Shown one piece after another: positions 1-39,186 of a stretch of DNA of 39,186 nucleotides (positions are counted from its first letter, which is position 1; each line of letters begins with the position of its first letter). Position numbers and translations under genes: made by a program. Location of the stretch: contig JAFXXK010000022.1 in the NCBI GenBank assembly GCA_017542305.1, positions 1 through 39,186 of the forward strand. Reading direction: 5' to 3'. This DNA comes from a bacterium (GTDB lineage Bacteria > Cyanobacteriota > Vampirovibrionia > Gastranaerophilales > Gastranaerophilaceae). The notes below the pieces were generated by a model that worked only from the letters and a program-made list of their open reading frames with translations, did no database searches and was not told where the DNA came from.

Positions 1-87
1 GAAGAAATTCAAGAAGATGAAGAAACAAAAAAAGCGGCTTATGAGAAGTTCAAAAAAGCCGCTAAAGAGTTAAGAAAAATAAAATAA
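1..87 (+). CDS. 3' end of replisome organiser (duplicate of 39046-39132)
   Basis: This is the C-terminal lysine- and glutamate-rich tail of the gene that begins at 38413, repeated here because the circular genome was cut open inside it. The stop TAA is at 85-87. It is not a separate gene. Confidence 0.93.
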   Translation, partial: EEIQEDEETKKAAYEKFKKAAKELRKIK

Positions 88-141
88 GGAGAAGAAAATG
101 ACAAAATCAAACTTGAAAGAAAAAGAAGACACTACAAACAA
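1..141. repeat. End redundancy, copy 1 (circular assembly overlap)
   Basis: These 141 bases are identical to the last 141 bases of the window. They hold the 3' end of the replisome organiser gene, its stop codon, a Shine-Dalgarno site and the start of the next gene. An exact overlap of this length between contig ends is what k-mer assemblers leave on a circular molecule or one with circularly permuted ends, so the true unit is 39,045 bp. Confidence 0.95.
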
Positions 142-619
142 CGTTACAGGCTTGTTTATCAAAAAAATTCAAATGAAAGACAACAGAGCCTTAATATCGT
201 TAAATGACGATAACGATTTTAGAACTCAAAACGGGGATTTTAATGTAAAAGACGAAGTAACAGAGGAGTTTAAAACTTTATGGCATAACGCATTGGAGAT
301 TGTAACTTCTTTAACTCCGCAATTAGGTAAGGAAGTATCAGCGTTAAGACTTAATCACATTCAATTCTTTTATGATAAAAAAGGGTTTTTGAGCGATGTT
401 TCAATCTCGGTAATATGGACTTTTGACAGTCAAGGTCACGTCTTAAATCTGAATTATACAAAATTCCCTATCTATAAACCTGAAATGGCGGAAACGGTTG
501 TAGCAATATCGGGTAAACACGAAGAACTTTTACACGATATTTTAAAAGCTGCTAAGGCTTATATGAACGGCGATACCCGAACTAAACAAATGAGCCTTAT
601 TGTTGATAACACAAAATAG
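98..619 (+). CDS. Hypothetical early protein, 173 aa
   Basis: The start follows a clear AAGGAG at 86-91. The protein is soluble, with no membrane segment, and begins with a charged stretch before a mixed alpha/beta body. I do not recognise a family. It lies between the replisome organiser and the RusA resolvase, with RecT and YqaJ upstream, so a role in DNA replication or recombination, for example a single-strand DNA-binding or regulatory accessory, is plausible but inferred from position only. Confidence 0.8.
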   Translation: MTKSNLKEKEDTTNNVTGLFIKKIQMKDNRALISLNDDNDFRTQNGDFNVKDEVTEEFKTLWHNALEIVTSLTPQLGKEVSALRLNHIQFFYDKKGFLSDVSISVIWTFDSQGHVLNLNYTKFPIYKPEMAETVVAISGKHEELLHDILKAAKAYMNGDTRTKQMSLIVDNTK

Positions 620-649
620 TCTACATAATAATCAGAGGGAGCAAATAGG

Positions 650-1105
650 ATGTTAATACAGTTTACAATTCCGGTGCATCCGGTTTCTAAGAAAAACAGT
701 CAGCAAATAATTACGTTGAAAACAAAATACGGGAAATCACGAAATATTATTATCCCGTCAAAAAAATACAAAGAGTTTGAAGCTGAATGTATGCCGTTTT
801 TATTTCAAGTAAAAGCGCAAGCCGGAGTTGTGGACTTCCCCATAAATATGGCGGTGTCGTTTTATGTTTCAAAAAAATTAAAATACGATCTAACCAATTT
901 ACTTGAAGCAATAGACGATGCCGCCGTAAAATCGGGGTTAATCGCTGATGATAACAGGGATATTATCGCAGGTCATGACGGAAGCAGAGTATTTTATGAC
1001 AAACTCAACCCCCGAATTGAAGTAACAATTACCCAAATGGATGATTACATTCAATGGAAACCGACAAATATTGAGCAGAAAGGATTATTTGAATGTATTA
1101 TGTAA
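650..1105 (+). CDS. rusA: RusA-type Holliday junction resolvase
   Basis: RusA proteins are small dimeric Mg-dependent nucleases that cut four-way DNA junctions during phage recombination and replication. The 151-residue length is normal for the family. The signature acidic region is visible: D80 and N83 in KYDLTNLLEAIDD, D89/D90, then the GLIADD motif with D100/D101, followed by a beta-rich end. The N-terminus has the usual proline-rich strand (FTIPVHPVSKKN). A GAGGGAG site precedes the ATG. It sits in the early operon with RecT- and YqaJ-type genes, which produce the recombination intermediates it would resolve. Confidence 0.88.
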   Translation: MLIQFTIPVHPVSKKNSQQIITLKTKYGKSRNIIIPSKKYKEFEAECMPFLFQVKAQAGVVDFPINMAVSFYVSKKLKYDLTNLLEAIDDAAVKSGLIADDNRDIIAGHDGSRVFYDKLNPRIEVTITQMDDYIQWKPTNIEQKGLFECIM

Positions 1106-1362
1106 TGCACTTTTGCAGAAATAAAAAATGCAATAACGGTTGGATTGATAAGGATTTGACGGATGCAAGAATTAATCCGCCGGATTGGAAGTATTGTAAG
1201 GATTGTGCAAAGGCTCTTGGAATTGATTACGATGCACAAACCCCGGATAGCAATTTAACACCAAAAGAACTTGAACATAAAAACAAATTAAAAGAGCGAA
1301 TGAAAAAAGCTAATGAAATAAGATTACAAAAAATAAATCTGTGTCGACACGGGGGGGGGTAA
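1093..1362 (+). CDS. Small zinc-ribbon-like protein, 89 aa
   Basis: The gene overlaps the end of rusA by 13 bases and uses AAAGG at 1079-1083; ATG 1105 is an alternative start. Two cysteine pairs, FCRNKKC (C-x4-C) near residue 8 and YCKDC (C-x2-C) near residue 34, look like a zinc-binding knuckle. The second half is a charged helix. The reading frame ends inside a run of nine G bases, so a slip there would change the last residues. The function is unknown; a small DNA- or protein-binding accessory is likely. Confidence 0.72.
   Translation: MYYVMHFCRNKKCNNGWIDKDLTDARINPPDWKYCKDCAKALGIDYDAQTPDSNLTPKELEHKNKLKERMKKANEIRLQKINLCRHGGG
1341..1359. other. 10-bp palindrome followed by nine G
   Basis: A perfect palindrome GTGTCGACAC (1341-1350) is followed directly by nine G (1351-1359) in a genome of about one third GC. 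It spans the last codons of the 1093 gene. A G tract of this length is prone to polymerase slippage: with eight or ten G the protein gains a short different tail. It could also be partly an assembly error in length. Confidence 0.6.
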
Positions 1363-1383
1363 AATCAATTTTTAACCCTTAAA

Positions 1384-1428
1384 AGGTATATTTATACCTA
1401 AAATAATTTTTACACCCCTTAGCGGGGT
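1384..1428. promoter_or_regulatory. Repeated two-hairpin element, copy 1
   Basis: AGGTATA at 1384-1390 pairs with TATACCT at 1393-1399. It is followed by AAAAT and then a second hairpin, ACCCC (1414-1418) with GGGGT (1424-1428). The same pair of motifs in the same order occurs at 3332-3375 before the methyltransferase gene. It lies between the end of the 1093 gene and the LuxR-type regulator, so it may be an operator, an attenuator or an RNA processing site. No long T run follows. Confidence 0.6.
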
Positions 1429-1460
1429 TATATACAACGATAGAAATAGGAAGAAAAAAT

Positions 1461-1685
1461 ATGAAACTAAAAAAAATTGAAAAAAGAATACTTAAACTTG
1501 TAGCAAAGAATAAAACTTATGCTGAAATATCAAAAATTACAAAATATAGCTTATCCGGGGCATCTTATTATATCCGGAATCTGTTTAACAAATACAATGT
1601 CGATAATAGAATGAGCCTTGTATTAAAAGCAATAAAAGCCGGAGATATTGATATTACAGATATTGAGGGTATAGAAAATGAATAA
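1461..1685 (+). CDS. Stand-alone LuxR/GerE-type HTH protein
   Basis: This 74-residue protein is almost entirely one helix-turn-helix domain of the LuxR (GerE) type. Residues 7-63 follow the family pattern: ILKLVAKNKTYAEISKI for the first helices, SLSGASYYIRNLFNKYNV for the recognition region, then NRMSLVLKAIKAGDI. No receiver or ligand domain is attached, so it probably acts as a constitutive DNA-binding regulator. AGGAAG precedes the ATG. It follows a repeated hairpin element and overlaps the next gene by eight bases. It is a candidate activator for the late promoters with the GCCCG box (inference). Confidence 0.75.
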   Translation: MKLKKIEKRILKLVAKNKTYAEISKITKYSLSGASYYIRNLFNKYNVDNRMSLVLKAIKAGDIDITDIEGIENE

Positions 1686-2028
1686 ACACTTAAAAGAACG
1701 GATGAAAGAGCGTTATAACATTGAATTATCCGCATCAGAAGCACGGGAATTATTGAATAAAATTAGATTAGGTGATTCAACGTTTCTTTATGATGCTGTC
1801 GGATATAACGGCAAACGAAAATTTTGTTATGTGATGTTTAAAAAAATTCCTGTAAAAGTTCTTTACGAACGTTCAAAAAAGGGAGTAAACAAAATTATAA
1901 CTGTGTATCCATTTGATGTGGATGAATACAACGATATGACACAAAAGACATATCAAAATTGCTTAAACGGGGCAATAGCTTTCTTAAAGCAAAATGGTTA
2001 CATAGTTTACAAAAGAAAGGAATCGTAA
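1678..2028 (+). CDS. Hypothetical protein, possibly RelE-like fold
   Basis: The start overlaps the regulator gene by eight bases. The 116 residues begin with a basic helix (HLKERMKERYNI) followed by beta strands (KFCYVMFKKIPVKVLYERS and NKIITVYPF). This helix-then-sheet order resembles small RNase toxins of the RelE/DUF4258 kind, but no catalytic set is certain and no partner antitoxin is evident. It may be a phage host-takeover protein. The stop overlaps the next start as TAATG. Confidence 0.7.
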   Translation: MNKHLKERMKERYNIELSASEARELLNKIRLGDSTFLYDAVGYNGKRKFCYVMFKKIPVKVLYERSKKGVNKIITVYPFDVDEYNDMTQKTYQNCLNGAIAFLKQNGYIVYKRKES

Positions 2029-2336
2029 TGGAAGATAAAGACAAAATCATAGCAAAACTCAAAGCCGAGAATGAACGGTTGAAAGAGGAAGTTGAAATAA
2101 GAGATAATCTTTCTGAAACGTTTAGAAAAGAAGCATTATCTTGGGCAAATATAGCAAATGATTATCAAAAAGATAAAACAAAACTTGAACAGACCTTGCA
2201 AGAGATAAAAGAGATTGCGGAAATGGCTATCAATGGTGGATATGCAACAAAATCATCTGATTATTCAGAAGGTATGGAAATAATAGGACACTATGTTTTA
2301 CAACTTATAACCAAAGCGGAAGAAAGTGAGGGGTAG
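2028..2336 (+). CDS. Coiled-coil protein, 102 aa
   Basis: Translation is coupled to the previous gene through a TAATG overlap, with GAAAGGAA just upstream. Residues 1-70 form a strongly charged coiled coil rich in Lys and Glu. The end, with a YATKSSDYSEGMEIIGHYVL region, is a short globular or helical tail. Proteins like this are common scaffolding or regulatory accessories in phage early operons. No family is recognised. Confidence 0.72.
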   Translation: MEDKDKIIAKLKAENERLKEEVEIRDNLSETFRKEALSWANIANDYQKDKTKLEQTLQEIKEIAEMAINGGYATKSSDYSEGMEIIGHYVLQLITKAEESEG

Positions 2337-2337
2337 G

Positions 2338-2646
2338 ATGGACGAAAGAGATTTATTAGAAACATCTATTGATATTGAAAAATATGTTACTGCTAAAAGA
2401 GATGAAATTTATAGAGCTATTGAAGAAGAATGTTGGAAACAGCTTGATGATATGAGGTTAATAAATCTATATAAGGGTTGTCGTACCGACTGCATTTTGA
2501 AACAGATTGTAGAGAAATGCAAGGATGAAATAAGAGTGTATAGAAATACGCTTCTCCCTAATGACGGAACAAACACATTACATTTTGGTAGGCAATCATT
2601 TGCGTATGATATTTTAAAACTTTTAGACATAGAGGAGTGCGAATGA
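2338..2646 (+). CDS. Hypothetical protein, 102 aa
   Basis: I chose the ATG at 2338, one base after the previous stop, rather than an in-frame GTG at 2326, because GAGGGGTAGG lies just before it. The protein is helical and acidic with four cysteines (ECW, GCRTDCILKQ, EKC region, and near the end). No family is recognised. It is one of four consecutive small, tightly packed genes that are probably co-translated. Confidence 0.68.
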   Translation: MDERDLLETSIDIEKYVTAKRDEIYRAIEEECWKQLDDMRLINLYKGCRTDCILKQIVEKCKDEIRVYRNTLLPNDGTNTLHFGRQSFAYDILKLLDIEECE

Positions 2647-2819
2647 AAGTAAATATAAGTGAATGGAGATATGGACCACCGACCGAAAAGATTGATAAAT
2701 GGGTAATTTATTTAATCAAAGCTGATGATAAAACGATATTGGCAACAACAAAAGACATAAATACGATATATAAATATCCTTTGAATATAATTCAATGGGC
2801 AATTATGGAGATTGAATAA
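2643..2819 (+). CDS. Small hypothetical protein, 58 aa
   Basis: The ATGA overlap with the previous gene and GAGGAG upstream set the start at 2643. The protein is a small alpha/beta unit with a tryptophan-rich start (SEWRYGPPTEKIDKWVIYLIK). Its stop abuts the start of the Dam-type methyltransferase directly. The function is unknown. Confidence 0.65.
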   Translation: MKVNISEWRYGPPTEKIDKWVIYLIKADDKTILATTKDINTIYKYPLNIIQWAIMEIE

Positions 2820-3329
2820 ATGAGCGAAACAGCATTAAGAGAAATCATAAAACAAAGTAAATATCATTTTGAACATAAAAGAAATGATTACGAAACCCCG
2901 CCGGAGTTGATTACTATGGCATTAAATATTATTGGTAAAAAAAAATTTGACCTTGATGTATGCTGCAGCCGGAAAAATATTCCTGCAATACATTATTATA
3001 TTTGTGGAGAGTTAGACGGTTTAAAAAATGATTGGCTAAGTTATAACTGGTGTAATCCCCCATTTGATGAATGTGCAAAATGGATAAAAAGAGCTTATGA
3101 AGAACAAAAAATAGGGAATAGAACCGTCATGCTCTTACCTGTAAGAACAGAAACGAAATATTGGCATGACTTTATATTATTTAATCCAAGCGTTGAGATT
3201 CATTGGCTGCGAAAAGGTTACAGCTTTATTAATCCCGATACGGGTGAAAATTGCGGAATCTATAAAAATCCGCTTGCATTAGTTTATTTTAAATCTACAC
3301 CAAATGATGTAGTCGAAAACGAGCGTTAA
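2820..3329 (+). CDS. dam: Phage DNA N6-adenine methyltransferase (Dam type)
   Basis: This 169-residue protein matches the phage Dam family (DNA_N_6_adenine methyltransferase), which transfers a methyl group from S-adenosylmethionine to adenine in DNA. The visible landmarks are YETPPELI (24-31), FDLDVCCS (43-50) for the cofactor side, and the catalytic NPPF (79-82) in WCNPPFDE. These are followed by VMLLPVRTETKYWHDF and WLRKGYSFINPDTGE, which are typical of the family. No restriction enzyme is nearby, so it is an orphan methylase. Likely roles are protection from host restriction or marking of DNA for replication or packaging. Confidence 0.9.
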   Translation: MSETALREIIKQSKYHFEHKRNDYETPPELITMALNIIGKKKFDLDVCCSRKNIPAIHYYICGELDGLKNDWLSYNWCNPPFDECAKWIKRAYEEQKIGNRTVMLLPVRTETKYWHDFILFNPSVEIHWLRKGYSFINPDTGENCGIYKNPLALVYFKSTPNDVVENER

Positions 3330-3331
3330 TT

Positions 3332-3436
3332 TTTTAGGTATGGTTTTATACCTAAAACTACCCTTTAAAGGGGTTCTGTCATAATAACTCTTATCGGTAC
3401 CATGCGATAAGATACAAAAGCAAGGCGTAAAGCCTT
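3332..3436 (+). promoter_or_regulatory. Structured leader with four hairpins; copy 2 of repeated element
   Basis: Four hairpins lie in a row ahead of the methyltransferase gene. TTTTAGGTAT (3332-3341) pairs with ATACCTAAAA (3348-3357); CCCTTT pairs with AAAGGG (3361-3372); CTTATCG (3390-3396) pairs with CGATAAG (3405-3411); AAGGC (3422-3426) pairs with GCCTT (3432-3436), followed by TATT. The first two match the element at 1384-1428. Such a string suggests termination or attenuation before the second methyltransferase; ligand sensing is possible but not shown. Confidence 0.6.
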
Positions 3437-3471
3437 TATTTACTAGGCTCTACACCAAATGGGGGAGAACT

Positions 3472-4104
3472 TTGGAAAAATATATTAATAAAATTATAAA
3501 TGATGACTGTATGAATATCTTAAAACAGTTGCCTGATAAGTGTATTGATTTAGTACTCACTGACCCGCCGTATGGGATAAATATTTCAAATAATATAGGT
3601 AGAAGAAAAGGTGATAGACATTCTGATTACAAGAAATGCGATTGGGATAATTGTTCCCCGAGTAAAGAAGTATTTAAAGAAATTTTTAGAATAAGCAAAA
3701 ATCAAATTATTTTTGGAGCAAATCACTTTATAAGTAAAATCCCGTATGACAGTAGTTGTTGGATTGTATGGGATAAACTTTTTAGCGAAGATGTAAGTTT
3801 TGCAAGCTGTGAGTTAGCATATACAAGTTTTACAAGCGTAGTTAAAAGATATAGATTATCTTCTGCTCAGGGCTATTTAAGATTTCACCCTACGCAAAAA
3901 CCATTGAAACTATTTGAAATGATATTGAGAGATTACAGCAACGAAGATGCCCTTGTACTTGATTGTTTTTCAGGTAGTGGTACAACGGCTATTGCTTGCC
4001 ATAATCTCAAACGGCGGTTTATTTGCATAGAAAAAGACTATGACTACTGGAAAGCAAGTGTTGAACGGTTAGAGAATGCGCAAGCACAAATGAAATTATT
4101 TTAG
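3472..4104 (+). CDS. DNA methyltransferase, N6/N4 beta class
   Basis: This is a site-specific DNA methylase of the N6_N4_Mtase family. The order of motifs, DPPY at 31-34 first and the cofactor-binding FSGSG at 166-170 last, defines the beta class. HPTQKP at 139-144 is the usual motif before the cofactor site. The start is a TTG: GGGGGAG sits seven bases upstream and no ATG fits. At 210 residues it is short, so its target-recognition region is small. It is a second orphan methylase next to the Dam-type gene, separated by a structured leader. Confidence 0.88.
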   Translation: MEKYINKIINDDCMNILKQLPDKCIDLVLTDPPYGINISNNIGRRKGDRHSDYKKCDWDNCSPSKEVFKEIFRISKNQIIFGANHFISKIPYDSSCWIVWDKLFSEDVSFASCELAYTSFTSVVKRYRLSSAQGYLRFHPTQKPLKLFEMILRDYSNEDALVLDCFSGSGTTAIACHNLKRRFICIEKDYDYWKASVERLENAQAQMKLF

Positions 4105-4122
4105 CTTACTTCTTTATATTAT

Positions 4123-4147
4123 GAGCAGGTGCAGGTTGCATCTGCTC
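4123..4147. terminator. Stable hairpin between convergent genes
   Basis: An 11-bp stem, GAGCAGGTGCA (4123-4133) with TGCATCTGCTC (4137-4147), has one G.T pair and a three-base loop. It sits between the rightward methyltransferase and the leftward HTH-membrane gene. It has no long T tract on either side, so it may act as a weak bidirectional terminator or an RNA-stabilising end. Confidence 0.6.
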
Positions 4148-4254
4148 TTGTCGCTGCGTTCGCGTTTAATGTGCCTTCGCTTGAGCCTTAACTTGTCCTG
4201 TGGACAGCTCATTGTTAGGCTCAAGGCTCCGCACTTCGCTCACTTGCTCTTTTT
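4148..4254 (+). repeat. GC-rich 3' element, copy 1
   Basis: It contains TTGTCGCTGCGTTCGCG (4148-4164), GGCTCCGC (4225-4232) and CTTCGCTCACTTGCTC followed by T7. The same blocks in the same order occur on the opposite strand at 6108-6044. Between the blocks lies an extra hairpin, CTTGAGCC (4180-4187) with GGCTCAAG (4218-4225). The element overlaps the C-terminal codons of the leftward gene at 4166-4846 and is far richer in GC than its surroundings. Confidence 0.6.
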
Positions 4255-4846
4255 TTGTGCTTTCAGGTGCCGAGTTTTTCTCGGTAGTTGAAATTTTTGG
4301 AATAATTAGAACATATCCGATTAAACAAATTAGAACTAACAAAAGTACAAAAATGATTATATTTTTCCAAATGTGTACTTTTTGAGATTTTTCCAAACGT
4401 GCTTGAACTGTTTTAACCTCTGCACGAAGCTCAATATTTTCTTCCTGTACCTCTGATTTACTGTCAGTCAGTAGTTTTGTGGTATATCCGAAATTGCTCA
4501 AAGCAGTTTGATGAATCCGTTCAATTGTTTCCAACGATTTATTGAAAAGTTCAAACGCTTCCGAATTTGAAAAATTTGAAACATTTTTGTAATTTTTCGT
4601 AACATTAAAGTCGGAATTTTGAGAAATTTTCTCGGAATTGTTTGAATTTTCTGAAACATTTTCAAAATTTTCAACATTTTTTGATTTTTTAAGTCGTTCC
4701 ATATCATCAGCCGATATTACGACTTTTTGACCGTCAACACGTTCAACAGTTTCAAACTTTCCCGAACTTATCCAATAGTAAACTTTGGATTTCTTCCAAC
4801 CTAAAGCCTGCATTAACTCAACAGGAGATAATTCAAATTTTTCCAT
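4166..4846 (-). CDS. MerR-like HTH protein with C-terminal membrane anchor
   Basis: This 226-residue protein has an unusual build. Residues 5-55 are a winged HTH of the MerR/excisionase kind (LSPVELMQALGWKKSKVYYW...VVISADDMERL). Residues 57-97 are a low-complexity Asn/Ser/Phe linker, residues 100-155 a coiled coil, and residues 161-183 a single membrane span (IIIFVLLLVLICLIGYVLII). A charged tail follows. It would hold bound DNA at the membrane. It is transcribed away from the replication-type gene at 5084, so a role in replication control, partition or segregation of a plasmid-like prophage is plausible. The C-terminal 20 or so codons are encoded by the GC-rich repeated element and may be a recent extension. 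Confidence 0.78.
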   Translation of the reverse strand: MEKFELSPVELMQALGWKKSKVYYWISSGKFETVERVDGQKVVISADDMERLKKSKNVENFENVSENSNNSEKISQNSDFNVTKNYKNVSNFSNSEAFELFNKSLETIERIHQTALSNFGYTTKLLTDSKSEVQEENIELRAEVKTVQARLEKSQKVHIWKNIIIFVLLLVLICLIGYVLIIPKISTTEKNSAPESTKKEQVSEVRSLEPNNELSTGQVKAQAKAH

Positions 4847-4894
4847 ACTAAAATTTCCCTAACTTTTTCAAACTCTCTTAAAAAATACTTATCC

Positions 4895-4922
4895 TTGACA
4901 GATTAATATCACAAACTATATC
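4895..4922 (+). promoter_or_regulatory. Promoter in divergent region of replication island
   Basis: A consensus -35 TTGACA (4895-4900), a 16-bp spacer and TATATC (4917-4922) point rightward to the gene at 5084, leaving a leader of about 150 bases. Downstream are GCATG repeats around 4937-4953 (GCATG, TTTTAAA, GCATGC) that could be protein-binding sites or iteron-like units. The 237-base gap between the divergent genes holds no gene and is a candidate control region or origin. Confidence 0.65.
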
Positions 4923-5083
4923 ATGAGTAAAGAGCATGTTTTAAAGCATGCCATAAAACTTAATAAAAAATAAGACCCCTCAAAACGAGAAGTCCTATCT
5001 ATCACATTTGTAAGTAAGTATATAGTAGCACATCTCATTTTTAGGGGCAAGGGATAGTTTATGCAAAATTTAAGGAGATGTGT

Positions 5084-5875
5084 ATGGAATTAGCGAAAAA
5101 GCATGAGGGGCATGGGTTTTCACAGTTTGAACTTACTCAAAGTTTATTACAAAATCTTAACAAACTGAAATTAACCGCAACTGAAAATATCATTTTATTA
5201 GAATTAAGTTTGTTTTATAACCCGAAACACGCTGATATTTTCCCAAAACAAAAAACAATAGCCTTAAAAGCTAATTGTAGTGAGCGTTCTGTAATTAGAG
5301 CCGTTCAGAGCTTCATTAAGGCGGGGTTAATTATGGTTGAGTGTAAATATACTAACCGATATAAATTCACGCAAAAACTCTTAAATCTGTGCGGTCTGGT
5401 GAAAGATTTTAAACAAGGTGCACTCTGCGAGTACCCAACTTGTAACGAAATTAAAAAATTTCGACAAGTAGATGACAATTTGTCATATAGTGGGTGTCAA
5501 AATGTCATAAAAGAGGGTGACAATTTGTCACATCATGAACAAAGTATAGAACAAAAGAAAAATAACAAAATTGTTGTTTTAAAAAATTCTGAAAAATCCG
5601 AAACAATATCGGATGAAGAAGTGCTAAGAATGTATGCAGAAAAACACGCAAAATCGAACATTCAAGGATACATAAACAGCCTGAAAATTAAAGGGGTTGC
5701 GGCTGACATTATCCGTCAATATCGAGAAAAAGAGAGGGTTTCGAAATACTGGGATAAACAAGCCGCTAAGACCTCTGAATTGATAAAAGAATACGCAAAC
5801 TTAAAAGGTGATCCGATGCCGGACAGCTTCCGGTTGCTGAAACAAAAACTTATGGGTGTAGTCAAAAATGCTTAG
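5084..5875 (+). CDS. HTH replication-initiation-type protein
   Basis: I chose ATG 5084 over ATG 5078 because AAGGAG (5072-5077) leaves six bases to it. The N-terminal third carries a winged HTH of the HTH_36 sort: LTATENIILLELSLFYN, then PKQKTIALKANCSERSVIRAVQSFIKAGLI and a basic wing. This arrangement is common in replication initiators of phages and plasmids. A disordered Asn/Lys stretch links it to a helical C-terminal region (EVLRMYAEKHAKSNIQGYINSLK) like that in the 38413 protein. It lies opposite the membrane-anchored HTH gene in an isolated island. It might start replication of the resident plasmid form; this is inference from domain type and position. Confidence 0.7.
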   Translation: MELAKKHEGHGFSQFELTQSLLQNLNKLKLTATENIILLELSLFYNPKHADIFPKQKTIALKANCSERSVIRAVQSFIKAGLIMVECKYTNRYKFTQKLLNLCGLVKDFKQGALCEYPTCNEIKKFRQVDDNLSYSGCQNVIKEGDNLSHHEQSIEQKKNNKIVVLKNSEKSETISDEEVLRMYAEKHAKSNIQGYINSLKIKGVAADIIRQYREKERVSKYWDKQAAKTSELIKEYANLKGDPMPDSFRLLKQKLMGVVKNA

Positions 5876-5984
5876 TCACTTTCACCGACTTTACAGGCTT
5901 AAAAGTTTAAGTAATAATATAACATTATTACGGGATTAACGGCTGTTCCGCAGTAGTTATATGCAGCCGCCCGCTTTTATTAAC

Positions 5985-6012
5985 AAAATAAAAACTCTGC
6001 AAATGCAGAGTT
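5985..6012 (-). terminator. Leftward terminator after tail adaptor gene
   Basis: AACTCTGC (5993-6000) and GCAGAGTT (6005-6012) form an 8-bp stem with an AAAT loop. On the minus strand the stem is followed by TTTTATTTTG, a T-rich tail, so it ends transcripts of the leftward gene at 6801-6109. On the plus strand no T run follows. Confidence 0.75.
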
Positions 6013-6043
6013 GTGTAAAAAAAGATTAGTCTATGATTTGATG

Positions 6044-6108
6044 AAAAAGAGCGAGTGAGCGAAGGATAAAGGCGGAGCCGTATCCGTTATTCGCGAACGA
6101 AGCGACAA
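6044..6108 (-). repeat. GC-rich 3' element, copy 2 (inverted relative to copy 1)
   Basis: Read on the minus strand from 6108 it gives TTGTCGCTTCGTTCGCG, then GGCTCCGCC, then CTTCGCTCACTCGCTC and five T. These are the same blocks as at 4148-4254 on the plus strand. GGATA (6064-6068) and TATCC (6080-6084) can close a hairpin around the GGCGGAGCC core. It starts immediately after the stop codon of the leftward adaptor gene. The two copies bracket the replication island. Confidence 0.6.
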
Positions 6109-6801
6109 TTATACATTCCAAACTATACGGGTAGTCGTTTTTACAGGGTTTGCCGCTTTTTTGAAAACTTTCCAACGCTCATTAAACTCATTTATTGTCG
6201 GCTGATAGTTTTCATCTTCCTGATCTTTATTGTTTTGTTCCATTGTTTTTAATACCAAACAATCCATAAACAGCCATTCAAGCGTAAAACGCTGTCTGTC
6301 ATCTTCCATTAACGGGATATATATATAATCGTCCGCTTTTTCAAATTCAAATTTCAATGTGCCATCTTCCCCGTCAACAACAGGCTCAAAATGATTAAAT
6401 TGTACTCCGAATTTATAATTATCATTAGGTATTGGGTATAATCTTATTTTCGTTTCAGGTGTTTTATAATCAATCCAATAATGTGTCGGTTTGCCTGTTG
6501 CTGTTAAATCATAGCTTTTTGCATTCCCGATAAATATCAAATTCTCTTTTGTATCCTTATTATAAACGGCGGTTATCTGACCGCTGGGTGTTTTATAATT
6601 AGCATTTCCTTTACTTGCGTTTATAGTCTGTTCAGACATCTTAAACGGGAAGTCTACGAGATTTATTAAATACCTTAATGCCCCGTTAAGTTCAGTTCTT
6701 GCCTGTATGCTATCTTCAGATTTGAATATCATATCATCAGCATTAAATCCGCTCCATGCTTTATTGCCTAATTCTGTTAAAATTCTTTGTGCTGTTATCA
6801 T
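6109..6801 (-). CDS. Head-to-tail adaptor / tail tube protein (podovirus type)
   Basis: The 230-residue sequence resembles the short-tail adaptor family (P22 gp4 and T7 gp11 type). It has a helical start (AQRILTELGNKAWSG...ARTELNGALRYLINLVDFPF), beta-rich repeats containing Y-x-L and the phrase IRLYPIPNDNYKFGVQFNHF typical of these proteins, then a helical end. In podoviruses a dodecamer of this protein joins the portal to the tail hub. AAAGAGGT precedes the start. It is the only virion-type gene in the late region on the minus strand, with its own -10 box (TATAAT near 6828-6823) and terminator. The family assignment is by pattern, not by alignment. Confidence 0.65.
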   Translation of the reverse strand: MITAQRILTELGNKAWSGFNADDMIFKSEDSIQARTELNGALRYLINLVDFPFKMSEQTINASKGNANYKTPSGQITAVYNKDTKENLIFIGNAKSYDLTATGKPTHYWIDYKTPETKIRLYPIPNDNYKFGVQFNHFEPVVDGEDGTLKFEFEKADDYIYIPLMEDDRQRFTLEWLFMDCLVLKTMEQNNKDQEDENYQPTINEFNERWKVFKKAANPVKTTTRIVWNV

Positions 6802-6883
6802 AAAAATTATACCTCTTTATTCCTATTATATATTGCTTGTTTTGGGGCAAAAATTCAGACTGATTTATTAAACAAGGTTAACG

Positions 6884-6918
6884 GTGACAAAAATTCAATA
6901 AAATTTATGATAATTATA
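6884..6918 (+). promoter_or_regulatory. Promoter giving a leaderless late mRNA
   Basis: The -35 GTGACA (6884-6889), a 16-bp spacer and -10 TATGAT (6906-6911) make a good sigma-70-type promoter. Seven bases past the -10 box is the A of ATG 6918, so transcription should begin at the start codon. There is no Shine-Dalgarno sequence between them, which supports a leaderless message. Confidence 0.7.
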
Positions 6919-7379
6919 TGGCTGCAAACACTCAACTCTCATTTATTAATGCTGTTGAATATAATCTCGCTTGTCCGATTACAGGAGTTAAACCAAAAAA
7001 AATTAAAAAAAAGCGAGTGCATTTTAAAGTTCCAACCTATATAAAAAAATATTCGTTTTACAGCGAAAACCCATATACAAACGAGTTACAATATTTAGGC
7101 GATGAAAAACATATATTCAGACACGCAGTATTACAACGCCTGCACTCGATTTTATACGGTTATTGTAACGTTGATATTTTTGAACAGTTTGAGAAAAAAA
7201 ACTATAATGGTTTAATAATCTGGGGAGAAGATAAACAGGCGGAAATTGCCGACACTTGGCAGCTTCCGCTTGGGGATAGGGTTAAAATACATTTAAAGCT
7301 GTTGCGGTTATTGCGTAACGGCTTTTCTGTATCAGAAAGTTTAGAAAGATTGAAAGGAGAAAAGAATGGAAAATTTTGA
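6918..7379 (+). CDS. Hypothetical protein at start of packaging operon, 153 aa
   Basis: It is the first gene of the packaging operon and begins at the predicted transcription start. The protein is basic and mixed alpha/beta; KPKKIKKKRVHFKVPTY is a positively charged stretch and the C-terminal 50 residues are helical. No family is recognised. A regulatory or packaging-accessory role is suggested only by its place before the terminase genes. It overlaps the next gene by 14 bases. Confidence 0.72.
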   Translation: MAANTQLSFINAVEYNLACPITGVKPKKIKKKRVHFKVPTYIKKYSFYSENPYTNELQYLGDEKHIFRHAVLQRLHSILYGYCNVDIFEQFEKKNYNGLIIWGEDKQAEIADTWQLPLGDRVKIHLKLLRLLRNGFSVSESLERLKGEKNGKF

Positions 7380-7599
7380 GTACAGATTTAATTTTAAAAA
7401 TTTGCATATTGCAACAGAATTAAACAAAGATACATACACACAAAAAGAAGTTAAAAGGCTATTGAGAGCTATTTGCACGGCAATTAATTATAAACTAATT
7501 AATGAGGAAATTGCCGAAAATGAAAAAATATTAATGGACGAAATGCGAAAAAAAGGTGAACTTGTAAAAATAAATACAGAGGATATAAAAAATGACTGA
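7366..7599 (+). CDS. Small hypothetical protein, 77 aa
   Basis: AAAGGAG precedes ATG 7366, inside the end of the previous gene. The protein is helical and charged with no membrane segment, with a C-terminal acidic coiled region. It overlaps the start of the putative small terminase gene by eight bases, which suggests coupled translation. The function is unknown. Confidence 0.68.
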   Translation: MENFEYRFNFKNLHIATELNKDTYTQKEVKRLLRAICTAINYKLINEEIAENEKILMDEMRKKGELVKINTEDIKND

Positions 7600-7912
7600 T
7601 TCCGTTAAAGTAAACAAAAGTAACGGTCAATTTAAAAAAGGACAAGCAAGACCGAAAAACGCAGGGCGTAAAAAAGGAACTCCGAATAAAAAAACTGCTG
7701 AACTTCAAGAAATTTTAGGCGGTTTTAATCCGGCTGAAAAACTTATGGAGTTATACAATAAATCAACGACAAAAGACGATTTAAAAGTTTTAATATGCAA
7801 GGAATTAATGAAGTATATTTATCCGCAGCGTAAAGCCGTTGATACTAATATTACAGGCGGTGGGTTTATCGTTGAAATTAATAACGAGGCGGTTGAAGTA
7901 GAACATGATTAG
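7592..7912 (+). CDS. Putative small terminase subunit / DNA-packaging protein
   Basis: The 106-residue protein starts with a basic stretch, FKKGQARPKNAGRKKGTPNK, seen in many phage packaging proteins encoded next to the large terminase (DUF5681-like). The middle is helical (LMELYNKSTTKDDLKVLICKELMKYIYP) and the end is acidic. Small terminases bind the packaging site on DNA and stimulate the large subunit. The stop overlaps the large terminase start by eight bases, the classic terS-terL order. The HTH is not obvious, so the assignment rests on position plus the basic motif. Confidence 0.6.
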   Translation: MTDSVKVNKSNGQFKKGQARPKNAGRKKGTPNKKTAELQEILGGFNPAEKLMELYNKSTTKDDLKVLICKELMKYIYPQRKAVDTNITGGGFIVEINNEAVEVEHD

Positions 7913-9206
7913 TCCTTATTCCGCTTTAAGTGTGATAAAATTTGATTGGCAATATCCCGCTATATTTAAACCTGTGTTTGATTGGGTAAAAAGATATATT
8001 GCCCTAACCGGCGGAAGAAGCTCCGGCAAGTCGTGGTTTATTGCTCATTGGATATTACAGAAGCTATTGCATAAAAAAATTGACTGCTTATGTGCCAGAG
8101 AACACCAAAATAGTATTTCTGAATCTAACTATAAACTTTTTGTAAATATCATAAAAAAATATAATCTCCCCTATGAAATTCAGGCAACTAAAATTATAAG
8201 CCGTACAACAGGGGCACAAATTGTATTTGTCGGACTATCAGATATTACAGCAGACAACGTAAAATCATTTGAAGATTTTGGCTTAGTTTGGCTTGAAGAA
8301 GCACAGAAAATCAGTAAAAAATCGTGGGAAACTTTAAACCCTACAATCAGAACAGAGGGAGCTCAAATTATTATTACAATGAACCCCGAAGTGCCGCACG
8401 ATAAACACCCGATTATGTCGGAACTTTTAACGCTATTTAAAGACGAAACTTTACACATTCACGCTAACTATTATGATAACCCTTTTTGCTCCAAAGATAT
8501 TATTAAAATTGCGGAATTAACCAAAATACATAAACCCGAAGAATACGCCCGTGTTTGGCTCGGAGAACCTGACGGACAAAACCAAAACAATATTGTTAAA
8601 GGGTTTACTAAAGATAATATCAGACCTCTATTTTATCAGCCTGATATGGATTTGCATATTTCATGCGACTTTAATTACGATCCGATGTGCTGGGTATTAT
8701 TTCATAAAACACAGAATAAAATCTATTGTTTTGATGAACTCGTAAAAGAACGTACTTCAACCTTAGAATGTATTAGGGAATTAATAAAACGCTATCCCGC
8801 CCATAAAGGGGATATTATTATTAACGGTGATGCTGCAGGCTCACAGCGTAATTGTGCATTCTCTAATCCCGATATGACAAACTTCAAAATTATTCAAAGG
8901 GAATTACAAAACTATTATCATAAAAAAGTTGATTTAAAAATTCACAAAGCTAATCCCCATATAATAAAACGTCATGAAGCATTTAACAACCTGATTAAAC
9001 GCTATGACGGTGAAATATGCTTTTATATTGATGAACGCTGCAAGTGGACTATTTATAATATAGAAAATGCAAAATACAAAGAGGGTACAAATATTGTAGA
9101 TGAACCAACTCCGAACGATATTAAAAAAGACCCGTCAAAAAAATTCTTAATACACCCTCTTGATGCTGTTTCTTACCCGGCTGAATACTATTTCCCAATC
9201 AGGTAA
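7905..9206 (+). CDS. terL: Terminase large subunit
   Basis: This is the ATP-driven DNA translocase and headful or site nuclease that fills the capsid. Walker A TGGRSSGKS is at 35-43, Walker B VWLEEA at 128-133, and the coupling motif ITMNPE lies near 158-162. The RNase H-like nuclease domain follows, with acidic residues at D255 (SCDFNYDP), D309 (INGDAAGSQRN) and a late Asp in HPLDAVSYPAEYYF. The length of 433 residues is normal for the PBSX/Terminase_3 group. The start overlaps the previous gene. It is followed at once by a GCCCG-box promoter. Confidence 0.95.
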   Translation: MISPYSALSVIKFDWQYPAIFKPVFDWVKRYIALTGGRSSGKSWFIAHWILQKLLHKKIDCLCAREHQNSISESNYKLFVNIIKKYNLPYEIQATKIISRTTGAQIVFVGLSDITADNVKSFEDFGLVWLEEAQKISKKSWETLNPTIRTEGAQIIITMNPEVPHDKHPIMSELLTLFKDETLHIHANYYDNPFCSKDIIKIAELTKIHKPEEYARVWLGEPDGQNQNNIVKGFTKDNIRPLFYQPDMDLHISCDFNYDPMCWVLFHKTQNKIYCFDELVKERTSTLECIRELIKRYPAHKGDIIINGDAAGSQRNCAFSNPDMTNFKIIQRELQNYYHKKVDLKIHKANPHIIKRHEAFNNLIKRYDGEICFYIDERCKWTIYNIENAKYKEGTNIVDEPTPNDIKKDPSKKFLIHPLDAVSYPAEYYFPIR

Positions 9207-9207
9207 C

Positions 9208-9238
9208 GCCCGATTTAAAAACTGCCAAAATGAGTATA
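9208..9238 (+). promoter_or_regulatory. GCCCG-box late promoter 1 (portal)
   Basis: GCCCGATTT at 9208-9216 begins two bases after the terL stop. The -10-like CAAAATG is at 9226-9232, so transcription should start near 9238, leaving a 28-base leader with TTTGGAG before the portal ATG at 9266. Box-to-(-10) spacing is identical in all four copies (9208, 12004, 15050, 22199). Confidence 0.62.
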
Positions 9239-9265
9239 AATACTTATATTTTGGAGATTTTAAAA

Positions 9266-11251
9266 ATGGAAATTAAAAAAGAAGTTGTTGATGTATTCAA
9301 AGAATTACCGAAAGAAAAACGGGATAAATTTGCCGTTAAAATTGCGGAAAAATTTTCAAAATGGGATGAACACAGAAACTCTCAAATTGCAACTGCAAGG
9401 CGAATTATGGAAGAAGTTTATCTCAATCAACCTAAGAAAAAATTTGATGAGGGGTTAGAGTGGAAATCAGACGTAAAACTGAACGCTTTATATAATATTA
9501 AACGTACCAAAAAAGCTGCATTATGGCACGAAATGTGGTCTGAACCTCAGCAGATGTTTGATGTTAAGGGAACTAATCAGGAAACGGAAAACAGTTCAAA
9601 AGAACAAAAAGCCGCACTTGTCGACAGCCTTATTCAAATGGATATAGGCAGACAATACGATAAATCAGCAGATGATTTATATGATATAGGCGAAATGATA
9701 TTTAAAACCGATTGGGAACAACGCAAAAAGGTTATAAAACGCCAAAGAAAAGACGTAGGATTTGTTTTAATGAACCTTGTTCGCAATATGGCAGGAGCCG
9801 GTTATTCTATCCAAGAAAAATTACAGGATATTGAAATCCCATACTATGAGAATGCAAGGGTTGAAAGTATTTCCCCGTTTATGTTTGTTTTTGACCATTC
9901 AAGATTTAAAGTAGGCGATAAACCAAGCTGGGATAGTTTAATCAAAATATATAAGCGGTTTGATACCTTAGAAAATATCAAAAATAACGGGGCTTATACA
10001 ATTGAAAAAGAAACTATTGAAGCCTTAGAAAAGGAAAGCAAAGAAGTACAGACACCCGAAAATAAAGAACTTATAGACCTTAGAGATAGAAACGAATACG
10101 GAAGTCAATACTCCGTTTTGTATGCTCATGGGGATTTTAAGATTCAAGGGAAGTTATATAAAAACTATATTGCAGAAGTGCTTGCAGGAAAATATTTAAT
10201 CAGGTTTGAAGAAAATCCTGCATATATTAATCCGTTTATCTTCTGTGCGTTAGAGTTAGACCCGTTGACAAAACGCGGTATTTCACCGTTAAAATGCGTT
10301 TTACCGCTATGTAAAAAAATGGAAGAATTAACAAATACAGCTATGGATGTTCAGATGCTTAAAGCTAATCCGCCATGCTATGCTGATGAAACATTTTTTG
10401 ATGAAGAAAATACACCGGCTGACGGAAAAATGCCTTTGGCTCCCGGATTAATAATTAAAATAAAAAATACATACAACGGAACTATGCCGCAAGAAGTTAA
10501 AATAAGCGGTGAGGGGATTGGAGATTTATTAAACTTAGGTAATCAGAAAATATCTGATTTATCAAGTGTATCTAACTTTATGTATGGCAACGTCACAGAT
10601 ACCAAAAGAACGGCAACGGAATTAAGCCTTGTGGATAAGGGAGCATCTGCTCAGACCTCTAAAGAATTAGATATTATTAACCAAGATTTAACTATCCCGA
10701 TGATTAAAAATGTCGCGGAACTTCTTGCAATGTTTAAAGACGGCGTTGATTTTGTCTATATGCAAGAAAAAGGCGAAAATGTCGAATATAAAATAACTAA
10801 TCAGATAAGACAAGCTCAATACAATTATGTATATGAGGACAGAAACGCCATTGAAAATCGTAAATCTAAGTTTGAGCAATTATTCCAAATGTTTAATTCA
10901 GTAGGTCAAAACCCTGAATTATTCCAAATGGTTAATTGGCGTGAAACTATTACAACAGCAATAGAAATGCTTGATTTTGAAAACCCTGATAAATTTTTAA
11001 ACGGTACAAGTCCGGCTGAACAATTCGCAGAACAGTTAAAACAGATTCCGCCGGAAGAACAAGAACGCATTGTCGGATTCTTTGCTCAGGAATTAATGGA
11101 TTATCAGCAGAAAATGGCGCAAGATGCGCAGCAGCAAGAAATGCAACAGCAAGCACAAAACCAAGTTGAAATGGATATGATGCGAGAACAAGCAAGACAA
11201 AATGTTGAAAGTGGAATGCTTCAAAATGAGCTTAATCAGCAAATGATTTAG
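9266..11251 (+). CDS. Portal protein (podovirus type)
   Basis: This 661-residue protein is close to the size of P22-type portals, which form the dodecameric ring through which DNA enters and leaves. I prefer ATG 9266 (TTTGGAG 11 bases upstream) to ATG 9230, which lies inside the promoter. Features are a helical N-terminus, a WE-rich wing (SEPQQMFDVKGT...), central regions such as FENPAYINPFIFCALELDP and KRGISPLKCVLPLCKKMEELTN, and a long helical C-terminus ending in a Gln/Met-rich barrel-like tail. It follows terL and precedes scaffold and coat genes. The last 20 bases overlap a small leftward gene. Confidence 0.82.
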   Translation: MEIKKEVVDVFKELPKEKRDKFAVKIAEKFSKWDEHRNSQIATARRIMEEVYLNQPKKKFDEGLEWKSDVKLNALYNIKRTKKAALWHEMWSEPQQMFDVKGTNQETENSSKEQKAALVDSLIQMDIGRQYDKSADDLYDIGEMIFKTDWEQRKKVIKRQRKDVGFVLMNLVRNMAGAGYSIQEKLQDIEIPYYENARVESISPFMFVFDHSRFKVGDKPSWDSLIKIYKRFDTLENIKNNGAYTIEKETIEALEKESKEVQTPENKELIDLRDRNEYGSQYSVLYAHGDFKIQGKLYKNYIAEVLAGKYLIRFEENPAYINPFIFCALELDPLTKRGISPLKCVLPLCKKMEELTNTAMDVQMLKANPPCYADETFFDEENTPADGKMPLAPGLIIKIKNTYNGTMPQEVKISGEGIGDLLNLGNQKISDLSSVSNFMYGNVTDTKRTATELSLVDKGASAQTSKELDIINQDLTIPMIKNVAELLAMFKDGVDFVYMQEKGENVEYKITNQIRQAQYNYVYEDRNAIENRKSKFEQLFQMFNSVGQNPELFQMVNWRETITTAIEMLDFENPDKFLNGTSPAEQFAEQLKQIPPEEQERIVGFFAQELMDYQQKMAQDAQQQEMQQQAQNQVEMDMMREQARQNVESGMLQNELNQQMI

Positions 11252-11351
11252 CCCATAAAAGAGCCATTATTGCTAAGTATAAGAAATAACTGCTTAATGC
11301 AATAATAACAAATAAAGAAATCCATAAAATAATTTTTGGTAAAACTTTCAT
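11232..11351 (-). CDS. Small membrane peptide of cassette A, 39 aa
   Basis: A hydrophobic peptide reads leftward from 11351: a short basic start (MKVLPKII), then a run of about 25 nonpolar residues (WISLFVIIALSSYFLYLAIM) and a short polar end. It would span the membrane once. It has no Shine-Dalgarno site. Its promoter is on the minus strand: TTGATT (11386-11381), 17 bp, TATTAT (11363-11358), then six bases to the ATG, so the message should be leaderless. An equivalent peptide with the same spacing occurs at 16764-16672. Its stop lies inside the end of the portal gene. The function is unknown. Confidence 0.6.
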   Translation of the reverse strand: MKVLPKIILWISLFVIIALSSYFLYLAIMALLWAKSFAD

Positions 11352-11386
11352 ATACATATAATACATCATAATTAAGGAGAAATCAA
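11352..11386. promoter_or_regulatory. Divergent promoter region of cassette A
   Basis: Leftward elements are TTGATT (minus strand, 11386-11381) and TATTAT (11363-11358). Rightward, TATAAT (11357-11362) overlaps the same -10 and AAGGAG (11374-11379) serves the 11390 gene. Because the two -10 boxes overlap almost fully, only one direction can be used at a time. The rightward -35 is poor (TTTGGT at 11335-11340). Confidence 0.6.
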
Positions 11387-11389
11387 TAT

Positions 11390-11953
11390 ATGCGAGATTT
11401 AAACCGAGATTTTAACATAATCAAAACCTTGTTTGGATATAAAAATTTAATAGGTCATCCTATAATGTTAAATAGAGCTCGGAAAGAATATGATGCAATT
11501 AAAGCTCCAAATGGGGAGCTTGAGCAACATTATAATCAATTATCATATAAAGACTTTTTAACGAATGATAATAAAAGTACAATTAGACACCCTTATACTA
11601 ATGCTATGTTTGTTCGAGATTATCCCGCTGATTTTGTTAGAGGTCTGGGAGATTTTAAAGAAGATGTGGATCAAATAGATAATAAACCTTTAGATGATAC
11701 TGCAGGAGATTTAATCAATAACGAATATGGGATTAATTTGGGTTTACGTTATCCTGAAGCCCCTAAAACATTTATATTTGACAATATTTTACAATATGCA
11801 GGTTTACCTGTTCCTGCTAGAAATAATACATTATATGGGTATATTGATAATTTGCCTGATACTAAAGAGGATTTAGACAAATTAAATAAACAAAACGAAT
11901 CGCAATTATTCAGATATTTAATTAATCCTATTGATAAATACGAAAATAAATAA
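11390..11953 (+). CDS. RH/LDDT/NN-core protein of cassette A, 187 aa
   Basis: This and the 16799 protein share a core not found elsewhere in the genome. Here it reads IRHPYTNAM (residues about 64-72), GLGDFKED, PLDDTAGDL and INNEYGINLG (about 109-118); there it reads FRHIAGSAL, ALGNLKES, GLDDTLYDY and GNNQRGIEIG. The R-H ... D ... N-N ... G pattern recalls metal-binding or hydrolase-like cores such as DUF6973, but a zinc site is not certain. It has no signal peptide or membrane span. It lies between portal and scaffold genes and has its own terminator behind it, the usual picture of a moron (added cargo gene). Confidence 0.75.
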   Translation: MRDLNRDFNIIKTLFGYKNLIGHPIMLNRARKEYDAIKAPNGELEQHYNQLSYKDFLTNDNKSTIRHPYTNAMFVRDYPADFVRGLGDFKEDVDQIDNKPLDDTAGDLINNEYGINLGLRYPEAPKTFIFDNILQYAGLPVPARNNTLYGYIDNLPDTKEDLDKLNKQNESQLFRYLINPIDKYENK

Positions 11954-11971
11954 TTTACTTGTTACTTTTTA

Positions 11972-12000
11972 ACCGCTCTCAATATGAGGGTGGTTTTTTT
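11972..12000 (+). terminator. Rho-independent terminator after cassette A
   Basis: ACCGCTCTC (11972-11980) and GAGGGTGGT (11986-11994) form a 9-bp stem with two G.T pairs and an AATAT loop. It is followed by six T. It isolates cassette A from the next late promoter, which begins four bases later. Confidence 0.85.
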
Positions 12001-12003
12001 AGT

Positions 12004-12034
12004 GCCCGATTTTCAAACTGTCATACTGTTTCTA
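12004..12034 (+). promoter_or_regulatory. GCCCG-box late promoter 2 (leaderless)
   Basis: GCCCGATTTT begins at 12004 and the -10-like CATACTG lies at 12022-12028. The A of ATG 12034 is 30 bases after the first G, exactly where transcription should begin. No Shine-Dalgarno lies between. It drives the small head gene, scaffold and coat genes. Confidence 0.62.
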
Positions 12035-12237
12035 TGACAAGTATAGAAGATTTGTTACGGCTTAGAAACGAGATAATACAGCAGCCAATAGGCGGGGTGT
12101 TATTGGAATATCTTTCTGACTACATTACCGCCGAAGCCTGCAAAAATCGCAACGCCGAACAGATTAAAGGGATGTGTGAATTAGTCCAACGGATTAAAGA
12201 CATCCCTAGCAAGGTAGAAAACATTAAGAGGAAATGA
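12034..12237 (+). CDS. Small head-region protein, 67 aa
   Basis: The start is set by the promoter: ATG 12034 coincides with the predicted transcription start, while upstream in-frame TTG codons would lie within the terminator. The protein is helical and charged (SIEDLLRLRNEIIQQPIGGVLLEYLSDYIT...), resembling small helical proteins encoded before scaffolds. Its stop overlaps the next gene. The function is unknown. Confidence 0.65.
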   Translation: MTSIEDLLRLRNEIIQQPIGGVLLEYLSDYITAEACKNRNAEQIKGMCELVQRIKDIPSKVENIKRK

Positions 12238-12239
12238 GA

Positions 12240-13238
12240 ATGACAGAAGAAACAACAATTTCAACACCCGAAGAAACTTCTGAAACTACGGAAACCGCAA
12301 GCACAGAACTTAATTCTACTGAGGAATTAAACACTTCTGAACTTACGCCCGAAACAGAAGAAACAACGGCTGAAACGGAAACGGAAACGACAAGTATTCC
12401 TGACAGTACAGAACCAAAACTTTACGCCGGAAAGTATTCATCTATTGAAGAACTCGAAAAAGGCTATGGCGAACTTAACAAGGCTTATACCCAAGCTAAT
12501 CAGATTAAAGCCAAGTATGACGAAATGCTTAAACAACAGCAGCAGCAACAGGCTTTAAATCTCGAAAAAGCACAAAAAGCAGGGTTTAATTCAGTAGAAG
12601 AACAAGAAATTGCTAAAAGTGTTCAATTGGCGGAATTTAGTGCTTTTTGGAACAATATGAACACAGTACAAGCCGATTATCAGCCTACTGTCCAGCAATT
12701 ATTAACCGAATACTACAAAACCGGGGATGCAGCTTATCTTAAAGAAGCTAAAAAGTTCTTTAACTCTGATTTTCTTGAAAGCGTGGCAGTCGGTAAAAAA
12801 CAGTTTGAACGCCAATTACAAGAAGAAAATGAACAAAAAAGAACTCAAGCAAAGAATGAACGTGATGCACAATTGGCAGATATTATTAAAGCCGATTTTG
12901 CAGAACTTCTTGCAGATGTCAACGAAAACAAAGGCAAAGCACAAGCACTTAAAGCCTTTTGTGATGCTGATTTTATTCAGTCTAAAGAAGATATGCAAGT
13001 TTTTGCGGATATTTACAAACAAATAGCGGATTATGAACGTGCTGCAGCTATTAAGGAATACGAAGCTCAAAAAGTCATTGACCAAACCAAAAGTAAAGCT
13101 GTGATAAACAGCGATAGTACAAACGGGGTTAATCTCGAAGTAAAACGTACTGCTGATGATATTGGTAATATGACACAAAAAGAATTTGATGCTTATTGCA
13201 AAAAACACGGTACGGATTGGATTTACGCCGAGAATTAG
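12240..13238 (+). CDS. Scaffolding protein
   Basis: The 332-residue protein is strongly acidic and Thr/Glu-rich over the first 60 residues, then helical with Gln/Lys/Glu-rich coiled coils and a short C-terminal domain. That is the composition of phage scaffolds, which guide coat assembly and then leave. Position confirms it: it lies directly between portal and major coat. I prefer ATG 12240, eight bases after GAGG, to ATG 12234, which is too close to the ribosome site. Confidence 0.75.
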   Translation: MTEETTISTPEETSETTETASTELNSTEELNTSELTPETEETTAETETETTSIPDSTEPKLYAGKYSSIEELEKGYGELNKAYTQANQIKAKYDEMLKQQQQQQALNLEKAQKAGFNSVEEQEIAKSVQLAEFSAFWNNMNTVQADYQPTVQQLLTEYYKTGDAAYLKEAKKFFNSDFLESVAVGKKQFERQLQEENEQKRTQAKNERDAQLADIIKADFAELLADVNENKGKAQALKAFCDADFIQSKEDMQVFADIYKQIADYERAAAIKEYEAQKVIDQTKSKAVINSDSTNGVNLEVKRTADDIGNMTQKEFDAYCKKHGTDWIYAEN

Positions 13239-13263
13239 CCTAAAAAAGAAAGGATTTTGAAAA

Positions 13264-14139
13264 ATGGCTAATACAACAGGAAATTTTGCAGTACTTACTA
13301 AACCCGAAATATGGTCTAAGTTAATTCTTAGAAACTTAGATGATGTCGGAGTTATGACAGAATGTATCAATCGTGACTATGAGGGTGAAATTAAATATGC
13401 CGGTGATACCGTTCATATTACCCAATTAGGTGGCGTTACAGTTAATACTCATGATGATGATACTCCTATCAATTACCAAACAGTTAACGGTGAACAGCAG
13501 ACACTTGAAATTGACCAGCAAAAGAATTGGGCGTTTGTTATCAAAACTATTGAAGCAAAACAATCTAATATCAAGAATTTACAGGAAAGATTTTCTGCCC
13601 GTGCAAGAAAAGCTATTGCAGATACAAAGGATAAATTCTTGCATACTACCGGCTTTTCAGGGGTTGATGCAGGTAATCAATTAGGTGCTGAAACTGTTAC
13701 AAAAAACAATATTTACGATTTATGTATTTCATTGTATGAAAAACTTGCAGCTTCAAATGCAATTGATTCTAACGGTAAAGCAGAAGATGGAAAACGTCCG
13801 TTCTTAATTTTGCCGCCGGCATTGGTGTCGGTAGTCAAATTATCAGAACAAGCAACTCATTCTACAACTTTGGGTGATGAAACAATCCGCAAGGGTGCTA
13901 TTATGCAGTATGCAGGTTTTGATATTAAACAATCTACATTAATTAAAGCAACAAGCGGTGCTTATAATATCCTTGCAGGTACAAAAGAGGGTATTACTTA
14001 CGCTGATCAGATTATTGAAACCAGAGCATTAGAAGATAAAGATTACTTTGGAATTTTTGTTTCAGGTCTTTATGTTTACGGTGCAAAAGTTGTTCAACCT
14101 AAAGCATTGGCATCTGCTGTTGTTACTATCGGTTCATAA
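13264..14139 (+). CDS. Major capsid protein
   Basis: This 291-residue protein sits straight after the scaffold with a strong AAAGGA site. Its sequence has the layout of HK97-fold coats in P22-like and related phages: an N-terminal arm (KPEIWSKLILRNLDDVGVM), an E-loop region (YEGEIKYAGDTVHITQLGGVTVNTH), a spine helix (NLQERFSARARKAIADTKDKFLH), and a C-terminal beta domain ending GLYVYGAKVVQPKALASAVV. It is followed by a C6/G6 hairpin, as is usual for the most highly expressed late gene. Confidence 0.85.
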   Translation: MANTTGNFAVLTKPEIWSKLILRNLDDVGVMTECINRDYEGEIKYAGDTVHITQLGGVTVNTHDDDTPINYQTVNGEQQTLEIDQQKNWAFVIKTIEAKQSNIKNLQERFSARARKAIADTKDKFLHTTGFSGVDAGNQLGAETVTKNNIYDLCISLYEKLAASNAIDSNGKAEDGKRPFLILPPALVSVVKLSEQATHSTTLGDETIRKGAIMQYAGFDIKQSTLIKATSGAYNILAGTKEGITYADQIIETRALEDKDYFGIFVSGLYVYGAKVVQPKALASAVVTIGS

Positions 14140-14143
14140 TTGT

Positions 14144-14166
14144 AGGGGGGATTTTCCCCCCTATTT
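14144..14166 (+). terminator. Hairpin after the coat gene (partial terminator)
   Basis: AGGGGGG (14144-14150) and CCCCCCT (14156-14162) form a 7-bp G/C stem with an ATTTT loop, followed by ATTTT. The tail is short, so readthrough to the next gene is likely. It probably stabilises and limits the coat message. Confidence 0.7.
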
Positions 14167-14185
14167 TAAAGAAAGGATTTAGAAA

Positions 14186-14527
14186 ATGGTAACTAAAAAA
14201 ACAACTAAAAAAATTACAGTAAATAAAGTAAAAAAAGATGCTGAATTTGTCGAAACGACAAAACCAATTTCTGATGAAGAAAAAATATTTGGTTCTTCCG
14301 TTGAAATCGTGAAAGAAAGAGTTATTAATTATGAAAGCCCAAAAGTTTTATACAAGGTTTATAATTTAAAGCTTAATAACGCTCCTATGACTATTACAGG
14401 AGATTTGGTTGAAACTTTTATCGGTAACAATAACCTTAAAGCAAGGGAAGATCTTAAAAAAGGTGTTAAAACCGTTATTTCAAAAGATACAAACGGTACA
14501 GAATTATATAAAATCGAGGTTTTATAA
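14186..14527 (+). CDS. Hypothetical head protein, 113 aa
   Basis: AAAGGA precedes ATG 14186. The N-terminus is a basic Lys/Thr stretch; the rest is beta-rich (VLYKVYNLKLNNAPMTITGDLVE... then VKTVISKDTNGTELYKIEVL). Small proteins with this build placed after coats are often capsid decoration or head-closure proteins; I do not recognise the family. The stop overlaps the endolysin start by one base. Confidence 0.68.
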   Translation: MVTKKTTKKITVNKVKKDAEFVETTKPISDEEKIFGSSVEIVKERVINYESPKVLYKVYNLKLNNAPMTITGDLVETFIGNNNLKAREDLKKGVKTVISKDTNGTELYKIEVL

Positions 14528-14961
14528 TGGCGTTGAATTTTAAAATGTCAGAATTATTACATTCAGATATTGCAAATATGTATCATATTAACAATACAAC
14601 GACTAATCCTGAACACTTAGATAATATGTTGAACTTGATATTTTATGTTTTGCAGCCGTTAAGAGATATTGTAAAATGCCCCGTTGTAGTTACGGGCGGT
14701 TATCGTTCACAGGCATTATGGCAAAAATTAAAAGACTTAGGCAGAAACCCCGCCAAGAACTCACAACACTTGACGGGGCAAGCCGTTGATATAGTCGTGC
14801 CGCAAAAATACTTATGGGAAGTATTTAAAATCATTAAAGAGCAATTACCTTATGATCAATTGTTATACGAATATGATACACAAGGTCATAGGTGGATTCA
14901 CGTTTCATATAATCACGGGAAAAATAGGCATATTTTTAACGATAATTACAAGGCTAACTAA
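14527..14961 (+). CDS. Peptidase M15-type endolysin
   Basis: The protein is a zinc D-Ala-D-Ala carboxypeptidase-like enzyme (M15_3 family) that cuts peptidoglycan peptides, probably for host lysis. The metal-binding motifs are clear: SQHLTGQAVDI with H81 and D88, and WIHVS with H125. The Glu in LLYEYD (E115) is the likely catalytic residue. VVVTGGYRSQAL (53-64) is also typical. At 144 residues it is a bare catalytic domain with no cell-wall-binding part. No signal peptide is present, so it needs a holin or acts from within the virion. It lies among head genes rather than in a lysis cassette. Confidence 0.9.
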   Translation: MALNFKMSELLHSDIANMYHINNTTTNPEHLDNMLNLIFYVLQPLRDIVKCPVVVTGGYRSQALWQKLKDLGRNPAKNSQHLTGQAVDIVVPQKYLWEVFKIIKEQLPYDQLLYEYDTQGHRWIHVSYNHGKNRHIFNDNYKAN

Positions 14962-15016
14962 TTCTTTTTTTCATACACAAACCTTTAAACATATTAAACT
15001 CTTAAATGCTTTTTAA

Positions 15017-15040
15017 ACCCTCATACGAGGGTATTTTTTT
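15017..15040 (+). terminator. Rho-independent terminator after endolysin
   Basis: ACCCTC (15017-15022), loop ATAC, GAGGGT (15027-15032), then A and seven T. A clear terminator placed ten bases before the next GCCCG-box promoter. Confidence 0.88.
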
Positions 15041-15049
15041 GCTTTTTTT

Positions 15050-15080
15050 GCCCGAAAAAAACAGTTATAAAATACTATTA
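15050..15080 (+). promoter_or_regulatory. GCCCG-box late promoter 3 (leaderless)
   Basis: GCCCG at 15050-15054 (followed by A rather than ATTT) and TAAAAT at 15068-15073 have the same spacing as the other copies. ATG 15080 is 30 bases after the first G, as at 12034. There is no Shine-Dalgarno site before the ATG. Confidence 0.62.
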
Positions 15081-16675
15081 TGGCTTATGCAGTAGAACCT
15101 CAAATATTTACACAGTTTAAAGGAATAAGACAGCTCAACGGAGTATCTTCCGGCGGAGTTATTTCAGCTGTTAAAAGTAAAAATGTTGAACTTATTCAAA
15201 CTGAAATAGGTGCTGAAACGGGGATAAAAACTATGGCAGGGAACAGAATTATATACTCCCTGCCTACAGGCTATAAAGTTATTGGAATATTTCAAAGCGT
15301 ACAAGACGGCGTAACATACAAGTTTATTTATGGTGAAAATTCAAGTAAAGGTACATTGTATTATGTAAATGCGAATGATGAACTTGTGGAAGTGCCCGGG
15401 GCGCCCGATTTTCCCGTTACGGGAAATTGTAACGGGATTACAATGACATCAACCTCTTTTGATGTGTTTGTGTTTACTAACGGCAAAAAGTTTACTGTCA
15501 GCAATACTCAATACTCTTGTATAAGTGTATGTTTCTCTCGAGGTTCGCAAGATTCTGATAAAACGCATAAAATAACTGCAAAAGATAAAGATAATCATGT
15601 GTTAGAGTTTTTATCAATGACTGATTGGAACGGTTTTTTAGTTGTTGCAGATCAATACGGGATTCATGCTTCTAAACAATTAGATATTGAAACATGGGAT
15701 TATACACATACGGGGGCAGCCGACAGCTGGAGCTTTATTATGGGGAAAAAGCCGACTGCGGTCTATTCTTTTACAGGCGGTCTATATGTGTTTACGGGTG
15801 ATGATATTACATTTTTAAGTGATTCACCGAATATATCAACATCAAAAGTAGAAACTGTTGCAGGTTTAGGCTGCTTTAGTTATCAGTCAATACTGAAACA
15901 TGATACATACTTGTTTTTCTATGATAACAAGCAGAAAAATATTTACTACATTGAGAACATTGATACAGGACAGATAAGACCTGCCGGACCTGTTGCAAAA
16001 GAAATACAGTCAAATTTTGCAACGGTTGAAAAATTCAAGATGTTCTCTTGTATTTTTGAAAATAAAAATCAGGTTTGGTGCTTGATTAATGATAAAATAT
16101 TTATCTATGACTATTTTCAACAGGAATGGCTGCAAAGATCCGAACAGAAATTAAACGCTGTTTGTCTGATACAAAACAACGTTTTTACAGGCGGTGATGA
16201 CGGGGTTGTGTATGCTGAATTTATTCAGGATGATTTTTCAGGCGGTTACTATCCTGCTGAATATGAAACTGCGTTTATTAATCTTGGTACATATTCAAAC
16301 ATAAAAAAGCAAAAAACGCCGCTTTTAATAGTTTTAAACGATAATTATGTAAATGATTTCTATGTTCAGCTAACGGTAAACGGAAAAACCAAAAACCCGA
16401 AACATATAAATATTTCATCAGGTGAAAGCGGGGTTTATGCTCATGAAGAAGATTATACGGGTGAAATTGTACCCGAACATTCTATTTATGATAATGATGC
16501 CGCTATTTATGCGGCTGAAAATGTTTATCATAAAAAGGTGGTTGAAGTATCTACACCGCAAACCTGGTACACTATGGGTATCAGATTTTATACAGATACA
16601 AAAGGACAAGGCTTTTTCATCAACTCAATAGAGCTGAAGAATATCAAGATGAAGAACAAAACGAAAGGGCGTTAA
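15080..16675 (+). CDS. Tail hub / packaged-DNA stabilisation protein (P22 gp10 type)
   Basis: This 531-residue beta-rich protein has repeating strands with Phe/Tyr/Val-x motifs (for example YSLPTGYKVIGIFQS, YSFTGGLYVFTGDDITFLS, FFYDNKQKNIYYIE) consistent with a beta-propeller. That is the fold of the gp10/gp12 nozzle proteins that plug the tail of short-tailed phages. The start is fixed by the leaderless promoter. It is followed by cassette B and three ejection-type proteins, in the order expected of P22-like tail genes. The family is assigned by architecture and position. Confidence 0.68.
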   Translation: MAYAVEPQIFTQFKGIRQLNGVSSGGVISAVKSKNVELIQTEIGAETGIKTMAGNRIIYSLPTGYKVIGIFQSVQDGVTYKFIYGENSSKGTLYYVNANDELVEVPGAPDFPVTGNCNGITMTSTSFDVFVFTNGKKFTVSNTQYSCISVCFSRGSQDSDKTHKITAKDKDNHVLEFLSMTDWNGFLVVADQYGIHASKQLDIETWDYTHTGAADSWSFIMGKKPTAVYSFTGGLYVFTGDDITFLSDSPNISTSKVETVAGLGCFSYQSILKHDTYLFFYDNKQKNIYYIENIDTGQIRPAGPVAKEIQSNFATVEKFKMFSCIFENKNQVWCLINDKIFIYDYFQQEWLQRSEQKLNAVCLIQNNVFTGGDDGVVYAEFIQDDFSGGYYPAEYETAFINLGTYSNIKKQKTPLLIVLNDNYVNDFYVQLTVNGKTKNPKHINISSGESGVYAHEEDYTGEIVPEHSIYDNDAAIYAAENVYHKKVVEVSTPQTWYTMGIRFYTDTKGQGFFINSIELKNIKMKNKTKGR

Positions 16676-16764
16676 ACCATAATGAAAAAATACATAAAAG
16701 GGGATAACGCAATAAAAACTAATACTAATAATATTCTCAATATTGTTTTAAATATTTTGTTCAT
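16672..16764 (-). CDS. Small membrane peptide of cassette B, 30 aa
   Basis: Leftward from 16764, the peptide starts MNKIFKTILR and continues with a nonpolar stretch (ILLVLVFIALSPFMYFFIMV). The promoter matches cassette A: TTGATT on the minus strand (16799-16794), 17 bp, TATTAT (16776-16771), six bases, ATG. The basic start and the shared IALS in the membrane run suggest it is a relative of the 39-residue peptide. The stop overlaps the end of the tail hub gene. No Shine-Dalgarno is seen, so a leaderless mRNA is expected. Confidence 0.6.
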   Translation of the reverse strand: MNKIFKTILRILLVLVFIALSPFMYFFIMV

Positions 16765-16799
16765 ATAACTATAATAACAAAAATCTGGGGAAAAATCAA
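16765..16799. promoter_or_regulatory. Divergent promoter region of cassette B
   Basis: It has the same plan as at 11352-11386. A leftward TTGATT/TATTAT pair is separated by 17 bp, and a rightward TATAAT (16770-16775) overlaps it. A GGGGAAA ribosome site serves the 16799 gene, and AATCAA of the leftward -35 overlaps the first base of its start codon. The rightward -35 is poor. Confidence 0.6.
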
Positions 16800-17170
16800 T
16801 GGATGATAGAGATAAATTATTTGACTTAATTACAGCTTATGGAAAATATGAAGATGCATTAGATGCGATCAAAAAATATAATCGTGCTGATACTGTAAAT
16901 ATGTCTGAAAATGAAATGAATAAATTTAGGCATATTGCAGGTTCGGCATTGTTAAGTGATATATTTACGCCTAAAGTTGTTACCGCATTAGGGAATTTAA
17001 AAGAATCAAAAGATATGTTAGTAGGGCGTGGGCTTGATGATACTTTATATGATTATGGCAATAATCAACGTGGAATTGAAATTGGGAATAAATTTCGTGG
17101 GGTAAATCCGCAATCACTTTTTGATTATATTTTTAAAACTGAAATTGAACCATATAGGACTAAAAAATGA
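16799..17170 (+). CDS. RH/LDDT/NN-core protein of cassette B, 123 aa
   Basis: This is a shorter relative of the 11390 protein. The shared core is FRHIAGSALLSD (residues 43-54), GNLKESKDML, GLDDTLYDYGNNQRGIEIG (78-96) and FDYIF. It lacks most of the N- and C-terminal extensions of the 187-residue copy, so the core is the functional unit. It carries no signal peptide or membrane span. The stop is coupled to the next gene by an ATGA overlap. The function is unknown; DUF6973-like similarity is suggestive only. Confidence 0.75.
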   Translation: MDDRDKLFDLITAYGKYEDALDAIKKYNRADTVNMSENEMNKFRHIAGSALLSDIFTPKVVTALGNLKESKDMLVGRGLDDTLYDYGNNQRGIEIGNKFRGVNPQSLFDYIFKTEIEPYRTKK

Positions 17171-17535
17171 TTATTGACAGATGCCGGGATTACGAGGAAT
17201 TTAAAGAATTTTTTGAAAAATATCCCATGAATGATAATTACTTTCCGCCGAATTTTGTTATAAACAATCCCGATTTGATATGCGGTTATAACGAAATAAC
17301 AGGGAAATTAGAAAGATATTGTAATCCTTATCAGGTTGACGGTGATATTTATATTTCCGGCGCAAGTATAAGGGGAAACTTGCCCGAAAATGTAACGTTT
17401 ATAATCAAAATATGTAATGCGTTAAATAAGGATATATACGCAGAAACAGACATAAAAACCGCAAGAATTGTATTAAACAGAGCGGGATTTAAGAATTTAT
17501 CAAATAACTTATATGTGAGGTATAAAAATGGGTAA
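17167..17535 (+). CDS. GNAT-like hypothetical protein, 122 aa
   Basis: It overlaps the cassette B gene as ATGA. The protein has a GNAT-like arrangement: an early strand-helix (DRCRDYEEFKEFFEKY), central strands around GYNEITGKLERYCNPYQV, then IRGNLPENVTFIIKICNALNKDIYAETDIKTARIVLNRAGFK, which recalls the acyl-CoA-binding loop and helix of small acetyltransferases. A clear CoA pocket cannot be shown. Such proteins occur in tail or ejection regions of several podoviruses. Confidence 0.62.
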   Translation: MIIDRCRDYEEFKEFFEKYPMNDNYFPPNFVINNPDLICGYNEITGKLERYCNPYQVDGDIYISGASIRGNLPENVTFIIKICNALNKDIYAETDIKTARIVLNRAGFKNLSNNLYVRYKNG

Positions 17536-18187
17536 AGGCAAAAAGAAAACACCTGAATACACAAGTACAAGTTTCGATAGCAGCCTATGGGGCAGTTCAA
17601 ATATGGATAAAAGCGGAATGTCATACACTCCGACTTCATGGATGAATGCAACAATGGGAACGGTTGCAGATAACTACAATAAAACTTTGCAAAGTATGGT
17701 TAATAATGATTTTACCAATGACAAAAACTTCCAGGCTTATCAGAACAGATTCAACGATCAAATGACAAATTATTATAACAATAATATTCTGAACGACTTG
17801 GCAAGGCGCGGTTTAATCAGGTCCAGCGGTTTACAGGCGGCTAATACCGATTTTGCGAATACCTTAGCAGATAGACAGCTTGATTTATACGATAACTACT
17901 ATAACAGATTGAATAATAACCTGGCAGCAATGCAAGGTTCATCAAATACCTTGTATAACTACATGACAGGTATTACAAACGCTAACCAGAATGTTGCAAA
18001 TGCGGTTAATAACTATCAGCTTGAAAAAGCTGCGGCAGACGCAAAACAAAGCGGTGGTAACCCGTTAATGGGTGGTATTCAGGGTGCAATGAATGGAGCT
18101 GCCGCAGGCGGTTCTATGGGCGGCGGTTGGGGTGCTTTAGGCGGCGCCGTTATTGGTGGTGTTGGCGGAGCATTAGCAAGTAGATAA
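17528..18187 (+). CDS. Ejection-type internal virion protein, 219 aa
   Basis: The protein is rich in Asn, Tyr and Gln over the first 180 residues and ends in a glycine zipper (AAAGGSMGGGWGALGGAV, then a second Gly/Ala run). Small DNA-ejection proteins of P22-like phages have this combination, which lets them insert into the host envelope with the larger ejection proteins. It precedes two larger internal proteins. The start overlaps the previous gene by eight bases. Confidence 0.65.
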   Translation: MGKGKKKTPEYTSTSFDSSLWGSSNMDKSGMSYTPTSWMNATMGTVADNYNKTLQSMVNNDFTNDKNFQAYQNRFNDQMTNYYNNNILNDLARRGLIRSSGLQAANTDFANTLADRQLDLYDNYYNRLNNNLAAMQGSSNTLYNYMTGITNANQNVANAVNNYQLEKAAADAKQSGGNPLMGGIQGAMNGAAAGGSMGGGWGALGGAVIGGVGGALASR

Positions 18188-18202
18188 TAGGAGATAAATT
18201 AA

Positions 18203-19717
18203 ATGGCGTTATGGGATTTATTAAAAAATATAGGAAACAGACAAGATGCGTTTGCTGATTATGCGCAAAATATGCCGGCGCTTGTGCCGCAAGATAGTAC
18301 AGCGCAACAATCTTATATTCTTCCGATAAATGACAGAATAGGAATAAAAAGCAATGTGCCTATTAATGCGCCGAATTTAGATACAATTATGGGGGGCGCT
18401 GCTCCTACTGTTACGGGTTTGCAATTGAGTGATGACGGAATGAGTATTAATCAGGTCAACACTCCGTCTGAAAATAAAGGATTTAAGTTAAGTGATGCGT
18501 TATTGGGTAGACAAGCCGCTCCTACTGATAATGTTGGTACATTAGATAACGGACAGATAGCAGCTGGCATTTCAGAAAATCCACGTGTTGGGGGATTATT
18601 TAGAGATTTAACCGCTGGAATGGAAGAAAACTATAATAATAAATTTGATATAAATAATTGGCAAAATAATGATTTGGAATATGGCAGAAAAAAGGGGGCA
18701 GCTTACCGTATAGGTGAGGGCTTAGGCTCGTTTGCTAGAGCGTTGAACGGTTGGGCTGGTGATTCGTTTATTGCCGGTACTCAGGGCTTAGATGCTGCTA
18801 TAAAAAGGCAAAATGCCAGAACAGGCGATAAGTTATACAGGCAACAGCTTAAAGATAATTACGGATTTACTGATGAACAGCTAAATAACCTTAATGGCTA
18901 TATTTCAAAAGATGATTTTAATACATTGTCAAGTAATTTGTATAAAAACCAGGCTTTACAGGTCAGACGCGATATTGCAGCAGCGACAGATAATACAAAA
19001 AGGGCAAACATGATTATGCAGGGCTTGAATAACGGAACAATAACTCCGCAAGAAGCTCAATTACACATGGCAAACTACGGTATTACATTTAATGATTTGG
19101 CAAAAAGTAATGCAAGCCGAAACGCTGATATGAATGCTGAGTTATTGCCATATAAGAAATATGCTTTACAAATGGCGCCGCAAATTGCAATGGGTAATTT
19201 GGGGTTAGGTCAGGCAAGATTAGCATATCAGCGACAACAAGATGCTTTTGACAATGCTTTAAAACTGCAAAAACTTCAAGGGGCAAATGGACTGAGTAAA
19301 GCAGACCAAAAAGCATATAATGACAATATGGGAACTTTGGCGGATATTAATGCCGGATTGGAACTTATTGATAAAAACCCGGATGCTTACAGCCCGGTTA
19401 AGGGTATAACTCCGTCATGGCTATTAAATTATACAGACCCGAAAGGAATACCGACAAGAACGCAAATTGATAATATTACGGCGGTATATAGAAAATGGTT
19501 GACAGGTGCGCAAATGTCAGATGCTGAGAGAAAAGCGTATGAAAGATTTTTACCCGCTCCGACAGATAATGCGGTAGCAGTAAAAGCAAAATTACAAGGT
19601 ATGAGAGATAGCATTGAGCGTAAAAACAATATATTGATGCAAAATGCTAAGTCAAGACAAATAAATGTTAACCAAAACGCATTACAAGAAGAAATGAAAA
19701 GGCGAGGTTTATTATAA
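18203..19717 (+). CDS. Putative internal / DNA-ejection protein, 504 aa
   Basis: TAGGAG precedes the ATG. The protein is helical and Gln/Asn/Ala-rich with a disordered start (EFMSINQV-like segments), no signal peptide and no clear enzyme motif. It is sandwiched between the glycine-zipper protein and the 826-residue protein, the usual triad of podovirus ejection proteins. The stop overlaps the next start as TAATG. Confidence 0.62.
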   Translation: MALWDLLKNIGNRQDAFADYAQNMPALVPQDSTAQQSYILPINDRIGIKSNVPINAPNLDTIMGGAAPTVTGLQLSDDGMSINQVNTPSENKGFKLSDALLGRQAAPTDNVGTLDNGQIAAGISENPRVGGLFRDLTAGMEENYNNKFDINNWQNNDLEYGRKKGAAYRIGEGLGSFARALNGWAGDSFIAGTQGLDAAIKRQNARTGDKLYRQQLKDNYGFTDEQLNNLNGYISKDDFNTLSSNLYKNQALQVRRDIAAATDNTKRANMIMQGLNNGTITPQEAQLHMANYGITFNDLAKSNASRNADMNAELLPYKKYALQMAPQIAMGNLGLGQARLAYQRQQDAFDNALKLQKLQGANGLSKADQKAYNDNMGTLADINAGLELIDKNPDAYSPVKGITPSWLLNYTDPKGIPTRTQIDNITAVYRKWLTGAQMSDAERKAYERFLPAPTDNAVAVKAKLQGMRDSIERKNNILMQNAKSRQINVNQNALQEEMKRRGLL

Positions 19718-22197
19718 TGGCGGATTATTCAAAATTATCAGATGATGACCTTATAAATTTATACAATAATGATTATTCTAAAATTTCTAATGAGGGATTA
19801 AAAACATTATATGAAGATAATACTCCTGTATTAGAGGATATACAGCTCAATGAGGACGGAACTCGTAAAGAAGTCCTGAAAGGCAGTGTTAAGAAAAACG
19901 TTAACCTTACTCCCAGCGGAATTTCAAAAGGCATAGCAGATAATCTTATAGCAGGGGTGCAAGCTCCTTATTATGCTATAAAAAATAAACAAAATTTAGT
20001 TGATGCGTTTAATTTTGCAAAAGATTTAAACGCAGAAAAATTGCAACAGGCTTATGAAAAATATCCCGGACTGAAAAAGGGTGATGATATATCAAGCGGA
20101 ATACAAAATTTTGCCGCATATGCAGCTTTGCCAGCCGTAAAAGGCGGGTTAGGGGCTCAAACTCTTAATGCAGCTGCTCAGGGCGGTTTAATCGCAGGGT
20201 TAGAGAGTACAAAAAATAACGGGTTAGGTACTCAAAACTTATCTGATGCTGCAATAGGTGCGGGCGTTGGTGCTACATTGCCGCCGTTGTTAAGGGGTAC
20301 AGGCATTGTTGCTGGGAAAATCGCAAATAATCCTACAGTACAAAACATTACCGGAAAAACAATTGAAGCGTTAACATCTGTTCCTAAAAATCTTTATGAC
20401 AGAGCATTAAAGGCTGAACTTGCCGGCAAAAGTATTTTAGGCGGCAAATTTGACCCTGAAACGGCTTACCAGCCTGTAGAAAAAAGCCTTAGAAAAGCGT
20501 TGAAAACTTTACCCTCAAAAGAGGATTATGCAGAAATGTATTCAAAATTGGCTAAAAAAGCTAAAGAGGGTATTGATAAAAAACTTTTAGAAAAAAATGT
20601 TGAACTGAACGGCATAATTAAAGAAATGCCCGAAAGCGCCTCTGACATTTCAGCGTTGAGAGAAAGTATTGATGAGGGATTAGATAAGTTTAGATTTGGG
20701 GATGTTAACCCCGCATTAGAGGAAGCAGGGGGCGTAATTAATCATGCAAAATCTCAGCTTGGGTATAAATCGGCGGACGAAATTAACGAAGCATTACAAA
20801 ATTATAGCCAAAAATACAAAAACAGTATCGGTATGGGAACACTTGACAAGGAAGCCGAAGATATTGCCTTTAATATATTGGCGCAAGCTACAGGCAAAAA
20901 TAAAAATTGGCTGAAATCTCAATTAAAAGCTGTTGCGCCGAAAATACCGACAGAAAAAAGACAAGATTATATTAATAGATTATTAGAGCAAACAGCTGAT
21001 AAAGTTGAGAATATTGATCCGACATGGCAGCAATATTTCCCTGATGTAAATTGGAATAATTTACAAGAAAGCATAGACGGCGGTTATAATGTTGCGTATG
21101 ACATGTTTGACCGTATTATGGGTAGAAATTTCAGAAAAGCTGCTGCAATTGCTCCGGAAGAAGCTATTGCAATGGAACTTGACGAGGGCTATGCAAAATT
21201 ACTTGATAATCTAATTAAAAACCCGAATGAAAAGGGTTATAATCAGGCTATTGTAGAACTTGAAAATCTTTTATCATCTTATGGTGAAAAATATCTTGAT
21301 GATGCGGGAAGAAATCTGTATTTTGAGCGTTTATTAAACGATTTTGACAATATAGACAATATTATTAATCCGAAAGTTAAGCCAGCTACACTTCATGGCG
21401 TTAAAGAGCAATTATATGACCGCGCTAATTTTGGCGGTGATAATTTTGGGAATTATGGAAACAGCGGTATAAAAAGTGTTGCTCAGGACATCAATCAGTA
21501 TTTAAGAAATCAGAATCCCGCTTATGCCGGAATAAATGACGAGTTGAAATTATTAAACTCTGTGAAATACGATTTAGGCGGTCCGCAGGGAATTAATCAG
21601 AATACTTTAGCTGCAAAATTAAGGGGCATAGGTTCAGAAGCTAATACATTGACGAATATGGATGACAGACTTAAAAGCCTGAACACTTTACTCGATAACG
21701 AATACAAGTTTTATAACGATGCTGCAAGGATTGCGCAAGCTCAAAGGGCGCAGGTTGAACTTGAAAGCCTTATTGGGGGCAGACAATTCCAGCGTAATCC
21801 GCGTTTATTAGGCAATATTAACGATATTGCAAGGCAACAGGCTTTAGAGGATTTACAAGCCCGTACAAATGTTAACTTTATGGATGAATTACAAAACATT
21901 CAGGCAAGGGAAGCATTAGAGAGATTATTTCCCGGTCAGGGCGGCGGCTCAGGGTCGGCTCAGGGTTTTGGAAACTTGTTAAGGACTTCAATTATAGGCG
22001 GTGCGCCGACTGCCGCAGCAATAACCCGTAATCCTTTTGCTTTAGCCGGATTAGGTTTAATTTCTCCAAAACTGACAGGACAGGGAGCCATAAGAGCTTT
22101 TGGCGCGTTGAATAATTGGGGCAATACTGAAATAAATCCCGGATTATATAATTTGATTTTGCAAACTGTTGAAAGAGGGGTTGGCGGGGAAAAATAA
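19717..22197 (+). CDS. Large internal / DNA-ejection protein, 826 aa
   Basis: The N-terminus carries tandem short motifs, YSKLSDDDLINLYNND and YSKISNEGLKTLYEDN, a repeated S-K-[LI]-[ST] ... L-x-x-LY unit found at the start of many large ejection proteins. A hydrophobic Ala/Gly stretch around residues 130-200 (ALPAVKGGLGAQTLNAAAQG and GAGVGATLPPLLRG) could enter membranes. The rest is helical, with another glycine-rich run near residue 733 (PGQGGGSGSAQG). No lysozyme motif is seen. It is probably the largest of three proteins expelled with the DNA. Confidence 0.68.
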   Translation: MADYSKLSDDDLINLYNNDYSKISNEGLKTLYEDNTPVLEDIQLNEDGTRKEVLKGSVKKNVNLTPSGISKGIADNLIAGVQAPYYAIKNKQNLVDAFNFAKDLNAEKLQQAYEKYPGLKKGDDISSGIQNFAAYAALPAVKGGLGAQTLNAAAQGGLIAGLESTKNNGLGTQNLSDAAIGAGVGATLPPLLRGTGIVAGKIANNPTVQNITGKTIEALTSVPKNLYDRALKAELAGKSILGGKFDPETAYQPVEKSLRKALKTLPSKEDYAEMYSKLAKKAKEGIDKKLLEKNVELNGIIKEMPESASDISALRESIDEGLDKFRFGDVNPALEEAGGVINHAKSQLGYKSADEINEALQNYSQKYKNSIGMGTLDKEAEDIAFNILAQATGKNKNWLKSQLKAVAPKIPTEKRQDYINRLLEQTADKVENIDPTWQQYFPDVNWNNLQESIDGGYNVAYDMFDRIMGRNFRKAAAIAPEEAIAMELDEGYAKLLDNLIKNPNEKGYNQAIVELENLLSSYGEKYLDDAGRNLYFERLLNDFDNIDNIINPKVKPATLHGVKEQLYDRANFGGDNFGNYGNSGIKSVAQDINQYLRNQNPAYAGINDELKLLNSVKYDLGGPQGINQNTLAAKLRGIGSEANTLTNMDDRLKSLNTLLDNEYKFYNDAARIAQAQRAQVELESLIGGRQFQRNPRLLGNINDIARQQALEDLQARTNVNFMDELQNIQAREALERLFPGQGGGSGSAQGFGNLLRTSIIGGAPTAAAITRNPFALAGLGLISPKLTGQGAIRAFGALNNWGNTEINPGLYNLILQTVERGVGGEK

Positions 22198-22198
22198 C

Positions 22199-22229
22199 GC
22201 CCGATTTTGAAATCTTTATTATGAAATAA
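22199..22229 (+). promoter_or_regulatory. GCCCG-box late promoter 4 (tail fibres)
   Basis: GCCCGATTTT begins one base after the ejection gene stop (22199), and TATTATG lies at 22217-22223. Transcription should begin near 22229, giving a 20-base leader to ATG 22250. Same box and spacing as the promoters at 9208, 12004 and 15050. Confidence 0.62.
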
Positions 22230-22249
22230 AGAAAGTGAGATTTTAAAAT

Positions 22250-22801
22250 ATGGCTTATACAGAATTATTAGAGGGAACAAAAATCAGGGCAAGTGTTCTC
22301 AATGAAAATTTCAATGCGGTCAGACAGGAAACAACGGCAAAAGTAGCACAGGCAAAGGCTGAAATACTTAGCGATGTTTCAGATTATCAGGATGATATTG
22401 ATGAAGCTGTTTCAAATATGCAGACAACAGTTAATAATTGCGTAACAAAAAGCGGTACTCAGACTATTACGGGTTATAAAACTTTTTCGGGTAAAATAAT
22501 TGTACCTGCAACAGCGGCAGAGAGTACAGCGATTAGATTAGATAAAAGGACTTCACACGGTTTAAAACTCGGTGACGGTACAATAATTAATTGGGGCAGA
22601 AAATATACCGCTCAAAGGAATACTAATTATACTATCAATTTTGAGATTGCGTTTACAGCAGATACATATACTTTGGTCTTAACACCTGAATACAATGAAG
22701 AGGGTACGGTTACGCCTTTTGTTAAAACAAAAAATCTTGATTCAGCGATTATACGGGGTGACGAAAAAAGGACAATGGCATGGTTTGCTATAGGAAGATA
22801 A
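22250..22801 (+). CDS. Tail fibre protein with gp53-like C-terminus
   Basis: Residues 1-60 include a coiled coil (NENFNAVRQETTAKVAQAKA). A trimerising segment with VTKSGTQTITGYKTFSGKI follows, then a C-terminal beta domain (LGDGTIINWGRKY ... FEIAFTADTYTLVLTPEYN) like that in gp53-type fibre tips. It is the first gene of the fibre cluster and probably attaches further fibre modules to the tail hub. Confidence 0.72.
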   Translation: MAYTELLEGTKIRASVLNENFNAVRQETTAKVAQAKAEILSDVSDYQDDIDEAVSNMQTTVNNCVTKSGTQTITGYKTFSGKIIVPATAAESTAIRLDKRTSHGLKLGDGTIINWGRKYTAQRNTNYTINFEIAFTADTYTLVLTPEYNEEGTVTPFVKTKNLDSAIIRGDEKRTMAWFAIGR

Positions 22802-22810
22802 GGGGAAGAA

Positions 22811-23212
22811 ATGGCTGATTATTATGTAGGACAAATTTTTATAAACGAATACCCGCCGGAAGCGGCGCAATGGTGCGATGAAAATAATTATTATATAGAC
22901 GATATTGAACCGTTAGGAAACCAAAGACGGTTTGAAATATTCGCTATACCAGAGCCGACACCTGAAGAACAGGAAGCGGAGTTCAACAGACAATTTTTTA
23001 ATACATCTTTAGGCTATGTGCGCAGGTCCGTAACAATGAAAGACGGAAGCCGCAAAGACTTTTTATGTGATATTCTTCCGCTTTTACAGGTAGGAGTACC
23101 TGTTTTAACTTATACAAGAGAATTAGAGCAAAGCAAGGTATTAGTAACGGAACAGTTTTTAAACGAATGTAAACAACAATTATTAATTGACTTTTACGGG
23201 GTGCAGTTATGA
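22811..23212 (+). CDS. Hypothetical fibre-cluster protein, 133 aa
   Basis: AGGGGAAG precedes the ATG. The N-terminus (ADYYVGQIFINEYPPEAAQWCDENNYYIDDIEP) is a small aromatic-rich beta module, followed by helical and mixed parts. No family is recognised. It may be a small tail-fibre chaperone or connector, inferred from position. The stop overlaps the next start as ATGA. Confidence 0.65.
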   Translation: MADYYVGQIFINEYPPEAAQWCDENNYYIDDIEPLGNQRRFEIFAIPEPTPEEQEAEFNRQFFNTSLGYVRRSVTMKDGSRKDFLCDILPLLQVGVPVLTYTRELEQSKVLVTEQFLNECKQQLLIDFYGVQL

Positions 23213-23718
23213 CGGCAAAATTTGATGAAGACGGAAATATAACAACGTTTGTAGGCGATACGATTCTGTTTGATATTCACGATGTACCTACTGATCTTGA
23301 TTATACAATATTCTTCAGAGTATACGATAAAAATAATAATACGGTTATTCCTGAAGTAGAAATAGATGCTCAGGGTAACGATACTGTTACGGTTGAAATA
23401 CCGCCGTCAATTACGGATTTGGTAAACGTACCCAGCGGAAAAAAGTCTGTAACTCATTATTACGGTATAAAGGCTTGTAATTTTCTCAATGATGTCGAAC
23501 ATACTCAGACTGTCGACGGCGTGGAATTAGAACAGGAAACAAAAATTACATTTATGCGTAAACGTGTAGAGGGTATTGTCCCACCTGACGATGATGATGA
23601 TACCGATACAGACACAGATACGGATAGTGATACAGATACAGATACTGATACAGACGGTGATACTGATACTGACACAGATACTGATACAGATAATGACACG
23701 ATAGAGGGCGGTACATAA
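23209..23718 (+). CDS. Ig-like domain with Asp-Thr repeat tail
   Basis: Residues 1-125 form a beta-sandwich-like module (FVGDTILFDIHDVPTDLDYT ... GIKACNFLNDVEHTQTVDG), similar to adhesion or baseplate N-terminal domains. The last 45 residues are mostly alternating Asp and Thr (DTDTDTDTDSDTDTDTD and so on), an acidic flexible linker. The DNA there is a degenerate hexamer array. It likely joins or spaces fibre parts; calcium binding by the Asp-rich tail is possible. Confidence 0.7.
   Translation: MTAKFDEDGNITTFVGDTILFDIHDVPTDLDYTIFFRVYDKNNNTVIPEVEIDAQGNDTVTVEIPPSITDLVNVPSGKKSVTHYYGIKACNFLNDVEHTQTVDGVELEQETKITFMRKRVEGIVPPDDDDDTDTDTDTDSDTDTDTDTDGDTDTDTDTDTDNDTIEGGT
23594..23700. repeat. Degenerate hexamer tandem array (Asp-Thr codons)
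   Basis: About 18 imperfect copies of GATACA/GATACT/GACACA-type hexamers encode the Asp-Thr tail. In-frame gain or loss of units would change tail length without breaking the gene, so the length may vary between isolates. Confidence 0.8.
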
Positions 23719-24200
23719 TGGTAAAACTCTCAACAAATACAAGAGGAACGGTTAATGTTTCCGCTAGAGATAGCGGAAGCATTAATGTTAATAATAACAA
23801 TAAGGCAGAGGTTCAAGCTGATAATAACGGAAATTCACAGCGTGCAAGAAGCTGGGCTGTCGGTCAAGGGTTGATTGACGGTGAAGATTATTCAGCAAAA
23901 CATTACGCTCAGGAAGCTAAAGAAGCAGCAGAACGTGAATTAGATATGGTTCAGGGTTCTGGGAATATTGACGTTATCAGGGCTGAAAATGCTATTATCA
24001 TCAAGACTAAGAACTTTGAATATACTCAGGTTGTCCCATCTGCCGAATGGCAAATAACACATAATTTAGGTAAAAGACCGTCAGCGGTCATAGTTGATAG
24101 TGCAGGGAATGAGTTCAGACCAGCTATTCAGCATATAGATGATAATAATTGCATCCTCTCAATGATAGGGGCAACAACAGGAACAGCGTATTTAAACTAA
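23718..24200 (+). CDS. Tail fibre module protein, 160 aa
   Basis: TAATG overlap with the previous gene. The middle holds the short fibre signature WAVGQGLIDGEDYSAKHYA, common in phage fibres, followed by a helical AQEAKEAAERE stretch. The end is a small beta module (AEWQITHNLGKRPSAVIVD) that recurs in the next protein (ASWEITHGLGTDDVHLVV). It is a connector or distal fibre segment. Confidence 0.72.
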   Translation: MVKLSTNTRGTVNVSARDSGSINVNNNNKAEVQADNNGNSQRARSWAVGQGLIDGEDYSAKHYAQEAKEAAERELDMVQGSGNIDVIRAENAIIIKTKNFEYTQVVPSAEWQITHNLGKRPSAVIVDSAGNEFRPAIQHIDDNNCILSMIGATTGTAYLN

Positions 24201-24218
24201 AATAAGGAGATTATAAAA

Positions 24219-25925
24219 ATGACATTAGGAACAACAAAAGTCCCACAAAATTTAGATTTTTGCGGTGGTGAATTAAAGAATTTTAAATTACAAAATTTGA
24301 CGGCTGCTCCTGAAAATTTTGTAGAAAGTATGCCATACTATGATACAGTAAACCATGTACCAAAATACCATAACGGTACAAGCCTTGTAGAGTTCGGCAG
24401 GATATATTCTTCTGGTACAGGTATTAATATAAGTGCGAGCAACGAAATATCTATTGCGGATACAGTCGCATTAAATGCGAATGTTGTTCATTTAACGGGT
24501 GAAGAAAATATAAGTGGAGCTAAAACATTTAGATCAACTGTTTATACAAATGGCTATTTATATACAAATGGTGTTCAAACAAGAAATGGAACAGGATTAG
24601 TATTATGGGAAACAGCAAATCCGACATCTAATAAATCATGGTCTATATCTGCAAATAATTATAGCGACGGTATCAATATCGCTTATGACCAGCATTCTTC
24701 ATCTGCAGTCAGGACAGATTATCCTAACATTTATGTTCAGGGCGAATTATTATATAACGGTTATACGGGAAAAATTGATGATGCAAGATTAAACAGCAAT
24801 ATATTAAGAAGTACAGATAAAGGTGCTGTAAACGGTGTTGCATCTTTAGGTTCTGACGGTAAAGTCCCGTCTTCTCAGTTACCTGCTTTTGTAGATGATG
24901 TTATTGATTTATTGACTGTAGCATCTTCAGCTCCCGCAACGTGTGCAACAGGTGATAAATATTATAATTCGACAAGTTCAAAAATATTTACCGCAACAGG
25001 TACAAATACATGGGGTACAACAGGTGTAACTCCAGTATCAGATGTTATTTATGTTGCAACTGATACAAACGCTACTTATCGTTGGTCTGGAAGTACAATG
25101 GTAAATATATCTAATCCGATAGGACAAGCAACGGAAAGCACGGCAGGTATTGCAGAAATTGCGACAAATAGCGAAGTTACTACGGGAACTGATGACACAA
25201 GAATTGTTACTCCATTGAAACTCGCTGGAGCATTAAGTAACTATCAAAAAGCTTTAACATTTAGCACAGGTTTAACAAATTCAGGCAATACAATTAGCGT
25301 AACTGATTATTCAAGTTTGTTAAAAAATACAGCAACTGGTACAAATGCCTTAACTTTATTAGGTACGGCTTGTTCTGTTCCTAATGGCATAAATATTGGT
25401 TATGGGAGTTCTGCAGACAGAGAATGTGTTTCGATTGGTACTAACGCAACAACTAATAATTTAGGTGTAGCTATTGGTTATGGCACAGAAGCAAGCTATT
25501 CTTATTCTACTGCATTCGGTACGGCTTCAAAATCTACTGCAAATGGAGCTATACAAATCGGTTACGGTACAAATTCTAATGCTAAAACTTTAAGCATAGG
25601 TTTTTATAACAATGCAACAACTCATTATAATTGGACTTTATTAGACGGTACAACTGGTCTTATTCCTGATGCCCGTATTTCTTCAAGTATTAAAAAGTTG
25701 AAATATGCAGCAGATAATCCAGCATTGACAGCTTCAGGTGGTGCAGCTTCATGGGAAATAACTCATGGATTAGGTACTGATGATGTTCATCTTGTTGTTA
25801 AGGAAATATCAACGGGTGAAATAATATTCCCTGCTTGGAGTATTTCAAGCGGTAAAGTAACAGTTACATTCCTGGCAAGTGCAAATATTTCAGCAGGTAC
25901 ATACAGAGCTATAATTATGGGGTAG
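24219..25925 (+). CDS. Large tail fibre with YadA-like head repeats
   Basis: The 568-residue fibre starts with an attachment module, then has a linker (GSDGKVPSSQLPAF) and a segment of YadA-type head motifs. In this segment SIGTNATTNNLGVAIGYGTE and similar phrases repeat, a left-handed trimeric coil also used by bacterial adhesins. A common unit (NTATGTNALT ... LLDGTTGLIPDARIS) appears again in the next gene. The end is the WEITHGLG beta module. It likely binds the host surface. AAGGAG precedes the ATG. Confidence 0.75.
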   Translation: MTLGTTKVPQNLDFCGGELKNFKLQNLTAAPENFVESMPYYDTVNHVPKYHNGTSLVEFGRIYSSGTGINISASNEISIADTVALNANVVHLTGEENISGAKTFRSTVYTNGYLYTNGVQTRNGTGLVLWETANPTSNKSWSISANNYSDGINIAYDQHSSSAVRTDYPNIYVQGELLYNGYTGKIDDARLNSNILRSTDKGAVNGVASLGSDGKVPSSQLPAFVDDVIDLLTVASSAPATCATGDKYYNSTSSKIFTATGTNTWGTTGVTPVSDVIYVATDTNATYRWSGSTMVNISNPIGQATESTAGIAEIATNSEVTTGTDDTRIVTPLKLAGALSNYQKALTFSTGLTNSGNTISVTDYSSLLKNTATGTNALTLLGTACSVPNGINIGYGSSADRECVSIGTNATTNNLGVAIGYGTEASYSYSTAFGTASKSTANGAIQIGYGTNSNAKTLSIGFYNNATTHYNWTLLDGTTGLIPDARISSSIKKLKYAADNPALTASGGAASWEITHGLGTDDVHLVVKEISTGEIIFPAWSISSGKVTVTFLASANISAGTYRAIIMG

Positions 25926-25932
25926 GTGATAC

Positions 25933-26973
25933 ATGGTAAGTAAATTCACATCACAGCCTAAAAATAAAGAAATTGTTTCAAAAATAAATGATGTTATAGA
26001 TGCTATGGGAAGTGTGAAAAGTGTAAATAACACTTCCCCAGATGCAAACGGGAATGTATCAATTTCCATCCCCGATGTATCTAATTATTTACAAAATACG
26101 GCAACTGGTACAAATGCTTTAACCATTGGTGGTACTGCTTCTGGTTATACAAGTGCTACAAATATTGGGTTTTCTTCACAAGCAAAACAAAATTACGGTA
26201 CGGCTATTGGTTTTAATACTAATTCAAACGGTAATAGTTCAACTTGTATTGGTAGAAATGCAGGTACATCAGCGGCAAGTGCAATTCAGATTGGAGCAGG
26301 AATTAATTCAACGGCAAATACTTTACAAGTAGGCTTTATTCACGCAAGCACAAATTATCAACTCTTAGATGGTACAACGGGGTTAATACCTGACGCAAGA
26401 ATAAGTACAAATATCCAACGTACTCTTGTTAGTGGTACAAGTATTAAAACTATTAATAACCAAAGTTTGTTAGGTTCTGGAAATATCAGTATATCAGGTG
26501 GTGGAACGGTAGACCAAACTTTTGACGGTACAAGTACAAATGCCCAATCGGGTGTTTCTATATTAGGGTTATTGGAATTAATGTATCCAGTTGGTGCAAT
26601 ATTTATCGGTACAACATCGACCTGCCCGATGGCTCAACTCTTCGGAACTTGGAGTTTAGTCGCTGCTGATAGAGTATTACAAGGTAGTAGTTCAAATCAT
26701 GCAGCAAATACAACTATAGCTGCAGGGTTACCAAATATTACAGGTTCAATATCAAGTACAACAACTCAAATGAAAGGTTCTGGTAATCCTAGTGCTAGTG
26801 GTGCACTTTCAATTACAAAAGGAACTTCTGACTATGTAGGATATTCAACAGCAGATGGTAATACGATTAGTAAAATATCATTCAGTGCTGGAAATTCAAA
26901 TTCTATCTATGGCAATTCTAGCACAGTACAATCGCCAGCGTATGTGGTTAATGTATGGAGGAGGACAGCATAA
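25933..26973 (+). CDS. Tail fibre / collar-tip protein with YadA-like repeats
   Basis: The 346-residue protein repeats the NTATGTNALT ... LLDGTTGLIPDARIS unit of the upstream fibre, which shows that one arose by copying the other. The C-terminal part (ELMYPVGAIFIGTTSTCPMA ... SPAYVVNVWRRT) is a tail-collar-like receptor-binding tip with the usual YPVG-I start and a short W-R-R end. It is probably the distal tip or an alternative fibre. Glycines, Ser, Thr and Asn dominate throughout. Confidence 0.75.
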   Translation: MVSKFTSQPKNKEIVSKINDVIDAMGSVKSVNNTSPDANGNVSISIPDVSNYLQNTATGTNALTIGGTASGYTSATNIGFSSQAKQNYGTAIGFNTNSNGNSSTCIGRNAGTSAASAIQIGAGINSTANTLQVGFIHASTNYQLLDGTTGLIPDARISTNIQRTLVSGTSIKTINNQSLLGSGNISISGGGTVDQTFDGTSTNAQSGVSILGLLELMYPVGAIFIGTTSTCPMAQLFGTWSLVAADRVLQGSSSNHAANTTIAAGLPNITGSISSTTTQMKGSGNPSASGALSITKGTSDYVGYSTADGNTISKISFSAGNSNSIYGNSSTVQSPAYVVNVWRRTA

Positions 26974-26974
26974 T

Positions 26975-27511
26975 ATGAGAAAATATTGTTTTATTGAAGA
27001 TGAAGAAAGTGGATTAGTCCAATTAGGCATTGGGTGTCCCGATGAATACTACATCGAAATAGGTATGGAACTTCGAGATGTTGAACAATCAGACATTGAT
27101 AACCAATGGTATTTAGCAGAGAAATGCCCCCATTTAACACCAGAAGAAAAACTACAGAATGCAAAAAGAGAGAAAATTATTGAGAATGATGAAAAAAGGG
27201 ATTTAGCACTTATTGCAGGTGTAACCTACAAAAACATCTTATTCGACAGCGATACCGACCAAAAGGTTAATCTGCTTGATACTGTTGACACTATGGCTGA
27301 CGGTGACACGATTATTTGGTTCGGTATGAATAACGAACCGCTTGAATGCACTAAATTTGACTTAAACGCTATCGGTGAACTTATCAGAACTTTACATAAG
27401 TTTTGTTGGGCGCACAATGCAGAAATCAAAAAAGCGATAAAAGAAGCGACTACAGAAGAAGAACTAAACGCAATAGATATTGACTACACCATACCCGCCG
27501 TTACAGAGTAA
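26975..27511 (+). CDS. DUF4376 fibre-associated protein
   Basis: I chose ATG 26975 because GGAGGAGG (26957-26964) precedes it and the longer frame overlaps the fibre gene. The middle and end match DUF4376 (FDSDTDQKVNLLDTV ... IIWFGMNNEPLECTKFDLNAI), a domain common at the end of fibre operons and thought to assist fibre assembly or cap the fibre. 178 residues. Confidence 0.75.
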   Translation: MRKYCFIEDEESGLVQLGIGCPDEYYIEIGMELRDVEQSDIDNQWYLAEKCPHLTPEEKLQNAKREKIIENDEKRDLALIAGVTYKNILFDSDTDQKVNLLDTVDTMADGDTIIWFGMNNEPLECTKFDLNAIGELIRTLHKFCWAHNAEIKKAIKEATTEEELNAIDIDYTIPAVTE

Positions 27512-27561
27512 CGGTTCAAATTGTGGCGGTCAAGGCTCTTAATATCCTCAAATCGACCGCC
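27498..27561 (+). other. Two hairpins at the end of the fibre operon
   Basis: CCGTTA (27498-27503) pairs with TAACGG (27509-27514) over the stop codon. GGCGGTC (27525-27531) pairs with GACCGCC (27555-27561) around a 23-base loop. No T run follows the second, so it is a message-stabilising end or partial terminator rather than a strong one. Confidence 0.5.
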
Positions 27562-27587
27562 CGTTTGCGAAAATAAGGAGTAAACAA

Positions 27588-27704
27588 ATGAAAATTAAAT
27601 TTGACATTAAAAAAACCTTAGCAAAACTTGCAGAAAAATTGTTATTATCACTATTAAAAAAGGTGCAAAAAGAAGATGCTGATACCGCCAATAACAACGA
27701 ATAG
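27588..27704 (+). CDS. Amphipathic small peptide, 38 aa
   Basis: AAGGAG at 27574-27579 gives good spacing to the ATG. The peptide (MKIKFDIKKTLAKLAEKLLL...) is a lysine-rich amphipathic helix ending in an acidic-polar tail. Such peptides can insert into or disturb membranes, which would suit a small lysis or holin-like role, but this is inference. The end is overlapped by the next gene in another frame. Confidence 0.55.
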   Translation: MKIKFDIKKTLAKLAEKLLLSLLKKVQKEDADTANNNE

Positions 27705-27954
27705 CCCGACATTTGGGATATATCTTAGGACAAAACCAACATGGTATGGCTATGTCACAGAGGGCAAGTATAAAGGGCATACAATAGATGTTTATACCGC
27801 TTTTGAAAACCGTAAAATCAGGCATAAACTTTTCTATGTGACCGATGCCGCCAACAAGTGGCTGAAAACAAAACTTAAATTTTATCATAATGGCGAATTT
27901 GTAGGACAGGCGAGGGCAGAAAATGTGGGGAAAAATATTGATGTTTCTCGGTGA
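27676..27954 (+). CDS. Hypothetical protein, 92 aa
   Basis: AGGTG ten bases before ATG 27676 supports the start, inside the small peptide gene. The protein is basic and beta-rich (FGIYLRTKPTWYGYVTEGK ... FYVTDAANKWLKTKLKFYHNG) with no membrane span. No family is recognised. It lies in the small-gene block between fibres and the DUF1353 gene. Confidence 0.62.
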   Translation: MLIPPITTNSPTFGIYLRTKPTWYGYVTEGKYKGHTIDVYTAFENRKIRHKLFYVTDAANKWLKTKLKFYHNGEFVGQARAENVGKNIDVSR

Positions 27955-28015
27955 ACAAAGTATTAATTGGTTCGTGAATGGGAGAATAGAAGTAAATTGG
28001 ACGTGGTATTTTTAA
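27923..28015 (+). CDS. Possible 30-aa peptide
   Basis: This frame starts at ATG 27923 after GCGAGGGCAG and ends before the DUF1353 gene. It has hydrophobic and aromatic residues (MWGKILMFLGEQ ... VNWTWYF). It overlaps the previous gene by 32 bases. The length is short enough for chance, so this is a weak call. Confidence 0.3.
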   Translation: MWGKILMFLGEQSINWFVNGRIEVNWTWYF

Positions 28016-28027
28016 GGACAGGAAACA

Positions 28028-28510
28028 ATGTTAAATTGGTATAAAGATGATAATTTGGCAATAGATTTTAGCGGTAAACCGCTTGTAGCGACACGTTACC
28101 CGATGCCGTCAATGTCTGATGATGAGATAAAAAGTATTAAAAAGTATCCGTTCATTAACCGCAAAGAGTTATATGTAGAACTAACCGACATCCCGAATAA
28201 TATAACGTATGCTTTCACTATCCCAAAGGGTTATTGTTGGGACGGCGCGACTATTCCCCGAATGTTTTGGCGACTAATAGGAAGCAAGACCGCACCCGAA
28301 TTTCTAATTGCTTCGATGATCCACGATGTTTTATGCGAAAATCATAATTACGTTGATTACAACAGATATTTTGCGGATAAGGTATTTGAACGGTTGTTAT
28401 TTGTGGCAAAAGTACCCGCATTTCAACGGTGGCTGATGTTCCATTGTGTGGATAATTTTCAAAAGTTGTGTAAATGGGGGGATGATGTTAAAAATAAAAC
28501 AATATCTTAA
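28028..28510 (+). CDS. DUF1353 protein
   Basis: The 160-residue sequence matches DUF1353, a family found in many phages near lysis or tail genes. Signature parts are FTIPKGYCWDGATIPRMFWRLIG, LIASMIHDVLCENH and a helix with YNRYFADKVFERLLF. The conserved His and Asp in IHDV suggest a metal site, but the activity of the family is not established. AGGA lies a few bases before the ATG. The end overlaps the next gene. Confidence 0.82.
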   Translation: MLNWYKDDNLAIDFSGKPLVATRYPMPSMSDDEIKSIKKYPFINRKELYVELTDIPNNITYAFTIPKGYCWDGATIPRMFWRLIGSKTAPEFLIASMIHDVLCENHNYVDYNRYFADKVFERLLFVAKVPAFQRWLMFHCVDNFQKLCKWGDDVKNKTIS

Positions 28511-28721
28511 AAATTTGGATAATGATACATTAAAAAAACTATTTAAAATATCCGAATTAGAAGATATTGAATATTGGGTTTTGACATACGGATTAATACA
28601 AAAAAGAATGGTAGAGAATACCTGTATGAAATTAAATATTAGTCGTGCTTATTATTTTATCCTGCAAAATAAAGCACTCATAAAGGTTTATTTTAAACTA
28701 AAAGAATTACAAAAAATATAG
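28482..28721 (+). CDS. Small HTH-like protein, 79 aa
   Basis: The chosen start is ATG 28482 (ATG 28485 is equally possible; a GGGGGG run sits directly before it and spacing is poor). The C-terminal half (MVENTCMKLNISRAYYFIL) resembles the region-4 or phage HTH pattern of a helix, turn and recognition helix. It could bind DNA as a late regulator. It overlaps the end of the DUF1353 gene by 29 bases. Confidence 0.55.
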   Translation: MMLKIKQYLKNLDNDTLKKLFKISELEDIEYWVLTYGLIQKRMVENTCMKLNISRAYYFILQNKALIKVYFKLKELQKI

Positions 28722-28744
28722 ACTTTTTTCTTTAAAAACACTCC

Positions 28745-28750
28745 TATAAT
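28745..28750 (+). promoter_or_regulatory. -10 box before small virion gene block
   Basis: TATAAT at 28745-28750 is a perfect -10 hexamer, with AGGAG and then ATG 28774. No good -35 is seen; the GCCCG box is absent. It opens the small-gene block from 28774 to about 31972. Confidence 0.55.
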
Positions 28751-28773
28751 AAAAAAAGATAGGAGATTTTTTT

Positions 28774-29253
28774 ATGCAAAACATGTATTCACTATTTAAT
28801 CCTCAATATCATAGAGAACAGATGTTAAACGCATATAATCAATACATGAATAGCATGTATCCCCAGCAGCAAACTATCCCAAATACTCTCCCCCAGGGTT
28901 ATAGTATTTTCCCGGTTTCAAACATAGAAGAAGCAAATGCAACAAAAGCAGATTTAAACTATAACCCTACTTTTTTCTTTAATCAAAGCAAGGGAGAAAT
29001 ATATTTAAAACAATTAGACCGTTCGACAGGTGCTGCAGTAATGAGATATTTTAGAGAAGTAGAGCCCGCACAAGAGCCGTCAAGCCCTGTTAAATCTTCT
29101 GAAAATATAAATGATTATTCAAAGCAATTAAACACGATTTTAGAGGGTATAAATGGGCTATATAGATTATTAACTCCCGTACAACAAAATAACGGAATTA
29201 TAGAAGCTGAAATTTTATATACAAAAACTAAAGGGGGCAAAAGTGCAAAATAA
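28774..29253 (+). CDS. Hypothetical protein, 159 aa
   Basis: The protein begins with a Met/Tyr/Gln-rich disordered part (MYSLFNPQYHREQMLNAYNQ) and continues with a beta region ending in a Lys/Gly-rich tail. Its composition resembles minor virion or linker proteins. The stop overlaps the next gene, which uses a GTG start. The function is unknown. Confidence 0.68.
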   Translation: MQNMYSLFNPQYHREQMLNAYNQYMNSMYPQQQTIPNTLPQGYSIFPVSNIEEANATKADLNYNPTFFFNQSKGEIYLKQLDRSTGAAVMRYFREVEPAQEPSSPVKSSENINDYSKQLNTILEGINGLYRLLTPVQQNNGIIEAEILYTKTKGGKSAK

Positions 29254-29464
29254 TTTTCAAATCCCTCAAAGTGCAATTACAAAAGCAGCGGACACATGGA
29301 AATCAACCGCATCTGATAACAGAGAGGAAACCTTTAAAAACTTATGCGAATCTCAACATGTAGATTATACACAAGCAAAAGCTAAGGTTATGGAAGCATT
29401 AAAAAATAATGATCCTAAAATAATGTTTATCGTAAGACAATTACAACAATTAGGAATTAGATAA
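29243..29464 (+). CDS. Small helical protein with GTG start, 73 aa
   Basis: The start is GTG 29243, five bases after AAGGGGG. The protein is helical (ITKAADTWKSTASDNREETFKNLC ... EALKNNDPKIMFIVRQLQQL) with no membrane segment. It overlaps the previous gene by 11 bases. The function is unknown. Confidence 0.62.
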   Translation: MQNNFQIPQSAITKAADTWKSTASDNREETFKNLCESQHVDYTQAKAKVMEALKNNDPKIMFIVRQLQQLGIR

Positions 29465-29555
29465 ATTACCGCTTTCAATAGCGAGATATTAACCGCCTTT
29501 AAAGGTGAGAAGAACAGTACACAAGGCGATTTTTTCGCAGAAAGAAGGTATTTTT

Positions 29556-30440
29556 ATGGCAGAAACAGGAATGATGGCTGATATTGCAGCCGTTACAGAC
29601 AACAACAGAGGTTACGGTTACCCGATGATGCCTTGGGGCGGATATGGTAACGGATTTGGTTTTGGCGGTGATTGGATTGGTTTAATCGTTATCGCATTAT
29701 TATTTGGCGGCGGTTTTGGCGGTTTTGGAGGTTTTGGCGGAGCCGGCGGTATGGGCTTAGGCGGCGGATTGCTCGGTTATGCTCTCGGTAACAATGCTAC
29801 TAAAACAGATTTGTCCGACGGATTAGTTTCATTGCAAACATCAAATAAAATAGATAACCTTTCCACTCAAGTAAATAACGGGTTTTCTAATGCCGCTACT
29901 CAATTATGCAGCGGATTGGCAGACGTTACAGCTGCAGTTACTAATGGAGCGAATACTGTCAATACAGGACTTCTTACAGGTTTTGCAAATACTCAGCTGC
30001 AATCTTGTCAGAACACCGGAACATTATCCAGAGCAATAGACCAACTCGGATTTATGCAAGATAAATGTTGCTGCGATATTAAAGAACAAGCAGCATATAA
30101 TGCTAACGCACTTCAAACTGCTATTTTGAACTCAGACAATCAAGCATTTAAAAATATGTGCGAATTAAAAGATGCAATAAGAGAACAAGGCGAAGCTACA
30201 AGAGCATTAATAACAGTTCAGGAAGTAACAGAATTAAGAGAAAAACTTGCGGCAGAACGTCAAAAAGTTCAAGATGCAAGGTTTGATGCTTCGCAGTTAG
30301 CTCAAACAGCTCAACTAATTAATCAGTTACAGCCTGTTTCAAGACCTGCATACATCACCGCTAGCCCTTATCAATCAATATATCCTTTTGGAAATGGTTG
30401 CGGATGTGGTAATTACGCTTGGAATCAATATATTAACTAA
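29556..30440 (+). CDS. Glycine-rich, cysteine-rich membrane-type virion protein, 294 aa
   Basis: I chose ATG 29556 after AAGAAGG rather than an upstream in-frame ATG. Residues 24-75 include a hydrophobic segment (IGLIVIALLFGGG) and long glycine repeats (GGFGGFGGFGGAGG). A helical region follows, containing KCCCD and several other Cys, then a Gln-rich coiled coil and a Pro/Tyr/Gly/Cys tail (NGCGCGNY). This mix suggests a membrane-active or fibril-like protein. Proteins of this kind are found in gut phages but their function is unknown. Confidence 0.7.
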   Translation: MAETGMMADIAAVTDNNRGYGYPMMPWGGYGNGFGFGGDWIGLIVIALLFGGGFGGFGGFGGAGGMGLGGGLLGYALGNNATKTDLSDGLVSLQTSNKIDNLSTQVNNGFSNAATQLCSGLADVTAAVTNGANTVNTGLLTGFANTQLQSCQNTGTLSRAIDQLGFMQDKCCCDIKEQAAYNANALQTAILNSDNQAFKNMCELKDAIREQGEATRALITVQEVTELREKLAAERQKVQDARFDASQLAQTAQLINQLQPVSRPAYITASPYQSIYPFGNGCGCGNYAWNQYIN

Positions 30441-30508
30441 GACAGAAAAATATAGCAGCGGTGCATTATTGCACCCTGCTATTACAAAAAACTATAAGGA
30501 AAATAAAA

Positions 30509-30868
30509 ATGGTATGTAATTGTAATAATGTTTTTAATAATCCCTTTGTGCATTGGGTGATAGCTGACGGCTCAACTGTTTCAGCTACGGCGGTAGAATT
30601 AGCAGTTACAAATTCTACAAATATTGCAGATCATGAGCAATTTTATTTCAGAGCAAATAACAATGTAATAAATTTGGCAGCTGTAACAGGTGAACCCGTT
30701 CCCGTAACAATCAACATTAATTCTACTGCCTTGCAGTTGTGGGATAAATACGGCGAACAGATTTTAAGTAATCAAATTCCTAAACGTGCATTTGGGTATG
30801 TTTCACTTGAAAGCACTACTCCGCACGTTATTTTGCTAAATACACCAAAGGAGAATTACTATGTATAA
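30509..30868 (+). CDS. Hypothetical protein, 119 aa
   Basis: AAGGA is followed by ATG 30509. The sequence is beta-rich (WVIADGSTVSATAVELAVTN ... FRANNNVINLAAVTGEPVP) with an early CNCNN motif. It resembles a decoration or fibre-like module. The end overlaps the next gene by eight bases. Confidence 0.65.
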   Translation: MVCNCNNVFNNPFVHWVIADGSTVSATAVELAVTNSTNIADHEQFYFRANNNVINLAAVTGEPVPVTININSTALQLWDKYGEQILSNQIPKRAFGYVSLESTTPHVILLNTPKENYYV

Positions 30869-31301
30869 CAATAGACAAAATTATAACAGAATGCCCGAAA
30901 ATGAAAGACATCTGCAAGATGAACAGATGTATAGGGATGCAATAAGAAATTTGCGTAAAGGTGAACGTTGGAAAATGGATGATTTAATGGCAAGAACTGA
31001 TGTTAACTTCAATGAAGAACAGTTTACACCGTATGATTATTCATATATGGTTAACGCTTTGCATAATGATTATGATATATCGGAACGTCCGGAACAATAT
31101 ATGAAAATGGCAAAAGAACATTTAAAAAATGACAGCTTCCCGGAACGTGGCGGCGAACGTGCCTATTATGATGCTCAACAGCGTTCAAAACGCTACTACA
31201 ATACCTATGAAAATTATAACAGATATGATTATAACAATAGGTATAATGAACGTAATACTTATCGCGATAGAGATAACGATAACAGATATAACGAAAGATA
31301 A
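30861..31301 (+). CDS. Tyr/Asn/Arg-rich protein, 146 aa
   Basis: AAAGGAG precedes ATG 30861. The N-terminal 90 residues are helical and charged; the C-terminal 35 are a low-complexity Tyr/Asn/Arg/Asp tail (YENYNRYDYNNRYNERN...). The tail could bind nucleic acid or phase-separate. The stop overlaps the next start as TAATG. Confidence 0.68.
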   Translation: MYNNRQNYNRMPENERHLQDEQMYRDAIRNLRKGERWKMDDLMARTDVNFNEEQFTPYDYSYMVNALHNDYDISERPEQYMKMAKEHLKNDSFPERGGERAYYDAQQRSKRYYNTYENYNRYDYNNRYNERNTYRDRDNDNRYNER

Positions 31302-31519
31302 TGTATATTCAAAGACCAAAAGAATTATTTCAGCCTTGTGTAATAAAAAAAATGGATGATCACGAGGGCTTGATAGTTAGTATTAAATATAACAAATGTT
31401 CAAGTGAAGTTTTAGTCAGATATTATGCAGGGCTGAGCGTTATACATAATTGGTTTTATGATTTTGAAATAGAACTCAAAGAACCAAAAGAAAACAACAA
31501 AGATTTTTTTAGAGGTTAA
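31301..31519 (+). CDS. Hypothetical protein, 72 aa
   Basis: Start coupled to the previous stop (TAATG). Small beta protein (GLIVSIKYNKCSSEVLVRYY ... WFYDFEIELKEPK). It resembles small SH3-like or OB-like domains, without proof. Confidence 0.6.
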   Translation: MYIQRPKELFQPCVIKKMDDHEGLIVSIKYNKCSSEVLVRYYAGLSVIHNWFYDFEIELKEPKENNKDFFRG

Positions 31520-31522
31520 AAA

Positions 31523-31972
31523 ATGCACGAAAAATTAAATAAAATAAGAAAAGAAAACCCGAATTTTGACAGGGAACTTGTCGACAATTTTGCTAAAATT
31601 ATGCCTGATTTGCTTAGCATACTAATTGACGGCTGTATGTATGATAATCATATTGGCAGCAAGGATGTTGCTATGCTTGCAGAAAAATTTATTGTAAATA
31701 ACAAAGGTGAGCATATAGGTTTTAGGTGGGATTATGAAACCGTATTGAATACCGCAAGAAGTTATGTTGACTTAAATCAATCTGATTTTTACCCGACTGA
31801 TTTATGGGTTTGGGCAAATGTTAAATATGGTGATATGTCACATATAACAACTGATTCACAAACAATAATAAGGTATGCTATTTCCGAATTATCCGATGAT
31901 GATTATCCTTTTGAAGATGCAAGCCAAAGGGCTTATTGTTGGTTGAAAAAACATATAGAAAATAATTCATAG
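31523..31972 (+). CDS. Hypothetical protein, 149 aa
   Basis: AGAGG precedes the ATG. The protein is helical with an aromatic-rich centre (DFYPTDLWVWANVKYGDM) and an Asp-rich end. Similar small proteins are common in phages of gut bacteria; I do not recognise a named family. It is the last gene before a strong terminator. Confidence 0.65.
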   Translation: MHEKLNKIRKENPNFDRELVDNFAKIMPDLLSILIDGCMYDNHIGSKDVAMLAEKFIVNNKGEHIGFRWDYETVLNTARSYVDLNQSDFYPTDLWVWANVKYGDMSHITTDSQTIIRYAISELSDDDYPFEDASQRAYCWLKKHIENNS

Positions 31973-31997
31973 ACACTTAAAACTCCTCCCGAAATTA

Positions 31998-32020
31998 GGG
32001 GCTTTTATAGCCCCTTTTTG
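31998..32020 (+). terminator. Rho-independent terminator after small-gene block
   Basis: GGGGC (31998-32002), a 7-base loop, GCCCC (32010-32014), then five T. It ends the block from 28774. A -10-like TATGAT (32024-32029) follows and may start the next transcript. Confidence 0.85.
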
Positions 32021-32041
32021 TTGTATGATATTATTGGAAGT

Positions 32042-32239
32042 ATGGAAAAGAAAAAGAAAAATTTTTTAAGTAATTTTTTAGGATTGCCGGAAGATGCAAA
32101 AGTTAATTTTGCTTTTAATCCTTTAGATAACAGCATTTTAAAAATTGCTTGGAACTCCCCGAATGACGGGAAAAGTAATTTATTTAATATGTTGATGAGT
32201 ACAGAGCCATACACAATAAGAATAAAGGATAATCACTAA
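32042..32239 (+). CDS. Small protein, 65 aa
   Basis: I chose ATG 32042 because upstream TTG codons lie in or next to the terminator. TATGAT at 32024-32029 predicts a transcription start near 32036, only six bases before the ATG, so the message would be nearly leaderless. The protein has a lysine-rich start and a beta body. The stop overlaps the next start (TAATG). Confidence 0.6.
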   Translation: MEKKKKNFLSNFLGLPEDAKVNFAFNPLDNSILKIAWNSPNDGKSNLFNMLMSTEPYTIRIKDNH

Positions 32240-32547
32240 TGAATATTGATGTTAATTTAACTTGGATTTTAGTGTTGTTAGTAATTGTAATAGTATTATT
32301 TTTACTTCACAACTTAGGCGGACTGAAAATTTTTAGCAAACACGATAATGAATTCTCAAAACAATTCCTTGATAAATTCCCGCTTGTTAATCCCGATTTT
32401 TACGACAAAACATCCAAAATGAGAGATGCTGAAAATAATCAGGAAATCCACGAGTTAAACAAAAGGCTTGAAGTTTTAGAAACAAATTATAACTATATTG
32501 CAGAACAATTAAATACTATTATGGGGGAGATTAAAAAACGTGGATAA
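32239..32547 (+). CDS. Membrane-anchored coiled-coil protein, 102 aa
   Basis: Residues 7-27 are a membrane span (LTWILVLLVIVIVLFLLHNL); the rest is a polar region then a coiled coil (EIHELNKRLEVLETNYNYIA). The combination is like holin partners or spanin-like proteins of the lysis stage. Located just before a second small membrane protein. The lysis role is inferred. Confidence 0.62.
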   Translation: MNIDVNLTWILVLLVIVIVLFLLHNLGGLKIFSKHDNEFSKQFLDKFPLVNPDFYDKTSKMRDAENNQEIHELNKRLEVLETNYNYIAEQLNTIMGEIKKRG

Positions 32548-32779
32548 ATTTATTGAGTATGCACCTATAATAATTGTCGTGCTTGGCTTTATCTTACAAA
32601 ACAATATATTTGTTAAGCCTGATACTATGAAAGACGAGTTTGCAAAATTTGAGCATGCTATGGAAAAAAAATTTGTATTAAAAGAAACGCATGACCTTGC
32701 TATATCTGAAATGAAATCAGATATTGAAGAAATAAAAGATAAAATTAATCGAATTTATGATAAACTTATGGCTGGGTAG
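32540..32779 (+). CDS. Membrane-anchored small protein, 79 aa (holin-like)
   Basis: The start is GTG 32540 after GGGGGAG, inside the previous gene. One membrane segment (IEYAPIIIVVLGFILQNNIF, about 4-23) is followed by a charged helical tail. Size and layout match small holin or hemolysin XhlA-like proteins that would release the M15 endolysin. The assignment is tentative. Its end overlaps the end of the leftward secreted-protein gene by 14 bases. Confidence 0.6.
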   Translation: MDKFIEYAPIIIVVLGFILQNNIFVKPDTMKDEFAKFEHAMEKKFVLKETHDLAISEMKSDIEEIKDKINRIYDKLMAG

Positions 32780-33191
32780 GATTTATTAAAGGATTTTCTT
32801 TAAAATCTACCATACAAAAAACTCGATAATATCCGTCTGCATATGTTTCAGGAATAATCGGATTCCAATCAACATTATTATCTGAATATATGATATTTTG
32901 TTTTAAATCGTAAACCGTATATGTTTCTATTCTTGATTTTTGATTGATACAGTCAATATTCCATCTATTCATTGAATACCAATAATCTGTCATTTTCCCC
33001 ATATAGTTTGGAAATTTTTCTTTTGGGTCCTTTCGTAAATTTTTAGTCCAAAATTTTACTATTTTATAGTTTTCATTTACATCTATTGATTCAATATCAA
33101 TATATTTTTTTTCAAACAATTCTAACCATTGAGCAGCAAATACGGGTGTTGTTACAAATAATAATAAAATGAGAATTAAAATCTTTTTCAT
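32766..33191 (-). CDS. Secreted adhesin-E-like protein, possible conversion gene
   Basis: A Sec signal peptide (KKILILILLLFVTTPVFA, cleavage after VFA) starts this 141-residue protein. The mature part (QWLELFEKKYIDIESIDVNE then KIVKFWTKNLRK) resembles the surface-adhesin E family, which occurs in Gram-negative bacteria. Two Cys near residues 82 and 128 could form a disulfide. It lies 11 bases behind the repressor gene on the same strand with AAAGGAG, so it would be made in lysogens. That makes it a candidate lysogenic-conversion factor. Confidence 0.72.
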   Translation of the reverse strand: MKKILILILLLFVTTPVFAAQWLELFEKKYIDIESIDVNENYKIVKFWTKNLRKDPKEKFPNYMGKMTDYWYSMNRWNIDCINQKSRIETYTVYDLKQNIIYSDNNVDWNPIIPETYADGYYRVFCMVDFKENPLINPTQP

Positions 33192-33202
33192 ATAACTCTC
33201 CT

Positions 33203-33865
33203 TTACAGTCTTATTCTTGGTAAAATTCTACCGAATACTGTTAATTCTTCACCCTGATTTATATAAAACGGGTCATATTCTTTATTCAATGATATACACT
33301 TTATTTTATCACCAATCAAGTTTATTTCTTTTACAAAACATTGACCTTTGTATTTAAAAGCAAAAATATGCCCGTCAATCAATTCTGTATCTGATTTATC
33401 AATAATTACCCTATCACCATGACGATATTCCGGAAACATTGAATTACCGGACACTTTTACAACTTCACAATTTTTTGGATTAATTTTTGTTCCTCTGTCC
33501 GATTCAAGCAGCCTTGCATCTATTGTAATAGTTTCTTTATCTTCATTATATACCTCTACCCCATAGCCTGCCGATAAATATACATCAGGGCGGTAGGTGA
33601 TTGTATAAATATTATTTTGTTCTCTTAACGTGCTTTTTATTTCATACAATTGAGATTTGATTGTATTCATTGCTTTTTCAGGGTTATTATCTTTTAAAAA
33701 TGCTTCTTCTAATTTTAATATTTCAAAGTCTTTTAATGGCGTTTTTCTATCAATCCGATTTTTGACAGCCTGTTGTGTCATACCCAAAACATCACCAATT
33801 TGTTTGCGGGTAATTTTACTTTTTGTTTCGATTTGTAAACTTTCAATTTTTTCATCAAGAAGCAT
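33203..33865 (-). CDS. S24-type phage repressor, LexA/CI-like
   Basis: Residues 18-50 carry an HTH (ITRKQIGDVLGMTQQAVKNR). The C-terminal half is the self-cleaving S24 peptidase: an Ala-Gly cleavage site in SAGYG near residue 99, Ser142 in SGNSMFPEYRHGDRV and Lys179 in CFVKEI. Such repressors keep the prophage silent and cut themselves when RecA is activated by DNA damage. AAAGGTG precedes the start. It is transcribed away from the early operon, the classic lysogeny switch. The secreted-protein gene follows in the same operon. Confidence 0.92.
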   Translation of the reverse strand: MLLDEKIESLQIETKSKITRKQIGDVLGMTQQAVKNRIDRKTPLKDFEILKLEEAFLKDNNPEKAMNTIKSQLYEIKSTLREQNNIYTITYRPDVYLSAGYGVEVYNEDKETITIDARLLESDRGTKINPKNCEVVKVSGNSMFPEYRHGDRVIIDKSDTELIDGHIFAFKYKGQCFVKEINLIGDKIKCISLNKEYDPFYINQGEELTVFGRILPRIRL

Positions 33866-33905
33866 AGCAGTACACCTTTCAGACGATTTTTAATTTAATT
33901 TTGTG

Positions 33906-33942
33906 TAGTTTAGTTGCTTTTTGTTTAGTTTAGTTGTATAAT
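33906..33942 (+). promoter_or_regulatory. Early rightward promoter with direct-repeat operators
   Basis: The -35 is TTGCTT (33914-33919), the spacer 17 bp and the -10 a perfect TATAAT (33937-33942). Two identical 11-base direct repeats, TAGTTTAGTTG, sit at 33906-33916 and 33926-33936, 20 bp apart, so a protein bound to them would cover the -35 and spacer. This is the likely site where the repressor shuts off the early operon. GTTAAAT/ATTTAAC (33950-33956 and 33975-33981) is a further inverted repeat just downstream. Confidence 0.75.
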
Positions 33943-33948
33943 GTATTT

Positions 33949-34640
33949 GTTAAATGAATTTATTAGATAAGTTTATTTAACGACAAGCACATTAAAAAGT
34001 CAATTTTGATTAATACGGCGGCTAGAGCCAACCTAGCATAAAAAGGGAAATCGCAAAGCCTGTAATGAGCGGAATTTGACCGATTAATGATTATAAAAAC
34101 AAAGCATTTCTAAAGGGTTTAGTGAGAAATAAGCCTACTTAGGCTTGGCTTGGCTATGCTCAAAAATTTGAACATTGATAAGTGAATAAGACATAAGACT
34201 ACCGGCTGAGCCACGTCGGGTTATATTTCTTCTATAATCGACTGACGTTATGGCAGGCAAAAATCGGAGCAGGAAGAAACTTTTAATCAGCTTTTCGGAA
34301 CTTCCGGAGAGCTGCCATAAGAGTTTCAATTCCCCTCTTATGTGTACGGGTGGCATTTTTATCATAAGTCATAAGTTAATAATTCATGTGATATACACTT
34401 AAAATCCTGAAAAGACCGTCACCCCTTTTCAGGTAGGGGAAACAATAAAAGGCTTAACCCCTTTTATCAAGCGTGCAAAAAAATTGTTTCAGTCAAACAT
34501 ATTTATCTTTAATCCTATCTTTTCGACTGCACGCTTTTTCTTAAATTTGCTAATACACGAAATGCAGAACGGGCGGGCATTTACCCTTATATATGTTCTT
34601 CCATATGACATAATACTCCGTGACTAGATGAATCAGTTCC
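33949..34640 (+). ncRNA. Candidate large structured RNA in the early leader
   Basis: No gene fits in the 730 bases between the early promoter and ATG 34679. The region holds many perfect long stems in AT-rich DNA: AAGCCTA/TAGGCTT (34131-34146), ACGTC/GACGT (34213-34248), TTATGGCAG/CTGCCATAA (34248-34320), CATAAGAG/CTCTTATG (34316-34342), CCTGAAAAG/CTTTTCAGG (34406-34433), ATAAAAGG/CCTTTTAT (34445-34467) and AAGCGTGCA/TGCACGCTT (34469-34536, followed by TTTCTT). An inner 80-base unit is closed by ATTAATACGG/CCGATTAAT (34009-34088). Size and helix density recall GOLLD/ROOL-type phage RNAs. No family is assigned; a complex leader or attenuator is the other reading. Confidence 0.5.
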
Positions 34641-34678
34641 CGCGCTTTTTTATTTAAAAAAAGAAAGAGAGGTCAAAG

Positions 34679-34768
34679 ATGCAACCTGTTACTATAGAAG
34701 AATTTATTGCAACGGCAGCGTTATTTACACCGTTAATAGGAATGATAATTTTGGGAGTTTTGAGATGA
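34679..34768 (+). CDS. Tiny membrane protein, 29 aa
   Basis: GAGAGG before ATG 34679 and an ATGA overlap with the next gene support this short gene. The peptide has a polar start (MQPVTIEEF) and one hydrophobic segment (IATAALFTPLIGMIILGVLR). It is the first early gene after the leader. It could be an exclusion or host-membrane factor; no function is proven. Confidence 0.6.
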   Translation: MQPVTIEEFIATAALFTPLIGMIILGVLR

Positions 34769-35061
34769 AATTTATTGAGATTTTAAGAAAATTAAAACCG
34801 CTTAATGTTCTTGAAAATATAGGACTGACAAGCGAATTTAACAAAGAAGTTTTAAAACGTAAAGAAAAAAATTCAAAAATAGTATTTACGCATTATTATG
34901 TACCGCTTGCGATTAAGACGATTTTAACCCGAGAGGGGTATTTAAAATGTGTAAGCGATTATCAGGTAAACAACCTTGCAACAGCGTTGTTGTTAAGGGA
35001 TTTATCAGACGGAACGTTAACAGAATTTTATAAATTTAGTGAAAAAGAAAGTGAGGTTTAA
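34765..35061 (+). CDS. Hypothetical early protein, 98 aa
   Basis: Start coupled to the previous stop by ATGA. The protein is basic and helical (EILRKLKPLNVLENIGLTSE ... AIKTILTREGYLKCVSDYQV) with no membrane span. No family is recognised. Confidence 0.65.
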   Translation: MKFIEILRKLKPLNVLENIGLTSEFNKEVLKRKEKNSKIVFTHYYVPLAIKTILTREGYLKCVSDYQVNNLATALLLRDLSDGTLTEFYKFSEKESEV

Positions 35062-35062
35062 A

Positions 35063-35236
35063 ATGTGTGTACCGGAAAGTGCATTAAGACATTATTATGC
35101 AGAATTAGACCGTGAATACGAAGCAAGAATGCACGGTTATGATGATGTTGAGGAATATGATATGGCTTGTCAGGATGACATCGAAAACGATGCATACGAT
35201 ACTTGGAAAGACAATCAACTTTCGGGGGAATCGTAA
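35063..35236 (+). CDS. Small acidic protein, 57 aa
   Basis: I chose ATG 35063 after GTGAGG; an in-frame GTG at 35039 would overlap the previous gene. It is acidic, rich in Tyr, Asp and Glu (YYAELDREYEARMHGYDDVE ... CQDDIENDAYDTWKD). It could mimic DNA or act as an adaptor for a host protein, but this is guesswork. The stop overlaps the next start as TAATG. Confidence 0.6.
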   Translation: MCVPESALRHYYAELDREYEARMHGYDDVEEYDMACQDDIENDAYDTWKDNQLSGES

Positions 35237-35451
35237 TGGATTTTAAAACAGGTGTTGGCGAATTTTCATTTTGGCGGGATTTATCACACGGTGAATGTTA
35301 TTGGCGAAAAGGCAATAATTTCTATAAAGATGAAATTATCGTGTCAGAAGCAGTTCAAAAAAATAAATGTGTAACATCCCCGATAACAAAAGCAGAATAT
35401 CTAAAAAAACTAAGTGAATACGGAAAGTTACTACAAAAAGAAAGGTGTTAA
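35236..35451 (+). CDS. Small hypothetical protein, 71 aa
   Basis: The ATG at 35236 overlaps the previous stop; GGGGGAA lies upstream. Mixed alpha/beta protein with two Cys (GECYWRKGNN and KNKCVTS). It precedes the YqaJ-type gene, so it may assist recombination. No family is recognised. Confidence 0.6.
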   Translation: MDFKTGVGEFSFWRDLSHGECYWRKGNNFYKDEIIVSEAVQKNKCVTSPITKAEYLKKLSEYGKLLQKERC

Positions 35452-35453
35452 TT

Positions 35454-36116
35454 ATGCATAGGATTATTGCTATTGATAATGCTGAAGATTGGCTTAGTAT
35501 CCGTTCAAAAGGTATTGGCGGAAGTGATGCTGCAGCTATTATCGGTAAAAATCCTTATAAATCTAACCTTGATTTATGGCGGGAAAAAACAGGCAGGGAA
35601 AAACCTGATGATGTTTCAAATGTCGATGCTGTTTATTACGGTAAAAAAGCAGAAGAGCCGCTAAGACAAATATTTATGCTTGATTATCCGCAATATGTTT
35701 TAAAATATGAGCCGTTTAATATTCATTGTAACAGTCAATATGACTTCATTCGTGGCACTTTTGACGGTGAATTAATTACTAAAATGACAAAATTTGAATT
35801 AGGACTGCTCGAAATCAAAACAACGGAAATCCGGCAGCAAAAAGATTGGCAAAAATGGAATAACAGAGTACCTGACAATTATTTTTGTCAGGTTCTGCAT
35901 TATTTTGCAATAGATACAGAATATAAATTTTGCAAACTGAAAGCACAAATAAAACACTATGACGAAAATGAAGAAGTCATACATACGACTAAACATTATC
36001 ATTTTGATAGAGAAAAATTTAAAGAAGATATTGAATATCTGATAAACGAAGAAATTAAATTTAATTGGTATATCGAAAACGACAAAGAACCGCCGTTAAG
36101 ATTGCCGGAAATATGA
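35454..36116 (+). CDS. YqaJ-type phage exonuclease
   Basis: YqaJ/lambda-Exo family nuclease that resects double-stranded DNA so that RecT can anneal the exposed strand. Visible landmarks are the family start GIGGSDAAAIIGKNPYKS (20-37), YYGKKAEEPL (61-70), the catalytic GTFDG (101-105, D104) and LEIKTT (119-124, E120 and K122). The length, 220 residues, is normal. ATG 35454 follows AAAGG; an upstream in-frame GTG at 35445 is rejected. With recT it forms a SynExo pair. Confidence 0.9.
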   Translation: MHRIIAIDNAEDWLSIRSKGIGGSDAAAIIGKNPYKSNLDLWREKTGREKPDDVSNVDAVYYGKKAEEPLRQIFMLDYPQYVLKYEPFNIHCNSQYDFIRGTFDGELITKMTKFELGLLEIKTTEIRQQKDWQKWNNRVPDNYFCQVLHYFAIDTEYKFCKLKAQIKHYDENEEVIHTTKHYHFDREKFKEDIEYLINEEIKFNWYIENDKEPPLRLPEI

Positions 36117-36133
36117 TGTGAAAGGATGAAAAA

Positions 36134-36955
36134 ATGGAATTTAAAATTTTAAATCCGCATGATGATAGCGGATTTTTACAGACGATTGAATTTAATTTTG
36201 AAGAAATCAAAACAGAATTAATCAATCGGCTTGAAAAGTATCAGAATTTGACCTTTACGGAAGAAACCGTCAAGGATGCAAAAGAAACAAAAGCGGGATT
36301 AAATAAATTCCGTGAAGCTATCGAAACACGCAGAAAAGAAATTAAAAAACTTTGCTTAAAACCTTATGAAGATTTTGAGTTGAAAGTAAAAGAATTAACA
36401 AAATTGATTGATGAACCTATCGGGGCAATTGATACACAGTTAAAGACTTTTGAAGAAAATCGAATAGCTAAAAAGTTAGATGAAATCAAAGAAAGCTATA
36501 ACGGTATTTTTGCAGGATATACGGAAATTATTCCGCTTGAAAAAATATTTATTGAGCAATGGAAAAATGCAACCTACAAAATGAATAAAATCAGGGTTGA
36601 ACTTCAAACAATGTTTGACCAAATCACAGGCGAATTAAAAACATTAGATGAAATGAAAATGCCAAAGGAAATTGAATTGCAAGTAAAGAATGTATATTTA
36701 CAATCATTCAATTTTGGATTGGCAATTCAAGAAAAAAACAGGCTCGAAGAGTTACAAAAGAAATTAGAAGAATACAGCGTGCAAGTTCCGCCGGAAACGC
36801 TGAACGAACCCGAACCAATTAATCTTGAAATGAAAGAAGAAACAGAAAACCCAAAGATTTATGAACGTAAATTTTGGGTAAAAGGTACAAAAGAACAGCT
36901 TATCAGCTTAGGGAATTATATGAAAGATAACAATATAACTTATGGAGGTTTTTAA
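36134..36955 (+). CDS. DUF1351 protein
   Basis: DUF1351 is a helical coiled-coil family that occurs between YqaJ-type exonucleases and RecT in many phages. The 273 residues show the diagnostic N-terminal segments (ETVKDAKETKAGLNKFREAI, ETRRKEIKKLCLKPYEDFE) and a long coiled coil (EEKNRLEELQKKLEEYSVQ region). The biochemical role is not established; position and co-occurrence suggest a recombination partner. AAAGGA lies upstream. Confidence 0.85.
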   Translation: MEFKILNPHDDSGFLQTIEFNFEEIKTELINRLEKYQNLTFTEETVKDAKETKAGLNKFREAIETRRKEIKKLCLKPYEDFELKVKELTKLIDEPIGAIDTQLKTFEENRIAKKLDEIKESYNGIFAGYTEIIPLEKIFIEQWKNATYKMNKIRVELQTMFDQITGELKTLDEMKMPKEIELQVKNVYLQSFNFGLAIQEKNRLEELQKKLEEYSVQVPPETLNEPEPINLEMKEETENPKIYERKFWVKGTKEQLISLGNYMKDNNITYGGF

Positions 36956-36957
36956 TT

Positions 36958-37818
36958 ATGGTACAAAACAGTTTAGTTGCAAAGAAGTCAACATTTTCAA
37001 CATTCTTAACAAGCGATGCTGTTAAGACAAAAGTTAATCAGATGATTGCAGGACCCGCAGGGAATAAATTTATTACAAGTTTAATTTCTCTTGTAAGCAA
37101 TAATCCCGCAATTGCGGAATGCGAACACTCAACAATTTTAAGTAGTGCATTATTAGGTGAAAGCCTTAAACTTTCTCCAAGTCCGCAGTTAGGACAATTT
37201 TACATAGTACCGTTTAATGATAATAAAAATGGTCGTAAAGTTGCACAATTTCAAATCGGTTATAAAGGATATATTCAGCTTGCGATGCGTTCAGGACAAT
37301 ATAGAGATTTAGACGTTATTGAAGTTCGTGAGGGTGAATACAAAGGGAAAGACCCGTTCACAGGTAAGCCGAGAATTGAATTTATCGAAGATGACAGAGA
37401 AAGATTATCACTTCCGATTGTCGGATATTTTGCATACTTTGAACTTCTGAACGGATTTAGAAAATCAATTTATTGGACCAGAGAAAAAATGGAGCAACAC
37501 GCATTAACTTATTCGCAAGCATATAAAACCGATGTTAAAAAGGGTTGGAAGATGTCTTTTTGGTCAAAAGATTTTGATGCAATGGCTTTTAAAACTTTGT
37601 TAAGACAATTAATAAGTAAATGGGGCATTATGTCAATAGATTTTCAAACTGCAGTAACTCACGATATGGGAATTATTGACGATAACGGCAATGCTAATTT
37701 TGTAGATAATTCAAGCGAAGATATTCAGGAAACAAAAACATTACCGCCTGTTGAAGAAGAAGTCGAAACCGAACAGGTTATTGATAATTCTGATCCACTG
37801 AATAATTTTGAGGAATGA
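36958..37818 (+). CDS. recT: RecT-type single-strand annealing protein
   Basis: RecT proteins bind single-stranded DNA and anneal complementary strands during phage replication and repair. The 286-residue protein has the family pattern: SLVSNNPAIAECEHSTILSS, AALLGESLKLSPSPQLGQFYIVPF, VAQFQIGYKGYIQLAMRSGQ, WSKDFDAMAFKTLLRQLISKWG. The C-terminal 40 residues are acidic and disordered, as usual for partner binding. GGAGG lies before the ATG. It works with the YqaJ nuclease two genes upstream. Confidence 0.92.
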   Translation: MVQNSLVAKKSTFSTFLTSDAVKTKVNQMIAGPAGNKFITSLISLVSNNPAIAECEHSTILSSALLGESLKLSPSPQLGQFYIVPFNDNKNGRKVAQFQIGYKGYIQLAMRSGQYRDLDVIEVREGEYKGKDPFTGKPRIEFIEDDRERLSLPIVGYFAYFELLNGFRKSIYWTREKMEQHALTYSQAYKTDVKKGWKMSFWSKDFDAMAFKTLLRQLISKWGIMSIDFQTAVTHDMGIIDDNGNANFVDNSSEDIQETKTLPPVEEEVETEQVIDNSDPLNNFEE

Positions 37819-37819
37819 T

Positions 37820-38077
37820 ATGGCAGAGATTGATTTTAATTTGCTGCAAGAGTTGATAAATTGTGCTAAGCGGGAAGTAGCTCTAAGATATAGAGTTTAC
37901 CCCCGTTTGGTTGCAAGCGGTAAAATGACACAGCAGCAAGCGGATAAAGAAAAGGCTTGGATGTATGCAATACAAAAAGCCTTGCAAAAAATCTATGACG
38001 GTACGGCACCGCTGCCGGTACAACAAAGTTTTTTGAATTCGCAGGATTATATTAAACCAAAACAATGGCACGGATAG
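37820..38077 (+). CDS. Small recombination-operon protein, 85 aa
   Basis: The ATG at 37820 follows GAGG at 37809-37812 and lies one base after the recT stop. The sequence (ALRYRVYPRLVASGKMTQQQ then DKEKAWMYAIQKALQKIYDG) is a short helical protein of a type often found next to recT in phages. Its role is not known. Confidence 0.72.
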   Translation: MAEIDFNLLQELINCAKREVALRYRVYPRLVASGKMTQQQADKEKAWMYAIQKALQKIYDGTAPLPVQQSFLNSQDYIKPKQWHG

Positions 38078-38080
38078 ATA

Positions 38081-38103
38081 TTTTTATGATAAAATCATAA
38101 AAA
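38081..38103. promoter_or_regulatory. Perfect 10-bp inverted repeat between early genes
   Basis: TTTTTATGAT (38081-38090), three A, and ATCATAAAAA (38094-38103) form a perfect AT-rich inverted repeat. It may be an operator or a weak bidirectional terminator before the 38116 gene. Confidence 0.55.
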
Positions 38104-38115
38104 AAGGAGAATGTT

Positions 38116-38343
38116 ATGAAAAAAGAAGAATTAGAAGTCGAAATTTGTATTTTGGGTGAAGAAAATTCAGAGATTCCTATAACAACTAATTTACCAGGAA
38201 GTATGATATTGTTAGATTTATTTGGGGGCTTAGGTATACCTTTTAAATTTAGAAATAAAGAATACCAGAGCGATGATGCTTGGTTGGATGGGAATAAAGT
38301 TTGGAAAGATACTAAAAGGATACAAGAAAACTTTAAAGAATAA
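38116..38343 (+). CDS. Hypothetical protein, 75 aa
   Basis: AAAGGAG is followed by ATG 38116. Acidic start (KKEELEVEICILGEENSEIP), glycine-rich middle and a charged end. No family is recognised. It is separated from recT's neighbour by the inverted repeat and followed by a terminator, so it may form its own small unit. Confidence 0.62.
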   Translation: MKKEELEVEICILGEENSEIPITTNLPGSMILLDLFGGLGIPFKFRNKEYQSDDAWLDGNKVWKDTKRIQENFKE

Positions 38344-38375
38344 ATCAAAGAATAAAAATATTAAATATTTAACAA

Positions 38376-38399
38376 ACCACTCTTAAAGGGTGGTTTTTT
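38376..38399 (+). terminator. Rho-independent terminator before replisome gene
   Basis: ACCACTC (38376-38382), loop TTAAA, GGGTGGT (38388-38394), then five T. It has one G.T pair. It would limit readthrough from the recombination genes, yet the next ribosome site lies only four bases later, so partial readthrough may feed the replication gene. Confidence 0.8.
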
Positions 38400-38412
38400 G
38401 TTGGAGAAAATT

Positions 38413-39132
38413 ATGAGTAGAGAAAATATAAATGGTGGTTATATTATTCTAGCTCGGCGATTAATTGAATCTGAAATATGGAGAAAGCCGCCTGCATATC
38501 TAAAAATATGGATATACATTTTGTATCAGGTGAACTTCAAAAATACAAAAATCTTTCCCCGTGGCACAGGTTTTTTTAATTTTCGACAAGAGCAAATCCC
38601 CGGTGTAACACTTAATCAGGTGTATGAATTTCTGAGATGGGCGAAAACATTGAACCCCACGGATTTAACAACACAGATAACAACACAGAAAACAACACGG
38701 GGAATAGTGCTTAAAGTCAATAATTACAATTATTATCAGGATATAGAAAATTACATTCCCCAACACAGAAACCAACACAAAAACCAACAAACCACCAACA
38801 CTATAACAGGAAAGAAAGAAAGAAAGAGAGAGATTATAAATAATCTCTCTCTAAGCGAGAGCGAAATTTTAAAAAATTATCTTTTGAGCAGAAAACGAAA
38901 AGAACCTATTTATGACATTGATGCTTACATAGCTTTAATCGTTAAAAACGGTTCATTACAAACTAAACTGGAAAAGGCTTTGAAGTGGCAGGCAAAACAA
39001 GAACAGAAAAAGCAAAAGGAAATTTCTGCCGCCGCAGAAAAAATCGAAGAAATTCAAGAAGATGAAGAAACAAAAAAAGCGGCTTATGAGAAGTTCAAAA
39101 AAGCCGCTAAAGAGTTAAGAAAAATAAAATAA
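38413..39132 (+). CDS. Phage replisome organiser (DnaD-like N-terminus)
   Basis: GGAGA before ATG 38413 sets the start. The N-terminus (GGYIILARRLIESEIWRKPP, YLKIWIYILYQVNFKNTKIF, then FFNFRQEQIPGVTLNQVYEF) matches replisome-organiser proteins that open the phage origin and load the helicase. A low-complexity Gln/Thr/Asn stretch then leads to a Lys/Glu-rich C-terminal region (SESEILKNYLLSRKRKEPIY ... LKWQAKQEQKKQKE). Its end crosses the artificial ends of the window and is repeated at 1-87. The direct-repeat-like CAACACAGAAACCAACAC part of the gene may be the origin. Confidence 0.8.
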   Translation: MSRENINGGYIILARRLIESEIWRKPPAYLKIWIYILYQVNFKNTKIFPRGTGFFNFRQEQIPGVTLNQVYEFLRWAKTLNPTDLTTQITTQKTTRGIVLKVNNYNYYQDIENYIPQHRNQHKNQQTTNTITGKKERKREIINNLSLSESEILKNYLLSRKRKEPIYDIDAYIALIVKNGSLQTKLEKALKWQAKQEQKKQKEISAAAEKIEEIQEDEETKKAAYEKFKKAAKELRKIK

Positions 39133-39186
39133 GGAGAAGAAAATGACAAAATCAAACTTGAAAGAAAAAGAAGACACTACAAACAA
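39046..39186. repeat. End redundancy, copy 2
   Basis: Identical to 1-141. It ends inside the first 15 codons of the gene that begins at 98 (39143 here). It should be trimmed once when the genome is circularised. Confidence 0.95.
39143..39186 (+). CDS. 5' fragment of the 98-619 gene (duplicate)
   Basis: The first 14 codons of the 98-619 gene, repeated because of the end overlap. It is not a truncated gene. Confidence 0.93.
   Translation, partial: MTKSNLKEKEDTTN

Follow-up and report, generated by a model that had tools for sequence, protein, structure and literature searches.

Two back-to-back cassettes of a DUF6973-like gene and a small membrane peptide gene in a Gastranaerophilales phage: candidate effector–immunity morons

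The window considered here, a stretch of 39,186 nucleotides from a member of the Gastranaerophilaceae, is one entire contig (G000:C7) and contains two short gene pairs, each made up of a leftward membrane peptide and a rightward protein, which raise the question of what such a pair might do for the phage that carries it. A terminal direct repeat of 141 bp suggests that the window is a complete phage genome (39,045 unique bases), and the terminase, RecT and leftward S24 repressor that it encodes point to a temperate phage; an M15 peptidase is also present. An earlier note on this DNA had offered superinfection exclusion, a membrane toxin with a partner and an envelope-modifying enzyme as possible functions. 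The second of these is the best of the three, and each cassette is probably (at about 0.6) a phage moron in which an envelope effector gene and an immunity gene lie back to back.

The cassettes and their insertion sites

Cassette A lies behind the portal gene, which matches the head-tail adaptor/portal family PHROG 332, and cassette B behind the putative tail-hub gene at 15080–16675; both the placement and the cassette coordinates are those given in the earlier note. The cassette A insert (11252–12002) extends from the portal stop to a flank common to relatives (TGCCCG..., from 12003), its right-hand limit being an interpretive call; in the ORF listed at 11959–12237, the next gene after A, homology starts further inside. 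The 39-aa membrane peptide (11232–11351, minus strand) has its stop inside the portal end, and its frame is open for up to 45 aa, from 11369. A putative leaderless-type promoter (11358–11386, minus strand) combines a TTGATT box (-35, 11386–11381) and a TATTAT box (-10, 11363–11358) at a spacing of 17 bp, six nucleotides before the ATG (from 11351). The rightward gene (11390–11953, plus strand) is preceded by the Shine-Dalgarno (SD) sequence AAGGAG and encodes a DUF6973-like protein of 187 aa, and it is followed by a terminator-like hairpin of the intrinsic type (11971–11995, plus strand; 11 pairs, 5 GC, T-rich tail), with one such hairpin found against 0.5 expected from shuffles. The cassette B insert (16676–17166) lies between the 15080–16675 gene and the 17167–17535 gene. 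Its 30-aa membrane peptide (16672–16764, minus strand) overlaps the end of the upstream gene by 4 bp, and the putative leaderless-type promoter (16771–16799, minus strand) has the same boxes and spacing (-35 at 16799–16794, -10 at 16776–16771), again six nucleotides before the ATG (from 16764). The rightward DUF6973-like protein (16799–17170, plus strand) has 123 aa and a structure model with a pLDDT of 83; no terminator hairpin is listed 3' of its stop.

Four phages are syntenic with the window: L081 (portal identity 63%) and L214, L215 and L216 (15080 gene 55–61%). A 15080-gene match of this kind occurs in five of 383 genomes, that of the window included. Site 2, which holds cassette B in the window, is empty in three of the four, the flanking genes overlapping as TAATG in L214 and L215 and lying 10 bp apart in L216. 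In L081, this site contains a 72-aa leftward membrane ORF, with a 4-bp overlap with the upstream gene, and a 38-aa rightward ORF, with no DUF6973. Site 1 of L081 carries a DUF6973-like gene and a leftward hydrophobic ORF of 39 aa, the same length as that of A, overlapping the portal end. Elsewhere, site 1 contains a 52-aa rightward ORF (L215) or a 93-aa leftward ORF (L216), and the L214 sequence ends before it; no fully empty site 1 was seen among the syntenic phages. The morons of lambdoid phages are extra genes, with their own promoter and terminator, inserted between genes that are adjacent in relatives. Extra DNA between such genes is found at site 2, and the leftward boxes at A and B, putative promoters recognized from sequence, match the geometry of the wider partner family described below. 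The insertion pattern is that of morons at two hot spots. The cassettes differ from classical lambdoid morons in consisting of two genes back to back, one of them apparently leaderless.

Relation to DUF6973 and recurrence of the pair

Proteins A and B are homologous (E 5.9e-6 with the whole genome searched, 29% identity over B residues 27–113), but the earlier description of close twins is not supported, as B is nearer to genes of other genomes (L011–L013, 44–49% identity) than to A (about 24–29%). The tree does not join A and B, A being a long branch and only two of 18 inner branches being well supported. On these identities and this tree, recent duplication is not supported, and A and B look like separate acquisitions. 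The earlier comparison with DUF6973 was correct, A and B being distant relatives of this family, linked to it via intermediates. Their scores against DUF6973 (PF22322), 21.2 bits for A and 14.2 for B, are under the curated cut-off of 27, which makes them homologues rather than formal members. With a profile of 44 canonical members, E-values were 1.3e-7 for the B orthologue L013, 4.7e-5 for B, 1.4e-4 for A and 5.6e-4 for the weakest homologue (L015), against 0.0019 for the best unrelated ORF of the window. The common core proposed earlier ([IF]RH, LDDT and NN..GI..G) is real: H45, E69, D85, N88, N89 and G92 (B numbering) do not vary across alignment A5, whose 29 rows include A and B; among the 10 rows of alignment A1, one relative has no N88. 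A and B have lost the H of HE and the DAF preceding H. Among the matches of B, L017, L021 and L022 are canonical DUF6973 members, and L023 and L025 were dropped as M16-type peptidases on inspection.

Other searches yielded little. A had no match in PHROGs, and the matches of B were weak ones to families of unknown function; a PDB search with B alone gave no relevant chain (best E 0.23); the phage collection contained no relative of B or of the canonical member L100; and of the IMG/VR scans, those queried with A, B, A3 or A4 yielded no relatives, canonical DUF6973 members being recovered with alignment A2, at eight loci. Against the PADLOC models, neither A nor B, nor the A peptide, nor one large partner had a match at E 1 or below, and L100 had a single weak one (PDC-S02, E 0.018); a known anti-phage defence system was rejected, given the lack of matches for A, B and the A peptide. 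Within the collection of papers searched, none dealt with DUF6973 or PF22322, and those retrieved on Gastranaerophilales prophages have titles and abstracts on other matters.

In an order-wide search, B was matched in 16 and A in 18 of 383 genomes; the window's own genome adds one to each count, and probable peptidases account for two of the matches to B. Of 97 relatives, 29 have DUF6973 (25 of them above the cut-off), as against one of 14 control genomes. The locus set comprised the best 80 of 206 genome loci and eight viral-contig loci; many are assigned only as "bacterium", and those with a named group are mostly Gastranaerophilales, Melainabacteria or Cyanobacteria, with one Fusobacterium and one Heliobacteriaceae. 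By a loose rule, a divergent hydrophobic ORF is present at 73 of these 88 loci (two ORFs of less than 40 aa). By a strict rule (at least 80 aa, directly upstream), applied after five loci without enough upstream DNA had been dropped, 67 of 83 DUF6973 genes, near-identical loci included, have such a partner, versus 16 of 310 control genes from the same loci. The partner usually has 110–149 aa. At some loci that lack a divergent partner, a membrane protein is encoded convergently or on the same strand instead; the rule misses L068, in the window's own genome, where the partner frame does not begin with an ATG, and a divergent partner was found at six of 20 other loci of the A/B type. The plan of the cassettes, which had been said to be seen nowhere else, is thus confined to A and B within the window but recurs in many related genomes and viral contigs. 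This recurrence in other phages, and the absence of the exact promoter pattern from shuffles, both contrary to what the earlier note had named as refuting it, support the suggestion that the pair is under selection: the cassettes are a real, conserved unit. As in effector–immunity systems, the DUF6973 gene adjoins a gene that could protect the carrier. The two short peptides resemble each other weakly, as had been noticed before (shuffle p 0.016), and have no detectable homology to the larger partners (partner HMM E 0.029 for A39 and 0.42 for B30, best shuffled decoy 0.014). The case for them is made by position, promoter and the parallel in L081; an immunity role may be proposed for both.

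A putative leaderless start in the partner family

The TTGATT-17-TATTAT-6-ATG geometry is, as the earlier note had it, identical at A and B; the exact pattern occurs at these two sites only in the window, and in none of 100 dinucleotide shuffles. With three mismatches allowed, it is not enriched in the window (six found versus 8.5 expected). The earlier description of a rightward TATAAT over the leftward -10 box holds for the overlap (11357–11362 and 16770–16775), but among the promoter-like pairs listed there is a full rightward one for B (TTTAAA-17-TATAAT) and none for A. Promoter-like sites in the cassette gaps are not in excess of shuffles (seven vs 5.8, and four vs 4.6).

The starts of larger partners were compared in a set of 61 distinct genes out of 73, all of them at least 80 aa long, non-overlapping and no further than 75 bp away, with redundant ones removed. 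Before the ATG, there is a T at -12 in 82%, an A at -11 in 87%, a T at -7 in 84% and a T at -1 in 92%. A T-A---T motif lies exactly six nucleotides before the ATG in 43 of the 61 and seven in eight, as compared with a mean of 4.3 (maximum 12) for the six-nucleotide position in mononucleotide shuffles of the same stretches. It was found at six nucleotides in 11 of 162 other genes (12 context stretches), in two of 44 window genes and, with both control sets pooled, in 13 of 73 genes without an SD, the control starts being first ATGs and therefore wrong in some cases. SD-like sequences precede one of the 61 partners, 56 of 61 DUF6973 genes and 101 of the 162 other genes. The motif position and the near absence of SD-like sequences give the partner mRNA a leaderless look, suggesting that the membrane partner gene is apparently leaderless, with "six bases and ATG" as a family-wide feature. 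Three of four convergent partners also carry the six-nucleotide geometry, which ties it to the guard gene rather than to the divergent layout. If so, the peptide would be translated from a leaderless mRNA under its own promoter, and could be made in the lysogen while the late genes are silent, whereas the DUF6973-like effector would be made together with the late genes.

Envelope link, rival readings and significance

The link with the envelope comes from other members of the family. Many DUF6973 proteins carry a C-terminal tag, absent from A and B, that also occurs on a GH108 muramidase (97.7 bits), on Lipase_3 proteins (32.4 and 25.9 bits, above, and 21.6, just under, a cut-off of 22), on transglycosylase-like proteins (weak matches, 17.6 bits, below the cut-off), on a minor head protein of the Mu F-like type (27.8 bits, cut-off 29.6) and on the product of a gene that, by our reading, adjoins a capsid gene. 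Upstream of the tagged muramidase gene lies one for an LprI lysozyme inhibitor (42 bits). Beside the class-3 lipase genes, a divergent gene encodes a membrane partner akin to those of DUF6973 (five sequences, E 3.5e-11 to 1.5e-3, best decoy 0.014); by best-domain E-value, the weakest of the five (0.0033) is close to one reversed decoy (0.0049), and the other four are well clear. The types of guard appear to fit their targets, secreted for the muramidase and membrane-bound for the lipase and DUF6973, so that the target of DUF6973 would be expected in the membrane; lipid as that target is a guess by analogy with lipases having the same guard family. The rightward protein would thus be an antibacterial effector acting at the cell envelope, probably on a membrane lipid, and the leftward peptide would reside in the inner membrane and shield the carrier.

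Known systems offer partial parallels. The TelA–ImmA telocin of Klebsiella telomere phages is a phage-borne toxin–immunity pair, which the cassettes, as candidate pairs, would resemble; ImmA resides in the inner membrane and is predicted to have four hydrophobic helices, the toxin is a different one, and the parts of the account consulted do not mention leaderless expression, two structural-gene sites or a divergent layout (PMC12042878). DUF6973 also matches BteO (PDB 9uu0), a type VI secretion system (T6SS) effector of Bacteroides fragilis, in sequence and, for a canonical member, in fold; BteO is the effector of a bacterium, it is not among the structural matches listed for the B model, and no paper on it was found in the collection searched. 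In addition, an enterobacterial Rhs protein encoded beside ydcD, at what is presumably the rhsE locus of E. coli K-12, ends in a DUF6973 domain. The ydcD product has an apparent N-terminal membrane anchor, but its gene lies on the same strand and the domain is part of a large protein. Homology of YdcD to the same-strand anchored DUF6973 neighbours tested is not supported (best E 0.027, reversed decoy 0.056). For an EHEC RhsE, possibly not the same gene, an in silico study proposes that the C-terminus resembles an adhesin and that the immunity protein is anchored in the membrane (PMC7216683). In PDB profile searches, serum amyloid A (E 0.055 with alignment A1, 0.39 with A5) and Wnt-7a (E 1.2 with A5) were not significant alone, the unrelated DsbA scoring better with A1 (0.024), so that this likeness is a lead only. 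A bacterial ancestry of Wnt-like proteins has reportedly been proposed.

The moron reading draws on how the genes are arranged, on homology, on the recurrence of the pair, on promoter geometry and on insertion where relatives have no extra DNA. Its main rival, superinfection exclusion, seems unlikely; it holds that a virion-borne DUF6973 protein opens the envelope for DNA entry and that the lysogen peptide blocks related phages. Homologues of the window's portal, terminase, capsid or 15080 tail genes lie within 3 kb at 31 of the 88 loci (best 80 of 206 plus eight viral, near-duplicates included; a 32nd, L124, has a methyltransferase match only), which places many cassettes among phage structural genes, and the tag of the minor head protein and of the capsid neighbour would fit a virion component. 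A precedent is T4 Spackle, a small envelope protein that inhibits an envelope enzyme of the phage, the gp5 lysozyme, as proposed here for the peptides, although it is periplasmic and has a lysozyme as its target (PMC7677548). However, the tag is missing from A and B; its frequency near phage genes (16/29) does not exceed that elsewhere (27/50; proteins below 150 aa dropped, phage-linked set of 32 including L124), and it was rejected as a mark of phage-linked members; tagged lipases also adjoin what we read as housekeeping genes; and neither the Rhs protein nor BteO belongs to a phage.

That the leftward peptides are chance hydrophobic frames in AT-rich gaps, only the DUF6973 genes mattering, is improbable: their lack of sequence homology to larger partners and the absence of excess promoter-like sites would be expected, but not the exact geometry found twice, the leftward ORF of equal length (39 aa) at the corresponding position of L081 (portal identity 63%), or the family-wide spacing and divergent-partner rules. 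Least probable of all is a contribution of DUF6973 to host lysis by outer-membrane damage, with the peptide as a brake made in the lysogen. The late-strand position at both sites and the host group, which we take to be diderm, would suit it; the phage already has its M15 peptidase, the site-2 cassette is missing from three of the four syntenic phages, and the family also exists outside phages.

Beyond the effector–immunity moron, and doubtful as a whole, a joint reading would see exchangeable conflict cassettes of phages and bacteria, combining an all-helical envelope enzyme with a leaderless membrane inhibitor; the fold would be that of BteO, possibly also of serum amyloid A/Wnt; in phages, the enzyme would serve entry and the inhibitor would lock out superinfecting phages; and the form in the window, with a single-helix inhibitor, would be the most reduced. 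DUF6973, a domain of unknown function, gains a candidate job, that of an envelope effector, and a partner. One rule of regulation looks general in the group: guard genes seem to be leaderless and independently expressed, and effector genes have a ribosome-binding site in front of them.

Genome ends and gene order

The contig carries a direct repeat of 141 bp at its two ends (positions 1-141 and 39046-39186) and therefore probably represents a complete, circularly mapping phage genome. An SU10 adaptor-like gene (6109-6801, reverse strand; 24.5 bits, below the cut-off of 27) lies in an inverted orientation upstream of the terminase. Each of the four syntenic phages (L081, L214, L215 and L216) carries its SU10 adaptor-like homologue between the counterparts of the window genes at 14186 and 15080, a position occupied in the window by an M15 peptidase gene (14527-14961) instead.

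Accessory genes and further guard loci

At the site corresponding to that of cassette A, behind the portal gene, the syntenic phage L216 encodes a leftward protein of 93 aa (reverse-complement 6973-7254), with YGYNAxGxYVP repeats and a signal-peptide-like start. The window also encodes an Adhesin_E-like protein with a signal-peptide-like start (32769-33191, reverse strand), the gene for which directly adjoins that of the S24 repressor on the same strand, and is possibly a lysogenic-conversion gene.

A further DUF6973 gene, the third in this host genome, is likewise paired with a membrane gene in divergent orientation (L068; G000:C10, about 48.4 kb); the DUF6973 protein ends in WVTMNGAHV, and the partner frame starts without an ATG. 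The membrane guard, a putative immunity protein, is present twice per locus at five loci (L201, L192, L058, L063 and L065), suggesting that cassettes are stacked there.

Possible likeness to animal proteins, and the C-terminal tag

Fold searches of the PDB with models of L088, a canonical DUF6973 member, and of the cassette B protein (window 16799-17170), together with profile searches, returned serum amyloid A and Wnt-7a further down among the matches, in alignments that centre on the conserved E and N..G positions and are not significant alone. A serum amyloid A1 match has been reported for another Rhs protein (PMC7216683).

The C-terminal tag consists of YTREEIGxMSxDEF followed by YTRSDGTxVxGYYR or WVTINGxHV (loci L176, L184, L190, L191, L192, L197 and L205), and is common to DUF6973, lipase and muramidase proteins. 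A minor head protein of the Mu F-like type bears the tag as well, as does a protein encoded next to a capsid-like gene; the tag may serve as a delivery or packaging signal.
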